Shown piece after piece: positions 1 through 64,000 of a DNA stretch of 64,000 nucleotides. Below the pieces are notes generated by a model. The model was not told where the DNA came from and made no database searches. It worked only from the letters and a program-made list of their open reading frames with translations. This DNA is from Magnetospirillum sulfuroxidans (GTDB lineage Bacteria > Pseudomonadota > Alphaproteobacteria > Rhodospirillales > Magnetospirillaceae). Numbering within the stretch: position 1 is the stretch's first letter; each line of letters begins with the position of its first letter. The stretch lies in NCBI RefSeq assembly GCF_018224925.1, contig NZ_JAGTUF010000002.1:1-64000 (forward strand), written 5' to 3'. Both the position numbers and the translations under genes were made by a program.

Positions 1-195
1 GGCAAGATCGTCGCCCCCGACCTTTACATCGCCGTCGGCATTTCCGGCGCCATCCAGCATCTGGCCGGCATGAAGGACAGCAAGGTCATCGTCGCCATCA
101 ACAAGGACGAAGAGGCCCCCATCTTCCAGGTCGCCGATTACGGATTGGTCGCCGATTTGTTCAAGGCCGTGCCTGAGCTGGTCGAAAAGCTGTAA
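1..195 (+). CDS. etfA: Electron transfer flavoprotein subunit alpha, C-terminal end (partial)
   Basis: The reading frame is open from the window edge and ends in TAA, giving the last 64 residues of the protein. The text [10 protein letters not shown] followed by [18 protein letters not shown] is characteristic of the FAD-binding C-terminal domain of ETF alpha, which pairs with ETF beta and passes electrons from acyl-CoA and other dehydrogenases to ETF-ubiquinone oxidoreductase. The N-terminal part and the partner etfB lie outside the window. The gene is followed by a hairpin terminator, so it closes its operon. Confidence 0.93.
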
Positions 196-210
196 CGAGC
201 CGCGAATGGT

Positions 211-257
211 CCTTCCCCCGCAGAATGCGGGCGGAAGGGCCGTCCCCTCCCCTTTTT
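211..257 (+). terminator. Intrinsic terminator after etfA
   Basis: A hairpin pairs CCTTCC-CCCGCA with TGCGGG-c-GGAAGG around a GAA loop at 211-238, with one bulged base. A pyrimidine-rich run ending in five T follows at 241-257. It lies 15 bases after the etfA stop. Confidence 0.7.
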
Positions 258-298
258 CTCCTGACACTTTAGCACCTCGCCCCCTTGGAATTATGGGT

Positions 299-328
299 TT
301 GACTCTGTCCAATCTTAAAGTCTATGTT
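299..328 (+). promoter_or_regulatory. Candidate promoter for the sulfate transport operon
   Basis: TTGACT at 299-304 and TATGTT at 323-328 are separated by 18 bases in an AT-rich patch that stands out from the GC-rich surroundings. This lies about 50 bases before the sbp start. No clear CysB-type operator was identified. Confidence 0.35.
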
Positions 329-376
329 TTTATAGATTTTTAGAGATGCGGATTGATCCCTTTCAAGGAGCCCCTC

Positions 377-1420
377 ATGACCTGGTTTCTGATCCAAGAC
401 ATCAAACGCGCCACCCTGGCCGCCGCCGCCGCCGCCGCCATCGCCGCCGCCATTGCGTTGGCCATTCCCGGCGCCCGCGCCGCCGAACCCAAGACCTTGC
501 TCAATGTTTCCTATGATCCAACGCGTGAGCTGTACCAGGATTTCAACGCCGCCTTCATCGCCCATTGGAAGGCCAAGACCGGCGAAGAGCTGAAGATCAA
601 TCAGTCCCATGGCGGTTCGGGCAAGCAAGCGCGCGGCGTCATCGACGGACTGGAAGCCGATATCGTCACCTTGGCCCTCGCCTATGACATCGACGCCATC
701 GCCGACAAGGCCAAGCTGCTGGCCCCCGATTGGCAAAAGCGTTTGTCCTATAATTCCTCGCCCTATACCTCGACCATCGTCTTCCTGGTCCGACAGGGCA
801 ACCCCAAGGGAATCAAGGATTGGGACGACCTGATCAAGCCCGGCGTGCAGGTCATCACCCCCAACCCCAAGACCTCGGGGGGAGCGCGTTGGAACCATCT
901 GGCCGCCTGGGGCTATGCGCTCAACAAATGGAACAACGACCCGGCCAAGGCCGAGGAATTCGTCGCCGCCCTTTATAAAAACGTCCCGGTGCTGGATTCC
1001 GGCGCTCGTGGCGCCACCAACACTTTCGCCCAAAGAGGATTGGGCGACGTGTTGCTGGCCTGGGAGAACGAAGCCATCCTCGCCAATGACGAATTCGGCG
1101 GCGGCTTCGAGATCGTCGCCCCCAGCCTGTCCATTCTGGCCGAACCGCCGGTCGCCGTCGTCGATAAGATCGTCGACCGCCGCGGCACCCGCACCCAGGC
1201 CGAAGCCTATCTGAACTTTCTTTATACCGAGCAGGGCCAGGAAATCGCCGCCAAGCATCATTACCGGCCGCGCAACCAAGATATCGCCGCCAAATATGCG
1301 CAGAATTTCCCCAAGGTGCGGCTTTTTACCATCGACGACGTCTTTGGCGGCTGGGCCAAGGCGCAAAAGGAACATTTCGCCGATGGCGGTATCTTTGACC
1401 GCATCGTGGCGAAGAAGTAA
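377..1420 (+). CDS. sbp: Sulfate/thiosulfate ABC transporter, periplasmic binding protein
   Basis: The 347-residue protein has an Ala-rich signal peptide (about residues 1-35, ending ARAA) and then the sulfate-binding family core: [17 protein letters not shown], the [12 protein letters not shown] segment, and [11 protein letters not shown]. It captures sulfate or thiosulfate in the periplasm and delivers it to CysT/CysW. ATG 377 is preferred over an upstream TTG at 353 because AAGGAG sits 6 bases before it. The signal peptide is encoded by a run of repeated GCC codons. The stop overlaps the next start (TAATG), consistent with one operon sbp-cysT-cysW-cysA. Sbp and CysP cannot be told apart from sequence alone here. 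Confidence 0.93.
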
Positions 1421-2244
1421 TGGCCGCCAGCAAACCTAAGGTCATCCCAGGGTTCTCCGTAACCCTGGGCGTGACCCTCGCCTATCTGTCGCTGGTGGTC
1501 CTGATCCCGCTGGCGGCACTGATCGCCAAAGCCGCCGGCATGTCGGCGACGCAATGGCTGGCCACCCTTGGCGATTCCCGCGTCCTCGCCTCGTTCCGGC
1601 TTTCTTTTGGCGGTGCGGCCATTGCGGCCAGCGTCAATGGAGTGTTCGGTCTGCTGGTCGCCTGGGTCTTGGTACGCTATCGCTTTCCCGGCCGCAAAAT
1701 TATCGATGCCTTGATCGACCTGCCTTTCGCCTTGCCCACCGCCGTCGCTGGCATCGCCCTGACCGCGCTTTACGCCCCCAACGGCTGGATTGGACATTTG
1801 TTGCCGTTCAAGGTGGCCTTTACCCCCTTGGGGGCGATCATTGCCATGATCTTCATCGGCCTGCCCTTTGTCGTGCGGACCATTGAACCGGTGTTGCAGG
1901 ATGTGGACAGGGAATTGGAAGAAGCCGCCACCAGCCTGGGAGCCTCGAGGTCGCAGACCTTTGTCCGCGTCATCTTACCGGCCATCGCCCCGGCGTTGCT
2001 GACCGGGATCTCGCTGGCCTTCGCCCGCGCTGTCGGCGAGTACGGGTCAATCATTTTCATTGCCGGCAACCTGCCGGGATTCTCTGAGATCGCCCCTCTT
2101 TTGATCGTCACCAAGCTCGAGCAATACGATTACGTCGGCGCCACCGCCATTGCCTGCCTGATGCTGGCGGCATCGTTCGCCCTGCTGCTGGCCATCAATT
2201 TGTTGCAGAAGTGGAACCGCCAGCGCCGAGGAGCCGCCTCATGA
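1420..2244 (+). CDS. cysT: Sulfate/thiosulfate ABC transporter permease CysT (CysU)
   Basis: The 274-residue inner-membrane protein has about six hydrophobic segments and the binding-protein-dependent permease loop EEAATSLGASRSQTF, which docks on the ATPase CysA. The text VLQDVDRELEEAATSLGA and the AVGEYGSIIFIAGN segment are typical of CysT/CysU. Its ATG overlaps the sbp stop by one base and its TGA overlaps the cysW ATG (ATGA), so translation of the operon is probably coupled. The length is normal for the family. Confidence 0.93.
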   Translation: MAASKPKVIPGFSVTLGVTLAYLSLVVLIPLAALIAKAAGMSATQWLATLGDSRVLASFRLSFGGAAIAASVNGVFGLLVAWVLVRYRFPGRKIIDALIDLPFALPTAVAGIALTALYAPNGWIGHLLPFKVAFTPLGAIIAMIFIGLPFVVRTIEPVLQDVDRELEEAATSLGASRSQTFVRVILPAIAPALLTGISLAFARAVGEYGSIIFIAGNLPGFSEIAPLLIVTKLEQYDYVGATAIACLMLAASFALLLAINLLQKWNRQRRGAAS

Positions 2245-3071
2245 ACCGTGACCCTCTGCTCATCCGTTGGCTGCTGATCGCCCTCGCCATCGGCTTTTTG
2301 CTCCTGTTCCTGGCCTTACCCTTGGCCGCGGTGCTGACCGAGGCTTTGCGCAAGGGCGTCTTGGCGTATTGGCACTCTCTCGGGGGGGACGACACCTTGG
2401 CCTCGATTCGCCTGACCCTGATCGTCGCCGCCATCGCCGTGCCGCTGAACATGGTGTTCGGGCTGACGGCAAGCTGGGCCATCGCCAAGTTCGATTTTGC
2501 CGGCAAGGCTTGGCTGGTGTCGCTCATCGACCTGCCCTTCTCGGTGTCGCCGGTCATCTCGGGGCTGATCTATGTCTTGTTGTTCGGCGCCCAAGGGATA
2601 TTGGGGCCATGGCTGATCGCCCATGATCTCAAGATCATCTTCGCCATCCCCGGCATCGTTCTTGCCACCCTCTTCGTCACCTTCCCCTTCGTCGCCCGCG
2701 AGTTGATCCCACTGATGGAAGAACAGGGCCGCGACGAGGAAGAAGCGGCCTTGACCCTGGGGGCCGGCGGCTTCCGCACCTTTTGGGCCGTCACCCTGCC
2801 CAACGTCAAATGGGGATTGCTGTACGGCGTCTTGCTGTGCAACGCCCGCGCCATGGGTGAATTCGGCGCCGTCTCTGTGGTGTCGGGGCACATTCGCGGC
2901 CTGACCAACACCATGCCCCTGCATGTGGAGATTCTCTACAATGAATATGATTTCGTCGGCGCCTTCGCCGTTGCCTCGCTTCTCGCGCTTTTGGCCCTGG
3001 TCACCCTGGTCGCCAAAACAGCCCTTGCCTGGTGGCATCGGGCCGAGCTTGGCGCCACGGCCGGACACTAA
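2241..3071 (+). CDS. cysW: Sulfate/thiosulfate ABC transporter permease CysW
   Basis: The 276-residue second membrane subunit of the sulfate importer forms the channel with CysT. It has hydrophobic segments throughout, the permease loop [15 protein letters not shown], and the family text [23 protein letters not shown] 2241 overlaps the cysT stop and has GAGGAG just upstream; an upstream GTG at 2211 would lie inside cysT and is less likely. The gene ends four bases before the cysA start. Confidence 0.93.
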
Positions 3072-3075
3072 AGCC

Positions 3076-4107
3076 ATGATCGAAGTCTCGCACCTGAGTA
3101 AAACCTTTGGCGCTTTTCGCGCTTTGAATGACGTCTCCCTGCGCATCCCCGACGGAAAGTTGGTGGCATTGCTGGGACCATCGGGATCGGGCAAGACGAC
3201 GCTGTTGCGTATTCTGGCCGGACTTGATCATGCCGATAGCGGTCATGTGCACCTCAATGGCCTGAACGCGGCCAATTTGCAAACCCGCGACCGCCGCGTC
3301 GGCTTTGTCTTTCAGCATTACGCCCTGTTCCGCCACATGAGCGTCGCCGAAAACGTCGCCTTTGGCCTTAAGGTCCGCAAGGGCGCCAACAAATTGACCA
3401 AGGCCGAAATCGCTGACCGCGTCGCCCGCCTGCTTGATCTGGTGCATTTGTCCGGTCTGGCCCCACGCTATCCGTCGCAGCTCTCTGGGGGGCAACGTCA
3501 ACGCGTCGCCCTGGCCCGCGCCCTGGCGGTCGAGCCGCGCCTGCTGTTGCTGGATGAGCCCTTTGGCGCCCTGGACGCCCAGGTCCGCAAGGATTTGCGG
3601 CGCTGGCTGCGGCAATTGCACGATGACATGGGGCTGACGTCGGTTTTCGTTACCCACGACCAGGAAGAAGCTTTGGAACTGGCCGATGAAGTGGTGGTGA
3701 TGAGCAAGGGCCGCATCGAACAGATCGGCAGCCCCGCCGACATCTACGACAACCCGGCCAGTCCTTTCGTCTTTCAGTTCCTCGGCAACGCCAACCGCCT
3801 GGACGCCACCATCCGCGATGGCATCGCCCACGTGGCCCATTGGCGCACCGCCGCCACCGGCCTTGCCGACGGCAAGGGCATCGCCTTCATCCGTCCCCAT
3901 GAAATCGACATCGATCCCCACGGCCGTGACGCCACCATCCGCCATCACGTGGTGCTTGGCCCCACCGTGCGCCTGGACTTGCGCCTTGACGGCGACGTCC
4001 ACGCCGAAGCGGTGATCGACCGCGATTCCCACGCCCGTCTGCGGCTGGAACCGGGACAACAGGTCGGACTGACAGCCCGGCGCATCGTCGTTTTCGCCCA
4101 GGATTAA
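3076..4107 (+). CDS. cysA: Sulfate/thiosulfate ABC transporter ATP-binding protein CysA
   Basis: The 343-residue ATPase has Walker [10 protein letters not shown] at residues 34-42, Q-loop FVFQHYALF, signature [15 protein letters not shown], Walker [13 protein letters not shown] and the switch-region [16 protein letters not shown]. The C-terminal third is a TOBE-like regulatory domain (FIRPHEIDI). It powers uptake through CysT/CysW. ATG 3076 begins with [12 protein letters not shown], the usual N-terminus; the longer open frame upstream overlaps cysW and is not needed. It is the last gene of the operon and is followed by a strong terminator. Confidence 0.95.
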
Positions 4108-4126
4108 ACGACCTGTGCCCAGAAAT

Positions 4127-4155
4127 GAAAACGGGGGGCTTTCGCCCCCCGTTTT
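4127..4155 (+). terminator. Bidirectional intrinsic terminator between cysA and the coiled-coil gene
   Basis: A perfect stem AAAACGGGGGGC/GCCCCCCGTTTT with a short TTTC loop has A and T runs on its two sides, so it can stop transcription from both directions. It separates the converging cysA and the minus-strand gene ending at 4170. Confidence 0.9.
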
Positions 4156-4169
4156 GCGTGAACGTCGCT

Positions 4170-7070
4170 TTATTCCAATCGGCCCAAGGCGCGGGCGACG
4201 ACCAGATAAAGCTTCCCAACCTCGGACGAGGTGAACGTCCCGGTCAGCACGTCAGCATAATCGGACTGGCGCGCCTGATTAAGCAGCGCCTCGAACTCGG
4301 CCAGATAACGGGTGACGTATTCGCGGAACTCGCCATCATCCTCGTACTTGTTCTTGATGGCGGCGATCTGGTGCTTGTCCAGATTCTTGAGAATCTTGCG
4401 CACGAACACGCTTTGATCGCCGGCATGGAACTCGCGCCAGGCTTTTTCGTCGATATTGGTGGCAAAGATGCGACCGATATCCACCGACAGCGATTGCAGC
4501 TTCTCGACGATGAAGGCGGCATTGCGGAGGAAATGCTCGACCGAGGCGTTGGCGCGGCGATCCTCGATCTGCTCGGCCCGCATTTCCGCCAATTTCGAGG
4601 CGCTGACCAATTCGTCGATCTGACGGCCGAAAGTGGCGGCCAGATTTTCCGCCTGCTGCGACAGCCGTTCGCCGGTAACCCCCAGATCATTGGATTTCTG
4701 CCGGATAACCTCGAACGAGGTTTCCAGCTTGGCGCCGGTGCGATCCGTGGATTCCTGCAATTCCAGCGCATAGCGGCGCAAGGAATCGCCCGAGGCCCGC
4801 ACGCTGGAGGTAATGCGTTCCGACGCCTGATTGAGATCGCGGATGCCGGCGCGCAGCATGTCGCCAGCCCCGGTGACCTGACCGGCGGTCTTGTTGGACG
4901 ATTCCTCGAAATCGCGGACGATCTGGCGCAGGGCGTCGCCAGCGGTCTGCGAGTTGTGGAACACCCGTTGCGCCGCTTCGCCCACTTCCACCGCGTGCTT
5001 GGCGATGGCTTGGCCGAAGGCTTGCAGCACTTCCGATGAATCGTCGGCGACACGCGCCACCGCTTCGGTCTGGTCTTTCAGCTTTTCGCCAACGGCGCTG
5101 ACCGTCACCTGGGTCTGATCGGCCGAAGCGACCAATTGCTCGGTCTGCCGGCGCAGGGCGTCGATGGTGCCGCGCAGACGGGTGGCCACATGTTCGGCGA
5201 TGGCGCCCATCTGTTCGGAACGCTGTTCCAGCATTTCCGAAACCCCGGCGGTGTCAGCCACCGCCTTGGTGGCGGCCGAGCCCACTTCCATGGTGCGCTG
5301 GCGCAAGCCCTCGCCCACCGCGTCCAGTTCAACCCCAACCCGCGACGACACCGCCACCAGATCGTTGGTATTTTGGCGCAAGGTATCCGAGATGGTCTTG
5401 ACCTTGGCCATCACCTGATCCGACGTCGCCATCAGATGGCGCGATTGCTGATTAAGCGAAGCTTCGGACAGGCGCGATTGCGTCGACACCACATTGGCGG
5501 CGTCGGCCAATTCGTCGGCCTGCTTGCGCAGCGACTGGCGGATGGCCTCGGCCTGACCGGCGGCGCGTTCCGACCCCTTGCCCAATTCCTCGATATGCAG
5601 CCGCAGGGTTTCCGACACCTCGCGGGCACGGGCCTGCATCTGATCGGAAGCCGCCGACAAAGCGCGGGCCTGGGATTGGAACAGATCGCCGTTTTCACGC
5701 ACACGGGTCCCGGCCCGTTCGGCCGCCTGATCGACATCGTCGCGGCGCTGGGCGAAGACTTCACCCACTTCACCCAATTGCGCCGACGCTTCGTCAGCGG
5801 TGGTGCGCAATTGCTCGGCATGGCGCCCCAGAACCTCTTCCATTTCGCGGAAACGGTTCATGGCCTGATCCGAGGCCGAGGATACTTCACGCGATTGCAC
5901 CGACAGCGCTTCTTCGACGATGCGAATGCGCGACAGCACGCGGTCGGTGATCTGGTCAAGGCCCGTGGCCTGTTGCTGCAACGACTGGCTGATGCGGCCG
6001 GTCTGTTCGGCCAAACGAATGGCCGCCTGATCCAAATCGTTGTTCTGCCGGGTGAACAACGTCTCCAACGCCTCGACCCGCTGCGACAAGGTGCTGGCCA
6101 CCGATTCGGTGCGTTCGGCGGCGTTGCCCGCGCCTTCGGCCAGGGCCGCGGCCTTTTCGGCGAAAATTTGGCCAACCATTTCGGCGCGGGTGACCGCCGC
6201 CTGCGAGGTCTTGTCCAACGCCTCGGTATGCTTGGCGATCTGTCCCGACATGCTTTCCGCCCGCTGAGCGGCGCGGGTCGAACTTTGGTCGATGGCTTCG
6301 ACCTGCTGATGCATGGAATCACCGAATTCGCGCACCTTGGCGGCGGCATTTTCGGTGACCATGTTGAGTTCTTGGGTTTGCAGACGCAGCAGATGTTCAA
6401 TCTCGCGCGCGCGGGTGGTCGCCGAATCGGCGGCATGGGTCAGGCGATCAACCTCGCCCCGCAAAGCGTCGACAGCGTCGCGGGCATCGCCGCCGACGCG
6501 TCCCAGCACCGAGGACAAATTATCGATCTGACTGGCCATCAAGGTGCGAACCTTGTCGGCATCGACGGCGGCGCGCTCAGACGCTTCGGTCAGCGCCTTG
6601 GTCTGGGCCATCAGCGAATCCGACACCGCCTTGACCCGGTTCTCGGATTCATCCGACGGATAGGTCAAACGGCGCAGATGGTCGTCCAGTTCGCGGGCGA
6701 CGATACGCATGACCCGGCCGCGATCCAGCCATGCCAGCACCATCCACAACAAGGCGACAGGAACAAAGGCGGCGCCGACGATGCCGCCCAATTCCTGCGG
6801 CTGCAACGCCATCATGTTGTCCCAGCCGATGCTGGTATTGACGTATTGACCGCAAAAGCCCAGCCACAGGAAGGTGGAAATCCCGGCGACGAAATTGACC
6901 GCGCGCACCATGCGGGTAGCGCTATCGACATTCTTGCGCCGAGGCTTGGCCTTCGGCTTGGGCATCAGCGGCTCGACCATCAGGATCGAAGGTTTGTCCG
7001 CGGCCGGAGCGGTTAGTTCACTGTCGGTCCGGTCTTCGGCCTGATCCCGCTGCATCGTCGTCTCACCCAT
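4170..7070 (-). CDS. Two-TM membrane-anchored long coiled-coil protein (TipN-like layout)
   Basis: The 966-residue protein has a basic, Pro-rich N-terminus (PKPKAKPRRK), two hydrophobic segments at about residues 58-78 and 96-115, then some 800 residues of heptad-like, Ala/Glu/Gln/Arg-rich sequence with repeats such as ASDQAMNRFREMEEVL. The last 120 residues look globular. The layout of two N-terminal membrane segments followed by a long coiled coil is that of the Caulobacter polarity protein TipN (similar length), but I see no sequence motif that proves homology; such proteins are also auto-named apolipoprotein-like or ATPase-like. ATG 7070 is chosen because the upstream frame reads as non-protein; a second ATG lies 15 bases further in. 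It is monocistronic, facing cysA tail to tail. Confidence 0.8.
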   Translation of the reverse strand: MGETTMQRDQAEDRTDSELTAPAADKPSILMVEPLMPKPKAKPRRKNVDSATRMVRAVNFVAGISTFLWLGFCGQYVNTSIGWDNMMALQPQELGGIVGAAFVPVALLWMVLAWLDRGRVMRIVARELDDHLRRLTYPSDESENRVKAVSDSLMAQTKALTEASERAAVDADKVRTLMASQIDNLSSVLGRVGGDARDAVDALRGEVDRLTHAADSATTRAREIEHLLRLQTQELNMVTENAAAKVREFGDSMHQQVEAIDQSSTRAAQRAESMSGQIAKHTEALDKTSQAAVTRAEMVGQIFAEKAAALAEGAGNAAERTESVASTLSQRVEALETLFTRQNNDLDQAAIRLAEQTGRISQSLQQQATGLDQITDRVLSRIRIVEEALSVQSREVSSASDQAMNRFREMEEVLGRHAEQLRTTADEASAQLGEVGEVFAQRRDDVDQAAERAGTRVRENGDLFQSQARALSAASDQMQARAREVSETLRLHIEELGKGSERAAGQAEAIRQSLRKQADELADAANVVSTQSRLSEASLNQQSRHLMATSDQVMAKVKTISDTLRQNTNDLVAVSSRVGVELDAVGEGLRQRTMEVGSAATKAVADTAGVSEMLEQRSEQMGAIAEHVATRLRGTIDALRRQTEQLVASADQTQVTVSAVGEKLKDQTEAVARVADDSSEVLQAFGQAIAKHAVEVGEAAQRVFHNSQTAGDALRQIVRDFEESSNKTAGQVTGAGDMLRAGIRDLNQASERITSSVRASGDSLRRYALELQESTDRTGAKLETSFEVIRQKSNDLGVTGERLSQQAENLAATFGRQIDELVSASKLAEMRAEQIEDRRANASVEHFLRNAAFIVEKLQSLSVDIGRIFATNIDEKAWREFHAGDQSVFVRKILKNLDKHQIAAIKNKYEDDGEFREYVTRYLAEFEALLNQARQSDYADVLTGTFTSSEVGKLYLVVARALGRLE

Positions 7071-7502
7071 CCCGCCTGATCCTTGTTCAACAAATGCCGT
7101 TAGTGCACTGATCCGTTGCCTTGTCTTGCCTTTGTAATGCCATGACCGACAAAGCGGAACCGCCAACAAAAGCACTGACTTACCCAAAACGCCGCACAGC
7201 GATTGCAATGCAGCGCAACTATAGCGCCGACGATCATCAACCGATGCATTTTTGGTTTCTGCATCCAGGGCCAACAACACGCCACCGAAACCCCTGCGAG
7301 AGGATGCCCTCTCACCACACAAAAATCAATCTTTCGCCAGAGCGTTTGCTGGCAATTGAAATATTGGAATCCCCCTAAATTTTACCCTCGACGGCCCATT
7401 CTTCACCCCGCTTAAAAAACACTTCTTTGTTGTTATTTTATTTTCTTTGACATGCTTTTAATGTTGTATGAAGCTGGCGACGACCTTAACGGAGTCCCAT
7501 CC
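7071..7502. other. Intergenic region with divergent promoters, no gene seen
   Basis: This 432-base stretch separates a minus-strand gene from a plus-strand gene and so must hold promoters for both. It turns AT-rich from about 7370 (poly-A/T patches and TTGACA at 7446-7451). No RNA gene or convincing small ORF was recognised. Confidence 0.4.
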
Positions 7503-8474
7503 ATGCCATCCCTGCCCAGTCTTGCCGCGATCCAGGCTTATGCCGCCGAACATGGGGTGAGCCCGGCCGACCCGTTGCGCCACCCCTTGGCCCAAGCGCG
7601 AAGCATGGCCTTGGCCTATCAGGCGATCTGGAATCACGATCTGCCACCGGTGGCGCGCCGCCAAGACATCGTGGTCGATCGTGCCGACCGCGCCCCCTTG
7701 CGCCTGCGCTTGTTCGACACGGTTGAACAAGGCGGCCCGGCCCGGCCGGTTCTGGTCTATTTCCACGGTGGCGGCTTTGCCCTGAACGGCCTGGACACCC
7801 ACGAACGCCTGCTGCGTCTGCTGGCCCAGCGTTCCGGCGTGACGGTGCTGGCCTTGGGGTATTCGCTGGCGCCGGAAGTGCGCTTTCCCGGTCAGTTGAA
7901 CGAGGCCTTGGACGCCATCGCCTGGGTCCGCCACCACGGGCATCAGCACGGTCTGGACGGCGACGCCTTGGCCGTCGGCGGCGATTCCGCCGGCGCCAAT
8001 CTAGCCCTGGCGGCGACCATCGCCTTGCGTGATCGCGGTTTGCCGCCGCCGCGCTTTGGCGCCTTGCTCTATGGCATGTTTTCCGCCGACCTGCACACCG
8101 CCTCGCACCGCCTGTTCGGTGGCGGCGGCTTTGGTTTGACCACCGAACGGGTCGATTGGTTCTGGTCGCAATATCTGGCTGATTTCGCCCAACGCGACAA
8201 TCCCCTGGCGGCTCCGCTCTGGGCTGACTTGCACGGCTTGCCGCCGCAATTGGTGATCGGCGCCGGCCTGGATTGCCTGCTTGACGACAGCCTGGCCCTG
8301 GCTGCCAAGCTGGAACAAGCGGGGGTGCCCCATCGGCTGTCGATCCATGCCGACGCCCCCCATTCATTCATGCAAATGAGCTGTCTGTTGGACAGCGCCG
8401 TCACAGCCATCGCCGAGACCGCCGCCGCCGTGGCCCAATCGCTCGTGACGCCGGCACGGCAAGCGGCGGAATAG
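7503..8474 (+). CDS. Alpha/beta hydrolase, HSL (family IV) esterase
   Basis: The 323-residue protein has the oxyanion-hole motif HGGGF (residues 88-92), the nucleophile elbow GDSAG (Ser162), an acidic residue in GLDCLLDDS and the catalytic His in APHSFM. This is the complete signature of hormone-sensitive-lipase-type carboxylesterases, which hydrolyse short-chain esters; the substrate cannot be told. ATG 7503 is chosen because GGAG lies 8 bases upstream; an ATG at 7452 lacks a site. It is followed 45 bases later by an RMD1/YagE gene on the same strand. Confidence 0.9.
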   Translation: MPSLPSLAAIQAYAAEHGVSPADPLRHPLAQARSMALAYQAIWNHDLPPVARRQDIVVDRADRAPLRLRLFDTVEQGGPARPVLVYFHGGGFALNGLDTHERLLRLLAQRSGVTVLALGYSLAPEVRFPGQLNEALDAIAWVRHHGHQHGLDGDALAVGGDSAGANLALAATIALRDRGLPPPRFGALLYGMFSADLHTASHRLFGGGGFGLTTERVDWFWSQYLADFAQRDNPLAAPLWADLHGLPPQLVIGAGLDCLLDDSLALAAKLEQAGVPHRLSIHADAPHSFMQMSCLLDSAVTAIAETAAAVAQSLVTPARQAAE

Positions 8475-8519
8475 CTTCACTTGATTTCGGCGCATGGTGG
8501 CGTCAGCATTAGCCCCACC

Positions 8520-9329
8520 ATGATAGAACAAGACCAAATCGACACCACCTCCGAGCGGCGCACCATCATCGTTCGCGGCTTCTTGCTGGGCGAGCGCCTG
8601 GATACCCGCGGCTTCGAACAAACCCAGGCGCTGGCCACCACGCCGCTGACATTGCGCGTCGGCCGCAAGGGCTATGCCGTGCTGTTTCGCTATGGCGTCG
8701 TCGTCTTGTTCGACGTCAGCGCCGAGGAAGAAGCCCATTATCTGGCCGACCTGACCCGGCTGGTCAGCGATCCGTTGGCGGAACCGGGGCGGGAACAGGC
8801 CCATCTGGACATTGTCGCCGGCAATGCCGAACATGTGGACCCCGACGGCACCATCATCTTGGCCGAACTGACCCCCGAACGCATGCAGGTGGTCGCCGAC
8901 GTCTTGGCCAAGGACATGCTGCTGGAACATTTCGAAGTCCGGGTCGCCGCCGTGTTCGACCGGGTCGAGCCTTTGGCCGGACGGTTAAAGCGCCACGGCA
9001 GCCGCAATTTCAAGATCAAGGAATTGTTGTCGCAGATCGGCGACGTGCTGCTGACGCAGCATCGCATGGTCGGCCGCGCCGAGGTTCTGGAAAAGCCCGA
9101 GGCCCTGTGGAACTTGCCGGAATTGGAGGGCCTGTTCGGCCGCCTGGAACGCGAATACGAAATCCGCGAACGGTCCCGTGCGCTTGATCACAAACTGGAA
9201 GTCATCGGCAACACCGCCGAGACCCTGCTTGATCTGGTCCATACCAGCCGTTCGCTGCGGGTGGAATGGTACATCGTCTTCCTGATCGTCTTTGAAATCG
9301 TGCTGTCGCTGTGGGAAAAATTCTTCTGA
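8520..9329 (+). CDS. RMD1/YagE family protein (DUF155)
   Basis: The 269-residue protein matches the DUF155 layout: an N-terminal half with GYAVLFRYGVVVLFDVS, a middle helical part (LLSQIGDVLLTQHRMVGRAEVLEKPE), and a C-terminal hydrophobic segment WYIVFLIVFEIVLSLWEK. In yeast, RMD1-type proteins are membrane-associated; the bacterial role is unknown. ATG 8520 gives a normal N-terminus, whereas the upstream TTG 8481 adds only unconserved residues. No good Shine-Dalgarno sequence is visible. Confidence 0.82.
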   Translation: MIEQDQIDTTSERRTIIVRGFLLGERLDTRGFEQTQALATTPLTLRVGRKGYAVLFRYGVVVLFDVSAEEEAHYLADLTRLVSDPLAEPGREQAHLDIVAGNAEHVDPDGTIILAELTPERMQVVADVLAKDMLLEHFEVRVAAVFDRVEPLAGRLKRHGSRNFKIKELLSQIGDVLLTQHRMVGRAEVLEKPEALWNLPELEGLFGRLEREYEIRERSRALDHKLEVIGNTAETLLDLVHTSRSLRVEWYIVFLIVFEIVLSLWEKFF

Positions 9330-9431
9330 CCCCATTTGAGCGGATCGGCACCGAATTCGGTCGGATCGGCACGATGGCGACAAAGGACGGCGCCTAAGCT
9401 GACATCACACGCCATCCGAAACAGGAAGCCG

Positions 9432-9977
9432 ATGATGTCGAAAACACTGTCCCTGCTGCTTTGCCTGCTTTGCGCCCCCGCCACGGCCTGGGCCGGTGAT
9501 TTCACCGTCCACACCACCGCCGCTCCGCATGGGCGCTTATCCGCCGATGGCTACGCCAACAGCTTCGGCTGCGCCGGGGCCAATATCTCGCCCGATATTG
9601 TCTGGAACGGCGCTCCGGCCGCAACCAAAAGCTTCCTCGTCACCCTTTACGATCACGACGCCCCCAGCGGTTCGGGTTGGTGGCATTGGCTGGTGGCCGA
9701 CATTCCGGCGACCGTCACCGCCCTGCCGCGCGGCGCCGGCAGCGGTCAGGCCGCCTTGCCCACCGGGGCGGTCCAATTCAACACCGATCTGGGCCAGCCC
9801 GGATATCTGGGCGCGTGTCCGCCACCGGGCCAAATCCACCGCTACACCATCACCGTCAAGGCCTTGACGGTGGCAAAGCTTGATGTTCCGCCCCAGGCAA
9901 CCGCCGCCATGGTCGGTTTCGTCTCGAACATGGCCGCCCTGGCCCAAGCCACCACCAGCTTCACCGCCCAGCGATAA
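9432..9977 (+). CDS. YbhB/YbcL family Raf kinase inhibitor-like (PEBP) protein, exported
   Basis: The 181-residue protein has a cleavable signal peptide (MMSKTLSLLLCLLCAPATAW, cut near WAGD) and the PEBP fold text LYDHDAPSGSGWWHWLVADIP followed by GACPPPGQIHRYTITVKAL, which contain the conserved Asp-Pro-like and His residues of the ligand pocket. The function in bacteria is unclear. ATG 9432 is preceded by ACAGGAAG. It lies 8 bases before an AraC-type regulator, so the two are probably cotranscribed. Confidence 0.88.
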   Translation: MMSKTLSLLLCLLCAPATAWAGDFTVHTTAAPHGRLSADGYANSFGCAGANISPDIVWNGAPAATKSFLVTLYDHDAPSGSGWWHWLVADIPATVTALPRGAGSGQAALPTGAVQFNTDLGQPGYLGACPPPGQIHRYTITVKALTVAKLDVPPQATAAMVGFVSNMAALAQATTSFTAQR

Positions 9978-9985
9978 GAGGTCGC

Positions 9986-10816
9986 ATGCCGCCGCAATCC
10001 CCTGCCGACCAACGCCAAATCTTCAGCCGCCCTGGCTTGGGCCTGAGTTCGGCCATCGTGCAAAAGCGGGAATTGCGGTTCACCCGTCTGACCATCGACC
10101 AGCCGACGCTGATCGTGGTCAGACGCGGCACCAAAATACTGCAATCAGCCGGCCGTCAATGGCAGGTCCCTGCCGGCCACATGCTCGCCATTGCCGGTGG
10201 CCAAAGCTTCGACGTCACCAACCGCCCGTCTGCGACCGGCGATTACCGCGCCCATTGTCTGGTTTGGGATCAGGCCTTCCTGGCCGAACAAAACGCCATC
10301 GGCGCCGACCTGCCCATACTTGCCGATGCCTGCGTTGCCGGACCGATGCCGGCCGAGTTCCTGGCCGCCTTCGAGCGGGCGGTGGCCGCCATCGACGATG
10401 CCGACCATATCCCCGACCCTGTCGCCCGTCACCGTGGGGCGGAAATTCTGCTGTGGTTGGCCCAACATCGCATTCGGCTCAGCGCCTGCGCTTGCATCCC
10501 CCTGGCGTTGCGGGTGCGGCGACTGATATCCGCCGCCGCCGATGCGGCCTGGACGACGAAGGATTTGGCGGTTCGCTTAGGCCTAAGCGAAGCAACCTTG
10601 CGGCGGCGCTTGGCCGAAACCGGAACCTCACCCAGCGAAATCATGGTCAATACGCGCATGGAAATGGCGCTGTCGCTGTTGCAATCCACCGATTTCGCCA
10701 TCAACCGCATCGCCTTGGAGGTCGGATACGATTCGCCCTCGCGCTTTGCCATCCGCTTTCGCCAGCGCTTTGGCTTCGCCCCTTCGGCCGTACGCGGCCA
10801 TCGCCGCGCCGGCTGA
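9986..10816 (+). CDS. AraC family transcriptional regulator
   Basis: The 276-residue protein has an N-terminal cupin-like sensing half (VPAGHMLAIAGGQSFDVTN) and a C-terminal AraC DNA-binding domain with two helix-turn-helix motifs: TTKDLAVRLGLSEATLRRRL and NRIALEVGYDSPSRFAIRFR, ending in the usual FG-x-APSAVRGHR tail. GAGG is placed 5 bases before ATG 9986. Its likely target is the preceding PEBP gene, by neighbourhood only. It converges on der with a 10-base gap and no visible terminator. Confidence 0.9.
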   Translation: MPPQSPADQRQIFSRPGLGLSSAIVQKRELRFTRLTIDQPTLIVVRRGTKILQSAGRQWQVPAGHMLAIAGGQSFDVTNRPSATGDYRAHCLVWDQAFLAEQNAIGADLPILADACVAGPMPAEFLAAFERAVAAIDDADHIPDPVARHRGAEILLWLAQHRIRLSACACIPLALRVRRLISAAADAAWTTKDLAVRLGLSEATLRRRLAETGTSPSEIMVNTRMEMALSLLQSTDFAINRIALEVGYDSPSRFAIRFRQRFGFAPSAVRGHRRAG

Positions 10817-10826
10817 AGAGAAGCAT

Positions 10827-12230
<1,404 letters not shown>

Positions 12231-12231
12231 A

Positions 12232-13545
12232 TCAGCGGTACGCCACCAAATCGGCATCATCGGTGAGGAAGTACACCACTCCTTGCGCGACCGACGGCGC
12301 GATGCTGACCCCGTCGGATTTTTCCGTTCCCAGAACGGCGCCATCATAAGGGGACAGCGACAACAATTTGCCATGCGACGACGCCAGGATCAGGCGATCC
12401 GACGCCAGAATGGGACCGGTCCAAATGATACGGCCGGTGCGGTCTTCCTCGTCGTCCCACATCTGCAATTGGGTCACCCACAAAACCTTGCCGGTCTTGG
12501 CGTCCAACGCCACCGCTTCATTGTTGTTGTTGACCAAGAACAGGTAATCGCCCCCCACCCATGGGCTTTGAATGCCGCCGATCTCGCGTTCCCACAACCG
12601 GCGACCGGTGCGCAGATCAACGGCCACCAACAGATCGGCATGGCCGATGGCATAGACGCGGCCGCGATCGATGATCGGGCGGGCTCGGATATCGGTCAGC
12701 GACGCCGCCCCATCGGTGCGGCGCACGGTGGTCAATTGCTCTTGCCACAGCACTGAACCGTTATCGACGCGCAACGCGAACAATTCGCCCGAGGAATAAG
12801 GCACGACGACGACATTGCCATCCACCGCCGGGCTGGTGCCGCCCAACAGGCTGGCGGCCTCGCTGATGCCCTGATGGCTCCACAGCACGGCGCCGTCCTC
12901 GGCGGCCAAGGCGTGGGTCTGATTATCGACGGTAATGACGAAAACACGGCCGGCGCGCACGGTAGGGGCGCCGCGCATGGGGCCGGACAGGGATTGCCGC
13001 CACAGCACATGACCGTTGCCGGCATCCAAGGACACCACCTGGGCGAAACCGGTGGAAATGAACAATTGGCCGTCTTCATAGGCCAAGCCACCGCCAGAGA
13101 AGGTATCATCCTCATCGTTGGGGGTAATGTCGAAAGCCCACAATTTAGCCCCGGTATGGGCATCGAAAGCGCGCACCTCGGCACTGGAATCCAAGGTGAA
13201 GACCCGGCCTTCGGCGATAACCGGCTGAGCCAGCAGCTTGGCGCGCTTGGTCGAGCCCTCGCCGATGGAACTGCGCCAAATCCGTTGCAGGTGATCGCCC
13301 ACTTCCATGTGGTGCATGGCGTGGTTGGAATAACCGCCAGCCTGCGGCCAGTCTTCATTGGGTTCCGGCGGCGGCAGCTTGATTGTCGCCGCCTCGCCGC
13401 TCAGTTCCGGCGCCAGGTTCCGTTCCCCCGACAACACCGAAATGCGCTTGCCCGGCAAAGGCGGCGCTTCTTTTTCCCCAATCCAATCAGAGCAGGCGCT
13501 CAGGCCCAAGGCAGCCACCACGACCAACAGCAGACGACGGTTCAT
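12232..13545 (-). CDS. bamB: Outer membrane assembly lipoprotein BamB (PQQ-like beta-propeller)
   Basis: The 437-residue protein starts with a lipoprotein signal (LGLSAC, lipidated Cys18) and continues with at least six beta-propeller blades marked by repeats such as [37 protein letters not shown] and GKVLWVT. BamB is the scaffold lipoprotein of the BAM complex. ATG 13545 is preferred because a GGGGGA site lies at proper distance; two start codons a few bases upstream sit on or before that site. It lies 14 bases after yfgM and directly before der. Confidence 0.93.
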
Positions 13546-13559
13546 GTACATTCCCCCGT

Positions 13560-14243
13560 TCAACCTTTGGCCGCGCTTTCCAGCGCCGCCAGCAATTCAG
13601 CGGCGCGGCCGCGGATCCCCGTCGGCGCGGCCACGTCATCGGCAACCTTGCGCAACAATTCCAAGGCCTTGTCGCGATCACCGGCCCGCAGCGCCAACAA
13701 CGCCAGAACCTCGCGGGCGGAATGACGCCATGGGCTGGCTTCCACCGCCAACGGCGTCACCGACTTTTCCACCAGGGCGGCGTCAGCGGTTTCAATCTTC
13801 AGATAGGCCGATTTCAGTACCGCCATGTCGCGATAAAGTCCCTCGACCTCACTGGTCGCGGCGATGCGGTCATACAAAGCAGCAGCCCCGGCGGCGTCGC
13901 CGGCGGCCAGCTTGACCTGGGCCAGCTTCATCTCGGACAACACCCGATAGCCGGACGTTCCCGCATCCGCCAGCCCTTGCAACGCCTCCAGCCCCTTGGC
14001 CTTGTCGGCGCCATCAAGCATCTGGTTGGCTTCGTTGAAGCGCACCGAGGATTGCAAGCCTTGATTATGCTGCCATGTGCGCCACGCCTGCGCCCCGGCC
14101 ACCGCCAACACCACCGCCAAAGCGCCGCCAATTATCAGGGCGCCGTATTTTTTCCACAGCTTTTCCAGGTTTTCCTGGCGCAGATCGTCATCGACCTCGC
14201 GGATCAGCACGTCGGTAGCGGCATCATCATTGGAACTGGTCAC
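13560..14243 (-). CDS. YfgM-like tetratricopeptide membrane protein (SecYEG-ancillary family)
   Basis: The 227-residue protein has a short cytoplasmic tail (DDDLRQENLEKLWKKYG), one membrane segment at about residues 33-54, and a periplasmic TPR-like helical domain (GYRVLSEMKLAQVKLAAGDA and ALLALRAGDRDKALELL). This matches the DUF2133/YfgM family, which works with the Sec translocon and periplasmic chaperones and is usually next to bamB. It begins with GTG at 14243, with GGAG 8 bases upstream; no ATG is available nearby. Confidence 0.88.
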   Translation of the reverse strand: MTSSNDDAATDVLIREVDDDLRQENLEKLWKKYGALIIGGALAVVLAVAGAQAWRTWQHNQGLQSSVRFNEANQMLDGADKAKGLEALQGLADAGTSGYRVLSEMKLAQVKLAAGDAAGAAALYDRIAATSEVEGLYRDMAVLKSAYLKIETADAALVEKSVTPLAVEASPWRHSAREVLALLALRAGDRDKALELLRKVADDVAAPTGIRGRAAELLAALESAAKG

Positions 14244-14322
14244 GGGGTAGTCTCCGGTATTCGATCGGCGTCAACATAGTGTGCTTGACGGGCAGAGGCA
14301 AACCCGGCGTGCGATTTCCCGC

Positions 14323-14877
14323 TTAAAGCTGGCGCCATTTGATCGAACACCCCATGCTCGCCACCTGTTCGACCGGGCCAGAGCCGGTTTCGGCCACCCC
14401 CCGCATGGCCTCGAACAGGTCGCGCCGGGCATCGGCCGGGCCGGCTTGCTTGCCCGACGCATCCAAACGACCGCGATATTGCAGCCCCAACCCCGCATCG
14501 AAACCAAAGAAATCAGGTGTGCACACCGCGTCATAGGCCCGTGCCACCTGTTGGCTTTCATCGAAAAGATAGGGAAAACTGAAACCATGGCGGGCGGCGA
14601 ACAGCTTCATGTTGTCGAACGAATCCTCGGGATAGGCGGTGGTATCGTTGGACATGATCGCCGCCACCCCAATTCCCAGCCCCTGCAATTCGCGGGCGTC
14701 GCGGACCAAGCGTTCGGCCACCGCCTGCACATAGGGGCAGTGGTTGCAAATGAACATGATCAGGCTGCCCTTGGCGCCGCGCACCTGTTGCAGCGACCAC
14801 GGGCGGCCGTCAATGCCGGGCAAGTTGAAATCCGGCGCCTGCCAGCCAAAAGCGCAAAGGGGCGTTTCCACCGCCAT
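14323..14877 (-). CDS. Thioredoxin-like (AhpC/TSA-type) redox protein
   Basis: The 184-residue protein has a thioredoxin fold with a CNHC active site at residues 44-47 (LIMFICNHCPYVQAV), an ending often seen in alkyl-hydroperoxide-reductase-like thioredoxin family proteins, and a cis-Pro-like CTPDFFGFD segment. It has no signal peptide, so it is probably cytoplasmic. ATG 14877 is preferred over a GTG six codons upstream because GGAG lies 9 bases before it. It may be transcribed upstream of yfgM, with a 79-base gap. Confidence 0.88.
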   Translation of the reverse strand: MAVETPLCAFGWQAPDFNLPGIDGRPWSLQQVRGAKGSLIMFICNHCPYVQAVAERLVRDARELQGLGIGVAAIMSNDTTAYPEDSFDNMKLFAARHGFSFPYLFDESQQVARAYDAVCTPDFFGFDAGLGLQYRGRLDASGKQAGPADARRDLFEAMRGVAETGSGPVEQVASMGCSIKWRQL

Positions 14878-15007
14878 GATCGCCACTCCGTTCACGCCAA
14901 GGTTGGGCCGTTAAGGCTTTGTTGGGAAGGCATCGGTCATAATCGCCTTGACCGGGCCTGTTCGATGGTCCGACATTATAGCGAATCGATCAAAGGGGTC
15001 ATAGAAG

Positions 15008-15385
15008 ATGATCAGGCATATCGCCCCCCTGGCCGCCTTTGTGCTGCTGTCGGGATGCGCCTTTGTCGGCCGCGACGGCATTGAAACCGAAATGGCGCGG
15101 GTCGGCGACGCCAATCTCTTCCTCAACCTGGAAGTCCTCAGCGTCATCAACACCAAAAAGACCCTGACCGACCATGTGGCCACCTGGGTCACCGGCAAGG
15201 ATTGCTCGACCATTCGCGCCCAACGCGAAGGGGTGTGGTGCGTCGATTGGCCAGGACCGCCGCCGCCGCGCCAGCAGGTCTATTGCTATTCCTCGATCGC
15301 CCGGCCCAGTTGCTATTCCCAGCCGTATAACGAAGGCAACGACCGCCTGATCGGCTTTGTCCCGGCACCGCTGCCGGTGCGCTGA
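15008..15385 (+). CDS. Small Cys-rich lipoprotein of unknown function
   Basis: The 125-residue protein has a lipobox LLSGC near residue 17, so it should be exported and lipidated. The mature part has five further Cys (DCSTIRA, VWCVDW, VYCYSS, PSCYSQ), which may form disulfides. No family was recognised. It stands alone, convergent with lpxR. Confidence 0.72.
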   Translation: MIRHIAPLAAFVLLSGCAFVGRDGIETEMARVGDANLFLNLEVLSVINTKKTLTDHVATWVTGKDCSTIRAQREGVWCVDWPGPPPPRQQVYCYSSIARPSCYSQPYNEGNDRLIGFVPAPLPVR

Positions 15386-15475
15386 GACAACGGCGGCGGC
15401 CAAGGCCAAAGCCCCCTTAACCACCGCGTCCCCCGCCCGGTTCGATCTCTGTCATCACTTCGCGACGAAAACGAC

Positions 15476-16504
15476 TTACCAAGAAAACCCAAGCGTTGCC
15501 GTCCCGATCACATCGGGGGAATTCTGGCCTTCGAACTCGCGGCTGCGCCGCACGGCGCTGACCGTCATGTGGAAATCGTTGGACCAGAACAACGATACCC
15601 CAGCCTGAACGTCGCCAACGAAAATGTTCTTGTCGACACGGGGACTTTGACGGAACGAATTGCCGTCCAAGAAGATATTGCGCCCGACGGCACGCCCTTG
15701 AATTCCGGCAAAAAAGTAAAAACCCAGGGCTCCATCAAGGTGATCATCGTCAAAATAATCAGTGCCCGTCAACCCCGGTCGGATGCGGGCGGGACCGTAA
15801 TCGCCACGTAAATTCCTGCCCGCGCGCAGCAAGGCGCCGCCGCCGGCATAGGTGAAAACATTGCCGAGCGTGGCCCCCAGTTGCGGCACGATATCGACGC
15901 CATTGTCACCGTCACCGGCCAAAGGCACGCGCCACAGCCGCTCATAGCTCAGCATCAAGCCGGGTTCGGTCTGAATGCCACCTCCCCAACCATTGGCTTC
16001 GGCGATATTGATAAACTGATGATAGTCGTTCTGGGCCTGCCGGCCCAAAGCCGCCGGCCCGACGACGCCGACAGCCAGTTCCAGCTGTTCCAACATGTGG
16101 CGATCGGTTTCCTGGAGCAGGCCGACGCCGGCATAAAGCCAGCCGCCATAGGGCCGGTCGTCCGGATCGGGATCGACCCGCGCGGTATCTTGCGGGGTGA
16201 AGATACTTTGCCCTAAGAACAAGCTGATCCGCCGGGCCGACGCCGCCTCGCCGGTGATGAAAACCGGGCCTAGACCAGCCATCAGGTCAAAGGCGTCATT
16301 CCAACCGTCCTGCCGGGCAAGGGCCGGGGAAAGAACGGACAGGCGCAGCCCTTGGGTGTAATGCTGGTCCGAATCAGCATAGAGGGAATCATTCTCCTCA
16401 AGCAGCGTGAAGCGATAAGCATCACCGGCCTGCGCCAGATTCACCATGGACAGCACCATCCCGCCAGCGGTCAGGCATATCCGTGCGGAGGACCGGCCTG
16501 TCAA
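15476..16504 (-). CDS. lpxR: Lipid A deacylase LpxR family protein
   Basis: The 342-residue outer-membrane beta-barrel protein has a signal peptide ending AQA at residue 27. The mature N-terminus carries the LpxR hallmark ENDSLYADSDQHYTQG, and NDYHQFINIAEANGW provides the conserved His region; the family removes the 3'-acyloxyacyl chain from lipid A. The start is TTG: it has GGAAGG upstream, and the next ATG would destroy the signal peptide. The TTG overlaps the stop of the upstream small exported protein (TTGA), so the two are translationally coupled. Confidence 0.88.
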   Translation of the reverse strand: MTGRSSARICLTAGGMVLSMVNLAQAGDAYRFTLLEENDSLYADSDQHYTQGLRLSVLSPALARQDGWNDAFDLMAGLGPVFITGEAASARRISLFLGQSIFTPQDTARVDPDPDDRPYGGWLYAGVGLLQETDRHMLEQLELAVGVVGPAALGRQAQNDYHQFINIAEANGWGGGIQTEPGLMLSYERLWRVPLAGDGDNGVDIVPQLGATLGNVFTYAGGGALLRAGRNLRGDYGPARIRPGLTGTDYFDDDHLDGALGFYFFAGIQGRAVGRNIFLDGNSFRQSPRVDKNIFVGDVQAGVSLFWSNDFHMTVSAVRRSREFEGQNSPDVIGTATLGFSW

Positions 16505-16800
16505 TCGCCTTCCACCATGACAATTCCTTGCGGCGACAAGACGATGTTCACCGTTTTCCCATCCTTGACCGCGGTGCCGTGCCAGAAATTATCGCAGCCC
16601 TTTTTCAGGCCGCGAACTTGGCGGTATCCGCCTTTTTCAATTTTCTGCCGAGCCGTGTCGACGGTGCTGCCGTCGATTTTGTCGGTGGGTTCGCATTGCG
16701 CCGCTTGAGCGGCGGACGGGGCGAAACCCATTGCCGTCAGCACCAGCATGACGGCGACCAATGACAAACGCGACCATTTCTGTTCTTGTGCTTCGAGCAT
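16501..16800 (-). CDS. Small exported protein coupled to lpxR
   Basis: The 99-residue protein has a signal peptide (cut near AAQA at about residue 33) and a small mature domain with two Cys (AQCEPTDK and KKGCDNFWHG) that resembles PepSY-like inhibitory domains only in size. It overlaps lpxR by four bases. Its role is unknown. Confidence 0.7.
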   Translation of the reverse strand: MLEAQEQKWSRLSLVAVMLVLTAMGFAPSAAQAAQCEPTDKIDGSTVDTARQKIEKGGYRQVRGLKKGCDNFWHGTAVKDGKTVNIVLSPQGIVMVEGD

Positions 16801-16874
16801 GCCTCACCTTTGGCTGGTTATGATATTGGGGTCGACATCATCCCATTTCGGCCGCGTGGCGGCAGAAACGGAAT

Positions 16875-17126
16875 CTACGCAAGTCCACCGTCACCGGACG
16901 ACCTCAGCCTCGGCACCGGGGTAAAAAATCGCGGATTGACCAAGGTACAGACCGAAATCGCCATGGTTTCGCTGTTATTTTCCAGACTTCTGAGACGAGC
17001 ATGCAGCAATTCGTCCCCCGTCGTCCAGACCCGGACGATTTCCCACACGGTGCCAAAGCCCACCCCGGCCTTGATGAACTGGTCCCCCGGCTGGAGGGGA
17101 TGTGACGCTTTTCGACCAAACAACAT
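16875..17126 (-). CDS. Small hypothetical protein
   Basis: The 83-residue protein starts LFGRKASHPLQPGDQF and contains GFGTVWEIVRVWTTGDELLHARL, a compact beta-strand-like pattern seen in small conserved proteins of unknown function. AGGAG lies 10 bases before ATG 17126; a TTG at 17132 is also possible. It has no signal peptide and precedes the lpxR pair on the same strand. Confidence 0.55.
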   Translation of the reverse strand: MLFGRKASHPLQPGDQFIKAGVGFGTVWEIVRVWTTGDELLHARLRSLENNSETMAISVCTLVNPRFFTPVPRLRSSGDGGLA

Positions 17127-17665
17127 TTTCAATCATCTCCTGGCGCCGCGATTTGCAGCGCTTGGACCTTCGAGCATGGCGATAATGAGGTCAGCATAGA
17201 CAGAATTGGAAAATACGCACCATCAATACCACAACCATCACTCAAATAATTATTGAGTGCATCAGCGAGTTAATGCGCAATTATCGCCTCTCCTCCGCCA
17301 GCACAGAGCAGCAGCGTTATTAACTGTTATTATAAAGGGATCATCATGCAGGCCAGAGGCCTTTTTTATTTAATTTACCCCGGCATGGACGTGTGGTGGA
17401 TCGACACGCCATGATGGTGTTAGACGACACCGTCACTGACCTCTTTGGCCGAGACGCAGGGTTGGATAATCCGCACCTGGGGAAACGGCGGAGCGGTCAT
17501 CGAATAATCCGTAAGATAGCCTACAATACATTGATTATTTTGATACTTTAGGCCGGAAGCGCCGTATCAATGAACGAACCTCGACAAAGTCCGCAATGGA
17601 TCATGCCCGCGCCCATTCCGCAATCCGGGCGCCTCCCCCGAAAACCACCATAGCTTGGATTACGC
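17127..17665. other. Long intergenic region with hairpins and a possible micro-ORF pair
   Basis: This 539-base region has no ordinary gene. It holds a hairpin CACTCAA/TTGAGTG at 17239-17259 and a plus-strand terminator-like hairpin AGGCC-aga-GGCCT plus six T at 17350-17367, although no plus-strand gene precedes it. Two overlapping micro-ORFs follow (see findings). It could encode a small RNA. Confidence 0.35.
17350..17367 (+). terminator. Terminator-like hairpin with no annotated upstream gene
   Basis: AGGCC, loop AGA, GGCCT, then a T run. The stem is short (5 bp). No plus-strand gene lies upstream for over 1.9 kb, so if real it would end a small RNA. Confidence 0.35.
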
Positions 17666-18340
17666 ATGCCCTTTCCCATTCTGGAAACTCTTCGCCAAGC
17701 ATTGCTGACCCTGCGCTTTCGGCCACGGCAATGGCTTGTCGCCTTCTCGCCCATGCTCGCCCTGGAATTCGCCGCCCTGGTGTGGTCGGAATATGCTTTA
17801 CCCCTGCGACTGCTGGCCATGCCGCTGGCCATTCCTTGCGCTTGCGCTTGGCACCGCAATCTGATTGCCGGTGAAAGCGTGCGGATCCGCTGGGGGCGCG
17901 CGGAATGGCTTTTTCTCAAAACATCGCTGATGGTCGGCCTGCTATCGCTGCTTCCCATGCTGCTGACAGCCGTGGCGATGACGCAATTGGGTGAGGAAAT
18001 CACCTGGAAGCATCACATCTTGTTTCTGGTCACCTTTTTCGTCATCACCTGGATCACTCTTCCCACCGTTTTGACGCTCCCCGCCAATGCGCTGGGGCAC
18101 GACCCCACAAGCAAGGACTTCGCCAAGCTGGTTGCCCCACACCGGCTGCGCCTGTCCGCCCTGCTGATGGCGCTGCCGTTGACCGACGCGATGATCTCGC
18201 TGCTGCTTTCCCCGCTTGATTCCTGGGCCCATTACATCGACACGATGCTGCGACTGATTTTCTGGCCCCTGGGTGTTTCCGTGTTGTCGCTTGCCTATAT
18301 ATGGGTCTCCCACTCCTCGGCCAAGGACCATGCCGAATGA
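17666..18340 (+). CDS. Polytopic membrane protein of unknown function
   Basis: The 224-residue protein has about five or six hydrophobic segments (for example LMVGLLSLLPMLLTAVAM and ILFLVTFFVITWITLPTVL). It has no recognised family motif. Its TGA overlaps the ATG of the glutathione transferase gene (ATGA), so the two are cotranslated. Confidence 0.75.
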   Translation: MPFPILETLRQALLTLRFRPRQWLVAFSPMLALEFAALVWSEYALPLRLLAMPLAIPCACAWHRNLIAGESVRIRWGRAEWLFLKTSLMVGLLSLLPMLLTAVAMTQLGEEITWKHHILFLVTFFVITWITLPTVLTLPANALGHDPTSKDFAKLVAPHRLRLSALLMALPLTDAMISLLLSPLDSWAHYIDTMLRLIFWPLGVSVLSLAYIWVSHSSAKDHAE

Positions 18341-18954
18341 TCGATCTTTATACCTGGGGCACCCCAAATGGCCGCAAAGTCTCCATCATGCTGGAGGAAT
18401 GCGCCCTGCCCTATCGCGTTCACCCCATCGACATCTCCAAGGGGGACCAGTTCACCGCCGAATTCGTCGCGATCAATCCGAATTCGAAAATCCCCGCCAT
18501 CGTTGATAGCGATGGTCCCGATGGCCAGGCCCTGTCTTTGTTCGAATCGGGCGCTATCTTGATCTATCTGGCGGAAAAGACCGGGAAATTCCTGCCCTCT
18601 GATGCCCGCGGCCGGGCAGAAACCCTGCAATGGCTGATGTTCCAGATGGGCGGGATCGGCCCGATGTTCGGCCAAACCCATCACTTCCGCAAATTCGCCC
18701 CCGAACCAATTCCTTATGCTATCGATCGTTATTCCAAGGAAACACACCGGCTGTACGGCGTGCTCGACACCCGCCTCAGCCAATGCGAATTCGTCGCCGG
18801 GGCTTATTCCATCGCCGACATGGCTATTTACCCCTGGTGCCAACGCGCTGACTGGCAAGGAATCGACCTCAACACCTTCCCGCACGTCCAACGATGGATG
18901 AATACCATCAGCTCTCGTACGGCTGTGCAAAAAGGCATGTCGGTTCCCAGTTGA
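18337..18954 (+). CDS. yfcG: Glutathione S-transferase family, YfcG-type disulfide reductase
   Basis: The 205-residue protein matches the YfcG/Nu-class glutathione transferases closely in pattern: MIDLYTWGTPNGRKVSIMLE at the start, NPNSKIPAIVD, SLFESGAILIYLAEKTG for glutathione binding, then MGGIGPMFGQ and YSIADMAIYPW. In E. coli the relative acts as a glutathione-dependent disulfide-bond reductase. ATG 18337 overlaps the preceding stop. The membrane-protein partner is not part of the usual E. coli context. Confidence 0.88.
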   Translation: MIDLYTWGTPNGRKVSIMLEECALPYRVHPIDISKGDQFTAEFVAINPNSKIPAIVDSDGPDGQALSLFESGAILIYLAEKTGKFLPSDARGRAETLQWLMFQMGGIGPMFGQTHHFRKFAPEPIPYAIDRYSKETHRLYGVLDTRLSQCEFVAGAYSIADMAIYPWCQRADWQGIDLNTFPHVQRWMNTISSRTAVQKGMSVPS

Positions 18955-19028
18955 CCAACGACAAACAAGTCGTTAGAAACATCCGTCCAGCCACGGGGGT
19001 TTAGCAGCCCCACCAAGAGTGTTCCTGC

Positions 19029-19118
19029 GGAGGGATGGGTGAGTGGCTGAAACCAACGGTTTGCTAAACCGTCGTAGGCCGATAAGGCTTACCGCGGGTT
19101 CGAATCCCGCTCCCTCCG
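19029..19118 (+). tRNA. tRNA-Ser (anticodon GCU)
   Basis: A complete class II tRNA. The acceptor stem GGAGGGA pairs with TCCCTCC, the anticodon GCT is at 19063-19065 inside ACGGT/ACCGT, a long variable arm follows, and the T loop is GGTTCGAATCC. CCA is encoded directly after (19119-19121). Mobile DNA begins within about 30 bases downstream. Confidence 0.96.
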
Positions 19119-19152
19119 CCACCCTTTCTTTTCAATGACTTACGGCTTCAGA

Positions 19153-19223
19153 CGGTATCAGACGATACCGCCCGATACCGTTTGACGTGGGACAATAGTG
19201 GGACAAGAAATCGCCCTTGTCCC
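19153..19223. repeat. Hairpins and GTGGGACAA repeats downstream of tRNA-Ser
   Basis: CGGTATC-agac-GATACCG occupies 19153-19170, and GATACCG repeats again at once. GTGGGACAA occurs twice, and GGGACAAG/CTTGTCCC form an 8-bp stem at 19200-19223. There is no T run. These are probably recombinase or regulator binding sites of element A. Confidence 0.4.
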
Positions 19224-19372
19224 ATTCAGGTGCGCGGCGGTTTTGTTCAGTGAGGCGCCCAACGCCACGTCCTCATAATCTGCAAAGCCCCAGCCCATCG
19301 TTTCGCTTTGTCGATGACGCCCCCGAAACCTCAGGCGGCGGCCTTCATCGAGAAAATTTCGCGTGCCCACGG

Positions 19373-19711
19373 TCAAGCCCAAATTTTCAGGATGCCGAAC
19401 GCATCCAATGCCAGCCGATCAACGCGCCTGGCCGTGGCCTCCATCTCTTGAACCAAAGGCATGGCGCCTTGCCCAAGCATGGCCTGGTTCGCTGCTTTCG
19501 CAAGCTGGTTCAGGTTGCGGGATGCGCCTTCAAGATCACGGATCACCTTGACGATTTGCGCCCTATCGGCGGGCGTCGGTGCCTTCTGCTCCTTGATCTG
19601 ACTTTTGATCGCCTGCCGCACATATGCGGACAACTCCATGCCCCTGGACTTAGCCGCCGCCCATGCTTCGGCTTTGAGGGTCTTGGGTAACCGCCTGTAT
19701 GTGCGCGAATC
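19373..19711 (-). pseudogene. Truncated mobilisation protein MobC-like (5' end lost)
   Basis: The frame encodes RRLPKTLKAEAWAAAKSRG then MELSAYVRQAIKSQIKEQ and a conserved C-terminal helix RAQIVKVIRDLEGASRNLNQ, the pattern of plasmid relaxosome proteins of the MobC family (ribbon-helix-helix plus helices). The conserved part extends 24 codons upstream of the first ATG (19639) with no start codon before a TAG at 19712-19714, so the gene has lost its beginning. The break coincides with the start of the ASCH-like fragment on the other strand, as if a deletion had joined them. An active truncated protein from ATG 19639 cannot be excluded. Confidence 0.6.
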
Positions 19712-19712
19712 C

Positions 19713-20084
19713 TATCTCGACATACGCCCGTTCCACGCCGCGCCGATGTTCGCCGGCTTGGCCGGCGATGCAGCCTACATGGCCGACAACACCTTCATCG
19801 GCTGCCATAAGTGGACACCCTCAATCCATATGCCGCGCTGGGCTTCGCGCCTGACCCTGGTGATGTCCGAAGTGCGGCACCAGCGCCTGTGGGAGCTGAC
19901 AGAGGAAAATGCCATCGCCGAGGGCGTGTCCGGGGTCAGCGAAGATTGCCCGCCGGAAACGGCCTTCGCCGGCCTGTGGGACAGCCTGCACGGGAAGAAG
20001 AAGGGGGAAGCTTGGCACGATAACCCGGCCATCGTCGCCCTGACCTTCACCGTTCACCACGCCAACATCGACCAGCTGACCTAG
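19713..20084 (+). pseudogene. Truncated phage-type ASCH-like (morphogenetic-region) protein
   Basis: The text HKWTPSIHMPRWASRLTLVM, SEVRHQRLWELTEENAIAEGV and FAGLWDSLHGKKKGEAWHDN, then IVALTFTV, is the C-terminal core of a small phage protein family with an ASCH-like RNA-binding fold. The N-terminal part is missing at a junction near 19711, where the frame runs into the opposite-strand mobC fragment. An open frame continues back to 19605 but encodes nothing recognisable. Its function in phages is not established. Confidence 0.55.
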
Positions 20085-20091
20085 GGACGTC

Positions 20092-20343
20092 ATGGCCAGC
20101 CAGACCGCCGCCGAAGAACGCGTCAACCCCTTGCCACCGTCCTTGCCTCCCCGCGGGCTGTCGCGGGGACAAGCGGCGGCCTATATCGGGGTGTCGCCAT
20201 CGAAATTTGACGACATGGTCAAAGACGGCCGCATGCCGGCGGCGGTGAAGATCGATGCGCGCACGGTCTGGGACCGCTTTAAAATTGACGAAGCGTTCTC
20301 TTGTCTCTCCAATGACGATGGGCGCAACCCCTGGGATGAATGA
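20092..20343 (+). CDS. Excisionase-like helix-turn-helix protein
   Basis: The 83-residue protein has a winged-helix, MerR/AlpA-like text GLSRGQAAAYIGVSPSKFDD, then MVKDGRMPAAVKIDARTVWD and IDEAF. It is typical of small directionality factors encoded directly before phage integrases. AGGGA lies before ATG 20092, and its stop overlaps the integrase ATG (ATGA). Confidence 0.75.
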   Translation: MASQTAAEERVNPLPPSLPPRGLSRGQAAAYIGVSPSKFDDMVKDGRMPAAVKIDARTVWDRFKIDEAFSCLSNDDGRNPWDE

Positions 20344-21482
20344 CTAAGGCGGCCATGAAATTGCGGCTGAAATACGTGGTCGAGGATGTTGATCGGCACG
20401 GCAACGTGCGGGTTTATGTTCGCCGCAATGGCCGCAAGAAACGACTGCTGGCCGAGATCGGCAGCCCGGAATTCGTGGTCGAATACCGGGCGGCAATCGC
20501 GGCGCTGGAAGGAGAGGTCAAGGCCGCCGATGCGCCGACCTCTCAAGGATCGCTGCGCTGGTTGATCGAGAAATATTACGAGTGCGCCGAATTCAAGCGC
20601 CTCGACGACAGAACCAGACGGGTTCGCCGCGGCATCTTGGACAAGCTTTGCGCGGCCGGCGCCACATCTGGCGGAACACCTTACGGCCAGAAACCATTCG
20701 CCAGGATGGAACCCAGACACGTTCGCGCCATGCGCGACGCCCGCGCCGACGCGCCCGAGGCAGCCAACTCCATCGTCAAAGCGCTGCGCCAAGTCTTTTC
20801 ATGGGCCACCGACGACACCGTGCTGATGGCACAGACCAACCCGGCCCGCGACGTTCCATACCTGAAAGGGAACCCAGAAGGATTCCATACCTGGACGCTG
20901 ACCGAGGTTGAGCAATTCGAGACGGCACACCCCATCGGGACCAAGGCGAGGCTGGCGCTGGCCCTTCTTCTCTTCACCGGCGTGCGCAGGTCAGACGTGG
21001 TTCACCTGGGGCCTCAGATGATCAGAAATGGCCATATCCATTGGACCGAGGCGAAGGGACGTCAGCGGATGACCAAGGTTCGCCAGCTGCCTCTGTTGCC
21101 AGAACTGCGCGCCATCCTCGATTCCACCCAATCTGGCCATCTCGCCTATCTGGTGACAGAGTTCGGTAAGCCTTTTACCGCCAACGGCTTCGGAAATTGG
21201 TTTCGAAAACGCTGCAACGAGGCCGGACTTGTCCACTGTTCCGCCCATGGCCTCCGCAAGGCCGGCGCCACCATCGCCGCCGAGAACGGCGCGACCGAAC
21301 ACCAGCTGATGGCGATCTACGGCTGGGAGAGCCCGAAGCAGGCGGCGCTGTACACCAAGAAGGCCAACAGAAAAATCCTGGCCGATTCCGCCATGCACCT
21401 TCTGATCCCGGCAGAACGAAATGAGGACCAAAGTGTCCCACTTCCCGAACCACCAAGGACCGGTGGGACAAAAAAGGCCTGA
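20340..21482 (+). CDS. Tyrosine integrase of element A
   Basis: The 380-residue site-specific recombinase has an N-terminal arm/SAM-like part and a C-terminal catalytic domain with Arg in LLLFTGVRRSDVVHL, HGLRKAG (H-x-x-R), YGWESPKQA and the nucleophile Tyr in ALYTKKANRK. It is full length for phage integrases. It overlaps the excisionase gene by four bases and ends 32 bases before the tRNA-Phe fragment, the usual position of an integrase relative to its attachment site. Confidence 0.9.
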   Translation: MTKAAMKLRLKYVVEDVDRHGNVRVYVRRNGRKKRLLAEIGSPEFVVEYRAAIAALEGEVKAADAPTSQGSLRWLIEKYYECAEFKRLDDRTRRVRRGILDKLCAAGATSGGTPYGQKPFARMEPRHVRAMRDARADAPEAANSIVKALRQVFSWATDDTVLMAQTNPARDVPYLKGNPEGFHTWTLTEVEQFETAHPIGTKARLALALLLFTGVRRSDVVHLGPQMIRNGHIHWTEAKGRQRMTKVRQLPLLPELRAILDSTQSGHLAYLVTEFGKPFTANGFGNWFRKRCNEAGLVHCSAHGLRKAGATIAAENGATEHQLMAIYGWESPKQAALYTKKANRKILADSAMHLLIPAERNEDQSVPLPEPPRTGGTKKA

Positions 21483-21503
21483 AACCATAGCAGTTTCAAG
21501 CCT
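21475..21503 (-). terminator. Hairpin at the integrase A / att junction
   Basis: An 11-bp stem with one mismatch (AGGCCTGAAAC / GTTTCAAGCCT, loop CATAGCA) overlaps the integrase stop. Read on the minus strand it is followed by six T, so it can terminate transcripts coming from the tRNA side. A related hairpin sits at the same place beside the right-hand repeat (36671-36699). Confidence 0.65.
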
Positions 21504-21514
21504 CTAGAAAAGTA

Positions 21515-21565
21515 ATGGTGCCCAGGGGCGGAATCGAACCACCGACACTGCGATTTTCAGTCGCA
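21515..21565 (-). repeat. attL: 51-bp duplicate of the tRNA-Phe 3' half
   Basis: The segment is identical base for base to 36704-36754. It covers CCA, the acceptor 3' strand, the T arm, the variable loop and the anticodon arm up to the 5' strand of the anticodon stem, so it is not a functional tRNA. The sequence diverges directly after TCGCA. Confidence 0.93.
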
Positions 21566-21677
21566 GAAAACAGAACAAAACAGGAATAAAATAGCAGAAC
21601 ATATCGCAACGTCGTTGCCTTACAATCTTTTGGTATCATTGACATTTTTATCCGCCGTGTGAACATGCGTGAACTTG

Positions 21678-21722
21678 AGGTAACGGGGCAAAACGCCTCA
21701 ATCTGTTACCTCAGCGTTACCT
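21678..21722. repeat. Arm-type integrase sites, left end of element B
   Basis: GTTACCT occurs inverted at 21678-21684 and direct at 21705-21711 and 21716-21722, the last as GTTACCTGGGA. The same 11-mer and a second GTTACCT occur at the right end (36617-36635). Position between att and the integrase gene fits arm sites that would also repress int. Confidence 0.55.
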
Positions 21723-21739
21723 GGGAGCGATCACGCGAT

Positions 21740-23014
21740 ATGACAAAAAGGCTCACCGATGCGAGTGTTTCCCGCTTCACCATTCCCGCAACGGGACAGG
21801 AAGAGCATTGGGATGCGGCCATCTCCGGTTTCGGCATCCGCATCACCGCCAAGGGCCGCCGCTCGTGGGTGCTGATGAAGCGGCTCAAGATCGACGGCAA
21901 ACCCCTGGTGCGCTTCACCTTGGGGGAATACCCCGCCATGTCGCTGGCCGACGCCCGCAAGAAAGCCGGGCAATACATCGACATCATCGGGGCCGGGGGC
22001 GATCCCCGTGAGGAAGAGGAAAAGCAGATCGCCGCCACCGAGGCCCGCCGCCGCAACACCTTCGAGGGGGTGGCGGGGGAATTCATCGAAAAATACGGCA
22101 AGCGACAAATCCGCTCGTGGGCGCGGGTGGAACGCTCGCTTGAGCTGCACGTCATGCCGCATTGGCGCAACCGCCCCATCGATTCCATCACCCGGCGCGA
22201 CGTCAACGACCTGTTGGACAAACTGGTGGATGGCGGGCTTTCCGTCCAGGCAAACCGGGTCTTGGCCTATGTCCGCAAGCTCTTCAACTGGTGCATTGAG
22301 CGCGGCATCCTGGAAACCTCCCCGGCCTTCCAGGTCAAGCCGCCCGCCGCCGAACAGCCCCGCGAACGGGATTTGAAGGCCGACGAGATCGCTGCCCTAT
22401 GGCCCGCCTTCGCCAGCCTGGGCGAGCCTTTCGGCCCCTATATGCAAATCCTGTTGATCCTGGGGCAGCGCCGCAACGAGGTGGCAAGCATGCGCTGGCA
22501 GGATATCGACCTCGAACGCGGGGAATGGACGTTGCCCCGCGAGCTGACCAAGGCCAAGCGCACCCACATCATCCCCTTGCCGCAAATGGCGGTGGACATC
22601 CTCAAGACCATTGAGCCGGTGAGCTATCGCCCCTCGGCGGGCAGGCCGTCCATAGCCTCGGATTTCGTCTTCACCACCACCGGGGAAACGCCCATTTCCG
22701 GCTTTGGCCGGGTCAAGGCCCGGATCGACAAGGCGGCGGCGGAAGCCCGGAGACAGGAAGAGCGCGAAACGGTCGCCCCCTGGTGCCTACACGATTTGCG
22801 CCGCACGGCGGCAACCCGCATGGCCGAGCTCGGGGTGCCGGTCGAACATATCGGGCGGGTTCTCAACCACGCCCCACGCGGCATTACCGCCACGGTGTAC
22901 GATAAGCACACCTACATTCCGGAAAAGCGCCGCGCCCTGGACGTGTGGGCCGACTATCTGAAAAGCATTGTTGCCCCCGAGGACGGGGGCAACGTGGTGA
23001 AGCTGCGTGGGTAA
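21740..23014 (+). CDS. Tyrosine integrase of element B (P4-type, DUF4102 arm domain)
   Basis: The 424-residue protein has the N-terminal arm-binding domain (ISGFGIRITAKGRRSWVL, ADARKKAGQY), a SAM-like core-binding part, and a catalytic domain with Arg in LILGQRRNEVASMRW, the H-x-x-R box HDLRRTAATRM, VEHIGRVLNHAP and Tyr in TATVYDKHTY. Such integrases insert genomic islands into tRNA 3' ends. ATG 21740 is chosen because MTKRLTDASVSRF is the standard N-terminus; a GTG at 21659 would place the arm sites inside the coding region. It is transcribed away from attL. Confidence 0.92.
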   Translation: MTKRLTDASVSRFTIPATGQEEHWDAAISGFGIRITAKGRRSWVLMKRLKIDGKPLVRFTLGEYPAMSLADARKKAGQYIDIIGAGGDPREEEEKQIAATEARRRNTFEGVAGEFIEKYGKRQIRSWARVERSLELHVMPHWRNRPIDSITRRDVNDLLDKLVDGGLSVQANRVLAYVRKLFNWCIERGILETSPAFQVKPPAAEQPRERDLKADEIAALWPAFASLGEPFGPYMQILLILGQRRNEVASMRWQDIDLERGEWTLPRELTKAKRTHIIPLPQMAVDILKTIEPVSYRPSAGRPSIASDFVFTTTGETPISGFGRVKARIDKAAAEARRQEERETVAPWCLHDLRRTAATRMAELGVPVEHIGRVLNHAPRGITATVYDKHTYIPEKRRALDVWADYLKSIVAPEDGGNVVKLRG

Positions 23015-23050
23015 CTATACCGCCCGACGGCGCGGGAACGGGCGGAAGCG

Positions 23051-23461
23051 TCAACCGCCGACCATGTCGAGGAACTCGCGGGCCGTCACCACCAAGGCGT
23101 TGCCATAGGTCGGGGCGGTGAAATGAGCGGTGTTGCCGGTGACGATGGCATCGGCGTTGCCCACATGGGCCGCGATCACATAGACGAGATCGTCGGCATC
23201 CCCAATTTCTTCGGTCTGTGGCGGATTGGCCGGGATGGTCAAATAATCCGCCCGCAACGCCACTTCCTCGATCAGGGCATGCATACGCATGCGGATGCCC
23301 TCGGAGAATTTCCGATACCCGGCGACCCGCCGGTATTCGTCCAAAATCTCTTCGCTGATCAGGATGGTGTGATTGTCCCGCGCCTCGGCGATGGCACGCA
23401 AACAAACACCGCCGGAAATGGCGGCGGAAACGAGGATGTTGCAGTCGATCAGAACGCGCAT
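23051..23461 (-). CDS. PIN-domain toxin (putative toxin-antitoxin nuclease)
   Basis: The 136-residue protein begins MRVLIDCNILVSAAISGG, with the first catalytic Asp, and carries further acidic residues in EEILDEY and GDADDLVYVIAAH and a final VTGNTAHF region. This is the PIN nuclease fold of the family often named putative TA toxin, PIN family; such toxins cleave RNA. It follows the antitoxin gene by 11 bases on the same strand. The TGA stop lies where PIN proteins normally end, so TGA seems to act as a stop here. Confidence 0.85.
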   Translation of the reverse strand: MRVLIDCNILVSAAISGGVCLRAIAEARDNHTILISEEILDEYRRVAGYRKFSEGIRMRMHALIEEVALRADYLTIPANPPQTEEIGDADDLVYVIAAHVGNADAIVTGNTAHFTAPTYGNALVVTAREFLDMVGG

Positions 23462-23472
23462 GGGGCGGTGGA

Positions 23473-23754
23473 TTACTTGGCAGGCTTGCGGCGCTCTTGC
23501 CGCACTTCATCCACGGCCTGGACGGCATAGGCCATCACCTCTTCCTCGCTCATCCCCGCAAATTGCGGATCGGTCGGGTATTGGTCGAGGATCGCCGACA
23601 GACGGGCCAATTCGGCTTCCCGCACTTCCTTGGCGTCCACGTATTCCACTTGCACGCGCACGCGCCGACCGGGACGAAAACCGGCCTTGACGACGGCATC
23701 GCGGATGCCTTCGACGCTGGTTTCAAGGGTGGCCTGTTGGGTGTTCATGCTCAT
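23473..23754 (-). CDS. Antitoxin-like partner of the PIN toxin
   Basis: The 93-residue protein has a short N-terminal DNA-binding-like part (GFRPGRRVRVQVEYV) and an acidic helical C-terminus (FAGMSEEEVMAYAVQAVDEV) that could wrap the toxin. It resembles the small antitoxins encoded upstream of PIN genes in gene order and size; no strict motif was matched. Probably it also represses the pair. It lies directly beside the edge of the foreign block starting near 23755. Confidence 0.7.
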   Translation of the reverse strand: MSMNTQQATLETSVEGIRDAVVKAGFRPGRRVRVQVEYVDAKEVREAELARLSAILDQYPTDPQFAGMSEEEVMAYAVQAVDEVRQERRKPAK

Positions 23755-23937
23755 GGTTGGGTACCGGTTAGCTATTAACGAATCATATTATATGAATTGA
23801 CGGCCACTTTACAAATTTTCAGGCGGGGAAAGTGGAATGCGACCACCACAATGTGGCAGGTAAGAACGCAGATATAAAAACTTGCAATAAATGCACAAAG
23901 CCATAAAATACGGTCATTTATTTGATAAACAATACAT

Positions 23938-25989
23938 ATGACGCAACGCTCAATTAAGAAGCAGTCACATTGATTTACACTCATCGAGCTCATCGTCACC
24001 ATCACTATACTTGTCATTCTAGGCACCATTGCTTTTGTATCTCTTGGTGGGTATGCGGGATCAGCACGAGACAGCTCCCGTGTCTCCGATCTTGCTTTAA
24101 TTTCCAAGGGACTTGATCTGTATTACATAAAGCAGGGTTCATTTCCGACGCCATCGGGGGCGGTATCCGTCACCTATTCCGGTGCTGCGCTCTGGCAGCA
24201 GGGGAATGCTGGGGAAGCGGTCATTACCGCCCTTTGAGCCGCCGGGGCGAAACTCTCGACCAAGCCGACCGATCCGCTTTTGAAGACGGAATACGGATAC
24301 TCCCTCTCGACCGGTACGCCGGAATATGCCCTGCGAACCGATTACGAAGGAGATAATATCACCCGTCGCGCCACCCCTTGGGCAGACCGTGCGAACGCTG
24401 CCACCGGGAATCCGTCCCTCGCCTATATTCGCGGCACCTACAACGGGGTGGCGACAAAGACGAGTACGGGCGGAAAGGTGTATATTCTCGCCCTTCCGAG
24501 CATTTTCACTATCTCGGGGACGACGACAGTATCGGAGGCATCCGCTGCGTCCTTCCTCGTCTACGGAAAAAGTCTTTCCGGGGTCGCCTTTACTCCGAAG
24601 GTCGTTTTCTCTTCCGGTTCGCTCCCGAGCTCCGATGACGAACGGATTATCTTTGCCTCTGGAGTGATTGCATCCTATTCAGGAACAAGCTTCGCAACAA
24701 ACTCGGATATTCAAACTTTTATATCTGCTTATTCGAGCACCGGAGCTCTCGCAAATGTCGGAGGAAATTTTGTTCGGACGAGACTTGGCGGTGGCGCTTG
24801 AGCCGTCGCTACCAGCATAGGAACGGCGGTAGCTCCGAGCGATCCGGAGATAACGAAAGATATATACGAAGGGACGGGCTCTTCGAGTCCGGGCAAATTC
24901 ACCGACGTCAACGGGACGGTGTTTTTCGCGGCGACTGACGGGACGAATGGGACTGAGCTCTGGAAGTCCGACGGGACGGCGGTGGGGACGGTGATGGTGA
25001 AGGATATTAATCCAGGATCGAGCAGTTCGAGCCCCAACCACCTCACCAACGTCAACGGGACGCTGTATTTCTCAGCGACTGACGGAACGAATGGCACGGA
25101 GCTCTGGAAGTCCGACGGGACGGCGGTGGGGACCGTGATGGTGAAGGATATACGTACGGGGACTGTTGGTTCGGGCCCAACCTATCTCGTGAACATCAAT
25201 TGAACGTTGTATTTTTCGGCAAGTGGTGACACGGGCGGGACTGAGCTCTGGAAGTCGGATGGAACGGCGGTGGGGACGGTGATGGTGAAGGATATTTGTC
25301 CAGGATCATTGGGTTCGAACCCAACCTATCTCTTGAACATCAATGGAACGTTGTATTTCGCAGCAAGTGACGGGACGAATGGGCGTGAGCTCTGGAAGTC
25401 CGACGGGACGGCGGTGGGGACGGTGATGGTGAAGGATATATATGTGGGGGGTGGGAATGAATCGAGCCCAACCTATCTCGTGAACATCAATTGAACGTTG
25501 TATTTTTCGGCAACCGACGGGACGAATGGAATCGAGCTCTGGAAGTCGGATGGAACGGCGGTGGGGACGGTGATGGTGATGGATATACGTACGGGATCGA
25601 GCAGTTCGTCCCCAGTTTCTATCACCAACGTCAATGGGACGGTGTTTTTCGCGGCGACTGACGGGACGAATGGGACTGAGCTCTGGAAGTCCGACGGGAC
25701 GGCGGTGGGGACGGTGATGGTGATGGATATACGTACGGGATCGAGCAGTTCGAGCCCCAACTCCCTCACCAACGTCAACGGGACGGTGTTTTTCGCGGCT
25801 AATGACGGAACGAATGGGACTGAGCTCTGGAAGTCGGATGGAACGACGGTGGGGACAGTGATGGTGATGGATATTAATCCGGGAGTGGGCAATGGGTTCC
25901 CAAACTCCCTCACCAACGTCAACGGGACGCTGTATTTATCGGCGAATGACGGGACGAATGGTGCTGAGCTCTGGAAATACACCCCGTAG
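23938..25989 (+). CDS. Prepilin-like ELWxxDGT-repeat protein with five in-frame TGA codons (TGA = Gly)
   Basis: From ATG 23938 to TAG 25987 the frame is interrupted only by TGA, at codons beginning 23971, 24235, 24799, 25201 and 25492. With TGA as glycine it encodes 683 residues. The N-terminus is a type IV prepilin: a basic leader (MTQRSIKKQSH), Gly (TGA) at the peptidase site, then FTLIELIVTITILVILGTIA. A globular pilin part follows to about residue 300. Eight 48-residue ELWxxDGT repeats, each with ELWKSDGTAVGTVMVKDI-like text, cover about 24860-25989; two TGA codons stand where sister repeats read Asn-Gly (GGA or GGG). Under the standard code it would be a heap of fragments. No Shine-Dalgarno sequence is visible. 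It is probably a surface or pilus protein from a UGA-Gly lineage (Absconditabacteria or Gracilibacteria), by inference. Confidence 0.85.
24860..25989 (+). repeat. Eight tandem ~144-bp ELWxxDGT repeats
   Basis: The anchor GAGCTCTGG recurs at 24955, 25099, 25243, 25387, 25534, 25678, 25822 and 25966, spaced 144 bases except once 147. The units are nearly identical in DNA, which indicates recent amplification or gene conversion. All are in the prepilin frame. Confidence 0.9.
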
Positions 25990-26007
25990 CAACGCACACA
26001 TTGTCGG

Positions 26008-26048
26008 AACCAAAAGGAGCGGCTATATAGCCGCTCCTTTTGGTTTTT
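26008..26048 (+). terminator. Strong terminator after the prepilin/ELWxxDGT gene
   Basis: A perfect 18-bp stem (AACCAAAAGGAGCGGCTA with its complement, two-base loop) is followed by a T run; its A-rich left arm also makes it work on the minus strand. It lies between the prepilin gene and the converging serine recombinase. Confidence 0.92.
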
Positions 26049-26067
26049 AGGATCGTCTGGAGGATGT

Positions 26068-26733
26068 CTACAATCCGGTATATCGCAAAATAAGGCTCCG
26101 GACGCATTGTGCTTGCCAATACTTCCCCGTTCTCGTCCGTATACCCCGCTCATTGAACTCTCGTGCCATAGCCCGAAGCGAAAGCCCACCGGCTATCATC
26201 TCCTCTATGATCGGGTAGACCTTGGCCGCGAAATCATCCGCCGCCCGCATGTTTGCCCGTGCCGCCTCCCCGTTATCCAGGCGGGGATTACCAAGTTTGA
26301 CACCTCGCGCCTTGGCCTGGGCCATCGCCGCTTTTGTCCGCTCCGAGATCATGGCCCGCTCATGTTCGGCCACGGCGGCAAGAATGTGGATGGTCAGGCG
26401 GGATGCCTCCGGCATATCGACGGCGCGGAACTCCACCCGGCTTTCCATGAGGTTCGAGATAAAGGCGACGGATCGCGAAAGCCGGTCGAGCTTAGCGATC
26501 AGCAGCGTGGCCTTTTTCCGTCGGCATAGATCAAGCGCCTTTTGCAGTTCCGGACGATCCGCCCGTTTGCCGCTTTCCACTTCGAGCAACGCCCCGGCGA
26601 ACTCACCGCCGATCCGTTCGACGTACCGGAAAACCGCCTCGCGTTGCGCGTCCAGTCAAAGACCGGAGCGGCCCTGCCGATCCGTGGAAACGCGGTAATA
26701 GGCGACGAAAAGCGGAACGGGATGCGGTTTCAT
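26068..26733 (-). CDS. Serine recombinase (resolvase/invertase), one in-frame TGA at a conserved Gly
   Basis: From ATG 26733 the frame reads VAYYRVSTDRQGRSGL, then TGA (codon 26), then LDAQREAVFRYVERIGG and an uninterrupted rest to TAG. In this family the motif is normally SGLGLEAQ or similar, so the TGA replaces a conserved glycine. With it, the protein is 221 residues: catalytic domain with Ser16, arginine-rich active site (LIAKLDRLSRSVAFI), long E helix, and a C-terminal helix-turn-helix (GGLSLRAMAREFNERG). Without readthrough a protein could start only downstream (about 173 residues) and would lack the catalytic serine. A simple GGA-to-TGA nonsense mutation is the alternative to recoding. 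Confidence 0.75.
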
Positions 26734-26889
26734 GGGGGAAGTGTAAAAAGACAAAGGTCGCTTTGGACTTTGTACAGTCTATCCATCGCGACCGATTCGG
26801 CAAATCCGATTGGGATTTTCACATCGCCCAGCTTTCCCGCTCCGGTGTCGCCTGCTACCATTTCGCCCGCAACGGTATCGATTCGAGGG

Positions 26890-27600
26890 ATGGCGAGCGC
26901 GATGCACCCGGACACCCGACACAAGGCAATCATCGGTATCGCCCTGTTCATCGCGGTCGGGGCCTATTTCGTCAATGATGAGAACCTCCACAAGGGAATC
27001 ATCGGCTTTTTCGTGGCCTTCTTCGGCCTCTATGCCGCCTATTACGCCTTGCACGCGCTGGGCTGGGTGTTGTTCAGCGGCGAGCGGGGCACCGGCTTGC
27101 GCCTTGTGCCGCGTACCGGCAGCGGCATCGCCTGGGGCTTCCGGGGGCTGTTTCGCTCCATTGGTACAGTTGGTGGGTGGGGCTGGCAGGGCGTGCAATA
27201 CACGGCCCGCGCCATCGGCAACGCCCGTGCCCGCCGCCAGTGGGAGAAGGGACGCCCGGAACGGGAACGCCAAGCAGCGGAAGCCGCCCGGCTGGAGGTC
27301 GAGCGACAGGAAGCCGAACGCCAGCGGCTTGAGGAAGAGGCCCGGCAACGCAAACTTGCCGAAGAAGAAGCCCACAAGCTGCGCGTCGCCCGCGAGGCCG
27401 AGATCACCGCCGCCCGCACCAAGGCCGAAGAGCAAGTGCGCCTGGACATGCAGGCCGAGGCCAACCGCCTTGCCCGCGAGCATGAAGAACACATGCTTTC
27501 CATCGAACAGGAACGCTTGGCAATCGCCGAGAAGCGCGGCGAACGGCACGCGGCCTTGCTCACCACCCTGTCCACCTTGGTGGACAAGTCCAAGGAGTAG
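26890..27600 (+). CDS. Two-TM coiled-coil protein, element-borne, unknown function
   Basis: The 236-residue protein has two membrane segments (about residues 12-29 and 36-58), a Gly/Trp-rich linker (GIAWGFRGLF, GGWGWQGV), and a highly charged coiled coil from about residue 110 to 225 (RQEAERQRLEEEARQRKL). GAGGG stands right before ATG 26890; ATG 26902 may be the true start. Its TAG is 6 bases before the next coiled-coil gene, so the two form a unit upstream of the DNA-transfer ATPase. A conjugation or cell-envelope role is only a guess. Confidence 0.75.
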   Translation: MASAMHPDTRHKAIIGIALFIAVGAYFVNDENLHKGIIGFFVAFFGLYAAYYALHALGWVLFSGERGTGLRLVPRTGSGIAWGFRGLFRSIGTVGGWGWQGVQYTARAIGNARARRQWEKGRPERERQAAEAARLEVERQEAERQRLEEEARQRKLAEEEAHKLRVAREAEITAARTKAEEQVRLDMQAEANRLAREHEEHMLSIEQERLAIAEKRGERHAALLTTLSTLVDKSKE

Positions 27601-27606
27601 CGGCGC

Positions 27607-28230
27607 ATGACCTTGGATAAATCCGACCGTCTGGACTTGCTGCGCACCGCCACCGATGCCCGCCACCGCGACGCCATGGAACGCTTGGACGCCCAAAACC
27701 AGTTCCGGGCACAGATGACGGAAGCCAACCAGCAAATTGCCCTGCGTACCGCCCGGATCGAGGGGGAATACGCATTGCGCCTGCGCGAGTTGGAGCACCA
27801 ATACGCCCCGACCGACAAGGCCCTGGACTACAAATATTTCGCCCTCCGCCAAGAACTGATGCTTGAGGAGATCGAAGAGCGCGAGATCATCAGCGCCATT
27901 TACCGGGTGGTCGAGGCCATTGTCGCCCGCAATATCAAGCTGGCCGAGGAACGCGAACGGGCGCGGCTGGAAATCGAACTGGCCGAGGTCAAGGAACGCC
28001 ACCGCGAGAACGAACGCCAGCACGAAGTCTTGCGCGACCGTCTGGCGATGGATCGTGACGCCCTGCAAAGCCGCCTGCGCAACGAGGAATTCAGCCACGC
28101 GCAAACCGTCAGCCGCATCGACATTCCGTTGAAGCTGCGCGACCTTGGCCTTTCCGGTGGCACGGATGCCCCCACCGACCGCGAAATCGCCGATTGGCTG
28201 GCCGCGCTGAAAAAGCGGGGCACGGTTTAG
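27607..28230 (+). CDS. Soluble coiled-coil protein, element-borne, unknown function
   Basis: The 207-residue protein is almost wholly charged helix (RARLEIELAEVKERHRENER) with a short C-terminal domain (IPLKLRDLGLSGGTDAPTDR then EIADWLAALKKRG). It has no membrane segment. It lies 6 bases after the two-TM coiled-coil gene, so the proteins may form a complex. It ends in TAG. No family was recognised. Confidence 0.75.
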   Translation: MTLDKSDRLDLLRTATDARHRDAMERLDAQNQFRAQMTEANQQIALRTARIEGEYALRLRELEHQYAPTDKALDYKYFALRQELMLEEIEEREIISAIYRVVEAIVARNIKLAEERERARLEIELAEVKERHRENERQHEVLRDRLAMDRDALQSRLRNEEFSHAQTVSRIDIPLKLRDLGLSGGTDAPTDREIADWLAALKKRGTV

Positions 28231-28257
28231 CACTCAGGATACCTGGAAATCGCTGCC

Positions 28258-28929
28258 TTATTGGTACTCATCCCAAAGCGTTTCCCATTCCGAAATCAGT
28301 TGCATGCACATCCCCAAAAGATGCGCTCTCTCATCCCCACGAAACTTTTGCTCTGATTTCCGGAATGCTTGCCCGCGCAACACATCAAGTATGCGCATAT
28401 CGGCGTGCTCGCCTTGGAAAGCCTCATTGATTACCCACAGGCCGATTCTGGCGGCTTCGGCGTTAAGGTCGGGGGATTCGCTGAAATATGGATAAACATG
28501 CATATGCCCGCTTTCTTCAAACGCGAGCGTCATGATGTTGTCAATTTTGATGGTTACGCCAATTTCCGCCAGTAGTAGTTTTGACTTCATCTTAGTGGGG
28601 ACGTAGACGATGGGCAGATTTCGCCAACGCTTTTCTTGCTGCCACCACCCCAGAAAACCCTCGGTCAATTCCGGATAAAGACGCTGCCGTCTTCTATTGG
28701 ATTCAACCCTGGCAAGGGTTCTTTGCCGTAAATCGGCTTTTCCATAAACATGCTGCTTTGCATCGCTCCAAAAGGGGATGTGGAAATCACCTCCACCCTC
28801 GGCGTCTGGGTCGGCTTCCTTGGCGATCTGATTTCTGATCTCCGTCCGGATCGCACCCTGCCTCTTATTCGGCGGGAGATAGAGGAGTTTCAGCAGCTTC
28901 CGAAGCGCAATAGTGTCTATGGGCACCAC
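28258..28929 (-). CDS. Hypothetical element protein
   Basis: The 223-residue soluble protein begins with GTG (GGAGG just upstream); a second GTG follows at once. It has a charged N-terminus (LPPNKRQGAIRTEIRNQIAK), HIPFWSDAKQHVYG, and a C-terminal helical half (NEAFQGEHADMRILDVLRGQ). No family was recognised. It is opposite in strand to its neighbours and of intermediate GC, so it may be cargo. Confidence 0.65.
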   Translation of the reverse strand: MVPIDTIALRKLLKLLYLPPNKRQGAIRTEIRNQIAKEADPDAEGGGDFHIPFWSDAKQHVYGKADLRQRTLARVESNRRRQRLYPELTEGFLGWWQQEKRWRNLPIVYVPTKMKSKLLLAEIGVTIKIDNIMTLAFEESGHMHVYPYFSESPDLNAEAARIGLWVINEAFQGEHADMRILDVLRGQAFRKSEQKFRGDERAHLLGMCMQLISEWETLWDEYQ

Positions 28930-29310
28930 AAACCTCCATGCGACACGCCCAACATCTCAGGCGCGTTTTTTATGCCGATATACTATCTTTTGGGTGTGAC
29001 GATGGCAAGATTTGCGCGTGCTCGCGCACAGGCAGACGATATATTGTGGTGTCGGTTGTTCGTCCGCCGTCCAGCGGGCGGCGGCCCGACGAAGGCGCAG
29101 GCTTTCGGGCGGTTCCGGTTCGGCTGGGCGGAGTGAGCGAGGGGACGAGCGAACGACACACAGCCGAGAGGAAACGACGAAAACGGAGAATGAGGAGGGA
29201 ACCGAATTCCCATATTATAGCCAAGTACTTTGATTTACTGGAGATTTTTGACTTTTCGCCATTGGTGCATAAAATGGCTGAAATGCTGGGTCAAAGGATG
29301 GAGGCAAACC
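28930..29310. other. Intergenic region before the transfer ATPase (possible oriT)
   Basis: This 381-base stretch holds no convincing gene. It contains inverted repeats such as CCGCC-gtccagcg-GGCGG near 29070, AT-rich patches (ATGCCGATATACTATC at about 28972), and the promoter of the ATPase gene must lie here. Position next to mobility genes makes it a candidate origin of transfer, but no nic consensus was recognised. Confidence 0.3.
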
Positions 29311-31032
29311 TTGGTCGAAACCGTGTCCGACGCCCTGCAAGCCGCCCTTGCCCTCCATCTGGGCGAAGGGGCGGAAGACGCCCTTATGCTGGGGGAATTC
29401 CGCCTTGCCGGATCGCCCGCCTTCGGTCGCGACGTGGCCGACACCTTCGCCTTGGCGAACCGATTGCCGGGGAGGGAGGAGTTCCGCCGCCTGTTCGCCC
29501 AACGCGACCTGCCCAAGCCCGCCAAGCCGTCGCCCGAATACATCGAATCCGAGGCCCGCGCCATCGAGCGCGACCCGGCCAAGCTGCCCTATGCCATGGC
29601 GTTGATCGCCGACCGCCTGGGGCAGATTTACACCGCTAAACTTGCCGAGTATGAAAAGAAACGCCAAAGGCGCGACGCCCTCGAACAGAATCACGAAGAC
29701 ACTGACCTGGGCTATATACGTTTTCTGTGTGCGGAGGCTCCGCAGGCTCACGGCTTTTTTTTCGATCGCCTGTGGACGTTGCCCATAGCGGAAGACGACC
29801 GCAGGCGGCACACCTACATCACCGGCGGGGCCGGATCGGGCAAATCCGAAGCCATCAAGGCCATCATCTTTCACTATCTGACCCGCAACAAAGCCCCGGC
29901 CTTGGTGCTGATCGACCCGCACGGCGATCTGGCCGAACAGGTGGCCCATTGGCCGGAACTGGCGGACGGCCAGCGCCTTGTCTACATCGATCCGGCGCTG
30001 ATCCCCGGAACGTCCCCGGTGTTCAACCCGCTGGACATCCCCGACGACGAACGCAATCCCGACGACATCGCCATCATGGTCAAGCAGTTGATCGAGGTGT
30101 TCCCGGAACTGATCGAGGGGCTGGAATTCACCCCGCAAATGCGCACGCTGATCGGCGCGTGCCTGACCGTGCTGTTGCACAAGCCCGGCTCCACCCTGGC
30201 CGATTTGATGGATTTCATGGACGACGACCGCAACAAGCCGTGGCTGGATTTCGCCGACACGGTTCTGGCCGGTTCCCTGTTCCGCGACTTCTTCCGCCGC
30301 GAATTCAACGACAAGACCATGGACACCAGCAAGCGCGGCGTGCGCATGCGCCTGTACGAAGCCTTGCAGGGCAACCCGGCCTTTTACCGCATGATCGCCG
30401 GGCAAAGCACCTTCAACCTGGAAGAGCTGTTGCGCCGCCGCGCCGTGGTGATCTTCCGCCTGGGCCGGGGCGACATCGGTGAAACCACCAGCAACCTGAT
30501 CGGCAAGTTCATCATGGCCCGGCTCAAGGCGTTCGCCTTCAAGCAGGGCCGCACGCCCGAGGCCCAGCGCATCCCCGTGCATGTGTTCGTGGACGAGTGC
30601 CAGAACTACCTTTCCGAAAGCGTCGAAACCATCCTGAAGGAAGCGCGGAAATACGGGGTGCATTTGACCCTGGCGCAGCAGATTTTGGGCGACGGCATGA
30701 GCCAGGATTTGCTCAAGGCCATCTTGGGCAACACCGCCGTCAAGATCACCGGCAAGAACGCGCTTCATACCCTCAAGAAGATCGCCGAGGAAACCGGGGC
30801 CGATCTGGGCGAGTTGCAAAATCTGTCCATCGGGTATTTCCACATCAAGGCGGGAAGCCGCAAGGGCGTGGTGGTGCGCATGCCGTCGCATCGGGTCAAG
30901 GATAAAGGCGCGATCCGGCCCGAGGCGTGGCAGGCGCTGTGCGACAGCCAGGTCGCCCGCTATTACCGCGCCGTCACCATGCCGCGTGCGGCGTCTTCGC
31001 CGTCCGCCTATCGCCCCCTCGCTATCGATTAA
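29311..31032 (+). CDS. VirD4/TraD-like DNA-transfer ATPase (HerA/FtsK superfamily)
   Basis: The 573-residue protein has Walker A GGAGSGKS at residues 172-179, LVLIDPHGDLAEQVAHWPEL, a Walker B-type strand VHVFVDECQN at about 422-431, and a late HLTLAQQILGDGM sensor region, as in conjugative coupling proteins and related TraM-recognition ATPases. No membrane segment is obvious after the chosen start. TTG 29311 is preferred because GGAGG lies 6 bases before it; the open frame upstream to 29230 is Trp-rich and unlike protein. It is followed 9 bases later by the replication-relaxation gene. Confidence 0.85.
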   Translation: MVETVSDALQAALALHLGEGAEDALMLGEFRLAGSPAFGRDVADTFALANRLPGREEFRRLFAQRDLPKPAKPSPEYIESEARAIERDPAKLPYAMALIADRLGQIYTAKLAEYEKKRQRRDALEQNHEDTDLGYIRFLCAEAPQAHGFFFDRLWTLPIAEDDRRRHTYITGGAGSGKSEAIKAIIFHYLTRNKAPALVLIDPHGDLAEQVAHWPELADGQRLVYIDPALIPGTSPVFNPLDIPDDERNPDDIAIMVKQLIEVFPELIEGLEFTPQMRTLIGACLTVLLHKPGSTLADLMDFMDDDRNKPWLDFADTVLAGSLFRDFFRREFNDKTMDTSKRGVRMRLYEALQGNPAFYRMIAGQSTFNLEELLRRRAVVIFRLGRGDIGETTSNLIGKFIMARLKAFAFKQGRTPEAQRIPVHVFVDECQNYLSESVETILKEARKYGVHLTLAQQILGDGMSQDLLKAILGNTAVKITGKNALHTLKKIAEETGADLGELQNLSIGYFHIKAGSRKGVVVRMPSHRVKDKGAIRPEAWQALCDSQVARYYRAVTMPRAASSPSAYRPLAID

Positions 31033-31041
31033 CCCCGCCCC

Positions 31042-31968
31042 ATGAGCCAAACGCCCAAGACCAACGCCGAGAAGCACCGCCAGCGCCGCAGTCTGGAACG
31101 CCCGCTTGACGTGCTGACCGAGCCGCAACAGCGGGCACTTTTGGCCTTGGCCCGCTATCGCTATTTGACCATCGCCCAGATGATCGCCGCCGGGGTGGCC
31201 CGGAACGACAGCCACATCCGTTCCGACGTGCTGCCCCGCCTGTGCCGCCGGGCCAACGACAACCTTGTCGAGGCCCACGACTTCCCGCATTTCCACGCCA
31301 AGGGCCGCTTGCCGCGCATCTACACCCTGACCAAGCGCGGCGCGGAATTGGTGGCCGACATGCTGCGCCGTCCGTTATCAGAGATCGTCTATCCGGTCGG
31401 CGGCGTGCAATACGCCAACGACTTCACCCACCGCGCCGCCTATGTGGATTGCTGCATCGCCTTTGACGCCTGGATCGCGGCGGACGAGGCCCGCGACTGC
31501 TTGGAAATGCGCCACTATTTCGACAAGACCGGGGCCAACCGGGGCGCGGGGCTGACCCGCTTACGGGCAGCAACCCGCCTTGACTTGCCGTCCGGGCGCT
31601 TCATCATCCCCGATGGCTTGGCCCATTTCGACACCGGCACCAAGCGCCGCGCCGTGGCGCTGGAAATCCACAACTTCCCCGACGTGGGCCGCATCGTCAA
31701 ACAGCTTGCCGAATACCTGGACGACGCGGTGATCGACGCCCCCGCCCATTTGTTCGGCAACGACACCGCCGGGCGCGGGCTCTCCATCTCCACCGATGCC
31801 GCCGTCACTGTCCGGGTGATGGATCGCATGCTTGCCCTGCCGGGCTTCCGCCACAGCCGCGCCTTTCAACTGATCGCCTTCAACACCCTGGACAGCGTCA
31901 AGGCCGATTTCGGCACCGGTTGGGTACTGGCGGATCGCTCGTCATTCAACATCTTCGAGAAAACATAG
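31042..31968 (+). CDS. Replication-relaxation family protein
   Basis: The 308-residue protein starts with a basic stretch and a winged-helix part (LLALARYRYLTIAQMIAAGV), then RRANDNLVEAHDFPHF and RIYTLTKRGAELVADML, followed by an alpha/beta C-terminal half. This is the pattern of the Replic_Relax family of plasmids and integrative elements, thought to act with DNA-transfer or replication machinery. Directly downstream of the VirD4-like ATPase, it may be the DNA-site recognition partner. It ends in TAG. Confidence 0.78.
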   Translation: MSQTPKTNAEKHRQRRSLERPLDVLTEPQQRALLALARYRYLTIAQMIAAGVARNDSHIRSDVLPRLCRRANDNLVEAHDFPHFHAKGRLPRIYTLTKRGAELVADMLRRPLSEIVYPVGGVQYANDFTHRAAYVDCCIAFDAWIAADEARDCLEMRHYFDKTGANRGAGLTRLRAATRLDLPSGRFIIPDGLAHFDTGTKRRAVALEIHNFPDVGRIVKQLAEYLDDAVIDAPAHLFGNDTAGRGLSISTDAAVTVRVMDRMLALPGFRHSRAFQLIAFNTLDSVKADFGTGWVLADRSSFNIFEKT

Positions 31969-32037
31969 ATTATATATAGAAGCGCACCATATGCAACTAT
32001 TATTAATAGTAATATATAATACGCAAACAAATATTAT
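31969..32037. other. AT-rich gap between converging genes
   Basis: A 69-base AT-rich spacer with the palindrome CTATTATTAATAG-like text. It marks a sharp drop in GC from the replication-relaxation gene into the next block. Confidence 0.4.
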
Positions 32038-32508
32038 CTATATTTCTACAATACCGAGTTCTGAAAGAAGCTTTTCGATCTCAATTTCTATCAAATCTTC
32101 TTTTAAAGGCCATGTATTTTTAATAACACTTAATCTTTGATTTATTTGATCAACCATGCGATTTGGTATTTCCCGCCCTTCAGCCCGTATTACAACAACC
32201 TCACTAACAAATGCGCCAAGCATATCAATATCTGAATTAAGAAGGCGCCCGAGATTACTAATAGATAATTTTGCATGAGAGCAAGCACTAACTATTGATT
32301 CAGCTCTTTCGACCGGATGCAGGCTCTCCTTGTGAAGGATTTCACTTATTCTCTTAGAAATCTTCTCAATTGCTGTCTTCCGTGCTTTTTTATATCTTTT
32401 ATTTTGGATGAATAGGCCATATCCAAATGATGTTCCGGCAACAATTATGGCAACAATTATTCCAGCATATACATTGATGCTAAACGATGACATGAGAAAA
32501 GTGTCCAT
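32038..32508 (-). CDS. AT-rich membrane-anchored helical protein, unknown
   Basis: The 156-residue protein has one N-terminal membrane segment (VYAGIIVAIIVAGTSFGYGL) and a helical cytoplasmic domain rich in Ile/Lys/Glu (AIEKISKRISEILHKESLHP). Codon use is clearly AT-rich, unlike the element core, so it was probably acquired separately. AAGG lies before ATG 32508; an open frame continues upstream to 32670 but has no supporting features. It ends in TAG. It could be a phage-defence or superinfection-type membrane protein, without evidence. Confidence 0.6.
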   Translation of the reverse strand: MDTFLMSSFSINVYAGIIVAIIVAGTSFGYGLFIQNKRYKKARKTAIEKISKRISEILHKESLHPVERAESIVSACSHAKLSISNLGRLLNSDIDMLGAFVSEVVVIRAEGREIPNRMVDQINQRLSVIKNTWPLKEDLIEIEIEKLLSELGIVEI

Positions 32509-32834
32509 TATCGCAGCGCCTTTCTGAGGGAATGCACCTATAGATTGCCACGGCACAATAACACAATCAATGGCATTTAATTTTTGCGTTATGTGTTTCT
32601 TTAGGAGCGGGATGGGTGATCTCGAGCAACCTTTCAGCACAGGGGAGCGTGCGACAACGAAGATTCCCAAAAGTTGTTATCACGAGCTTCCGGGAACTCT
32701 TACCATATGAAACCTCCACAGTGCCAATATCGGGCAACGGCACCGCCTGTCACACTTGATTTTTCTGATAAATCAATAAACTGGCGTGGTTGGCACTGTG
32801 CCAATCCCTGCCTTTATCCCGTCACCGGCACACC
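32509..32834. other. Regulatory region upstream of the HTH/coiled-coil gene
   Basis: No gene was found in this 326-base gap. It holds the palindromic site at 32790-32804 and a matching half site at 32717-32727, with an AT-rich spacer (TTTTTCTGATAAATCAATAAA) between them, as in a regulated promoter. Confidence 0.5.
32717..32804. promoter_or_regulatory. Palindromic operator pair TTGGCACTGTGCCAA
   Basis: A perfect 7+1+7 palindrome TTGGCACTGTGCCAA lies at 32790-32804. The half site CACAGTGCCAA lies at 32717-32727. They flank the likely promoter of the HTH gene starting at 32835, so autoregulation is likely. Confidence 0.6.
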
Positions 32835-33254
32835 ATGACACAGCCCTTTGTCACACTATCCGAAGCCGTCCAGGTTTTCGGCATCAGTAAGCGCACCATT
32901 GAGCGCAAGATTGCCTCCGGCGAGATCGGGCGCGACCAAATCCGCCACCAGGGCGGCAAGCGCCTTTTGATGATGGCCGAATTGATCCGGGTGTTCTGAT
33001 CGCCCCAATCCGCGCCCACACCCGCGACCGAGACACCGCCACCATCCGCCAGCGATCCCTTGCGCGATGATCTGATCGCGGAATTGCGCGAGCGTGCCCA
33101 GCGGGCGGAAGCCCGCGAACAGGCCGAGCGCGACCGCGCCGAACGATACGAACGCGAGCTTGCCGAGCTGCGCCAACGTCACGACGATTTGACCACGCGG
33201 CTTTTGCCGCCACCGAATGGCAAGCCGGGATTATTCCGGCGGCTGTTCGGATGA
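32835..33254 (+). CDS. HTH plus coiled-coil DNA-binding protein, split by one in-frame TGA
   Basis: From ATG 32835 codons 1-54 encode a helix-turn-helix (FVTLSEAVQVFGISKRTIER), ending LIRVF. Codon 55 is TGA (32997-32999). The same frame then continues without any stop through a Pro/Ser-rich linker and a coiled coil (ERDRAERYERELAELRQRHD) to GLFRRLFG, TGA at 33252 and TAG at 33255. HTH, linker, coiled coil and a final basic/aromatic tail are the usual order in small plasmid proteins of this kind, and no good start codon with ribosome site precedes the second half. So the TGA is either read through (Gly would fit the linker) or a nonsense mutation. A 54-residue excisionase-like protein could be made alone. 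Confidence 0.65.
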
Positions 33255-33257
33255 TAG

Positions 33258-33280
33258 AGGGGCGAAATTCGCCCCTTTTC
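33258..33280 (+). terminator. Terminator after the HTH/coiled-coil gene
   Basis: GGGGCGAA, a one-base loop and TTCGCCCC, followed by TTTT. It lies directly after the TGA-TAG tandem stop. Confidence 0.75.
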
Positions 33281-33508
33281 CGGCCCATACAGCGGCGTTT
33301 GACCGTCGAGCCTGGGTGGACATCGTGAAAACGGCAAACACCCGTAAAATCGGCCAATTTTCAAATTCCCCGAAGGGGCCGAGAAGCAAAAATTCAAAAA
33401 CAACAACACTCAATGCGCCTCGCGCGCGTTGTTGTAAATATTATACAATCTTTATAATGTTTTACGCCCTGGGATTTCCGCTATTCCAAGCCAATTCCGT
33501 TGCCGAAA

Positions 33509-33612
33509 TGGGACATATTCCCCGCTAAGTGGGACGTTTTCCCCGTGGAAGTGGGACACATTCCCCGCCAAGTAGGACATTTTCCCCGCGAAATAGGACA
33601 AATCCGCCGTCA
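33509..33612 (+). repeat. Five iterons upstream of rep
   Basis: T(G/A)GGACA-(t)-ATTCCCCGC-like units start at 33509, 33530, 33552, 33573 and 33594, spaced 21, 22, 21 and 21 bases, that is two helical turns, so they present one face of DNA to Rep. The fifth is degenerate. Confidence 0.85.
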
Positions 33613-33646
33613 CCACGAAAAACGCCAGCCAAAGCGGAAAGGCCCG

Positions 33647-33681
33647 ATAATGGGACATCGGTTTGACTCGTGTCCTATTAT
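33647..33681. promoter_or_regulatory. Rep operator: inverted half-iterons
   Basis: ATAATGGGACA (33647-33657) faces TGTCCTATTAT (33671-33681), matching at 10 of 11 positions in inverse orientation. The core TGGGACA is that of the iterons. Inverted half-iterons at the rep promoter are the usual site of Rep dimer autorepression. Confidence 0.7.
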
Positions 33682-33716
33682 CCATAGAATGGCTGCATTA
33701 TTTTTACTTCCCGCGC

Positions 33717-34901
33717 ATGTCCAACATCATCATCACCAAGCCGAAGGAAAAGGCGTTGGTGACGCGCCACAATCATTTGATCGAGGCCCGCTATCGCCTC
33801 ACCCTGCAAGAGCAACGCATCCTGCTTTGGCTGTTTTCCGAGATCGGCCCGGAAGACAAGGATTTCAAACGCTATCGCGTCCGCATCGCCGATCTGGCCG
33901 AACTGGCGGGCATCTCGGCTGCTGGCGGGCGTCTGTACCGCGAGATCGTCGAAGTCACCGGGCGCCTGCGCAAGCGCGAAATCGACCTGGAGGACATCGG
34001 GCGCAACGTCATCGTCCAGGCCACCTGGATAGCCTCGGCTGAGTACTATTTGAACGAGGGAATGGTGGAAATCTGCCTTGCTCCCGCGCTCATGCCGTAC
34101 CTGCTCGACCTCAAGCGCAATTTCACCACCGTGGCGCTGAAATACGCCATCGGCATGAAAAGCGCCCATGCCATCCGCATCTATGAACTGTTGAAGCAGT
34201 ACCAGGGCATCGGCCACCGCCTTGTCACCATCGCCGATCTGCGGTGATTTTGCGGCATCGGGGCGGGGGATTACCGCTTCTATAAGGATTTTCGCGTGCG
34301 CGTGGTGGACATGGCGCGGCGCGAGATCAACGCCAAGACCGACATCGCTTTCGAGTACGAGGAGATCAAGGAAGGCCGCAAGGTGGCGGCGCTGCGCTTC
34401 ACCATCACCCGCAACGCCCGTGCCGACAAACCCGACCCGCTGCGCGACGATCCCCGCCTTGCCCGCCTTGTTAACCGCTTGACCACCCACGGCATGACCG
34501 AGGACGCCGCCCGCGCCATCGTCCAGACGCACGAGCCGGAATTGGTGGAATGGGCGACAACGACCTTGGCCCGCAAGCTCAAGGCCAAGGAGGTGGTGGA
34601 AAACCCCGCCGGATGGCTTCGCAAGGCCATTGAGGAGGATTGGCGACCGCAACCCACCCTATTCGCCCAGAAGCAAACCCAAGCCCGCGAAACCGAGCGG
34701 CAGGCCGAACGAGAACAGGAAGATCAGCAGGTAAAGACAGCGAAGGGACGCAAGGCAGACGCTGCCCGTGAAAAGGCTGCCATAATGGATTATGTTAACA
34801 GTCTACCAAGGGGGGAACGAGAGGCGCTGGAACTGGGATTTCGAGAATACCTTTTCACGTCGAAGATAGCCCCCTTTATCGCAAGAAGGTTCTGTGGTTG
34901 A
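33717..34901 (+). CDS. Iteron-binding replication initiator Rep, split by one in-frame TGA
   Basis: ATG 33717 opens MSNIIITKPKEKALVTRHN, then LIEARYRLTLQEQRILLWLF, a typical Rep_3-superfamily initiator N-terminus with the first winged helix; AIGMKSAHAIRIYELLKQY leads to IADLR, then TGA at codon 177 (34245-34247). The same frame continues FCGIGAGDYRFYKDFRVRVV and ARREINAKTDIAFEYEEI, the normal second winged helix that binds iterons, and a helical tail, ending in TGA at 34899. With readthrough it has 394 residues, normal for the family. The TGA position is variable in relatives (Gly or Arg both possible), so it may be recoded or a nonsense mutation. Rep without its second domain should not start replication. 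Confidence 0.7.
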
Positions 34902-35131
34902 AGTTCATGGTGGATCGACCCAATTATTAAAGTTGAGGCCATTAGTTATCTAAAATCTACATGCCATGATTTTTTAAATTATAAAGAATAACTTGCTGGT
35001 TACGGGCGCATCAATATTTTCTTAGTGACTGAACTCATCGGCCGTTTTTCAATTATTGATTGATTTCATGTTTTGAAAATTCATCAACTGCATGCTTGCT
35101 GATGCAAGCTGGTTCGTAGGGGAGGTGGGTG
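34902..35131. other. AT-rich leader before the cargo gene
   Basis: A 230-base AT-rich region. A perfect hairpin GCTTGC-TGAT-GCAAGC stands at 35094-35109, about 12 bases before the ribosome site of the next gene, where it could affect translation. Confidence 0.4.
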
Positions 35132-36124
35132 ATGGGGAAGAGGCAGTTTTTTACCGAGACTTGTCTGGGGTTTTGCTCACGAGGCTTGCTGGCGGTTAAC
35201 CCGGCTCATATTGAGAGAATCGAAGATCAGCCGGAGGAGGCGCGCCAACTCGCACGCGATTGCCATATTTATCTCATCTGCCGGAGGCCCTCTTTAACCC
35301 TGAAGCCCGGTTCCATTTCCCTGGGTGACGGGGTTTGTCGTGGTGTAATAATTATTAATGAACTTGGGCGGATGCGAGAGGTAAGTTTCAAGTTGAATGG
35401 TATTCCTGATAACTTTCATTGCATGAAGGAGTCTGCATATCCGTATAAGAAAATAGAGGCATTTGATGTTGGCGGTGACTTACTTTGGTCTGCGCTAATT
35501 AATATGGCCCTGCCTATGATGGTGTTGGCGGATAACTCCATTAGAAACCTTGAGGTTTGTTACGTTGGGCAGGCGTATGGTGATGGTACAAGGTCGGCGG
35601 CGGACAGGCTGAAAAGCCATTCGACGTTGCAAAAGGTGCTTGCAGACTCAGCAATGGAGCGACCAGACCTTGAAGTGGTTTTGCTTATGTTCCAATACGA
35701 GCAGCAGGTATTTTTCAGCTTCGATGGAAGGAGCTCTGATGCGCCTCCGCCAGAGGCGGATGGGAATAGGATTGGCGACACATTAGATGGGGTACCATTG
35801 GATGAGAAAAAGACAATAGCAATTGTCGAAGCTGGGCTAATTCGGTACTTTAGGCCTGAATATAACATAAAATTGAGAGACTGGTATCCTAAAGAGGGTC
35901 AGAAGCTACTTGATGAATGCTATGAGTTGGATTTTTCTGGACTTATCGTTGAGATTAATACAGAAAACGCGGCTTCACCTATTTACTCAAGCTCTCGGGC
36001 GCCGGGAATTCATCATATTGCGAATTTTGACTTGCACGACCCAGAGGTTCGCCGGAGCTTCTTTGCAATGATGGAGGGTATGCCAACCGACATGGCTACC
36101 AAAACAAGCGGGCCAATTTATTAG
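35132..36124 (+). CDS. GIY-YIG nuclease-like cargo protein
   Basis: The 330-residue protein has a central motif VCYVGQAYGDGTRSAADRL, followed by KSHSTLQKVLAD, and later AIVEAGLIRYFRPEYNIKLR, which resemble the GIY-YIG core (Y-V-G, Arg, and Glu plus Asn near a PEYN loop). Codons are less GC-rich than the element core. GGAGGT lies 5 bases before ATG 35132, with a GTG one codon upstream. Standing near the element end opposite the integrase, it is probably cargo, possibly an anti-phage nuclease; that role is a guess. It ends in TAG. Confidence 0.6.
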   Translation: MGKRQFFTETCLGFCSRGLLAVNPAHIERIEDQPEEARQLARDCHIYLICRRPSLTLKPGSISLGDGVCRGVIIINELGRMREVSFKLNGIPDNFHCMKESAYPYKKIEAFDVGGDLLWSALINMALPMMVLADNSIRNLEVCYVGQAYGDGTRSAADRLKSHSTLQKVLADSAMERPDLEVVLLMFQYEQQVFFSFDGRSSDAPPPEADGNRIGDTLDGVPLDEKKTIAIVEAGLIRYFRPEYNIKLRDWYPKEGQKLLDECYELDFSGLIVEINTENAASPIYSSSRAPGIHHIANFDLHDPEVRRSFFAMMEGMPTDMATKTSGPIY

Positions 36125-36203
36125 AGCGAAAATCGGCTATCCGAGCTGGCGCAAACACATAGAATGGGCTGGTCGGTTGTGCACACCGGCCAGCCCCGCC
36201 CCG

Positions 36204-36428
36204 TCAAAAGGAAGGATCGTGAGAGGGTGTATCGCGTTCGGCGATACGCTCGCTCACCCACGCATCCACCTCAGCCAACACCCATGCGACCCGACCCGGC
36301 CCGAGATTTACCCGCTTGGGAAATTTCCCCGCCGCTTCCAATCGCCCGATGTGCTGGGGCGTGTACGGGATGCCGCAAACGCTCTTCAGCTCCTTTTTCG
36401 ACACGAGCCGCTTTTCGTACTGAAACAT
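36204..36428 (-). CDS. AlpA-family regulator / excisionase
   Basis: The 74-residue protein LVSKKELKSVCGIPYTPQHI, GRLEAAGKFPKRVNLGPGRV, AWVLAEVDAWVSERI is the AlpA-type winged-helix pattern; such proteins regulate or assist excision of P4-type islands. GGGAG lies 9 bases before ATG 36428. It sits at the right end of element B, as excisionases often do. Its stop is TGA. Confidence 0.88.
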   Translation of the reverse strand: MFQYEKRLVSKKELKSVCGIPYTPQHIGRLEAAGKFPKRVNLGPGRVAWVLAEVDAWVSERIAERDTPSHDPSF

Positions 36429-36616
36429 CGGATTTCTCCCTTTCGGGAGGCATCGCGATGCCTCGGTTTGAAATAGCCGCACCGGTAGGCCTGTGAAGGC
36501 TACCGCCACACGTTGCGGCTGTCCATGGGCATGCTTTCGCCACACTTCGGCTTTTCGCCCATGCGCCAGCCCGGAACCGAAAAAATATTTTTCGTTTCAG
36601 CGGCCAAAAGCCGGCT

Positions 36617-36635
36617 GTTACCTGGGATGTTACCT
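36617..36635. repeat. Arm-type integrase sites, right end of element B
   Basis: GTTACCT occurs at 36617-36623 (as GTTACCTGGGA) and 36629-36635, matching the left-end cluster at 21678-21722. The rest of 36429-36703 holds no gene. Confidence 0.55.
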
Positions 36636-36670
36636 AGAAGGGGGATGCGGGATACCGCTTCAAATGGAAA

Positions 36671-36699
36671 GGCCCTGAAACCGGTTTGGTTTCAGGGCC
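36671..36699. terminator. Hairpin next to attR, downstream of tRNA-Phe
   Basis: A perfect 12-bp stem GGCCCTGAAACC / GGTTTCAGGGCC with loop GGTTT. Read on the minus strand it follows tRNA-Phe directly, so the element seems to bring its own terminator for the tRNA it rebuilds. A related hairpin lies at 21475-21503. Confidence 0.75.
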
Positions 36700-36703
36700 T
36701 TAT

Positions 36704-36754
36704 ATGGTGCCCAGGGGCGGAATCGAACCACCGACACTGCGATTTTCAGTCGCA
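36704..36754 (-). repeat. attR: 51-bp repeat inside tRNA-Phe
   Basis: Identical to 21515-21565. Together they define element B; the intact tRNA gene is on this side. Confidence 0.93.
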
Positions 36755-36780
36755 TGCTCTACCAACTGAGCTACCTGGGC
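36705..36780 (-). tRNA. tRNA-Phe (anticodon GAA)
   Basis: A complete 76-base tRNA on the minus strand including encoded CCA. The acceptor GCCCAGG pairs with CCTGGGC, the anticodon GAA is at 36747-36745 in loop CTGAAAA, and the T loop is GGTTCGATTCC. It is the integration site of element B. Confidence 0.97.
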
Positions 36781-36877
36781 ACTGTCCGGCGGGGTTGGTA
36801 ATCACCGCCGTCTCGTGAAGAGGAGGCGCTTATATCGGGTTTCACCGCGCCTGTCAAAGGGGGCAATGCGTTTTTTT

Positions 36878-37219
36878 TTACACGGTGATGACGATGTGGA
36901 TCAGGCCATAGGCGATGGCCCCGGCCAGGGTGGACCAAGCCGGATTGGTGGTCAGGCGGTAAAGTGCCAGAACAGCGATTACTCCGGCCAGGACGGCAGG
37001 GGCGGCGGCATAAAAAGTTGCAATCGGCAGCAGGTCGGCCAGCGCCAGCGCCAGCAAGGCGGCGATGGCCGATGGCCCCAGGGCCAGCAGGAAACGATGA
37101 CACCAGGGCGGCAGGGCGCGGCCGTTCAGGCGTTCGGCGGCGTGCATGGGCAAAAAGCGGATCAGATAGGTGGCCAGGCCGCCCAACAGAACCACCGGCA
37201 GCAACAGGTCATTCGCCAT
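36878..37219 (-). CDS. azlD: AzlD-type branched-chain amino acid transport protein
   Basis: The 113-residue membrane protein has about four hydrophobic segments and the AzlD text ATYLIRFLPMHAAERL, then PPWCHRFLLALGPSAIAALL. AzlC and AzlD together form an exporter of branched-chain amino acids. Its start overlaps the azlC end by 11 bases. GTG 37222 one codon upstream is also possible. Confidence 0.9.
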   Translation of the reverse strand: MANDLLLPVVLLGGLATYLIRFLPMHAAERLNGRALPPWCHRFLLALGPSAIAALLALALADLLPIATFYAAAPAVLAGVIAVLALYRLTTNPAWSTLAGAIAYGLIHIVITV

Positions 37220-37928
37220 CACGGTCTCCGCTGCGCCACGCCGCCAGGGCCGCGCCGACCATCATCGCCACCAGCAAGGCGACATGGCCGGGAATGAAAC
37301 GGGATAATCCCAGGGCGGTGACCGCGCTCAGCCCCAGCGGCACGACGTTGACGCGCCGAAGCAGCGGCAGCAGCAGGGCAAGAAACAACGCCGGCAAGAC
37401 AAAGGTCAAGCCGGCCTCGATTCCCGGCCAGCGACCGTTTCCGGCCTGGGCCAGCAAGGCCCCGCTGATGGTGCCGGCCAGCCAGGCGCCATAGGCGCCC
37501 GCCTGCACCCCCAGCAGCCACATCTCGGTGTGGCGAGGGGTGAGACTGGCCGAGGCCAGGGCAAACACTTCATCAGTCATGCCGAAGGCCAAAAGCGGGC
37601 GCGGCACTCGCCCCCCATCCTTTGGCAGTCGTGACAGTAACGCCGGACCATAGAACAAATGACGCAGATTCATCGCCGCCACCGCCCCGATCACCGAAAC
37701 CGGCGATGCGCCGACGGCCAGCAGCGACACCAAGGCAAACTGACTGGCCCCGGCATAGACGACGGCGGAGACCAGCAAGGCTTGCAGGGGCGACAGCCCC
37801 TGCCCCACCGCCAGCAGGCCAAAGGAGACGGCAATGGGAAAATAGCCCAAAATCAGCGAGGCGCTGTCGACCAAGCCGCGGCCGAAGCCGAAGCCGGGAT
37901 CAGGATTGCTCGGCGCCGTCCGGGTCAT
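37209..37928 (-). CDS. azlC: AzlC family branched-chain amino acid permease
   Basis: The 239-residue polytopic membrane protein has the AzlC motifs GYFPIAVSFGLLAVGQGLSP, YAGASQFALVSLL and NLRHLFYGPALL. It is the large subunit of the AzlCD exporter. ATG 37928 is the first that gives a normal N-terminus, and it overlaps the yacG end by 29 bases; longer starts would run deeper into yacG. Confidence 0.92.
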   Translation of the reverse strand: MTRTAPSNPDPGFGFGRGLVDSASLILGYFPIAVSFGLLAVGQGLSPLQALLVSAVVYAGASQFALVSLLAVGASPVSVIGAVAAMNLRHLFYGPALLSRLPKDGGRVPRPLLAFGMTDEVFALASASLTPRHTEMWLLGVQAGAYGAWLAGTISGALLAQAGNGRWPGIEAGLTFVLPALFLALLLPLLRRVNVVPLGLSAVTALGLSRFIPGHVALLVAMMVGAALAAWRSGDRDGE

Positions 37929-38082
37929 CGGCGATTTCGTTGGTTTGCACCCGGTAAACCCCACCCAGCCAACGATTGAGATCGACATCGGCGCAACGGG
38001 TCGAACAAAACGGGGTGTAATCGGGATGCGGCGGCTTGCCGCAGACCGGACAAGGCTTGTTGGAATTGGCCGGCTTTTGCAT
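37900..38082 (-). CDS. yacG: DNA gyrase inhibitor / zinc-binding protein YacG
   Basis: The 60-residue protein has the four zinc ligands in CPVCGKP and FCSTRCADVDLNRWL, the YacG signature. YacG binds GyrB and blocks DNA binding. Its ATG overlaps the rng stop by one base (TGATG). Confidence 0.93.
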   Translation of the reverse strand: MQKPANSNKPCPVCGKPPHPDYTPFCSTRCADVDLNRWLGGVYRVQTNEIADDPDGAEQS

Positions 38083-39392
38083 CACCCCTCCGACACAACG
38101 ACATCATCGCGGCCCAGGCCCGCGGTGGTGCGAATGACCGGCTTGCGGCCCAGACGCGATTCGATCTCGGCCAGGGCGGCGGGACGGGCATACAGGGCCG
38201 CCGCCACGTCGGCGGCAACGTCCAGGATCAAGGCTCGACCGGGACGATGCAGCGCCTCGCTCAGCACCAAACGCAGGGCGCGCAAGGCGGTGGCCTCGGC
38301 CGAGGGGACAATGGTGTTTTCCACCATCAGATCAGCCAAGCTGGGACCACGGCGCTCCCGCGTCATTTCCACCAGCCCCAAGGCGGTGGTGCCGATGACG
38401 TGGGTGGCGGTGGGATCGCTGGAGATGGATTGCTTCAAGGCGGCAATCAGCTTGATCAGCCCGCCTTTGCCGCCGGCGGAAACGAAATCGACGATAATCT
38501 GGCCGGCGATATTGCGCAGGCGCAATTGGCGGGCGATCACCGATACCGCCTGCTGGTTGGCCTCGATCGGGGCGGCGGGGCCGGAATCGACATCGATGGC
38601 GGTCAGCGCCGCCGTCCCCTGGAAAGTGACGCGGCCGCCGCACGGCAAGGCCACCACCGGGGCAAGACAGGCGGCAAAGGCGTCTTCGATGTCGTACAGC
38701 GAAAACACCGACCCATCGCGGTGCCGTTCGACCAGGGCGCCCAATCGCGCCTGAGCCTGGGCAAAGGCAAGATCGTCATCGACCAGAACCCGCGAAACGC
38801 CGGGATGGTCGGACAGCATGCGGTCCAGCGGATCGGGCCGCCACAGCACCGCCGGAGCGCGGGCGCTGCCTTGGCTTTGGCAGACCTGATCCCACTGACC
38901 GCGCAGGGCCAGCAAATCCGCCTCCAACGCCGGTTCATCGGCATTGACGGCATGCAGGCGCGCGACAATCCCCTCGTCGTCGCCCATCATGCAGGCCAGA
39001 CGTTCCTGCAACAGACCGCGCCGATCATCGGACAGCTTGCGCGGCACCGACAGGCCGGGACGCATGGGGGTGAAACTCATGAAGCGGCCCGACAGCACCA
39101 CCTCGGTGGTCAGCGTCGCGCCTTTCAGTCCCTGGGCGTCGGCCTTGACCTGGACCAGCACCGCTTGCCCCTGGGTCAGTCCCTTGACGCCTTGCAGAAA
39201 GCCGGGCTTGTCTTGACCGATATCGACAAAGACGGCGCCCATCTTCGGCGCCAGTTCGACCACCCGGCCCAACAGCACGGCACCGGCCAGCAATTCCGGC
39301 CGCACCACCGCCAGATCGACCAGACGGCCATCGCGGACCAAAGCCAGACGGCTTTCACCCGGTCCCCAGGAATAGAGGATTTCAGAAGCCAT
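38082..39392 (-). CDS. rng: Ribonuclease E/G family protein (RNase G)
   Basis: The 436-residue protein has the S1-like part (VVELAPKMGAVFVDIGQDKP, GFLQG) and the catalytic DNase I-like part with TAIDVDSG, whose Asp residues bind magnesium, and QIIVDFVSAGGKGGLIKL. It lacks the long C-terminal scaffold and the Zn-link Cys pair of RNase E. It processes rRNA and mRNA. It is placed after maf (11-base overlap) and before yacG, a conserved order. Confidence 0.92.
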   Translation of the reverse strand: MASEILYSWGPGESRLALVRDGRLVDLAVVRPELLAGAVLLGRVVELAPKMGAVFVDIGQDKPGFLQGVKGLTQGQAVLVQVKADAQGLKGATLTTEVVLSGRFMSFTPMRPGLSVPRKLSDDRRGLLQERLACMMGDDEGIVARLHAVNADEPALEADLLALRGQWDQVCQSQGSARAPAVLWRPDPLDRMLSDHPGVSRVLVDDDLAFAQAQARLGALVERHRDGSVFSLYDIEDAFAACLAPVVALPCGGRVTFQGTAALTAIDVDSGPAAPIEANQQAVSVIARQLRLRNIAGQIIVDFVSAGGKGGLIKLIAALKQSISSDPTATHVIGTTALGLVEMTRERRGPSLADLMVENTIVPSAEATALRALRLVLSEALHRPGRALILDVAADVAAALYARPAALAEIESRLGRKPVIRTTAGLGRDDVVVSEG

Positions 39393-39975
39393 GGAGTCCG
39401 GCGCCCTTCAGCAATTGGGCGGTTTCATGCAAAGCCAAGCCCACGACGTTGGAATAAGAACCACCTAAATGGCGCACATAGGCCGCCGCCAAGCCTTGGA
39501 TGGCATAGCCGCCAGCCTTGCCCCGCCATTCGCCCGCGGCGAGATAAGCGGCTTCTTCGCCCTTATCCAGACATTTAAAGGTGACGACGGTGGTGACCAG
39601 ACGGGAATGGGCGGTGCCATCGGGGGCCAGCAGCACCAGACCACCATACACGCGGTGGCGACGCCCCGACAGCAAGGACAGGCATTTGCGCGCCGTCCGT
39701 TCGTCTTCGGCCTTGGGCAGGATGCGGCGACCGCAAGCGACCACGGTGTCGGCGGCAAGAATGAAGCAACCGGGATGACGCGAAGCAACGGTCCGGGCCT
39801 TGGCCTCGGCCAGACGCGCCGCATGAGGGGCTGGTAATTCGCCCTTCAGCGGGGTCTCGTCCATGTCGGCGGGATCGACTTGGGCCGGAATGACGCCGAT
39901 CTGCCGCAGCAGATCAAGCCGTCGCGGCGAGGCGGACGCCAGAACAAGACCAGAAATCTCGGTCGCTCCGCCCAC
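39382..39975 (-). CDS. maf: Maf family nucleotide pyrophosphatase
   Basis: The 197-residue protein has LVLASASPRRLDLLRQIG, the acidic ILAADTVVACGRRILPKAED, and YAIQGLAAAYVRHLGGSYSN, the three Maf motifs. It hydrolyses non-canonical or methylated nucleoside triphosphates. It seems to start with GTG 39975; no ATG is available before the first motif and no clear ribosome site is seen. It follows infA by 11 bases. Confidence 0.93.
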   Translation of the reverse strand: MGGATEISGLVLASASPRRLDLLRQIGVIPAQVDPADMDETPLKGELPAPHAARLAEAKARTVASRHPGCFILAADTVVACGRRILPKAEDERTARKCLSLLSGRRHRVYGGLVLLAPDGTAHSRLVTTVVTFKCLDKGEEAAYLAAGEWRGKAGGYAIQGLAAAYVRHLGGSYSNVVGLALHETAQLLKGAGLHGF

Positions 39976-39986
39976 GCGCGTTAAAC

Positions 39987-40205
39987 TTACTTGAAACGGA
40001 ATGTGATGCGACCCTTGGTCAGGTCGTAGGGGGTCATTTCCACGTTGACGCGGTCACCGGCCAGCACGCGGATACGGTTTTTACGCATCTTGCCCGAGGT
40101 GTGGGCAAGAATTTCGTGTTCATTATCCAGCTTCACCCGAAACATTGCGTTAGGCAGCAATTCGGTTACGGTACCGGAAAATTCGATGACATCCTCTTTC
40201 GCCAT
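39987..40205 (-). CDS. infA: Translation initiation factor IF-1
   Basis: The 72-residue S1/OB-fold protein begins [20 protein letters not shown] and contains [20 protein letters not shown] and [13 protein letters not shown]. It is nearly invariant in the family. It blocks the ribosomal A site during initiation. Confidence 0.98.
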
Positions 40206-40301
40206 AGGTCCTTCCAGGCGTTTGGGTCTCGGGCAGGGGGAATAAGTGAGCGTTTGCACAGTCAAGGTCAAGCTGTTTTAAGCGATACCCCCATATCCGT
40301 C

Positions 40302-40745
40302 CTATTCTCTGGCCATGACCGCCGAGGGAAAGCGCAGACGGATCCGCCGTTCCAGCTCGTCGCGGACCTGTCGATAGGCCTCGAGACGGGCGTCACGGCT
40401 GCCTTCCACCAAGGTCGGATCGAAAGTCGGCCAGAATTCCACCTCGCACGCATTGGTCCGGGTCAGATCCACCGCCTTGTGGTGGGCTTCGGGACTGAGC
40501 GAGACGATGACGTCGAAACAATCATCCTCCAACTCGTCGAAGGTGCGCGGTTTGTGCCGGGAAATATCAATGCCGATCTCATCCATCACCGCCACGGCGA
40601 ACGGGTCAAGCTCGTCAACCTTGATCCCGACCGAGGCGACATAGGCGCGGGTGCCGTGCATGCGCCGGAACAGCCCTTCGGCCATGGGGGAGCGAATGGC
40701 GTTGAACGTGCAGCAGAACAAGACGGCTGACGGCAACTCCCCCAC
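40302..40745 (-). CDS. Low-molecular-weight protein-tyrosine-phosphatase-like protein
   Basis: The 147-residue protein carries a CX5R-like loop VLFCCTFNAIRSPMAEGLF near the N-terminus and a later FDPTLVEGSRDARLEAYRQV segment in the place of the acid loop. It may also be arsenate-reductase-like. It starts with GTG 40745, 5 bases after the UPF0262 stop, with AGGGGG upstream. Confidence 0.85.
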   Translation of the reverse strand: MGELPSAVLFCCTFNAIRSPMAEGLFRRMHGTRAYVASVGIKVDELDPFAVAVMDEIGIDISRHKPRTFDELEDDCFDVIVSLSPEAHHKAVDLTRTNACEVEFWPTFDPTLVEGSRDARLEAYRQVRDELERRIRLRFPSAVMARE

Positions 40746-40749
40746 GATC

Positions 40750-41223
40750 CTACCCCCTGATGTGCAAGACACAAACCAAGGTGAACAGCCGGCGCGCCGT
40801 GTCGAAATCGATATCGACCTTTCCGGCCAGACGTTCGCGCAGCAATTCCGAGCCCTCGTTGTGCAAACCGCGCCGCCCCATGTCGATGGCCTCGATCTGC
40901 GACGGCGTCGATTTCTTGATGGCGGAGTAATAGCTCTCGCACAAAATGAAATAGTCTTTGACGATGGCCTGGAACGGCTTGAGCGGTAACGGCACCGCGG
41001 CCAGTTCATCGCCGGCCTCGGTCCGCACGTCGAAAATCAGCCGGTTATCCTCCAACCGCAAATGCAGATTATAGGGGCCGACGAATTCGCCGTGCAGGGC
41101 GAAATAATTTTCCTCCAGCAAGTCATAGATGGCGATGTTGCGCTCATGCTCGACCTCCGGCTTGCGCCGGACCATGGTCTTTTCATCCAACTGGACATGG
41201 CTGATGCGTTGGCGATGCGGCAT
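40750..41223 (-). CDS. UPF0262 family protein
   Basis: The 157-residue protein has [37 protein letters not shown] and [20 protein letters not shown], the pattern of UPF0262, an alphaproteobacterial family of unknown function always found next to hisD. Its ATG overlaps the hisD stop (TGATG). Confidence 0.92.
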
Positions 41224-42524
41224 CAACTGCGCGCCATGTTCAGGCGCAAGGCCACCGACAGGCCATGCGCGCCCAAACCCTCGGCCCCGGCCAGGGCCAC
41301 CGCCGCCGGGCCGATGGCGCGCAAGGATTCGGCGTCACACCCCAGCAACGTCGTGCGCTTCATGAAGTCGTGCACGCCCAGGCCGGACGAGAACCGGGCC
41401 GAACGCGCCGTCGGCAGCACATGGTTGGGGCCGCCGATGTAATCCCCCACCGCTTCCGGGGTATAGCGGCCCAGGAAGATGGCGCCGGCATTGCGGACCT
41501 TGGCGGCCAAGGCATCGGGGTTTTCCACCGCCAGCTCCAGATGTTCGGGGGCGATGCGATCGACCAGAACCACCGCGTCAGCCAGATCGGGGACGACGAT
41601 GATGGCGCCGTGGGCTTGCCAGCTTTCGCGGGCGATGGCGGCACGCGGCAGAACCTGCAGGTGGCTTTCCACCGCTTGGGCGACACGGGCGCCGAATTGG
41701 GCGTCATCGGTGATCAGGATGCTTTGCGCGGCGGTGTCGTGCTCGGCCTGACTGAGCAGATCGGCGGCGATCCAGGCCGGATCGTTGGCGCCATCGGCGA
41801 CCACCAGGATTTCCGACGGCCCGGCGATCATGTCGATGCCGACGATGCCGAACACCTGTCGCTTAGCGGCGGCGACATAGGCGTTGCCGGGACCGACGAT
41901 CTTATCCACCGGACGGATGGTTTCGGTGCCGTGAGCCAGCGCCGCCACCGCCTGCGCCCCGCCGACACGATAGATTTCGTCGATGCCGGCCAGCCGAGCG
42001 GCGGCCAGCACCAGCGGATTGATCTTGCCATCGGGGGTTGGCACCACCATGACCAGGCGCTCAACGCCGGCGACCTTGGCCGGAATGGCGTTCATCAGCA
42101 CCGAGGACGGATAGGCGGCGGTGCCGCCGGGCACGTACAGCCCGGCCGCCTGCACCGCGGTCCAGCGTTGCCCCAGCCGCACCCCGGCGGCATCGGTATA
42201 GGAATAGCCCTGCGGCACCTGCCGACGATGGAACTCGGCGATGCGTTCGGCCGCCAGTTCCAACGACTGCATCAGCGCGGCCGGAACCTGGGTCAGCGCC
42301 TCATCCACCTCGGCGGCGGTGATCAACAGATCGGCGGCGGTCAGATGCGGCAGCCGATCGAACTTGGCGGTATATTCCACCAAAGCCTGATCGCCGCGAT
42401 CGCGCACATCGGCGATGATAGCGGCAACGGTGGCGTTCACGTCCTCGTCGGTTTCGCGTTTCATGTGCAAAAGCGATTCGAAAGCGACGGCGAAATCGGC
42501 GCTGCGGGCGTCAAGCTGCAACAT
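41223..42524 (-). CDS. hisD: Histidinol dehydrogenase
   Basis: The 433-residue enzyme has the family text [35 protein letters not shown], the zinc-site region LSQAEHD and [20 protein letters not shown]. It catalyses the last two oxidations of histidine synthesis. ATG 42524 gives [11 protein letters not shown] and overlaps the hisG end by 14 bases. Confidence 0.97.
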
Positions 42525-43179
42525 TGGTCGCCTCGCAAGCAGCCCGGAAGGCATCGATCCAGCCGGTCATTTCCACCGGCCGGGTTTTCAGCGCGGCGCG
42601 GTTGACGATCAGACGCGAGGTCACCTGGGCGATCACCTCAACCTCTTTCAAACCATTGGCTTTCAGCGTCGATCCGGTGGACACCAGATCGACGATGCGG
42701 GTGCACAGGCCCAAGCTTGGCGCCAGTTCCATCGCCCCATTCAATTTGACGCATTCCGCCTGCACCCCACGCTCGGCGAAAAAGCGCCGGGTGATCTCGG
42801 GGTATTTGGTGGCGATACGGACGTGACTCCACCGGCGCGGATCGTCGTGCTCGGCCAGATCAACCGGCTCGGCCACCGACAAGCGACAGCCGCCAATGCC
42901 CAAATCCAGGGGAGCGTACAATTCCGGATAGTCGAATTCCATCAGCACGTCGTTGCCGGCGATGCCCAGATGGGCGGCGCCAAAAGCGACGAAGGTGGCG
43001 ACGTCGAACGAGCGCACCCGAATGATGTCGATATGCGGATGGTTGGTGGAAAAGCGCAAGGCCCGGCTTTTGGGATTGTCAAAATCCGCCTCGGGTTCAA
43101 TCCCGGCGGCCCGCACCAGGGGCATGGCCTCGTCGAGGATGCGTCCCTTGGGCAGCGCGATCACCAGCTTATCGTCCAT
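42511..43179 (-). CDS. hisG: ATP phosphoribosyltransferase, short form
   Basis: The 222-residue protein [38 protein letters not shown] and [20 protein letters not shown] is HisG lacking the C-terminal regulatory domain, so it needs the HisZ partner, not seen in this window. It starts histidine synthesis. ATG 43179 is preferred to a GTG/ATG 11 codons upstream on family length. Confidence 0.96.
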
Positions 43180-43236
43180 CACCACGTCACCAACTCCGAC
43201 AAAAAAGGACACGAATTTTTACATGTTTCGGGCTGG

Positions 43237-44271
43237 TCACACCAGTCCCGCCAATTTGGCATAAAGCCAGCGGCCGATCTTTTCGGCGCCAGCCGGGCTA
43301 TTATGCAGATAATCGTAGAAATCGCCGTCTTCAAATGCCAGATCGCGGGCCAGATCCAGGCACAGCAAACCGTTTTCACGGCAGACATCGCGGGTCGCGG
43401 CGTTATAAGGCATCAGCGCCTGGTATTGGTCGATGCCGTTGGGGCCGTCTTCGGTCACCATGCCGACGATCTTGCCGCCGGCTTTCTTGAAATCCCCGCG
43501 CGTTTGGGTGATGAACACCGGCACCGCCCCCATGGCGTGGATTTCGTCGGCCATCAGCTTCAGCCGCTGCTGGTATTGAGCAACGTTGGAATCGCCGGAC
43601 GGCACGGCCTGCGCCCCGGTTTCCGTCCATTTGGCGGCAGCATAATCCACCGCTTGATGGCGCAGACGGGCCCGGCTCGCCACCACCATGCCGCTGATCT
43701 GGCGGCTCAGGCGGAAAATCGCGCTCTTTTGTTTGACGATGCGATTAAGCGAGTAATGGCGCAGTGTATCGACCCACGTCCCGCTCACCTGGGTGTCGTT
43801 AATCCCGACATAGGCCAGAACGAAGCGTGGCTTCAAGCCAGGGACATGGGGGAACCAGTCGCGCAAGGACTGCAAATGCCCGACCGTGCTTTGGCCATCA
43901 ACCCCAGCATTGGCGACGACAACGTCGGCGCGGCCATTGTCGTGGAATTGCCGTTCAAGCACCTGTTGCCAAGTCTGTTCCTCGGGCAAATAAAGCTGGT
44001 TGGTGGTGCTGCCGCCCACGGTCAAGATGGTGATCCGGCTGGGATCGCCGTGATCACCGCGAAATCCCCAATGGTCGCGGCGATAGACGAATTCGTCGCC
44101 ACCGGGATAAAGCGGCTTGGCCGAGACGATGGTGCTGGTGCCGCGCGGCAAGCCCAATTGGTCCAACGGGTCCGTGCTGAACCATGTCCCAAACAGAAAT
44201 TCGGCTGCCGCCAGGAACACCAGCAGCAAGCCGAAATTGATGGAGACGATCTTCAACATTCGTTTGATCAT
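43237..44271 (-). CDS. SGNH/GDSL hydrolase family membrane-anchored protein
   Basis: The 344-residue protein has one N-terminal membrane segment (IVSINFGLLLVFLAAAEFLF) and a hydrolase domain with block I LTVGGSTTNQ, NAGVDGQS, YVGINDTQ (G-x-N-D), and the Asp/His pair DYLHNSPAGAEKIG. The domain would face the periplasm. SGNH enzymes often remove acyl or acetyl groups from polysaccharides; the substrate is unknown. It may be read upstream of hisG (57-base gap). Confidence 0.85.
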   Translation of the reverse strand: MIKRMLKIVSINFGLLLVFLAAAEFLFGTWFSTDPLDQLGLPRGTSTIVSAKPLYPGGDEFVYRRDHWGFRGDHGDPSRITILTVGGSTTNQLYLPEEQTWQQVLERQFHDNGRADVVVANAGVDGQSTVGHLQSLRDWFPHVPGLKPRFVLAYVGINDTQVSGTWVDTLRHYSLNRIVKQKSAIFRLSRQISGMVVASRARLRHQAVDYAAAKWTETGAQAVPSGDSNVAQYQQRLKLMADEIHAMGAVPVFITQTRGDFKKAGGKIVGMVTEDGPNGIDQYQALMPYNAATRDVCRENGLLCLDLARDLAFEDGDFYDYLHNSPAGAEKIGRWLYAKLAGLV

Positions 44272-44291
44272 GAAGCGCTTATAGCCCCGAA

Positions 44292-44322
44292 CCCCCCTTC
44301 GGCGCAACGCACCGAAGGGGGG
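44292..44322 (-). terminator. Hairpin after the small exported protein gene
   Basis: An 11-bp perfect stem CCCCCCTTCGG / CCGAAGGGGGG, loop of nine bases. It has no T run on the minus strand, so termination may be weak. Confidence 0.45.
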
Positions 44323-44330
44323 GGCCGGTT

Positions 44331-44687
44331 TTATTCCGCCGGCGGCTTGGCCGGACGAATCGGGCGGCCCGTCTTGGCGTCGAAAGCCAAGGTCCGCGCC
44401 ACCTTGCCGTCACTGCCGACGATCTCGGCGGTGATCTTGCCGCCATCAACGGTCTTGATCGCGCCGACCGTGGCGTCGTCACCGCGCCAAGCGATCATGC
44501 CTTCGACGATATCCTTGACCTGGGTTTCGGTCAGCGGCTTGGCCCGCTCGCTGCAATGGCCGCCGGGACCGCCCATCATGTCCCACGGGCCATCGCCACG
44601 GGGGCCACGGGCCTGGGCTTGGGAAACGGCGCCCACCGCGGCCAAGGCGACGATGGCGGCAATGACGATACGGGATTTGGTCTTCAT
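44331..44687 (-). CDS. Small exported protein, divergent from a two-component system
   Basis: The 118-residue protein has a signal peptide (cut near AQARG) and a mature part with one Cys (GGHCSERAKPLTETQVKDIV), GMIAWRGDD and FDAKTGRPIRP, with an abundance of Gly and Pro near the start. GGAG lies before ATG 44687. It is divergent from a regulator/kinase pair, so it may be sensed or controlled by it. Confidence 0.75.
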   Translation of the reverse strand: MKTKSRIVIAAIVALAAVGAVSQAQARGPRGDGPWDMMGGPGGHCSERAKPLTETQVKDIVEGMIAWRGDDATVGAIKTVDGGKITAEIVGSDGKVARTLAFDAKTGRPIRPAKPPAE

Positions 44688-44853
44688 GGAAAACTCCATC
44701 GGTTGGTGAACTCGTGATGGAGCTAAAACACCAGATGGCTGTAACATGACGATGTCACCCCATCGGCCATTTGGCAACAAAGGGTATCGGGCTGTTACCT
44801 TGTGTTGCCAAACACCACCGGACGCGCCCCCGGTTCGGGGCTATATTCAAGCC

Positions 44854-45585
44854 ATGAACACGACACCGCATATCCTGGTGGTCGATGATGACCACGAAAT
44901 CCGCGACCTGCTGGCCCGCTTCCTGACCAAGCACGGCCTGCGGGTTTCCGCCGCCCGCGACGGCGCCGAGATGTCCAAGCTGTTGGACGCCCACGCCGTC
45001 GATCTGGTGGTTTTGGACCTGATGATGCCGGGCGAGGACGGCCTTAGCCTGACCCGCCGCCTGCGCGCCCAGGGTTGCGCCATTCCCATCATCATGCTGA
45101 CGGCCATGGGCGAGGATACCGACCGCATTGTCGGGTTGGAAGTGGGCGCCGACGATTACCTGCCCAAGCCCTTCAACCCACGGGAATTGCTGGCCCGCAT
45201 CAAGGCGGTGCTGCGCCGCGCCCCGACGGAAAGCGACGCTGTCGCCGCCCCCGCCATCGGCGGCGGCCACCGCCTGAGCTTCCACGATTGGGTGCTGGAC
45301 ATGGCCACCCGCGATCTGACCGACGCCAATGGCGTGGTCCTGACCTTGTCGGCGGGTGAATTCGATCTGCTGCGCGCCTTCGTCGAACATCCGCGCCGGG
45401 TGTTGTCACGCGACCAATTGCTGGATTTGGCCCGTGGCCGTCAGGCGATTCCTTTCGATCGTTCCATTGATATCCAGGTCAGCCGGCTGCGGCGCAAGCT
45501 CAACGACGACCCGAAAGAGCCGCAATTGATCAAGACCGTGCGCGGCGGCGGTTATTTGTTCACGGCGGAAGTGACACGATTGTGA
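44854..45585 (+). CDS. OmpR-family response regulator
   Basis: The 243-residue protein has a receiver domain (ILVVDDDHEIRDLLARF, phosphoacceptor Asp in DLVVLDLMMPGEDG, Lys in DDYLPKPFNPRELLARI) and a winged-helix output domain (LSAGEFDLLRAFVEHPRRVL, then RSIDIQVSRLRRKLND). ATG 44854 fits the receiver start. Its stop overlaps the kinase start (GTGA). Confidence 0.93.
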   Translation: MNTTPHILVVDDDHEIRDLLARFLTKHGLRVSAARDGAEMSKLLDAHAVDLVVLDLMMPGEDGLSLTRRLRAQGCAIPIIMLTAMGEDTDRIVGLEVGADDYLPKPFNPRELLARIKAVLRRAPTESDAVAAPAIGGGHRLSFHDWVLDMATRDLTDANGVVLTLSAGEFDLLRAFVEHPRRVLSRDQLLDLARGRQAIPFDRSIDIQVSRLRRKLNDDPKEPQLIKTVRGGGYLFTAEVTRL

Positions 45586-46991
45586 AATTGGGACCGACAT
45601 CGTTGATGGGCCGCACCGCCGTGGTTCTGGTGCTGGCGGTGCTGGTCGCGCTGGGGGCCGCCCTGGCCTTGTTCGTCGGCAATCGCGGCGAAGCGTTGTC
45701 GGCCTTGCGCAGCCGCTATGCCGCCGAACGTATCGCCACCTTGGTCAACCTGCTGGAAGAAACCGCGCCGGAAAGCCGCCGCCATGTCATGCGCCGGCTT
45801 GACACCCCAGGCCTGCGGGCCGGCTGGGGAATCTTGCCGCTGGTCTCCGATCCGACCCCTCCGCCCGGCTTGCCCCGCGCCATTGCCCTGAGATTGGGCC
45901 GCGAATTGGAAGACCGCGAAGTGCGCTGCACCCTCGGGCCATTGCCGCCTCCGCCGTTGATGGAGCGCCCCGGTCCCGGACCTGGACCTGGACCTGGACC
46001 CGGCCCTGTGCCTGGAATGGGGCCAGGATCTGGAATGGGACAGGCTTTTGGCCTTGGCCGTGGCGGGACAGACGTCGCCTTGCAGGTTTCAGTGCGGTTG
46101 AACGACGGCTCGTGGCTGAATGTTTTCGCCCCGATGGAACACAATGATTCCCTGTGGCAGGCCCGCTTCGTCCTGCCGCTGCTCGGCGCCTTGCTGGCGG
46201 TCACCCTGGCCGCCTTGTGGGCGGTGCGCCGCGCCACCCTGCCGCTGGCCGGCCTGGCCGCCGCCGCCGAGCGCCTGGGCATGGATGTCAATTCCCCCCC
46301 CCTGCCCGAGCGTGGCCCGCGTGAGGTTCGAGCCGCCGCCCAGGCCTTCAACGTCATGCAAGATCGTATCCGCCGCTTTGTCGATGACCGCACCCAGATG
46401 CTGGCAGCCATCAGCCATGATCTGCGCACGCCGATTACCCGGATGAAGCTGCGGGCCGAATTCGTCGAGGATGAAGAGCAACGACTGAAAATGCTGGCCG
46501 ATCTCGATGAAATGGAACACATGATCGCCGCCACCTTGGCTTTTGCCCGCGATGACGCCACCCGCGAGGAACGCCGCCCCGTGGACGTGGCCATGCTGGT
46601 CCAAGGTCTGTCCGACGATCTGGGGGCCGCCTATCAAGGCCCGGAATCCCTGATTGCCGCCGCCCGGCCGCTGGCCTTGAAACGGGCGGTGGCCAATATT
46701 TTAGACAATGCCCGCAAATATGGCGGCGGCGCCCATGCCAGTCTGCGCCGGGATGACGGCCAATTGGCCATCATCATCGACGATACCGGCCCCGGCATCG
46801 CCGAAGCCGACCGCGAAAAGGTCTTCGCCCCCTTTGTCCGTCTGGAAACCAGCCGGAACCGCGATACCGGCGGCACCGGCCTGGGGCTGGCGGTCGCACG
46901 CGCCGCCATCCGTGCCCATGGCGGCGACATCACCTTGGAAAACCGTCCACAAGGCGGTTTACGGGTCATTTTGTCCTTTCCGGTCGGCTGA
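45582..46991 (+). CDS. EnvZ-like sensor histidine kinase with Gly-Pro repeat in the sensor
   Basis: The 469-residue protein has a membrane segment (TAVVLVLAVLVALGAALALF), a periplasmic domain holding a GPGPGPGPGPGPVPGMGPG stretch, a second membrane segment (FVLPLLGALLAVTLAALWAV), HAMP, the phospho-His box AAISHDLRTPITRMKLR and an ATPase domain (NILDNARKYG, DTGPGI, GGTGLGLAVARA). It starts with GTG overlapping the regulator stop. The Gly-Pro stretch is coded by about six-base repeats (CCTGGA) at 45970-46010, so the repeat number can change without a frameshift. Confidence 0.9.
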   Translation: MKLGPTSLMGRTAVVLVLAVLVALGAALALFVGNRGEALSALRSRYAAERIATLVNLLEETAPESRRHVMRRLDTPGLRAGWGILPLVSDPTPPPGLPRAIALRLGRELEDREVRCTLGPLPPPPLMERPGPGPGPGPGPGPVPGMGPGSGMGQAFGLGRGGTDVALQVSVRLNDGSWLNVFAPMEHNDSLWQARFVLPLLGALLAVTLAALWAVRRATLPLAGLAAAAERLGMDVNSPPLPERGPREVRAAAQAFNVMQDRIRRFVDDRTQMLAAISHDLRTPITRMKLRAEFVEDEEQRLKMLADLDEMEHMIAATLAFARDDATREERRPVDVAMLVQGLSDDLGAAYQGPESLIAAARPLALKRAVANILDNARKYGGGAHASLRRDDGQLAIIIDDTGPGIAEADREKVFAPFVRLETSRNRDTGGTGLGLAVARAAIRAHGGDITLENRPQGGLRVILSFPVG

Positions 46992-47031
46992 CCCCATGCC
47001 ACCCTTTGCCCGCTGCTTCAAAGGAAGACCC

Positions 47032-47598
47032 ATGTCCCGCCCCCGCCTTACCGCTTTGTCTTTTTGCATGCTGGTGGCTTTGGGCAACAGCGCCATGGCT
47101 TCCGGCGGCGGCGAAGAAGGCGGCGGCAAAGTGCCCGCCATCGAACTCAGCAAGGGCGTGAAGGACATGGTGCTGCATCCGGCCAGCGGCATTTCCGACC
47201 CTGTGCCCGCAATCCGCCTGAACGTCACCCAGTTCAGCTATCCGGGCGTACCCGAGCGCGCCTCGTGCCGGACGGTGATCCGGGTGGAAAACGGCAGTCC
47301 GGCGACCATCGCCTTTTATACCCTGATCCGCACCTTCGACGGCGAAAAGCAGCCCTTGGGCACCTGGATGACTCCCTCGGGCAAGTTGGCGCCCGGAGAG
47401 TCCAGCGAACGGCTGTATTCGTGCAAAATCGCCCGTTACATGGTTTTGGATCGCGGCAGCGCCGGCGGCTGGCCCAACACCTGTCATATCGACGGAATCG
47501 ATCGCACCCCCTGCCCGATCGAGCTGACCTTCGACGTCAATATCGACTTCCTGCCGGACTCGGCCCCCGCCCCCGGCAAGGCCGACGCCAAGCACTGA
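47032..47598 (+). CDS. Exported protein of unknown function
   Basis: The 188-residue protein has a signal peptide (LTALSFCMLVALGNSAMAS), a Gly/Glu-rich linker and a beta-rich domain with three Cys (RASCRTVIRVENGSPATIAF, LYSCKIARYM, CPIELTFDVNI). AGGAAG lies before ATG 47032. It follows the kinase gene by 40 bases and may be in the same operon. Confidence 0.72.
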   Translation: MSRPRLTALSFCMLVALGNSAMASGGGEEGGGKVPAIELSKGVKDMVLHPASGISDPVPAIRLNVTQFSYPGVPERASCRTVIRVENGSPATIAFYTLIRTFDGEKQPLGTWMTPSGKLAPGESSERLYSCKIARYMVLDRGSAGGWPNTCHIDGIDRTPCPIELTFDVNIDFLPDSAPAPGKADAKH

Positions 47599-47764
47599 CC
47601 TCCATCATTTGGTCTATGGCGGCGAATTTCATACCAAAGTGTCGTAGGTACGACCCGAAGGAGTAGGAGCATGGTTCCTCCGACGCGTATACCTCCGCGT
47701 CATGGCTTACGGTTTTTGCGTGTGCTCTTATGTGCGTGTCGCAACGCCAAGCAGGAGCCCCCTC

Positions 47765-47935
47765 ATGAGCACTCACAACGACATCGTCCAACTCGCCCAA
47801 ATGCTGGAAACCGAGTGGAAAGGCGGCACCATCGACCGCAAGCATGTCCGTGATCTGGCCGAGCGGCTGCTGCCCCATCACCCCGAATTGCGCAATACCT
47901 TGTCCAGCGTGCACAACCGCATGAGCAAGATCTAA
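47765..47935 (+). CDS. Small helical protein
   Basis: The 56-residue protein MSTHNDIVQLAQMLETEWKG, TIDRKHVRDLAERLLPHHPE is wholly helical in appearance. AGGAG lies 8 bases before ATG 47765. No family was recognised. Longer frames upstream have no ribosome site. Confidence 0.6.
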   Translation: MSTHNDIVQLAQMLETEWKGGTIDRKHVRDLAERLLPHHPELRNTLSSVHNRMSKI

Positions 47936-48469
47936 CTTCATCGCCACCAGCAACATCGCCATTGGCCCGCCCGGCAATGGCTTCTATAATCCGCTCCGGC
48001 GCTCGTCCGCCCGAAAGAGACGCCCCGGCCGACCATCGGTACGAAGAAACCACCCTACGCCGTCAGATTGAGGCCGCCAGGGATGCTTACCGGCATCTTA
48101 TCGCCCAACCATCGCCGCCCACCAGCGCCACCCCTGACGAGATATTTGAGCAAGAACACCTGCAAGGGGCCTGCTCAGTAGCCTCGAACGTCGCTTGGAT
48201 GCCCTGCAACGGCTGCTCAGCACTCTTCAACGGGCTGCCGAAAAAAAGACCCAGGTGCTGCAATGGCAAGGGCACCATCCCCGCCCCGATCACCATGGAA
48301 TAACGGGAAGACATGCTGATCGAGTTCGGCATCCTGAAGACCGACGAACAGGCCCTGGCCGAACTGGCCGCCAAGGCCCCCAACCTGTCCGCCGGCTGAT
48401 CATCGCCAGCATGTGCACCGGTTAGCCTTTGATTTGAGGCATGAACCGTGAAAAGCCGGCCTTTTCGGC
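47936..48469. other. Gap with remnants of a coiled-coil gene, otherwise no gene
   Basis: No intact gene in these 534 bases. A frameshifted coiled-coil reading is present (next entry), and a short open piece from ATG 48313 (MLIEFGILKTDEQALAELAA) that may be another gene tail. Confidence 0.4.
47977..48303 (+). pseudogene. Frameshifted small coiled-coil gene
   Basis: One frame reads RYEETTLRRQIEAARDAYRH and EIFEQEHLQG, then turns to nonsense at about 48168. From there another frame reads LLSSLERRLDALQRLLSTLQ, RAAEKKTQVLQWQG, which continues the helical pattern. A single indel near GGGG-type bases would join them. The evidence is pattern only. Confidence 0.4.
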
Positions 48470-48470
48470 C
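48452..48470 (-). terminator. Weak terminator after the adhesin gene
   Basis: On the minus strand GGCC-GAAAA-GGCC is followed by GGCTTTTC, right after the adhesin stop. Confidence 0.45.
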
Positions 48471-51400
48471 TAAACCGCCAAATGGAAGCTGGTGTTGTCC
48501 AAGGCGCTGGTATCAACGCCGCTCAAGGTGCCGATCAGGTGGGAATTGCTGGAGCTTGCCGCCTCCATGGCGGTGGTGCTCCACAATTCCACGTTGCCGC
48601 CGCTATCGATGGCGACAAGGCCGGCGCCGGTATTGCCGCCACCGTAATCCACCGCGCTCGCCGACATGGTGGTGCTGCCTTCACCATATTGGCTGGCCGA
48701 CAAAGTGCCCGCATCGCCAAAGCCGAACGCGGCATTGGACAGCAGCAAAGTGTCAGGACCGGCCGTGTAATCGAAGATGGTGGTGTTGCTGTTATCGGCC
48801 AGCACGAAAGTATCGCTGCCGCCGCCGCCGGTCAGGCTGTCATTGCCGAGCGAGGCGATCAGGGTGTCGTTCCCCGCCCCGCCGACAAAAGTGTCTGTCC
48901 CGGCCGTGCCGCTGATGACGAAATCCAGGTCTGCGGCGGCAATGGCATTGGTGCTGGCGATGACATAACCGCCATCGGCCCCGATATCCGATGTCGTATC
49001 CCCCACATAGATATACAGCGCATTATCGATACCGCCGGCATAAAAGCCATCCCCGATAACCCCGCCGCTACGGGCAGAGCCGCCGGTCAGCGACGATTGT
49101 CCCAGATTATAACCGCCCACCGCCTCGAAACCGGAAACATCGACATGCGCGCCGCTCAACCCGATGCTGATATGGTCGACGCCAGTGGCGAAATCGGTGA
49201 TGCTGTCGCGGCTTGCCGCCGCCTCACTGGATTGCGCCGGGCTTTCATAGACGAACAGGTTAGCGCCGCCGCCGCCGGTCAAAATATCAGCGCCGCCACC
49301 ACCGATGATGATGTCGTTACCGATGCCTGCGTTAACAACGTCAGCGCCGACACCGCCGATAAACGTGGTGTCGTGATCGTTGCCGGTCATCGTCACCGCA
49401 TCCATGGTTCCCGATTGCAGCACCACGTGTTCGATGTTGGTGAAGACCTTGGAACTGACATCCAGAATGCCCGCCTGGGTCTGGGTGAACACCACCGTAT
49501 CCATATCGCTGCCGCTGGCGTCGCCGTCCACCACCGTGCCGATTCCGGCGGCGGAGACTTCGTCGAAAAGGATGGTGTCGTCGCCAGCGCCCGAGGCCAC
49601 CGTTTCGATCCCGGTCAGCGTCACCCCGCCCAGATTGAAGACGGAATCGGAATCGGCCAACGCGACCACGTCGCTGGCCGCCCCACCGATGATGGAAACC
49701 AATTGCTGCGGATCGGCGCCGCCGCCCAGAATAACCGTGGCGCCGCTGGCCGTATCGATCTTGATCGTCTCGATACCGGCAACCGTTCCGGCGGCCAGAT
49801 CGACCGTACCGCTGCTGGTGATGCGGATGGTGTCGATATCGCCGGGGCCAGTGCCAGTGTCGGAGATGACGTCGCCGGCGGCAAAGGTTCCCGCCGGCAC
49901 ACGATAGGTATTGCTGCCCTCGCCGCCATCCAAGGTGTCGCTGCCCCCGGTGGTGAACATGGCGGTCATCAAAACGTTGGCGGTCCCCGCCACACTGCCG
50001 CCATTGCCATCGCTGATGACGTAGGAAATCACCACCGGACCGTTGTAATCAAGCTCAGGACTAAGGCTGTAATTGCCGCCGCCAAGATCATTGACGGTGC
50101 CATGATCGGCGGTGACCAACGACACCGACAAAATGTTCCCATCCACATCGGCGGCAAGCGCCAAAAGGGATGCTTCGCTGAAAGCGTAATCGGCGTTCTC
50201 GGCCCCCGATGCCAACGTTACCGCACTGGTGGTCGGGGCGTCGTTGACGGCGTTGACGTCGGTGGCCAGCTCGGTGGCGCTGGCGGCAATGGCGGTACTC
50301 CCGCCGCGGGAACTGGTGTCGATATTGACAGGGCTGCCGGTGCTGGACGACCACGCCCCCGAATAGCTGGAATCGATGCCACGGACAGAAAGCGACGGCG
50401 CCGAACCGTTGAAATCGGCGGCGGCATTGAAACGCAGCAAGGTCGAAGCCGACAGCGCCAGGGCGGACGTACCATCGTTGACGCCTCCAACATCAACCCA
50501 GGTGGTGCCGCCATCGGTGGAATATTGCCAAGCCCCATCGGGCGAAACCGTATTGTTGCCGATGACTGCCACCCCGGTTACGGCGCTGTCTTCAGCGTCG
50601 CTGAAGCCGGTATTGAACAAGGCATAGACGGTATCACCGCCAGACGGCACGTCTTCGTACGGTGACGACATGCCGACATAACTGGACAGGATCGGGGCAT
50701 CGTTGACGGCGGCAATGGTGAAGCTGGCCGAGGTCGGCACGGCGTTGCCGGTGCCGTCGTCGATGGAATAGCTGAACGTCACCGCGCCGTTGACATCGGG
50801 ATCGGGGGTATAGGTGAAGGTGTCGTTACCGTTATCGACGATCGAGCCGGAACTGGCGCTGATCCCGCTAATGGTCAGGGTGTCGCCATCGGCATCGCTG
50901 GCTCCGCCCAGCAATTGCGCCGTGGTCAGGATGATCTGTGTATCCTCGCTGCCGCTCGGCAGGATCACCGATCCCAGCACCGGCGCATCGGGGGTGTTGG
51001 CGAAATCCATGCTCGCCGTGACGATGGTGGTATCGGTGCCGTCGCTCACCCCATAGCTGACGATCATCGTCCCCTGGAAGTCCGCATCCGGCATCAGGGT
51101 ATAGGTGCCGTCGCCATTATCGACAACCGTGCCGTGGTCGGCACTGACCGCGGTGATGGTCAGGGTGTCGCCATCGGCATCGCTGACCGCGCCAAGCAAG
51201 GTGGCGGCGGAAAATGTGGTCGATGTGTCCTCGGTTCCGGCTGGCAATGTCAGAGTGCCGCCGACCGGGGGAGCATTGCCCGGAGGCTGAGGAATCGGGA
51301 CCGGAGGAGTCGGAACCGGAGGAGCAGGAGGTGTCGGAACCGGCGGCACAGGAGTTGGCGGTTCCGGGACTGGCGGTTCCGGGACCGGAGGAACCGGCAC

Positions 51401-52222
51401 CGGCGGCGGCGGCAAGGGAACGGGATCGGGGATCGAAACCGGCTCTGGGCCATTGCCGTTACCGTCACCGCCGGAGCCGGTTCCTCCTGGGGCGCTGTTC
51501 TGGGTTCCGCCATTACCGTCACCACCGGGGCTCGCCGGCGCCGACGGCAAAGACGGAGCCGAAGCCGGCGGCGCGACCGGACTGGGGGCCACCGCGCTCA
51601 GACTGGCCCCCGCATTGGTGCTGACCGAAAACGAAGACCCCGCGGTGGCGCCAAGAACACCGGAACCGGCATCGCTGATCACCAGCGGCGCGTCGTCGCT
51701 GCCCGGCCGGGTCAGCGAGATTTCGCCGACGAAACTGGAACCGGGATCGGCCTGCAACGCCACCGAGGTCGAGCCGTCGCTGGCCACTTGGCCGGACACG
51801 GTGGTGCCGCGCACACCGATATTCATTGCCGGGGTGGCGATGCGGGCGGCGCCGGGGTGGGATTTGGCGATATCGCCGCTGACATAGGAAAAGGCCCCCT
51901 GGGCCACCAGGATGTTTTCGGAACCGGTCTTGCTGGCCGGATCAAAGACGAAATCATCCAGCCCGATCAGGCCGCGATCCTTGAGGACAAAGGTGGAGCG
52001 GTCGGCGAAGACCAGGGAAATCGACGACGATGACGCCGTTTCGACCTCGTCGCCCTTGAGCAACGGCGCGTCGGCGGTCGCCGCGATTTTTTCACCGCCA
52101 CGGATGATCCAAGCTTCACCTTGGACAGCCGCGACCTTGCCGATGACCGGGGCGGTCTTACCGTCGGCGACCAAGGTTACCGGCACCTTTGGCGCGGCGA
52201 CCGGAGCGGTCAAAATGGGCAT
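48470..52222 (-). CDS. Giant secreted FecR/cadherin-like/RTX adhesin
   Basis: The 1250-residue protein begins with a FecR-type domain (about residues 30-200: GKVAAVQGEAWIIRGGEKI, FADRSTFVLKDRG, ARIATPAMNIGVRGTTV), then a long Pro/Val/Gly-rich linker (about 270-340), at least four cadherin-like/tandem-95 repeats (DADGDTLTI, GNGDGTYTL-like), and two clusters of RTX calcium-binding nonapeptides near the C-terminus (IGNDIIIGGGGADILTGGGG and GGAGNDTLIASLGNDSLTGG). It has no Sec signal. The uncleaved C-terminal signal would be exported by the type I system encoded just upstream. ATG 52222 is preferred to GTG 52231 because of ribosome-site spacing. Confidence 0.88.
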   Translation of the reverse strand: MPILTAPVAAPKVPVTLVADGKTAPVIGKVAAVQGEAWIIRGGEKIAATADAPLLKGDEVETASSSSISLVFADRSTFVLKDRGLIGLDDFVFDPASKTGSENILVAQGAFSYVSGDIAKSHPGAARIATPAMNIGVRGTTVSGQVASDGSTSVALQADPGSSFVGEISLTRPGSDDAPLVISDAGSGVLGATAGSSFSVSTNAGASLSAVAPSPVAPPASAPSLPSAPASPGGDGNGGTQNSAPGGTGSGGDGNGNGPEPVSIPDPVPLPPPPVPVPPVPEPPVPEPPTPVPPVPTPPAPPVPTPPVPIPQPPGNAPPVGGTLTLPAGTEDTSTTFSAATLLGAVSDADGDTLTITAVSADHGTVVDNGDGTYTLMPDADFQGTMIVSYGVSDGTDTTIVTASMDFANTPDAPVLGSVILPSGSEDTQIILTTAQLLGGASDADGDTLTISGISASSGSIVDNGNDTFTYTPDPDVNGAVTFSYSIDDGTGNAVPTSASFTIAAVNDAPILSSYVGMSSPYEDVPSGGDTVYALFNTGFSDAEDSAVTGVAVIGNNTVSPDGAWQYSTDGGTTWVDVGGVNDGTSALALSASTLLRFNAAADFNGSAPSLSVRGIDSSYSGAWSSSTGSPVNIDTSSRGGSTAIAASATELATDVNAVNDAPTTSAVTLASGAENADYAFSEASLLALAADVDGNILSVSLVTADHGTVNDLGGGNYSLSPELDYNGPVVISYVISDGNGGSVAGTANVLMTAMFTTGGSDTLDGGEGSNTYRVPAGTFAAGDVISDTGTGPGDIDTIRITSSGTVDLAAGTVAGIETIKIDTASGATVILGGGADPQQLVSIIGGAASDVVALADSDSVFNLGGVTLTGIETVASGAGDDTILFDEVSAAGIGTVVDGDASGSDMDTVVFTQTQAGILDVSSKVFTNIEHVVLQSGTMDAVTMTGNDHDTTFIGGVGADVVNAGIGNDIIIGGGGADILTGGGGANLFVYESPAQSSEAAASRDSITDFATGVDHISIGLSGAHVDVSGFEAVGGYNLGQSSLTGGSARSGGVIGDGFYAGGIDNALYIYVGDTTSDIGADGGYVIASTNAIAAADLDFVISGTAGTDTFVGGAGNDTLIASLGNDSLTGGGGSDTFVLADNSNTTIFDYTAGPDTLLLSNAAFGFGDAGTLSASQYGEGSTTMSASAVDYGGGNTGAGLVAIDSGGNVELWSTTAMEAASSSNSHLIGTLSGVDTSALDNTSFHLAV

Positions 52223-52250
52223 GGCATTCACCTTTCTTGGGAATGACTGA

Positions 52251-53603
52251 TCAGGGTAGTCTGAACGAATTGAGCGAAAAAATCACTTCATTGCGCAAAA
52301 GAGGGTCGAAAATCATCCGCAGAACGGATTTGCGACCAATGACAATCGAGGCGGTGCCGGCCATGCCCGAACGCACGGCATGGGCAGCGCCCTTGCCGTC
52401 ATGCAGCACCGCTTGTTCCGACTGGATCACCACTTTGTAATAAGTGCTGGTGGCGTTGCCGTGAGCTTCCTCGATGGAATCGGCGCCGACGGCCATCACC
52501 CGACCGGCCAATTGGCCATAGCGGAACGGGTCATAGGCCGACAACCGGATCGAAGCGCGCAAACCGCCGCGCAAATGGCCGATATCTTCCGGCGGCACGC
52601 GGGCTTCGACCACCAAAGCGTCATCCAGCGGCACGATGTCCATCAAGGTATCGCCGGGCTTGGCCACTTGGCCGACGCTGGTGATGGCGGCCATCTTGAC
52701 GATCCCGCGCACCGGAGAGCGGACGTCAGAGCGGGATTCGCGGTCAGTGGCCACCTCCATGGTGGCTTTCAAGGATGAAATTTCCGCCTCGACCTTGCTG
52801 ATGTCTTCCAGCACCTCGGTCCGCCAGCCCTTTTCAAACTCGGACAGCTTGGCCTCGGCCTCGGACAATTGCGCTTGCAGGCGGGAAATGGTGTCGCGCG
52901 CCGTGGACACTTCGGTGTCCAGCATCAATTGCTCGCGCTCCAGCTTGACGATTTCCTGATTGCCGACCACGCCGACATCATAGGCCTTGCGCTTGATGCG
53001 CATTTCCTCGGTGCCCTTGGATTGGGCGCGGGCCAGACCGGTATGTCGGGTTTCGGTCTCCGTCACTTCGCGGCGGCGACGTTCCATCTCGCGCTGGATC
53101 ACCGTCACCTGTTGACCGCGATGGGACAGCCGTTCGGTGTGAATGGTCATTTCGCGCCGCTTGATGTCGTCATCGATGGCGATGCCGGTTGGCCAGGCAA
53201 TATCCTTGGTTCCGGCCAGATCGGCTTTCAACCGTGCGGCACGGGCTTGAAACGCCGCCCAGCGGGCGCGTTTGTCGGCCAGATCCTGCGCGCCTTGCGA
53301 ATTGATCAGCCGCACCAGCACCTCGCCTTCGCTGACGAAGCTGCCTTCACGCACCAGCACGTCCTGAATGGTGCCGCCCTCGAAATGCTGGACATGGCGG
53401 ATTTGTCCCGACGGCTCGACACGGGCCGGAGCGGTAACCACCTCGTCCAGTTCCAACACCGCCGCCGCCCCGATCATGCCGACAAAGGCGATCACGCACC
53501 ACAACAGCAACCACGAGGCCGAAGGCGGCGTCAGTGTCGGCGCAATGCCATGGATCGGACTGCGAAAGGCATCAAGGGCTGAGCCGGCGCGACGTTTTTC
53601 CAT
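52251..53603 (-). CDS. Type I secretion membrane fusion protein (HlyD family)
   Basis: The 450-residue protein has one N-terminal membrane segment (LLLWCVIAFVGMIGAAAVLE), lipoyl halves (VEPSGQIRHVQHFEGGTIQD and DVRSPVRGIVKMAAITSVGQ), a long coiled-coil hairpin between them, and the HlyD C-terminal part. It bridges ABC transporter and outer-membrane channel. Its ATG overlaps the ABC gene stop (TGATG). The adhesin gene follows after 28 bases. Confidence 0.93.
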   Translation of the reverse strand: MEKRRAGSALDAFRSPIHGIAPTLTPPSASWLLLWCVIAFVGMIGAAAVLELDEVVTAPARVEPSGQIRHVQHFEGGTIQDVLVREGSFVSEGEVLVRLINSQGAQDLADKRARWAAFQARAARLKADLAGTKDIAWPTGIAIDDDIKRREMTIHTERLSHRGQQVTVIQREMERRRREVTETETRHTGLARAQSKGTEEMRIKRKAYDVGVVGNQEIVKLEREQLMLDTEVSTARDTISRLQAQLSEAEAKLSEFEKGWRTEVLEDISKVEAEISSLKATMEVATDRESRSDVRSPVRGIVKMAAITSVGQVAKPGDTLMDIVPLDDALVVEARVPPEDIGHLRGGLRASIRLSAYDPFRYGQLAGRVMAVGADSIEEAHGNATSTYYKVVIQSEQAVLHDGKGAAHAVRSGMAGTASIVIGRKSVLRMIFDPLLRNEVIFSLNSFRLP

Positions 53604-55600
53604 CAGCTCCCCGCCCCCTTGGGTTGTGGCGCCGGCGCGTCACGCTGGCTCAGGCGGACGATCTTGCCCCGCTCCATGCTCGCCACCCGCAAGGACAAAG
53701 CGGCAACCGCCGCCCGGTGCGAGATCACCACCAGACTGCGATGAGCGATAGCCTTATGAATGCCGGCGATGGCCCGGCGCTCCGTCGCTTCATCCAAGCC
53801 GGCGGTGGGTTCGTCCAAGATGGTGACCGGGGCGACCTGCAACAAGGTGCGGGCCAGGGCCACCAATTGACGCTGACCGCCCGACAGATTGCGGCCGCCC
53901 TCCATCACCTCGAAATCCAGCCCCATGCCCACCGGCATGATCCCCCCCGCCCCCAGACCATTGAGCATGGCGATCATCTCGTCATCTGAGGCGCGGCCGC
54001 CAAGCGACAGATTGGTGCGCAAGGTGCCGGAATAAAGCGGCGGATTTTGCGGACACACCGCCAGATGACGGCGCAGGTCGGCGGGATCAATCAGGCTGAT
54101 ATCGACCCCGTCCAACAAGACCCGACCGGTTTCCGGGCGGATGATCCCGGTCAGCACCTTTTCCAAGGTGGTCTTGCCCGATCCCGATGGCCCGACCACC
54201 GCCAGACGGTGACCGGCGCCGATGGTCAAATCGACCCCATCCAATACCGGATGGGCGGCGGCTGGATAGCGTGCGACCACCCCTTCGACCATCACATGAC
54301 CTTGGGCGATGGGCCGATGAATCAACGCGGTTCCCTGCGGCCGCTCGGTTGGCCGACCGGTAACCGTGCGCAAGGCCTCAAGCGAGGCCAGCGCCGCCAA
54401 AGTCTGCGGCACCACCGCGATCAACTGCATGGTCGCCCCGGTAAAACGGGTGGCCAGCATGGTGGCGGCCAGAATGACGCCGGCACTCATATGACCTTCC
54501 ACCGCGCGCCAGCCGCCCAGGCCAATGGCCGCCAACATGGCCAGATTTTGCGCCAGCATGGACAGGTTGCCCCGCGCCGCCGACAAACTGCGAATGGCGC
54601 GGGCGGCGGCGGCATACAACACCGTGCCCTGACGAAACCGGCCTTGCAGATAGGCCTGAGCCCCGACCCGGCGCACACTTTCCGGGTCAAAGAACGATTC
54701 CTGCGCCGCTTGGGCGCGGAAGCTGGCGGCGTGCGACAATTCCCGATGCAACAGCTTTTGACGGTGAATGGCAATGAAGGTGGACAGGCTGACCGCCACG
54801 TTCAGTCCCAGCACGACCACGGCGATCAGCGGATCGCACAAGAACAGACCGAACAAGAACAAGGCCATGAACGGCAGATCGGCCAGCAACGACACCGCGG
54901 CGGCGCCAAAGCCGTCGCGGATGGCGTCGAAATCCTGCAACATGCGCATCAGATGCCCCGACGGTGCGGCGGCGCCGTCAAAACGGGTTTCCAATATCCG
55001 GCGGTGCATGTCCATGGCCAACCGCACATTGCCTTCGTGCAAGGCGTCTTCGACGAACAAGGCGCGCAGGCGACGAAACACCTGCTCGAACAAGGCGGCG
55101 ACCAGGAACAAAATGGCCATGGCCGCCAGCGAATCCAACAAACCGTGCGGCAACACCCGGTCATAGACCTGGGCCGAAAACAACGGCGCCGCCAAAGCCA
55201 GAATATTGGCGAGACCGCCGGCTAATCCGGCCCGCATCACCATGGGCTTCCACGACGCCAGCAATGCCGGCCACGACGTCGGCGTCGTCGCGATGGATTT
55301 ATCCAATTGCGGCCGGATGAACAGCACGGTGGCGGCCTCGCCCTGAACCGGCGGCGCGGTCAGATGACTGGCCACCGGCTCCAGCACGACGCAGGGAAAC
55401 AGATCGGCGGACAATTTGGCCGGGTTCGTTCGCATTTCCACATGGCCGGCGAAGCCATGGCGCGATAAGGCGACAATCCACGGCTGCGCCGCCGCGTCGG
55501 CGACGGCCATGCCATAGCTGTCCCTGAGGGCCGAAGCGGCGACGGCATGCCCCATCCCGCGCAGGCAGGCGGAAATCGCCTTGGCCTGCGCTTCAATCAT
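53603..55600 (-). CDS. Type I secretion ABC transporter/ATPase (HlyB/LapB-like)
   Basis: The 665-residue protein has an N-terminal C39-like domain without the catalytic Cys, six membrane segments, and an ATPase domain: Walker [11 protein letters not shown]-loop VCPQNPPLYSGTLRTNL, signature NLSGGQRQLVALART, Walker B VTILDEPTAGLDE and VVISHRAA. A degenerate C39 domain is usual for RTX adhesin exporters. ATG 55600 starts 7 bases after the TolC-like gene. Confidence 0.93.
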   Translation of the reverse strand: MIEAQAKAISACLRGMGHAVAASALRDSYGMAVADAAAQPWIVALSRHGFAGHVEMRTNPAKLSADLFPCVVLEPVASHLTAPPVQGEAATVLFIRPQLDKSIATTPTSWPALLASWKPMVMRAGLAGGLANILALAAPLFSAQVYDRVLPHGLLDSLAAMAILFLVAALFEQVFRRLRALFVEDALHEGNVRLAMDMHRRILETRFDGAAAPSGHLMRMLQDFDAIRDGFGAAAVSLLADLPFMALFLFGLFLCDPLIAVVVLGLNVAVSLSTFIAIHRQKLLHRELSHAASFRAQAAQESFFDPESVRRVGAQAYLQGRFRQGTVLYAAAARAIRSLSAARGNLSMLAQNLAMLAAIGLGGWRAVEGHMSAGVILAATMLATRFTGATMQLIAVVPQTLAALASLEALRTVTGRPTERPQGTALIHRPIAQGHVMVEGVVARYPAAAHPVLDGVDLTIGAGHRLAVVGPSGSGKTTLEKVLTGIIRPETGRVLLDGVDISLIDPADLRRHLAVCPQNPPLYSGTLRTNLSLGGRASDDEMIAMLNGLGAGGIMPVGMGLDFEVMEGGRNLSGGQRQLVALARTLLQVAPVTILDEPTAGLDEATERRAIAGIHKAIAHRSLVVISHRAAVAALSLRVASMERGKIVRLSQRDAPAPQPKGAGS

Positions 55601-55607
55601 CCCCGGA

Positions 55608-57056
55608 TCAGTAGGTAAGGGCGGCGGTGACACGCGGGATCGCCTCCGGCAAGGGCTGCGGGTCGATTCCCATGGCGGCATTCAACCGCGCCTTGGCCGC
55701 TTGCAAATCCGAGTACAAAATGAAACGGCGCAACGTCGACAGCATGGCGGCGGCCTCGGCCTTGATTTCTTCCATGGCGCTGCCGCTGCCGGCCGACCGC
55801 GATTTGCCGGCCAGCGAGGTAATGCGGCGGTCAATCGTGGCCATCTGCTCGGTCAGGCGGTATTCCTTCATGGCATGGCGATACTGAATGTCGGCGACGC
55901 GCACCTGAGTGACCACCGCCATGCCCAAGGCCAGACGGCGGGCCCGGGTAATCTCGGCGATGTTCTGGGCTTGGCCGATCCGCTTGGGCGCACTGATGAA
56001 ATCCACCAGATTCCACGCCACCTGAACCCCGGCATCGGCCCAGGCGTTGTACTTGAGATAGGAATTGGCGTCGTAATGGCCGCCGATAAACGGGCCAATG
56101 CCAGGCAACGACTTCAACAGCTCGGTATAGATTTCTTGGACATCAATGTGAAACTGCGCTTCCTCGCCCCGCAATTCCGGCCGGTTATCCAAAGCCACCT
56201 GTTGCAACGCCTCGATGTCGGAAGCCGGCGGCTCGACCATTAAGGTGGTGCCCTCCTTCAACTCGGCCAATTGAAAGGCGGCGATGGATCGCACCCCCAT
56301 CAGCCCGGCCAAATCGGCCCGAGCGGTGGCGGTCTGGCGCTGCATCTCGGCAATCTGACGCATGGTGTCGACGATGGCGCGTTGATGCCCCAGCATCTGC
56401 ATGGGGTCGCCGACCTTGCTGCGCTCGGCGTCTTCCGCGTCCTTGACCGACCGGATCAGCCGCAATTCCAGCGCGTTGTATTTCTTTTCCGCATATTCAT
56501 TGACCACCGCCTTCCAATAGGCGGCTTGGACATCTTGAATCAGCAGATGCAGGGCACGGCGGCGCTTTTCCATCACCAAGGTGACGCGGGCTTCGTCCTG
56601 CTCGGCCCGCAGCATGGCGATGCCGAAATCCATCAGATTCCAGGTTGCCGTCAGATCACTGGTGCGGCTGGTGGCTTCGTCGCTGGTGGAATAATTACCG
56701 CTGGTGCCGGTGGACAAGTCCTTGGATGTGGTCGCCTTACCCGGTCCCCGCCGGCTCAGCCCCCCCTTGGCGGCCATTTGCGGCAGCATGGCGAAGATGG
56801 ACAGATCCGCCTTGCCTTGGGCCAGCACCTCTTCCAGCAATTTAACCCGAGAATCGAGATTATGGGATACCGCCAAGGCGATGGCGTCATCAACGCCGAG
56901 CGGTTGGGCCAAAATATCTTGCGGCAAACTTTCCGCATGGCGGTCAAGCTCTTGGCGAATTTCACCAAGCTTCTCTGGCTCCAGGGCGCAGGCCGTCAAC
57001 GACGACATCACCGCCGCCGCCACCATCACCGATCCAAGGCTGCTTCTCCGGCCCAA
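55608..57056 (-). CDS. TolC-like outer membrane efflux lipoprotein
   Basis: The 482-residue protein has a lipobox (SSLTAC) near the N-terminus and the TolC-type alternating helical hairpins (LDSRVKLLEEVLAQGKADLS, LIQDVQAAYWKAVVNEYAEK, NRPELRGEEAQFHIDVQEIY). It completes the type I secretion path. TTG 57056 has AGGAGG at normal spacing; GTG 57062 lies directly on that site. First gene of the operon TolC-ABC-HlyD-adhesin. Confidence 0.85.
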   Translation of the reverse strand: MGRRSSLGSVMVAAAVMSSLTACALEPEKLGEIRQELDRHAESLPQDILAQPLGVDDAIALAVSHNLDSRVKLLEEVLAQGKADLSIFAMLPQMAAKGGLSRRGPGKATTSKDLSTGTSGNYSTSDEATSRTSDLTATWNLMDFGIAMLRAEQDEARVTLVMEKRRRALHLLIQDVQAAYWKAVVNEYAEKKYNALELRLIRSVKDAEDAERSKVGDPMQMLGHQRAIVDTMRQIAEMQRQTATARADLAGLMGVRSIAAFQLAELKEGTTLMVEPPASDIEALQQVALDNRPELRGEEAQFHIDVQEIYTELLKSLPGIGPFIGGHYDANSYLKYNAWADAGVQVAWNLVDFISAPKRIGQAQNIAEITRARRLALGMAVVTQVRVADIQYRHAMKEYRLTEQMATIDRRITSLAGKSRSAGSGSAMEEIKAEAAAMLSTLRRFILYSDLQAAKARLNAAMGIDPQPLPEAIPRVTAALTY

Positions 57057-57099
57057 GCTCACCTCCTTCTGACGTGAGCCTTTATCTTTAAATTCAAAG

Positions 57100-57128
57100 T
57101 ATTTAAGAAGAAGTTTAAAGCTAAGTCA
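57100..57128 (-). promoter_or_regulatory. Candidate promoter of the type I secretion operon
   Basis: On the minus strand TTGACT (57128-57123) and TAAATA (57105-57100) are 17 bases apart in a locally AT-rich region, 44 bases before the first gene. Confidence 0.45.
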
Positions 57129-57248
57129 AAAGTCATCGTATCAATACAACCAATGATGGGATGGCGATTTTCTTAGTACAGGCAATAGAAGCGTTATCAG
57201 ACGATAACAATTACCTGAAAACCGTTTCGGCCAATGCCGTCCCGCCGG

Positions 57249-59771
57249 CTAAAGCAGGTTGCGATCGAACAGACTGACCAGATCGTCGGCGGAAACCGGG
57301 CGACTGACCAAGAAACCCTGGATCTCGTCGCAACCGCGCGCGCGCAGGAAATCCGCCTGTTCCTGGGTTTCCACCCCTTCCGCCACCGCCCGAAGCTTCA
57401 GGTTATGGGCCAGATTGATGATGGTGGAAACGATGGCGGCGCCGTCCCCATCCTCGGTGATGTCGTTGACGAACGAACGATCAATCTTCAACGCGTCGAT
57501 GGGCATCCGCTTCAAGTAAGACAGCGACGAATAGCCGGTGCCGAAATCATCGATGGAGATGTGAATCCCCATGGAACGCAATTCTTGCAGCACATGCGCA
57601 TTTTCATCGACGCGCTGCATCAGCACCGATTCGGTGATTTCCAATTCCAGGAATTGTGGCGGCAAGCCCGATTCGGTCAGTGCCTGCTTGACCAGCTCGG
57701 CGACATCGCCTTCGCGGAATTGCAGCGTCGAAACGTTGACGGCCATGCGCACGCGGGGCAAACCCAATTCATGCCACGACTGACATTGCCTGCAGGCGGC
57801 CCTGAGAACCCAGGCGCCGATTTCGGAAATCAACCCCATGTTTTCCGCCAACGGGATGAACTCGGCCGGCGAAATCAGCCCCATTTCCGGGTGCCGCCAG
57901 CGCACCAGCGCCTCAACCCCTGACATGCGGCCCGAATTCAAGTCGATCTTTCCTTGATAGACCAAGGTGAATTCATGCCGCGACAGGGCATGACGCAGCG
58001 ACGATTCCATGGCCAGACGCTCGAACGAGCGGGCGTTCATCGCCGGGGTATAAAGCTGATAGGAATTGCGCCCCAGATCCTTGGCCCGGTACATGGCCGT
58101 GTCGGCGTTCTTGATCAGGGTTTCGTCGGTCAAGCCATCTTCCGGATAGACGGCGATGCCGACCGAGGTGGTGACGTACAATTCGTGTTCGTCCACCTTA
58201 AGCGGCTGCTTGACGTAGCTGATGACCCGATCCGCCAGCTTGGCGGCATCTTCGACGTGTTCGATTTCCGGCAGCAAAACAACGAATTCATCGCCGCCCA
58301 ACCGGGCGACGGTGTCGCCTTCGCGCACGCAACGTTCCAGGCGCTGCGCCACTTCGCACAGCACCTGATCGCCGATGCCATGCCCCAGCGAATCGTTGAT
58401 GCGTTTGAACAGGTCCAGATCAAGAAACATGATGGCCAATTGCACGCCGTGGCGATGGGCGTGGGCGATGGCCACTTGCAGACGGTCGGTGAACAGCCTT
58501 CGATTGGGCAGGCCGGTCAGCACGTCGAAATAAGCCAAATTCTTGATGCGCTCTTCGGTTTTCTTGCGTTCGCTGATATCGGAAAACACCGCCGCATATT
58601 GGGTGATGACGCCATCTTCGTCACGGATGACGTTAATGGTCAGCCATTCCGGATAGACTTCACCGGTCTTGCGACGGTTCCAGATCTCCCCCTGCCAGAT
58701 GCCCTGAAGATGCAGGGATTGCCACATGCGGTCATAAAACGTCGCGTCATGCAGACCCGATTGCAGCAGCGACGGCCTTTGGCCGATGACCTCGTCGAAC
58801 TGAAAACCGGTCAATTGAGTGAAGGCGGGATTGACGAATTCGATCAATCCCTTGGGATTGCAGATCATGATGCCGTCCAGCGACGCCTCGATGACCTTGC
58901 GGGCCAAATGCAGGTCTTTGCGTGACTTCAGCAACGCTTCGTCGCGTTCGCGCAGGGCTTCATCCAGACGCTGGACATATTCGTATTGCAGCGAGGCCAA
59001 GATGTCGGAGAACGACAACACCCCCTTCAATTCGCCGCTTTCGGAAGCCACCGCCAGATGACGGATATGGCGTTCCTCCAAGATATTGCGCGCCGACAGC
59101 AAGCTGTCGGTCTCGCACACGCTGATCAGCGGCCGGCTGGCGATGTCGCCGACACAAACCGGCACGTCGCCGCCACCGGCAATAATGCGGATCAAATCGC
59201 GTTCGGTGATGATCCCCGGCGCTTCGCCGTGATCGCCGATCACGACGGCGGCATCGGCCCGACCGGCATTGATCTGCGCCACCGCCTCGGCCAGCGAGGC
59301 CTGGGGGGGGATGCTGACCATCGGCCGATTGATGGCCGAACCGACATTGCGCAGCACCAGATAATGTTCGACGCCATGGCGCAAGATCACGTCGCTTTGA
59401 CTGACAACGCCGGTGGGATGGCCGGAATCGTCGATAACAACGAAATGCCGCACCCCTTCCATCTGGAAGCGCAGACCGGCATCGCCCAAACTGGTTTTAC
59501 CGTGAATTGTTTTGATCGGGGCGCTCATCACCGTGACGATGGAGCGATTCAAACTGGCGGGATCGGCGAAATCAACGTTCAGCGCGTCGCGCTCGGTCCA
59601 AATCCCGATAGGCAGGCCGTCTTCGGTGACGACAATCGAGGAACAACGGGCCTGTGACATGGCCCGCGCCGCCTCAAGGATCGTCGTCGCCGGCGGACAG
59701 CTTAAAATTTCTCGTTTGGCGATACGCTCGATGGTGTTTTCCGAACCCAAAACCTCATCCCCACAAATCAC
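57249..59771 (-). CDS. CBS-CBS-PAS-GGDEF-EAL signalling protein
   Basis: The 840-residue protein has two CBS pairs (residues about 15-270: SIVVTEDGLPIGIWTERDAL, VVIGDHGEAPGIITERDLI), a short coiled coil, PAS (GIMICNPKGLIEFVNPAFTQ), GGDEF with intact RLGGDEFVVLLPEIE, and EAL with GVEALVRWRHPE, SIDDFGTGYSSL and AVAEGVET. Both catalytic domains look competent for c-di-GMP synthesis and hydrolysis. The CBS pairs may bind nucleotides. It starts with GTG 59771; TTG seven codons in is possible. It lies next to the adhesin export operon on the same strand. Confidence 0.92.
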   Translation of the reverse strand: MICGDEVLGSENTIERIAKREILSCPPATTILEAARAMSQARCSSIVVTEDGLPIGIWTERDALNVDFADPASLNRSIVTVMSAPIKTIHGKTSLGDAGLRFQMEGVRHFVVIDDSGHPTGVVSQSDVILRHGVEHYLVLRNVGSAINRPMVSIPPQASLAEAVAQINAGRADAAVVIGDHGEAPGIITERDLIRIIAGGGDVPVCVGDIASRPLISVCETDSLLSARNILEERHIRHLAVASESGELKGVLSFSDILASLQYEYVQRLDEALRERDEALLKSRKDLHLARKVIEASLDGIMICNPKGLIEFVNPAFTQLTGFQFDEVIGQRPSLLQSGLHDATFYDRMWQSLHLQGIWQGEIWNRRKTGEVYPEWLTINVIRDEDGVITQYAAVFSDISERKKTEERIKNLAYFDVLTGLPNRRLFTDRLQVAIAHAHRHGVQLAIMFLDLDLFKRINDSLGHGIGDQVLCEVAQRLERCVREGDTVARLGGDEFVVLLPEIEHVEDAAKLADRVISYVKQPLKVDEHELYVTTSVGIAVYPEDGLTDETLIKNADTAMYRAKDLGRNSYQLYTPAMNARSFERLAMESSLRHALSRHEFTLVYQGKIDLNSGRMSGVEALVRWRHPEMGLISPAEFIPLAENMGLISEIGAWVLRAACRQCQSWHELGLPRVRMAVNVSTLQFREGDVAELVKQALTESGLPPQFLELEITESVLMQRVDENAHVLQELRSMGIHISIDDFGTGYSSLSYLKRMPIDALKIDRSFVNDITEDGDGAAIVSTIINLAHNLKLRAVAEGVETQEQADFLRARGCDEIQGFLVSRPVSADDLVSLFDRNLL

Positions 59772-59932
59772 ACCTGTGCAGATAGCATCACCGCGTTTTC
59801 AATGGCTTGCAATATGCACTTTTGGTACCCCTCTACTATCTGGCATCCGGACCGTGCTGGGGATGGCCCGATGCCTTCGCCTGGGGTAAGCTGACGCGGG
59901 TTCGAAAACGCTTCTTGCCGCAAAGCTGCATC

Positions 59933-60721
59933 ATGACCGAAAACGCCAACGTCCATCACAGCTACCACGATCTCTCCGATGACTTGCGGCGGGAGTTTCT
60001 CGACGAAGCGGCGGAAACCGTGCAGGCCCTGGACGTTCTCCTCGACAGCGGCCGCCATGCCCACACCCCCGAGGCCGAGGTGGTGGCGGAATTCCGCCGC
60101 ACCGCCTTGCGCCTGCGCGGCCAGGCCAGCAATTTCGGCCTGCGCGCCCTCTCCACCGTCTCTCGACGTCTGGACGATTACCTCGCCCAAGCGCCCAAGG
60201 TGCTGCCGCCTCGGGCCTGGGATGATCTGCAAATCTATATCGACCGCATGCAAGGACTGGTCGATAACCCGGAAACGGCGGAAAAGGAAACCTCGTCCCT
60301 GGTGCGGGCATTGCCGCGCAAACTGGGCTTTGATCTGGCCGACATCGCCATCCGCGAAGTCGAGGTCATGCTGGTCATGCCGCCGGGCGCCCAGACCCGC
60401 TATGTCGAACGCGAACTACAGCAATGCGGCTATCGCACCTTGGTGGTGCCCGACACCATCGACGCCTTTTCCCTCGCGGTACAAAGCAAGCCCGATCTGG
60501 TCATCATCTCGGCCCTGATGCCGCATCTGGACGGCATTGATCTGGCCATCGCCCTGGTATCCATGCCCAGTACCCGCAATATCCCCATTGCCGTCATCAC
60601 CTCGCTCGACAGCCACGATGAATCGCTGGCGCTGCTGCCGCGCAAGGTGCCGGTGCTGCACAAGGGGCCCAGCTTCGGCGACGACCTGTTCAAGGCGCTG
60701 GACGATCTGTTCCTGATCTAA
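59933..60721 (+). CDS. Hpt-like plus receiver-domain protein
   Basis: The 262-residue protein has an N-terminal helical, Hpt-like half (FLDEAAETVQALDVLLDSGR, EFRRTALRLRGQASNFGLRA, although the phospho-His is not clear) and a C-terminal receiver-like half (VEVMLVMPPGAQTRYVEREL, DLVIISALMPHLDGIDLAIA). The usual phosphoacceptor Asp position reads Ser/Ala, so phosphorylation is doubtful. Divergent from the GGDEF-EAL gene. Confidence 0.7.
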   Translation: MTENANVHHSYHDLSDDLRREFLDEAAETVQALDVLLDSGRHAHTPEAEVVAEFRRTALRLRGQASNFGLRALSTVSRRLDDYLAQAPKVLPPRAWDDLQIYIDRMQGLVDNPETAEKETSSLVRALPRKLGFDLADIAIREVEVMLVMPPGAQTRYVERELQQCGYRTLVVPDTIDAFSLAVQSKPDLVIISALMPHLDGIDLAIALVSMPSTRNIPIAVITSLDSHDESLALLPRKVPVLHKGPSFGDDLFKALDDLFLI

Positions 60722-60801
60722 AGGCATCGAAACCGGTTGAAAAACACGTAATCAGAAGCTACCCTTGCCTGCATTTGGTGCGTCCACTTTGGGGGAGAGC
60801 C

Positions 60802-61581
60802 ATGTCTCGGCACCATCCACCGCCCACCAAATTCGGCCCAGCCAAGGGTTTGTTGCAGCCGAAACCGCAGCTCTCCCGAACGCCCACCCCAGGGTCACAC
60901 GCGCCGCCACCGACCAAATTCGCCCCAACAGCCGCCAGCGCTCAGCCGAAGATGGACACCACCTCCCGTTGGCCGCCGCCGCCGCCGACACAATTCGGCT
61001 CCGCCGCAATTTCCGCGCCGCCTATCACGTCCCACTCGGCACCGGCGGTCCGCACGGGGACGGTGCAACGCATGGAGCGCCCCTCAACCCCGCTTCCCGG
61101 AGATGAAGACCAGGAAAGGCTCAGCGCCCTTGGCTACTCATATCCAAGCGACGAGAACAACAACACATTTTTCTACTATGCCATTGGAAAACCAAAGGGA
61201 AAAGAATCTATGAACTGCTGGCAGGCATTGCTTTACTTCTTGATAGAGAAGGGGTACTTGCTGAAAGCAGCCGCCAAAGCAATAAATTCCACAAACGCAT
61301 ATGAAGAGCCAGAAAAATTCATGTCTCTCCTCACGGACATGAAGAAACATACCGATGGAAGCAATATAGATCCTGGCCGCGTTCTGTGTTTTTTCTCACC
61401 TTGCGAAGGACTAATTCACGTCGGACTTTCGCAAGGAAACGGAAAGATGTGGTCGCATTTGAGCGAAAGCATGAATGGTATCCAGGACATCGATCAATAC
61501 ATGGCATCCTGTGAAGACAGCGAAATGACTAAAAATGTCAAGGTTGCATCATATCGGATCAAGCCGGAATTCAAGACCTGA
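60802..61581 (+). CDS. Putative secreted effector with PPPTxF repeats and papain-like domain
   Basis: The 259-residue protein has an N-terminal disordered region with three repeats PPPTKFGPAKGLLQPK, PPPTKFAPTAASAQPK and PPPTQFGSAAISAPP, ending APAVRTGTVQRM. This kind of leader, ending in VQRM, is known from proteins linked to extracellular contractile injection systems and related polymorphic toxins. From about residue 105 codons become AT-rich and a new domain starts: SMNCWQALLYFLIEKGYLL and GLIHVGLSQGNGKMWSHLSE, suggesting a Cys/His papain-like (NlpC-type) active site. No injection genes are in the window. GGGGGAG precedes ATG 60802. Confidence 0.65.
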   Translation: MSRHHPPPTKFGPAKGLLQPKPQLSRTPTPGSHAPPPTKFAPTAASAQPKMDTTSRWPPPPPTQFGSAAISAPPITSHSAPAVRTGTVQRMERPSTPLPGDEDQERLSALGYSYPSDENNNTFFYYAIGKPKGKESMNCWQALLYFLIEKGYLLKAAAKAINSTNAYEEPEKFMSLLTDMKKHTDGSNIDPGRVLCFFSPCEGLIHVGLSQGNGKMWSHLSESMNGIQDIDQYMASCEDSEMTKNVKVASYRIKPEFKT

Positions 61582-61598
61582 CAAAGCCAAACCGTCTA

Positions 61599-62390
61599 TC
61601 AGCGCTTGCGCGTGCTCAGCCGCCACGCCACACCGATAATGACGGCGACGGCGACGACGATGATGGTGCCCAGCGCGTTGACCTGCGGGCTGACGCCCAG
61701 GCGCACCGACGAAAACACCTCGATCGGCAAGGTGGTCGAGCCGGGGCCCGAGACGAATTGCGCCACCACCACATCATCCAAGGACAGGGTAAAGGCCAAC
61801 AGCCACGCCGCCGCCAAGGACGGCGCGATCACCGGGATGGTGATCAGGAAGAAGACCTTGATCGGCCGCGCCCCCAGATCCATGGCCGCCTCTTCCAGGC
61901 TTTCGTCCATCTGCGCCAACCGCGAGCGAATCACCACGGTGGCATAGGCCATGCCCACCGTGGTGTGGGCAATGGCGATGGTGGTGAAGCCACGACCATC
62001 GGGCCAGCCGATCAGGTCCTGCAAAGCCACGAACAATAGCAGCATGGCCAGCCCCAAGATGATTTCCGGCATCACCAGGGGGGCGGTGATCAGACCGTTG
62101 AACAACAGCCGGCCGCGAAAGCGGCCATAGCGCACCAGCACCAGCGCCGCCAGCGTCCCCAGAATCAAAGCGCCGGTGGCGCTGGTGGCGGCAATCTTCA
62201 ACGACAGCCATCCGGCATCCAGATAGGCCTGGTTTTGCAGCAATTCGCCATACCATTTGGTGGAAAAGCCGCCCCAGACGCTGACTTCGCGGGAAGCGTT
62301 GAAGGAATAGACCATCAGCAGCGCGATGGGCGCGTAAAGAAAGGCATAGCCGAACAACAGCGCCGTCGTCAGGGCGGAAGACCGGCGCAT
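61599..62390 (-). CDS. potI: Polyamine-type ABC transporter permease PotI
   Basis: The 263-residue membrane protein has about six hydrophobic segments, APIALLMVYSFNASREVSVW, the permease loop EEAAMDLGARPIKVFFLI, and LAFTLSLDDVVVAQFVSGPG, which is characteristic of PotC/PotI. It ends the operon potA-potH-potI. Its ATG shares a base with the potH stop. Confidence 0.9.
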   Translation of the reverse strand: MRRSSALTTALLFGYAFLYAPIALLMVYSFNASREVSVWGGFSTKWYGELLQNQAYLDAGWLSLKIAATSATGALILGTLAALVLVRYGRFRGRLLFNGLITAPLVMPEIILGLAMLLLFVALQDLIGWPDGRGFTTIAIAHTTVGMAYATVVIRSRLAQMDESLEEAAMDLGARPIKVFFLITIPVIAPSLAAAWLLAFTLSLDDVVVAQFVSGPGSTTLPIEVFSSVRLGVSPQVNALGTIIVVAVAVIIGVAWRLSTRKR

Positions 62391-63298
62391 CAGCGGCGCT
62401 CCTCTTCTTCCAGGCGGGTTTGCAACCGCTGGAACAAAGCGATGGGAATGACCAGGGCGACCAGCATGGCCACCGCCAGCGCCGAGGCCGACGGCCAGTC
62501 GCGGGTCTGGGCGAACACGTCCCACAACGCCTTGCCCAACATCTGGGTGTCGCCGCCGCCCAACAGGTTGGGGATGACGTATTCCCCCACCGCCGGCACA
62601 AACACCAGCAACGAGCCGGCGACGATGCCGGGCAGCGACAGCGGCAGCGTCACCGCCAAGAAGGCGCGAATGGGCCGTGCTCCCAAATCGGCGGCGGCTT
62701 CCAGCAGCGACGGATCAAGCTTTTCCAAGGTGGCGTAAAGCGGCAACACCATGAACGGCAGATAGGAATAAACAATGCCCACATACACCGCCCAATCGGT
62801 GTTGAGGATGACCAACGGCTCGTCGATCAGCCCTAACCCCATCAACGCATGGTTAAGAACGCCTTCATCCCGCAAAATGCTCATCCACGAATAAACGCGG
62901 ATCAGGAACGACGTCCAGAACGGCACGATGACCAGCAACAGCAACGGCCCGCGCGACCGTTCCGGCGCCCGGGCGATGCCCAGCGCCATGGGATAGCCGA
63001 TCAACAGGCACAAAAGGGTGGAAATGCCGGCGATGGTCAGCGATTGAATATAGGCCTGGACATAAAGATCATCCTCGAACAGCAGCGCATAATTATTGAA
63101 GCTGGCCCGCACCATGGCCACGCCGCTTTGCGCCCAATCGATTAGCGGCTCATAGGGCGGAATGCCCAGCCGCATCTCCGAAAAGCTGATTTTGGCGACG
63201 ATCAACAGCGGCGTCAGAAAGAACACCACCAGCCAGATATAGGGCACCGCCAGCACCAGCCGGCGGCCCCATTCACGACGACCGCCCGCCACTCTCAT
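62390..63298 (-). CDS. potH: Polyamine-type ABC transporter permease PotH
   Basis: The 302-residue membrane protein has [40 protein letters not shown] and the permease loop [20 protein letters not shown], then [15 protein letters not shown], as in PotB/PotH. ATG 63298 overlaps the potA stop (ATGA). Confidence 0.92.
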
Positions 63299-64000
63299 GG
63301 CAGAACCACGGCGTTGCCGGGATGCCAGGACAGGTGGACACGGTCTTCCCAAGTCACCGCCGGTTCGGCCGAATGGCGCAAATTGGCGTTGGTCACCATG
63401 ATCATGACGCCCGAATCCAGGCGAACATGATAGATCGACACGTCGCCCAGATAGGCGATTTCCTTGATCATCCCCGACACCGAATTGGCGGCGCCGGCCG
63501 GGGCCTCGCGCCCCATCAGGATTTTTTCCGGCCGCACCATCACCGCTGCCGCGCTGCCCGGCGCCAAGGCGCCAGCCACCGTCAAGGGCGCTTCGATGCC
63601 GGCGGCGCGGAAGGTCACCAAACCATTGGCGGCGCTTTCCACCGTTCCGGCGAAGAAATTGGCGGTGCCGATGAAATCGGCGACCATGCGGCTGGTGGGG
63701 TATTCATAAATCTCGTGCGGGCGGCCCACTTGCAAAATGCGGCCGGCATCCATCACCGCGATGCGGGTGGACATGGTCATCGCCTCTTCCTGGTCGTGGG
63801 TGACCATGACGAAGGTGATGCCGACTTTTTCTTGGATATTGACCAGTTCGAACTGGGTTTTTTCCCGCAGCTTCTTGTCCAGCGCCGATAACGGCTCGTC
63901 CAGCAGAACCACCTTGGGGCGCTTGACCAGGCAACGGGCCAGGGCGACGCGCTGGCGCTGGCCGCCCGACATCTGGTGCGGCTTGCGTTTGGCGAAATCG
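63295..64000 (-). CDS. potG: Polyamine-type ABC transporter ATPase PotG/PotA (5' part cut by window end)
   Basis: The frame runs in from the window edge: [20 protein letters not shown] (signature), Walker [37 protein letters not shown] and a C-terminal TOBE domain ([11 protein letters not shown]). The Walker A part lies outside. It energises PotH/PotI uptake of putrescine or spermidine; the binding protein is probably further upstream, outside the window. Confidence 0.92.

Follow-up and report, generated by a model that had tools for sequence, protein, structure and literature searches.

The genome of the alphaproteobacterium Magnetospirillum sulfuroxidans carries, as cargo of a tRNA-Phe island, one prepilin-like gene that stays open only if TGA is read as a sense codon, and whose closest identified N-terminal relatives belong to bacteria in which UGA encodes glycine (genetic code 25). 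We consider it very probable that this gene was imported recently, that its source was a GC-rich code-25 lineage not yet sampled, and that it cannot be translated as a whole in its present host. The argument is built on direct observations of the frame, of the code used by its relatives, of release factor RF2 in the host, and of the island with its variable slot. Table 1 lists the features of interest within the window, i.e. the whole 64,000-nucleotide stretch of DNA analysed here (contig NZ_JAGTUF010000002.1 of assembly GCF_018224925.1, positions 1 to 64,000). Other genomes are designated by G numbers.

Table 1. Features of the tRNA-Phe island and its cargo, in window coordinates.
Feature	Position	Strand	Basis
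Island left boundary, 51-bp copy of tRNA-Phe end	21515..21565		
Tyrosine integrase	21659..23014	+	Phage_integrase, Arm-DNA-bind_3
PIN-domain toxin-like protein	23051..23461	-	PIN_3
93-aa frame beside PIN gene, putative antitoxin	23473..23754	-	position only
Segment inserted with respect to the G008 island	23840..26068		comparison with G008
Code-25 gene, prepilin-like part and ELWxxDGT repeats	23938..25989	+	frame, families, codon analysis
Perfect 38-bp palindrome, terminator-like	26008..26045		begins 19 bp past the gene's stop
Serine recombinase frame, TGA-interrupted at 26658-26656	26068..26733	-	Resolvase, Recombinase
Coupling-protein-like ATPase of island	29230..31032	+	TrwB_AAD_bind, T4SS-DNA_transf
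Island right boundary, 51-bp copy within tRNA-Phe 36705-36780	36704..36754		

The gene consists of a single frame of 683 codons (55% GC), running from an ATG at 23938 to a TAG at 25987-25989 without the need for any frameshift and with no TAA or TAG before that stop. Five TGA codons are found in phase, at codons 12, 100, 288, 422 and 519 (window positions 23971, 24235, 24799, 25201 and 25492). The frame, its five TGA codons and the lack of other stops or frameshifts had been described in a first-pass annotation of the sequence, and recomputing them gave the same result. When TGA is translated as glycine, the product starts with a prepilin-like region (codons 1 to about 300) and continues with eight ELWxxDGT repeats; it scores over the cut-offs of Pfam N_methyl and NCBIfam TIGR02532, which cover the class III signal and the hydrophobic stem, and of TIGR04534 (543 bits, eight stretches). 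Judged by signal and stem it is a type IV prepilin, with peptidase cleavage and assembly into a filament as predicted properties. TGA makes up 5 of its 91 glycine codons, the corresponding figures being 12.7% in G137 and 9.9% in G061, two of the code-25 genomes described below. Hairpins like the palindrome that follows the gene are present in donor-group genomes and once elsewhere in the window, and with densities per 10 kb of 1.08 in G137, 0.35 in G061 and 0.31 in the window they were discarded as a diagnostic mark of the donor.

The positions of the TGA codons were compared with 69 homologues, namely those among 85 distinct frames whose score reached 100 bits and whose alignment exceeded 170 positions. 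Codon 12 corresponds to the -1 site of prepilins, occupied by glycine in 59 homologues and by alanine in 9 (one gap); across the 85 homologous frames the -1 residue is encoded by TGA in 17 and by GGN in 52, 9 have alanine and the motif is absent in 7. Codons 422 and 519 occupy the second position of the N-G-x-[LV]-[YF] site, where the other six of the eight repeats have GGG or GGA. The first-pass annotation had recognised both the peptidase-site glycine and the glycine codons of the sister repeats, and it was correct in each case. Its broader view that all five TGA replace glycine does not hold for codons 100 and 288, neither of which falls in a conserved glycine column (glycine in 8 of 69 homologues, with one gap, and in 13 of 69, with 17 gaps), so that on a strict count three of the five (12, 422 and 519) stand at glycine sites. 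The five TGA codons had also been taken as independent. Their non-random nature was borne out, but the DNA around codons 422 and 519 is almost identical, revealing an internal duplication, and these two therefore count as one event that was copied, leaving about four independent events instead of five.

A random nonsense change has a probability of 0.10-0.145 of being a glycine-to-TGA change, and all changes would be of this kind by chance with a probability of 1e-5 to 6e-5 for five events, or 1e-4 to 4e-4 for four. These values bear on the possibility that a standard-code gene has decayed through five nonsense mutations, an idea that could find some backing in the fact that TGA should terminate translation in the host, where RF2 is present, and in the adjoining recombinase frame, which likewise has TGA in place of a glycine codon. 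The lack of TAA, TAG or frameshifts, the low chance values and the use of TGA as a normal glycine codon in the homologues make decay extremely improbable, in agreement with the annotation, which had judged it a poor explanation. Reading TGA as tryptophan (code 4) was set aside as well, since the relatives are code-25 genes and tryptophan is unfit for the prepilin -1 site.

Relatives of the prepilin half were sought in a collection of genome contigs, scanned with an alignment made of the window's own segment and two hand-typed guide rows. The 17 loci obtained were all in one freshwater bin, CAIVSN01 (Loclat_bin-20132; G061), with 53% GC and frequent in-frame TGA. This genome yielded 72 matches to the prepilin query (loci including L034-L080), in which the internal stops were all TGA with the exception of one TAG. 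In the class to which G061 belongs, which we take to be that called Gracilibacteria or JAEDAM01, matches at 0.001 were present in 290 of 353 genomes, many of them weak and at the level of the motif, with mostly three candidates scored. This naming is in keeping with PMC11393006. The closest match to the first 290 residues of the gene was in G137 (55% identity), followed by G136, G134, G133, G132 and G114, with TGA inside the frames.

Several lines of evidence indicate how these relatives read TGA. Treating it as sense increased the fraction of sequence lying within frames of at least 200 codons in 11 of 11 presumed code-25 genomes, measured on stretches of 9 to 305 kb per genome. This fraction rose from 0.37 to 0.76 in G137; in G327, which is outside the group, it hardly changed (0.79 to 0.80). 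A 79-nt tRNA with anticodon UCA was identified in G137, labelled SeC by ARAGORN, with acceptor and discriminator resembling those of tRNA-Gly. As a query it found matches in 6 of 10 genomes tested, which correspond to 6 of the 7 code-25 genomes among them (identical in G133 and G136, 99% in G134, 91% in G114 and G061), and none in G132, G327, the host or G008, a genome of the host's genus. RF2 was over the cut-off in 3 of 12 genomes tested, namely the host (523 bits), G008 and G327, and in none of the nine code-25 genomes, where only weaker matches, taken for RF1, were obtained. The closest relatives of the N-terminal half are thus from genomes with TGA-dense frames, in most cases a UCA tRNA, and no RF2 over the cut-off, while the closest protein to the repeat half comes from a standard-code genome.

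The phylogenetic position of the gene was consistent with this. In a first tree (70 rows) it was placed in a clade with G132, G133, G134, G136 and G137 with support of 0.979, the innermost fork having 0.0, and in a second, maximum likelihood tree (47 rows) it fell in a 15-row set (100/100) formed by the same genomes and one row from G061; here its end branch measured 1.62 and its own fork (92/79) was outside the well-supported ones. A third tree, built around the G798 gene discussed below, gave as the nearest fork of the window gene one shared with G135, at 0.278. From these trees the clade is secure, and the exact donor is not. With respect to codon choice, the per-codon log-likelihood of the gene was -1.216 with the usage of G061, -1.247 with G137, -1.315 with the rest of the island, -1.326 with G327, -1.330 with G136, -1.389 with the host, -1.666 with G128 and -1.809 with G105, a ranking in which a GC-rich code-25 background fits and a low-GC one (G136, G128, G105) does worse than the island. 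The origin in a code-25 lineage proposed by the annotation is therefore supported by the TGA-sense homologues of the N-terminal half, the UCA tRNA, the RF2 results and two of the trees. The donor would not be a known low-GC member of the group but a GC-rich, unsampled one, as suggested by the long branch and the best identity of 55%; the lack of a close donor, together with these two values and the weakness of the nearest forks, also counts against the import, as do the two TGA sites outside conserved glycine columns, the poorer codon fit of the low-GC code-25 genomes and the affinity of the repeat half to a protein of the host's genus.

The annotation had asked whether the best matches would lie in code-25 genomes, and this proved true for the N-terminal half and not for the repeats. 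The protein nearest to the latter is in G002, of the host's own genus (69% over 369 residues), compared with 34-46% for the code-25 and sister genomes in the class of G061. It is conceivable, though we are inclined to doubt it, that the repeat half derives from a standard-code ELWxxDGT gene, perhaps of the host's family, that a code-25 lineage had acquired by the time the gene was transferred back, a history compatible with the import. The similarity to G002 would favour such a return. Several points speak against it: the codons are unlike those of host-genus genes for leucine (CTC 14 and CTG 2, vs. CTC 1 and CTG 21), glycine (GGG 31 and GGC 6, vs. GGG 7 and GGC 39) and threonine (ACG 35 and ACC 11, vs. 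ACG 10 and ACC 39), ELWxxDGT repeats are close to a common consensus, and a gene with this architecture is present in code-25 genome G187, where prepilin and ELWxxDGT repeats share a single frame with TGA as 78 of 84 glycine codons. G061 itself has, at its relatively high GC content, a large family of modular pilins with varied heads. Four of eight paralogues scanned scored above threshold for some head family, the matches being to Fib_succ_major, Lcl_C and, in two cases, fibrinogen-type domains; among the other four there was one weaker head match and three had none.

The gene resides in an island of 15,240 bp between the two tRNA-Phe copies. By its tRNA-end direct repeats and its tyrosine integrase this is a tRNA-targeted integrative island, with predicted excision and transfer, and the coupling-protein-like ATPase is the only transfer-related gene seen in it. 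G008 has the same island, with 94.7% identity up to window position 23839 and 90% from 26143 on, over 5.8 kb, and harbors 4.05 kb of other genes between the matching flanks, which indicates that the window gene is located in a natural variable slot. The left edge of the insert is exact (23839/23840) and the right edge may be anywhere from the stop of the gene to 26143. The cargo of G008 (L032, 3748-7798) comprises frames of 774 and 234 amino acids that by eye look membrane-bound.

This comparison weighs on the possibility of an assembly chimaera or contamination, in which a code-25 fragment from the same sample would have been joined into the contig. The draft nature of the genome, in 60 contigs, leaves room for such an error, but two misjoins would be needed, both at the slot that in G008 adjoins the same genes and holds different cargo. 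The stated contamination is 0.37%, and a similar neighbourhood is present in G798. In addition, the only match to the gene in its own 4.13-Mb genome was the gene itself, and no second N_methyl prepilin motif was found in the assembly, which argues against a contaminant, since one with dozens of paralogues would likely have left some others. We thus regard an artefact of this sort as very unlikely.

To the right of the gene, the recombinase is a mosaic with respect to G008 (67-72% in 26143-26322, 82-85% in 26323-26442 and 95-98% in 26443-26742), so the insert may have brought along the terminal part of a related recombinase; the 5' half of the frame is of host type and lies outside the insert. 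At the position of its TGA, all 7 of the other loci compared, from relatives, encode glycine within an RSGLGLEAQ-type motif. This TGA was rejected as part of the import because G008 has the same TGA in near-identical, host-type DNA, and it may reflect a pseudogene, a leaky stop, or a coincidence beside a code-25 gene.

Since UGA is a stop codon in the host, translation from the ATG would end after 11 residues, and the imported gene would be a silent passenger. Function in the host through UGA read-through or recoding would be in line with the intact frame and with the fact that a second island keeps a comparable one. Against this, RF2 is present and five UGA would have to be read in series. 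The search for a host tRNA-Gly(UCA) called for in the annotation gave no match to the donor-type UCA tRNA, nor did any of the host tRNAs read (35 of 41 matches) have a UCA anticodon, the window contains tRNA-Ser and tRNA-Phe only, with no suppressor tRNA in the island, and the host has no other prepilin motif. A working pilin in this bacterium is hence hard to credit.

A viral carrier was considered and discarded. A first scan of viral contigs returned 18 matching stretches with no relative among them, and a second one 12 loci, of which only one was strong (L201, in IMGVR_UViG_3300024185_000918), and this looks like a piece of code-25 bacterial chromosome. By eye, L201 has TGA-rich genes resembling those for a sigma factor, a primase and a thymidylate kinase, together with a prepilin and several tail-collar-like genes in succession. 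In a plasmid collection, the window protein (P0001) matched 22 records, with the repeat part as the main aligned region in the best 20; a second query (P0002) matched 14, the best 10 of which aligned from residue 209 on only, and the search at the DNA level gave one short match.

Searching 55 genomes of the family at 1e-20, a threshold at which weaker cases may be missed, gave matches in 10: the genome of origin, eight with stop-free alignments wholly or largely within the repeat half, and G798, from another genus, which matched the prepilin half (residues 6-286, 38%, with two TGA in the aligned part). G798, with three TGA in its prepilin frame, seems to be a new second case from a second genus of the family. 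The frame is in the region 731-3954 of a 3954-bp contig (C131; L213), behind genes for a tyrosine integrase, 37% identical to that of the window, and a PIN protein with no significant likeness to the window one; between the PIN gene and the prepilin there is a frame in the position of an antitoxin and without Pfam match. By eye, the contig starts with the end of a chemotaxis-type gene and a piece similar to the end of a tRNA, where ARAGORN reported no tRNA. The prepilin frame has TGA at codons 39, 163 and 296 and no TAA or TAG, contains FG-GAP repeats, and stops at the end of the contig. It nests with frames from G131, G133, G135, G136 and G137 (support 0.937); glycine is found at codon 163 in 61 of 76 homologues and at codon 39 in 17 of 76. 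Its GC content is 58.8% and 16 of its 25 leucine codons are CTC, a preference also seen in the window gene. Given the short contig, with evidence coming from assembled sequence alone, this case is weaker than that of the window.

A wider search in 385 genomes of Alphaproteobacteria at 1e-8 produced three matches, the genome of origin and two weak ones (residues 3-79 and 7-78) without stops. Two cases in 55 genomes versus none in about 380 corresponds to a value of 0.016, a hint at most, given that queries and thresholds differed between both searches. The recurrence involves two genera, two distant integrases, unrelated toxins and two different prepilins, and the repeated neighbourhood is a reason to look further at whether such cargo is there by chance. 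One could speculate that it is no accident, and that islands of this family repeatedly take code-25 prepilin-adhesin genes into the integrase/PIN-toxin slot, but as a whole we hold this reading to be unlikely. Were this so, a code-25 epibiont and its host might exchange the elements, whose core could be read in both codes and whose cargo would make sense to the partner alone; alternatively, the adhesin gene of the partner may be kept for some use that does not require the full-length protein.

Returning to the import as the preferred explanation, the gene would have originated in a bacterium for which UGA means glycine. This donor would be GC-rich, unsampled and related to G132-G137 and G061, and would have many such paralogues whose heads differ. 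There the gene would have encoded a modular type IV pilin with a stem processed at the glycine of codon 12 and a repeat head that, by analogy with the modular pilins described in PMC8179133, probably mediated attachment to other cells. Uptake into a standard-code alphaproteobacterium would have taken place as cargo of the tRNA-Phe island and, the gene being intact, recently.

Code-25 bacteria are tiny, and some of them live on other bacteria. The case presented here ties an uncultured lineage of this group physically to a possible partner, and points to the existence of GC-rich members with dozens of prepilins, as in G061. UGA recoding has been speculated to isolate these bacteria, in that neighbours cannot gain genes from them (Campbell 2013, as told in PMC8080830), and phages have been argued to be able to cross between codes (PMC10746230). 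Our results indicate that bacterial genes do likewise and that the block falls on expression: bacterial DNA has passed the code barrier intact, apparently twice in one family, and the protein stays unreadable. In the open literature that we searched we recognised no report of a standard-code genome carrying a code-25 gene. Because gene finders set to the standard code would fragment such genes, more of them may have been overlooked, and whether recoding blocks transfer, or expression only, can now be asked directly.

Absconditabacteria and Gracilibacteria, in which code 25 is described (PMC6851277, PMC8080830 and PMC10746230), share with the present case UGA as glycine, and the code-25 systems are further characterized by loss of RF2, a tRNA(UCA) and type IV pilus genes; the difference is that here one such gene sits in a standard-code chromosome, and that its GC content is nearly twice the 28.87% given for the genome in PMC6851277. 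Alternatively coded phages and prophages of standard-code hosts, as covered by PMC10746230, are alike in bringing a foreign code into a standard-code cell, and unlike in that no phage genes were seen accompanying this gene, in an island devoid of suppressor tRNA. The combination of a prepilin stem with a bulky module is that of modular (bimodular) pilins such as PilB of Streptococcus sanguinis (PMC8179133), from which our protein, known from sequence alone, differs in having an array of ELWxxDGT repeats as its module and in being encoded by a gene unreadable in its present host. Finally, with eight repeats over the cut-off it resembles the ELWxxDGT repeat proteins (TIGR04534), apart from the prepilin stem to which its repeats are joined and the use of code 25.
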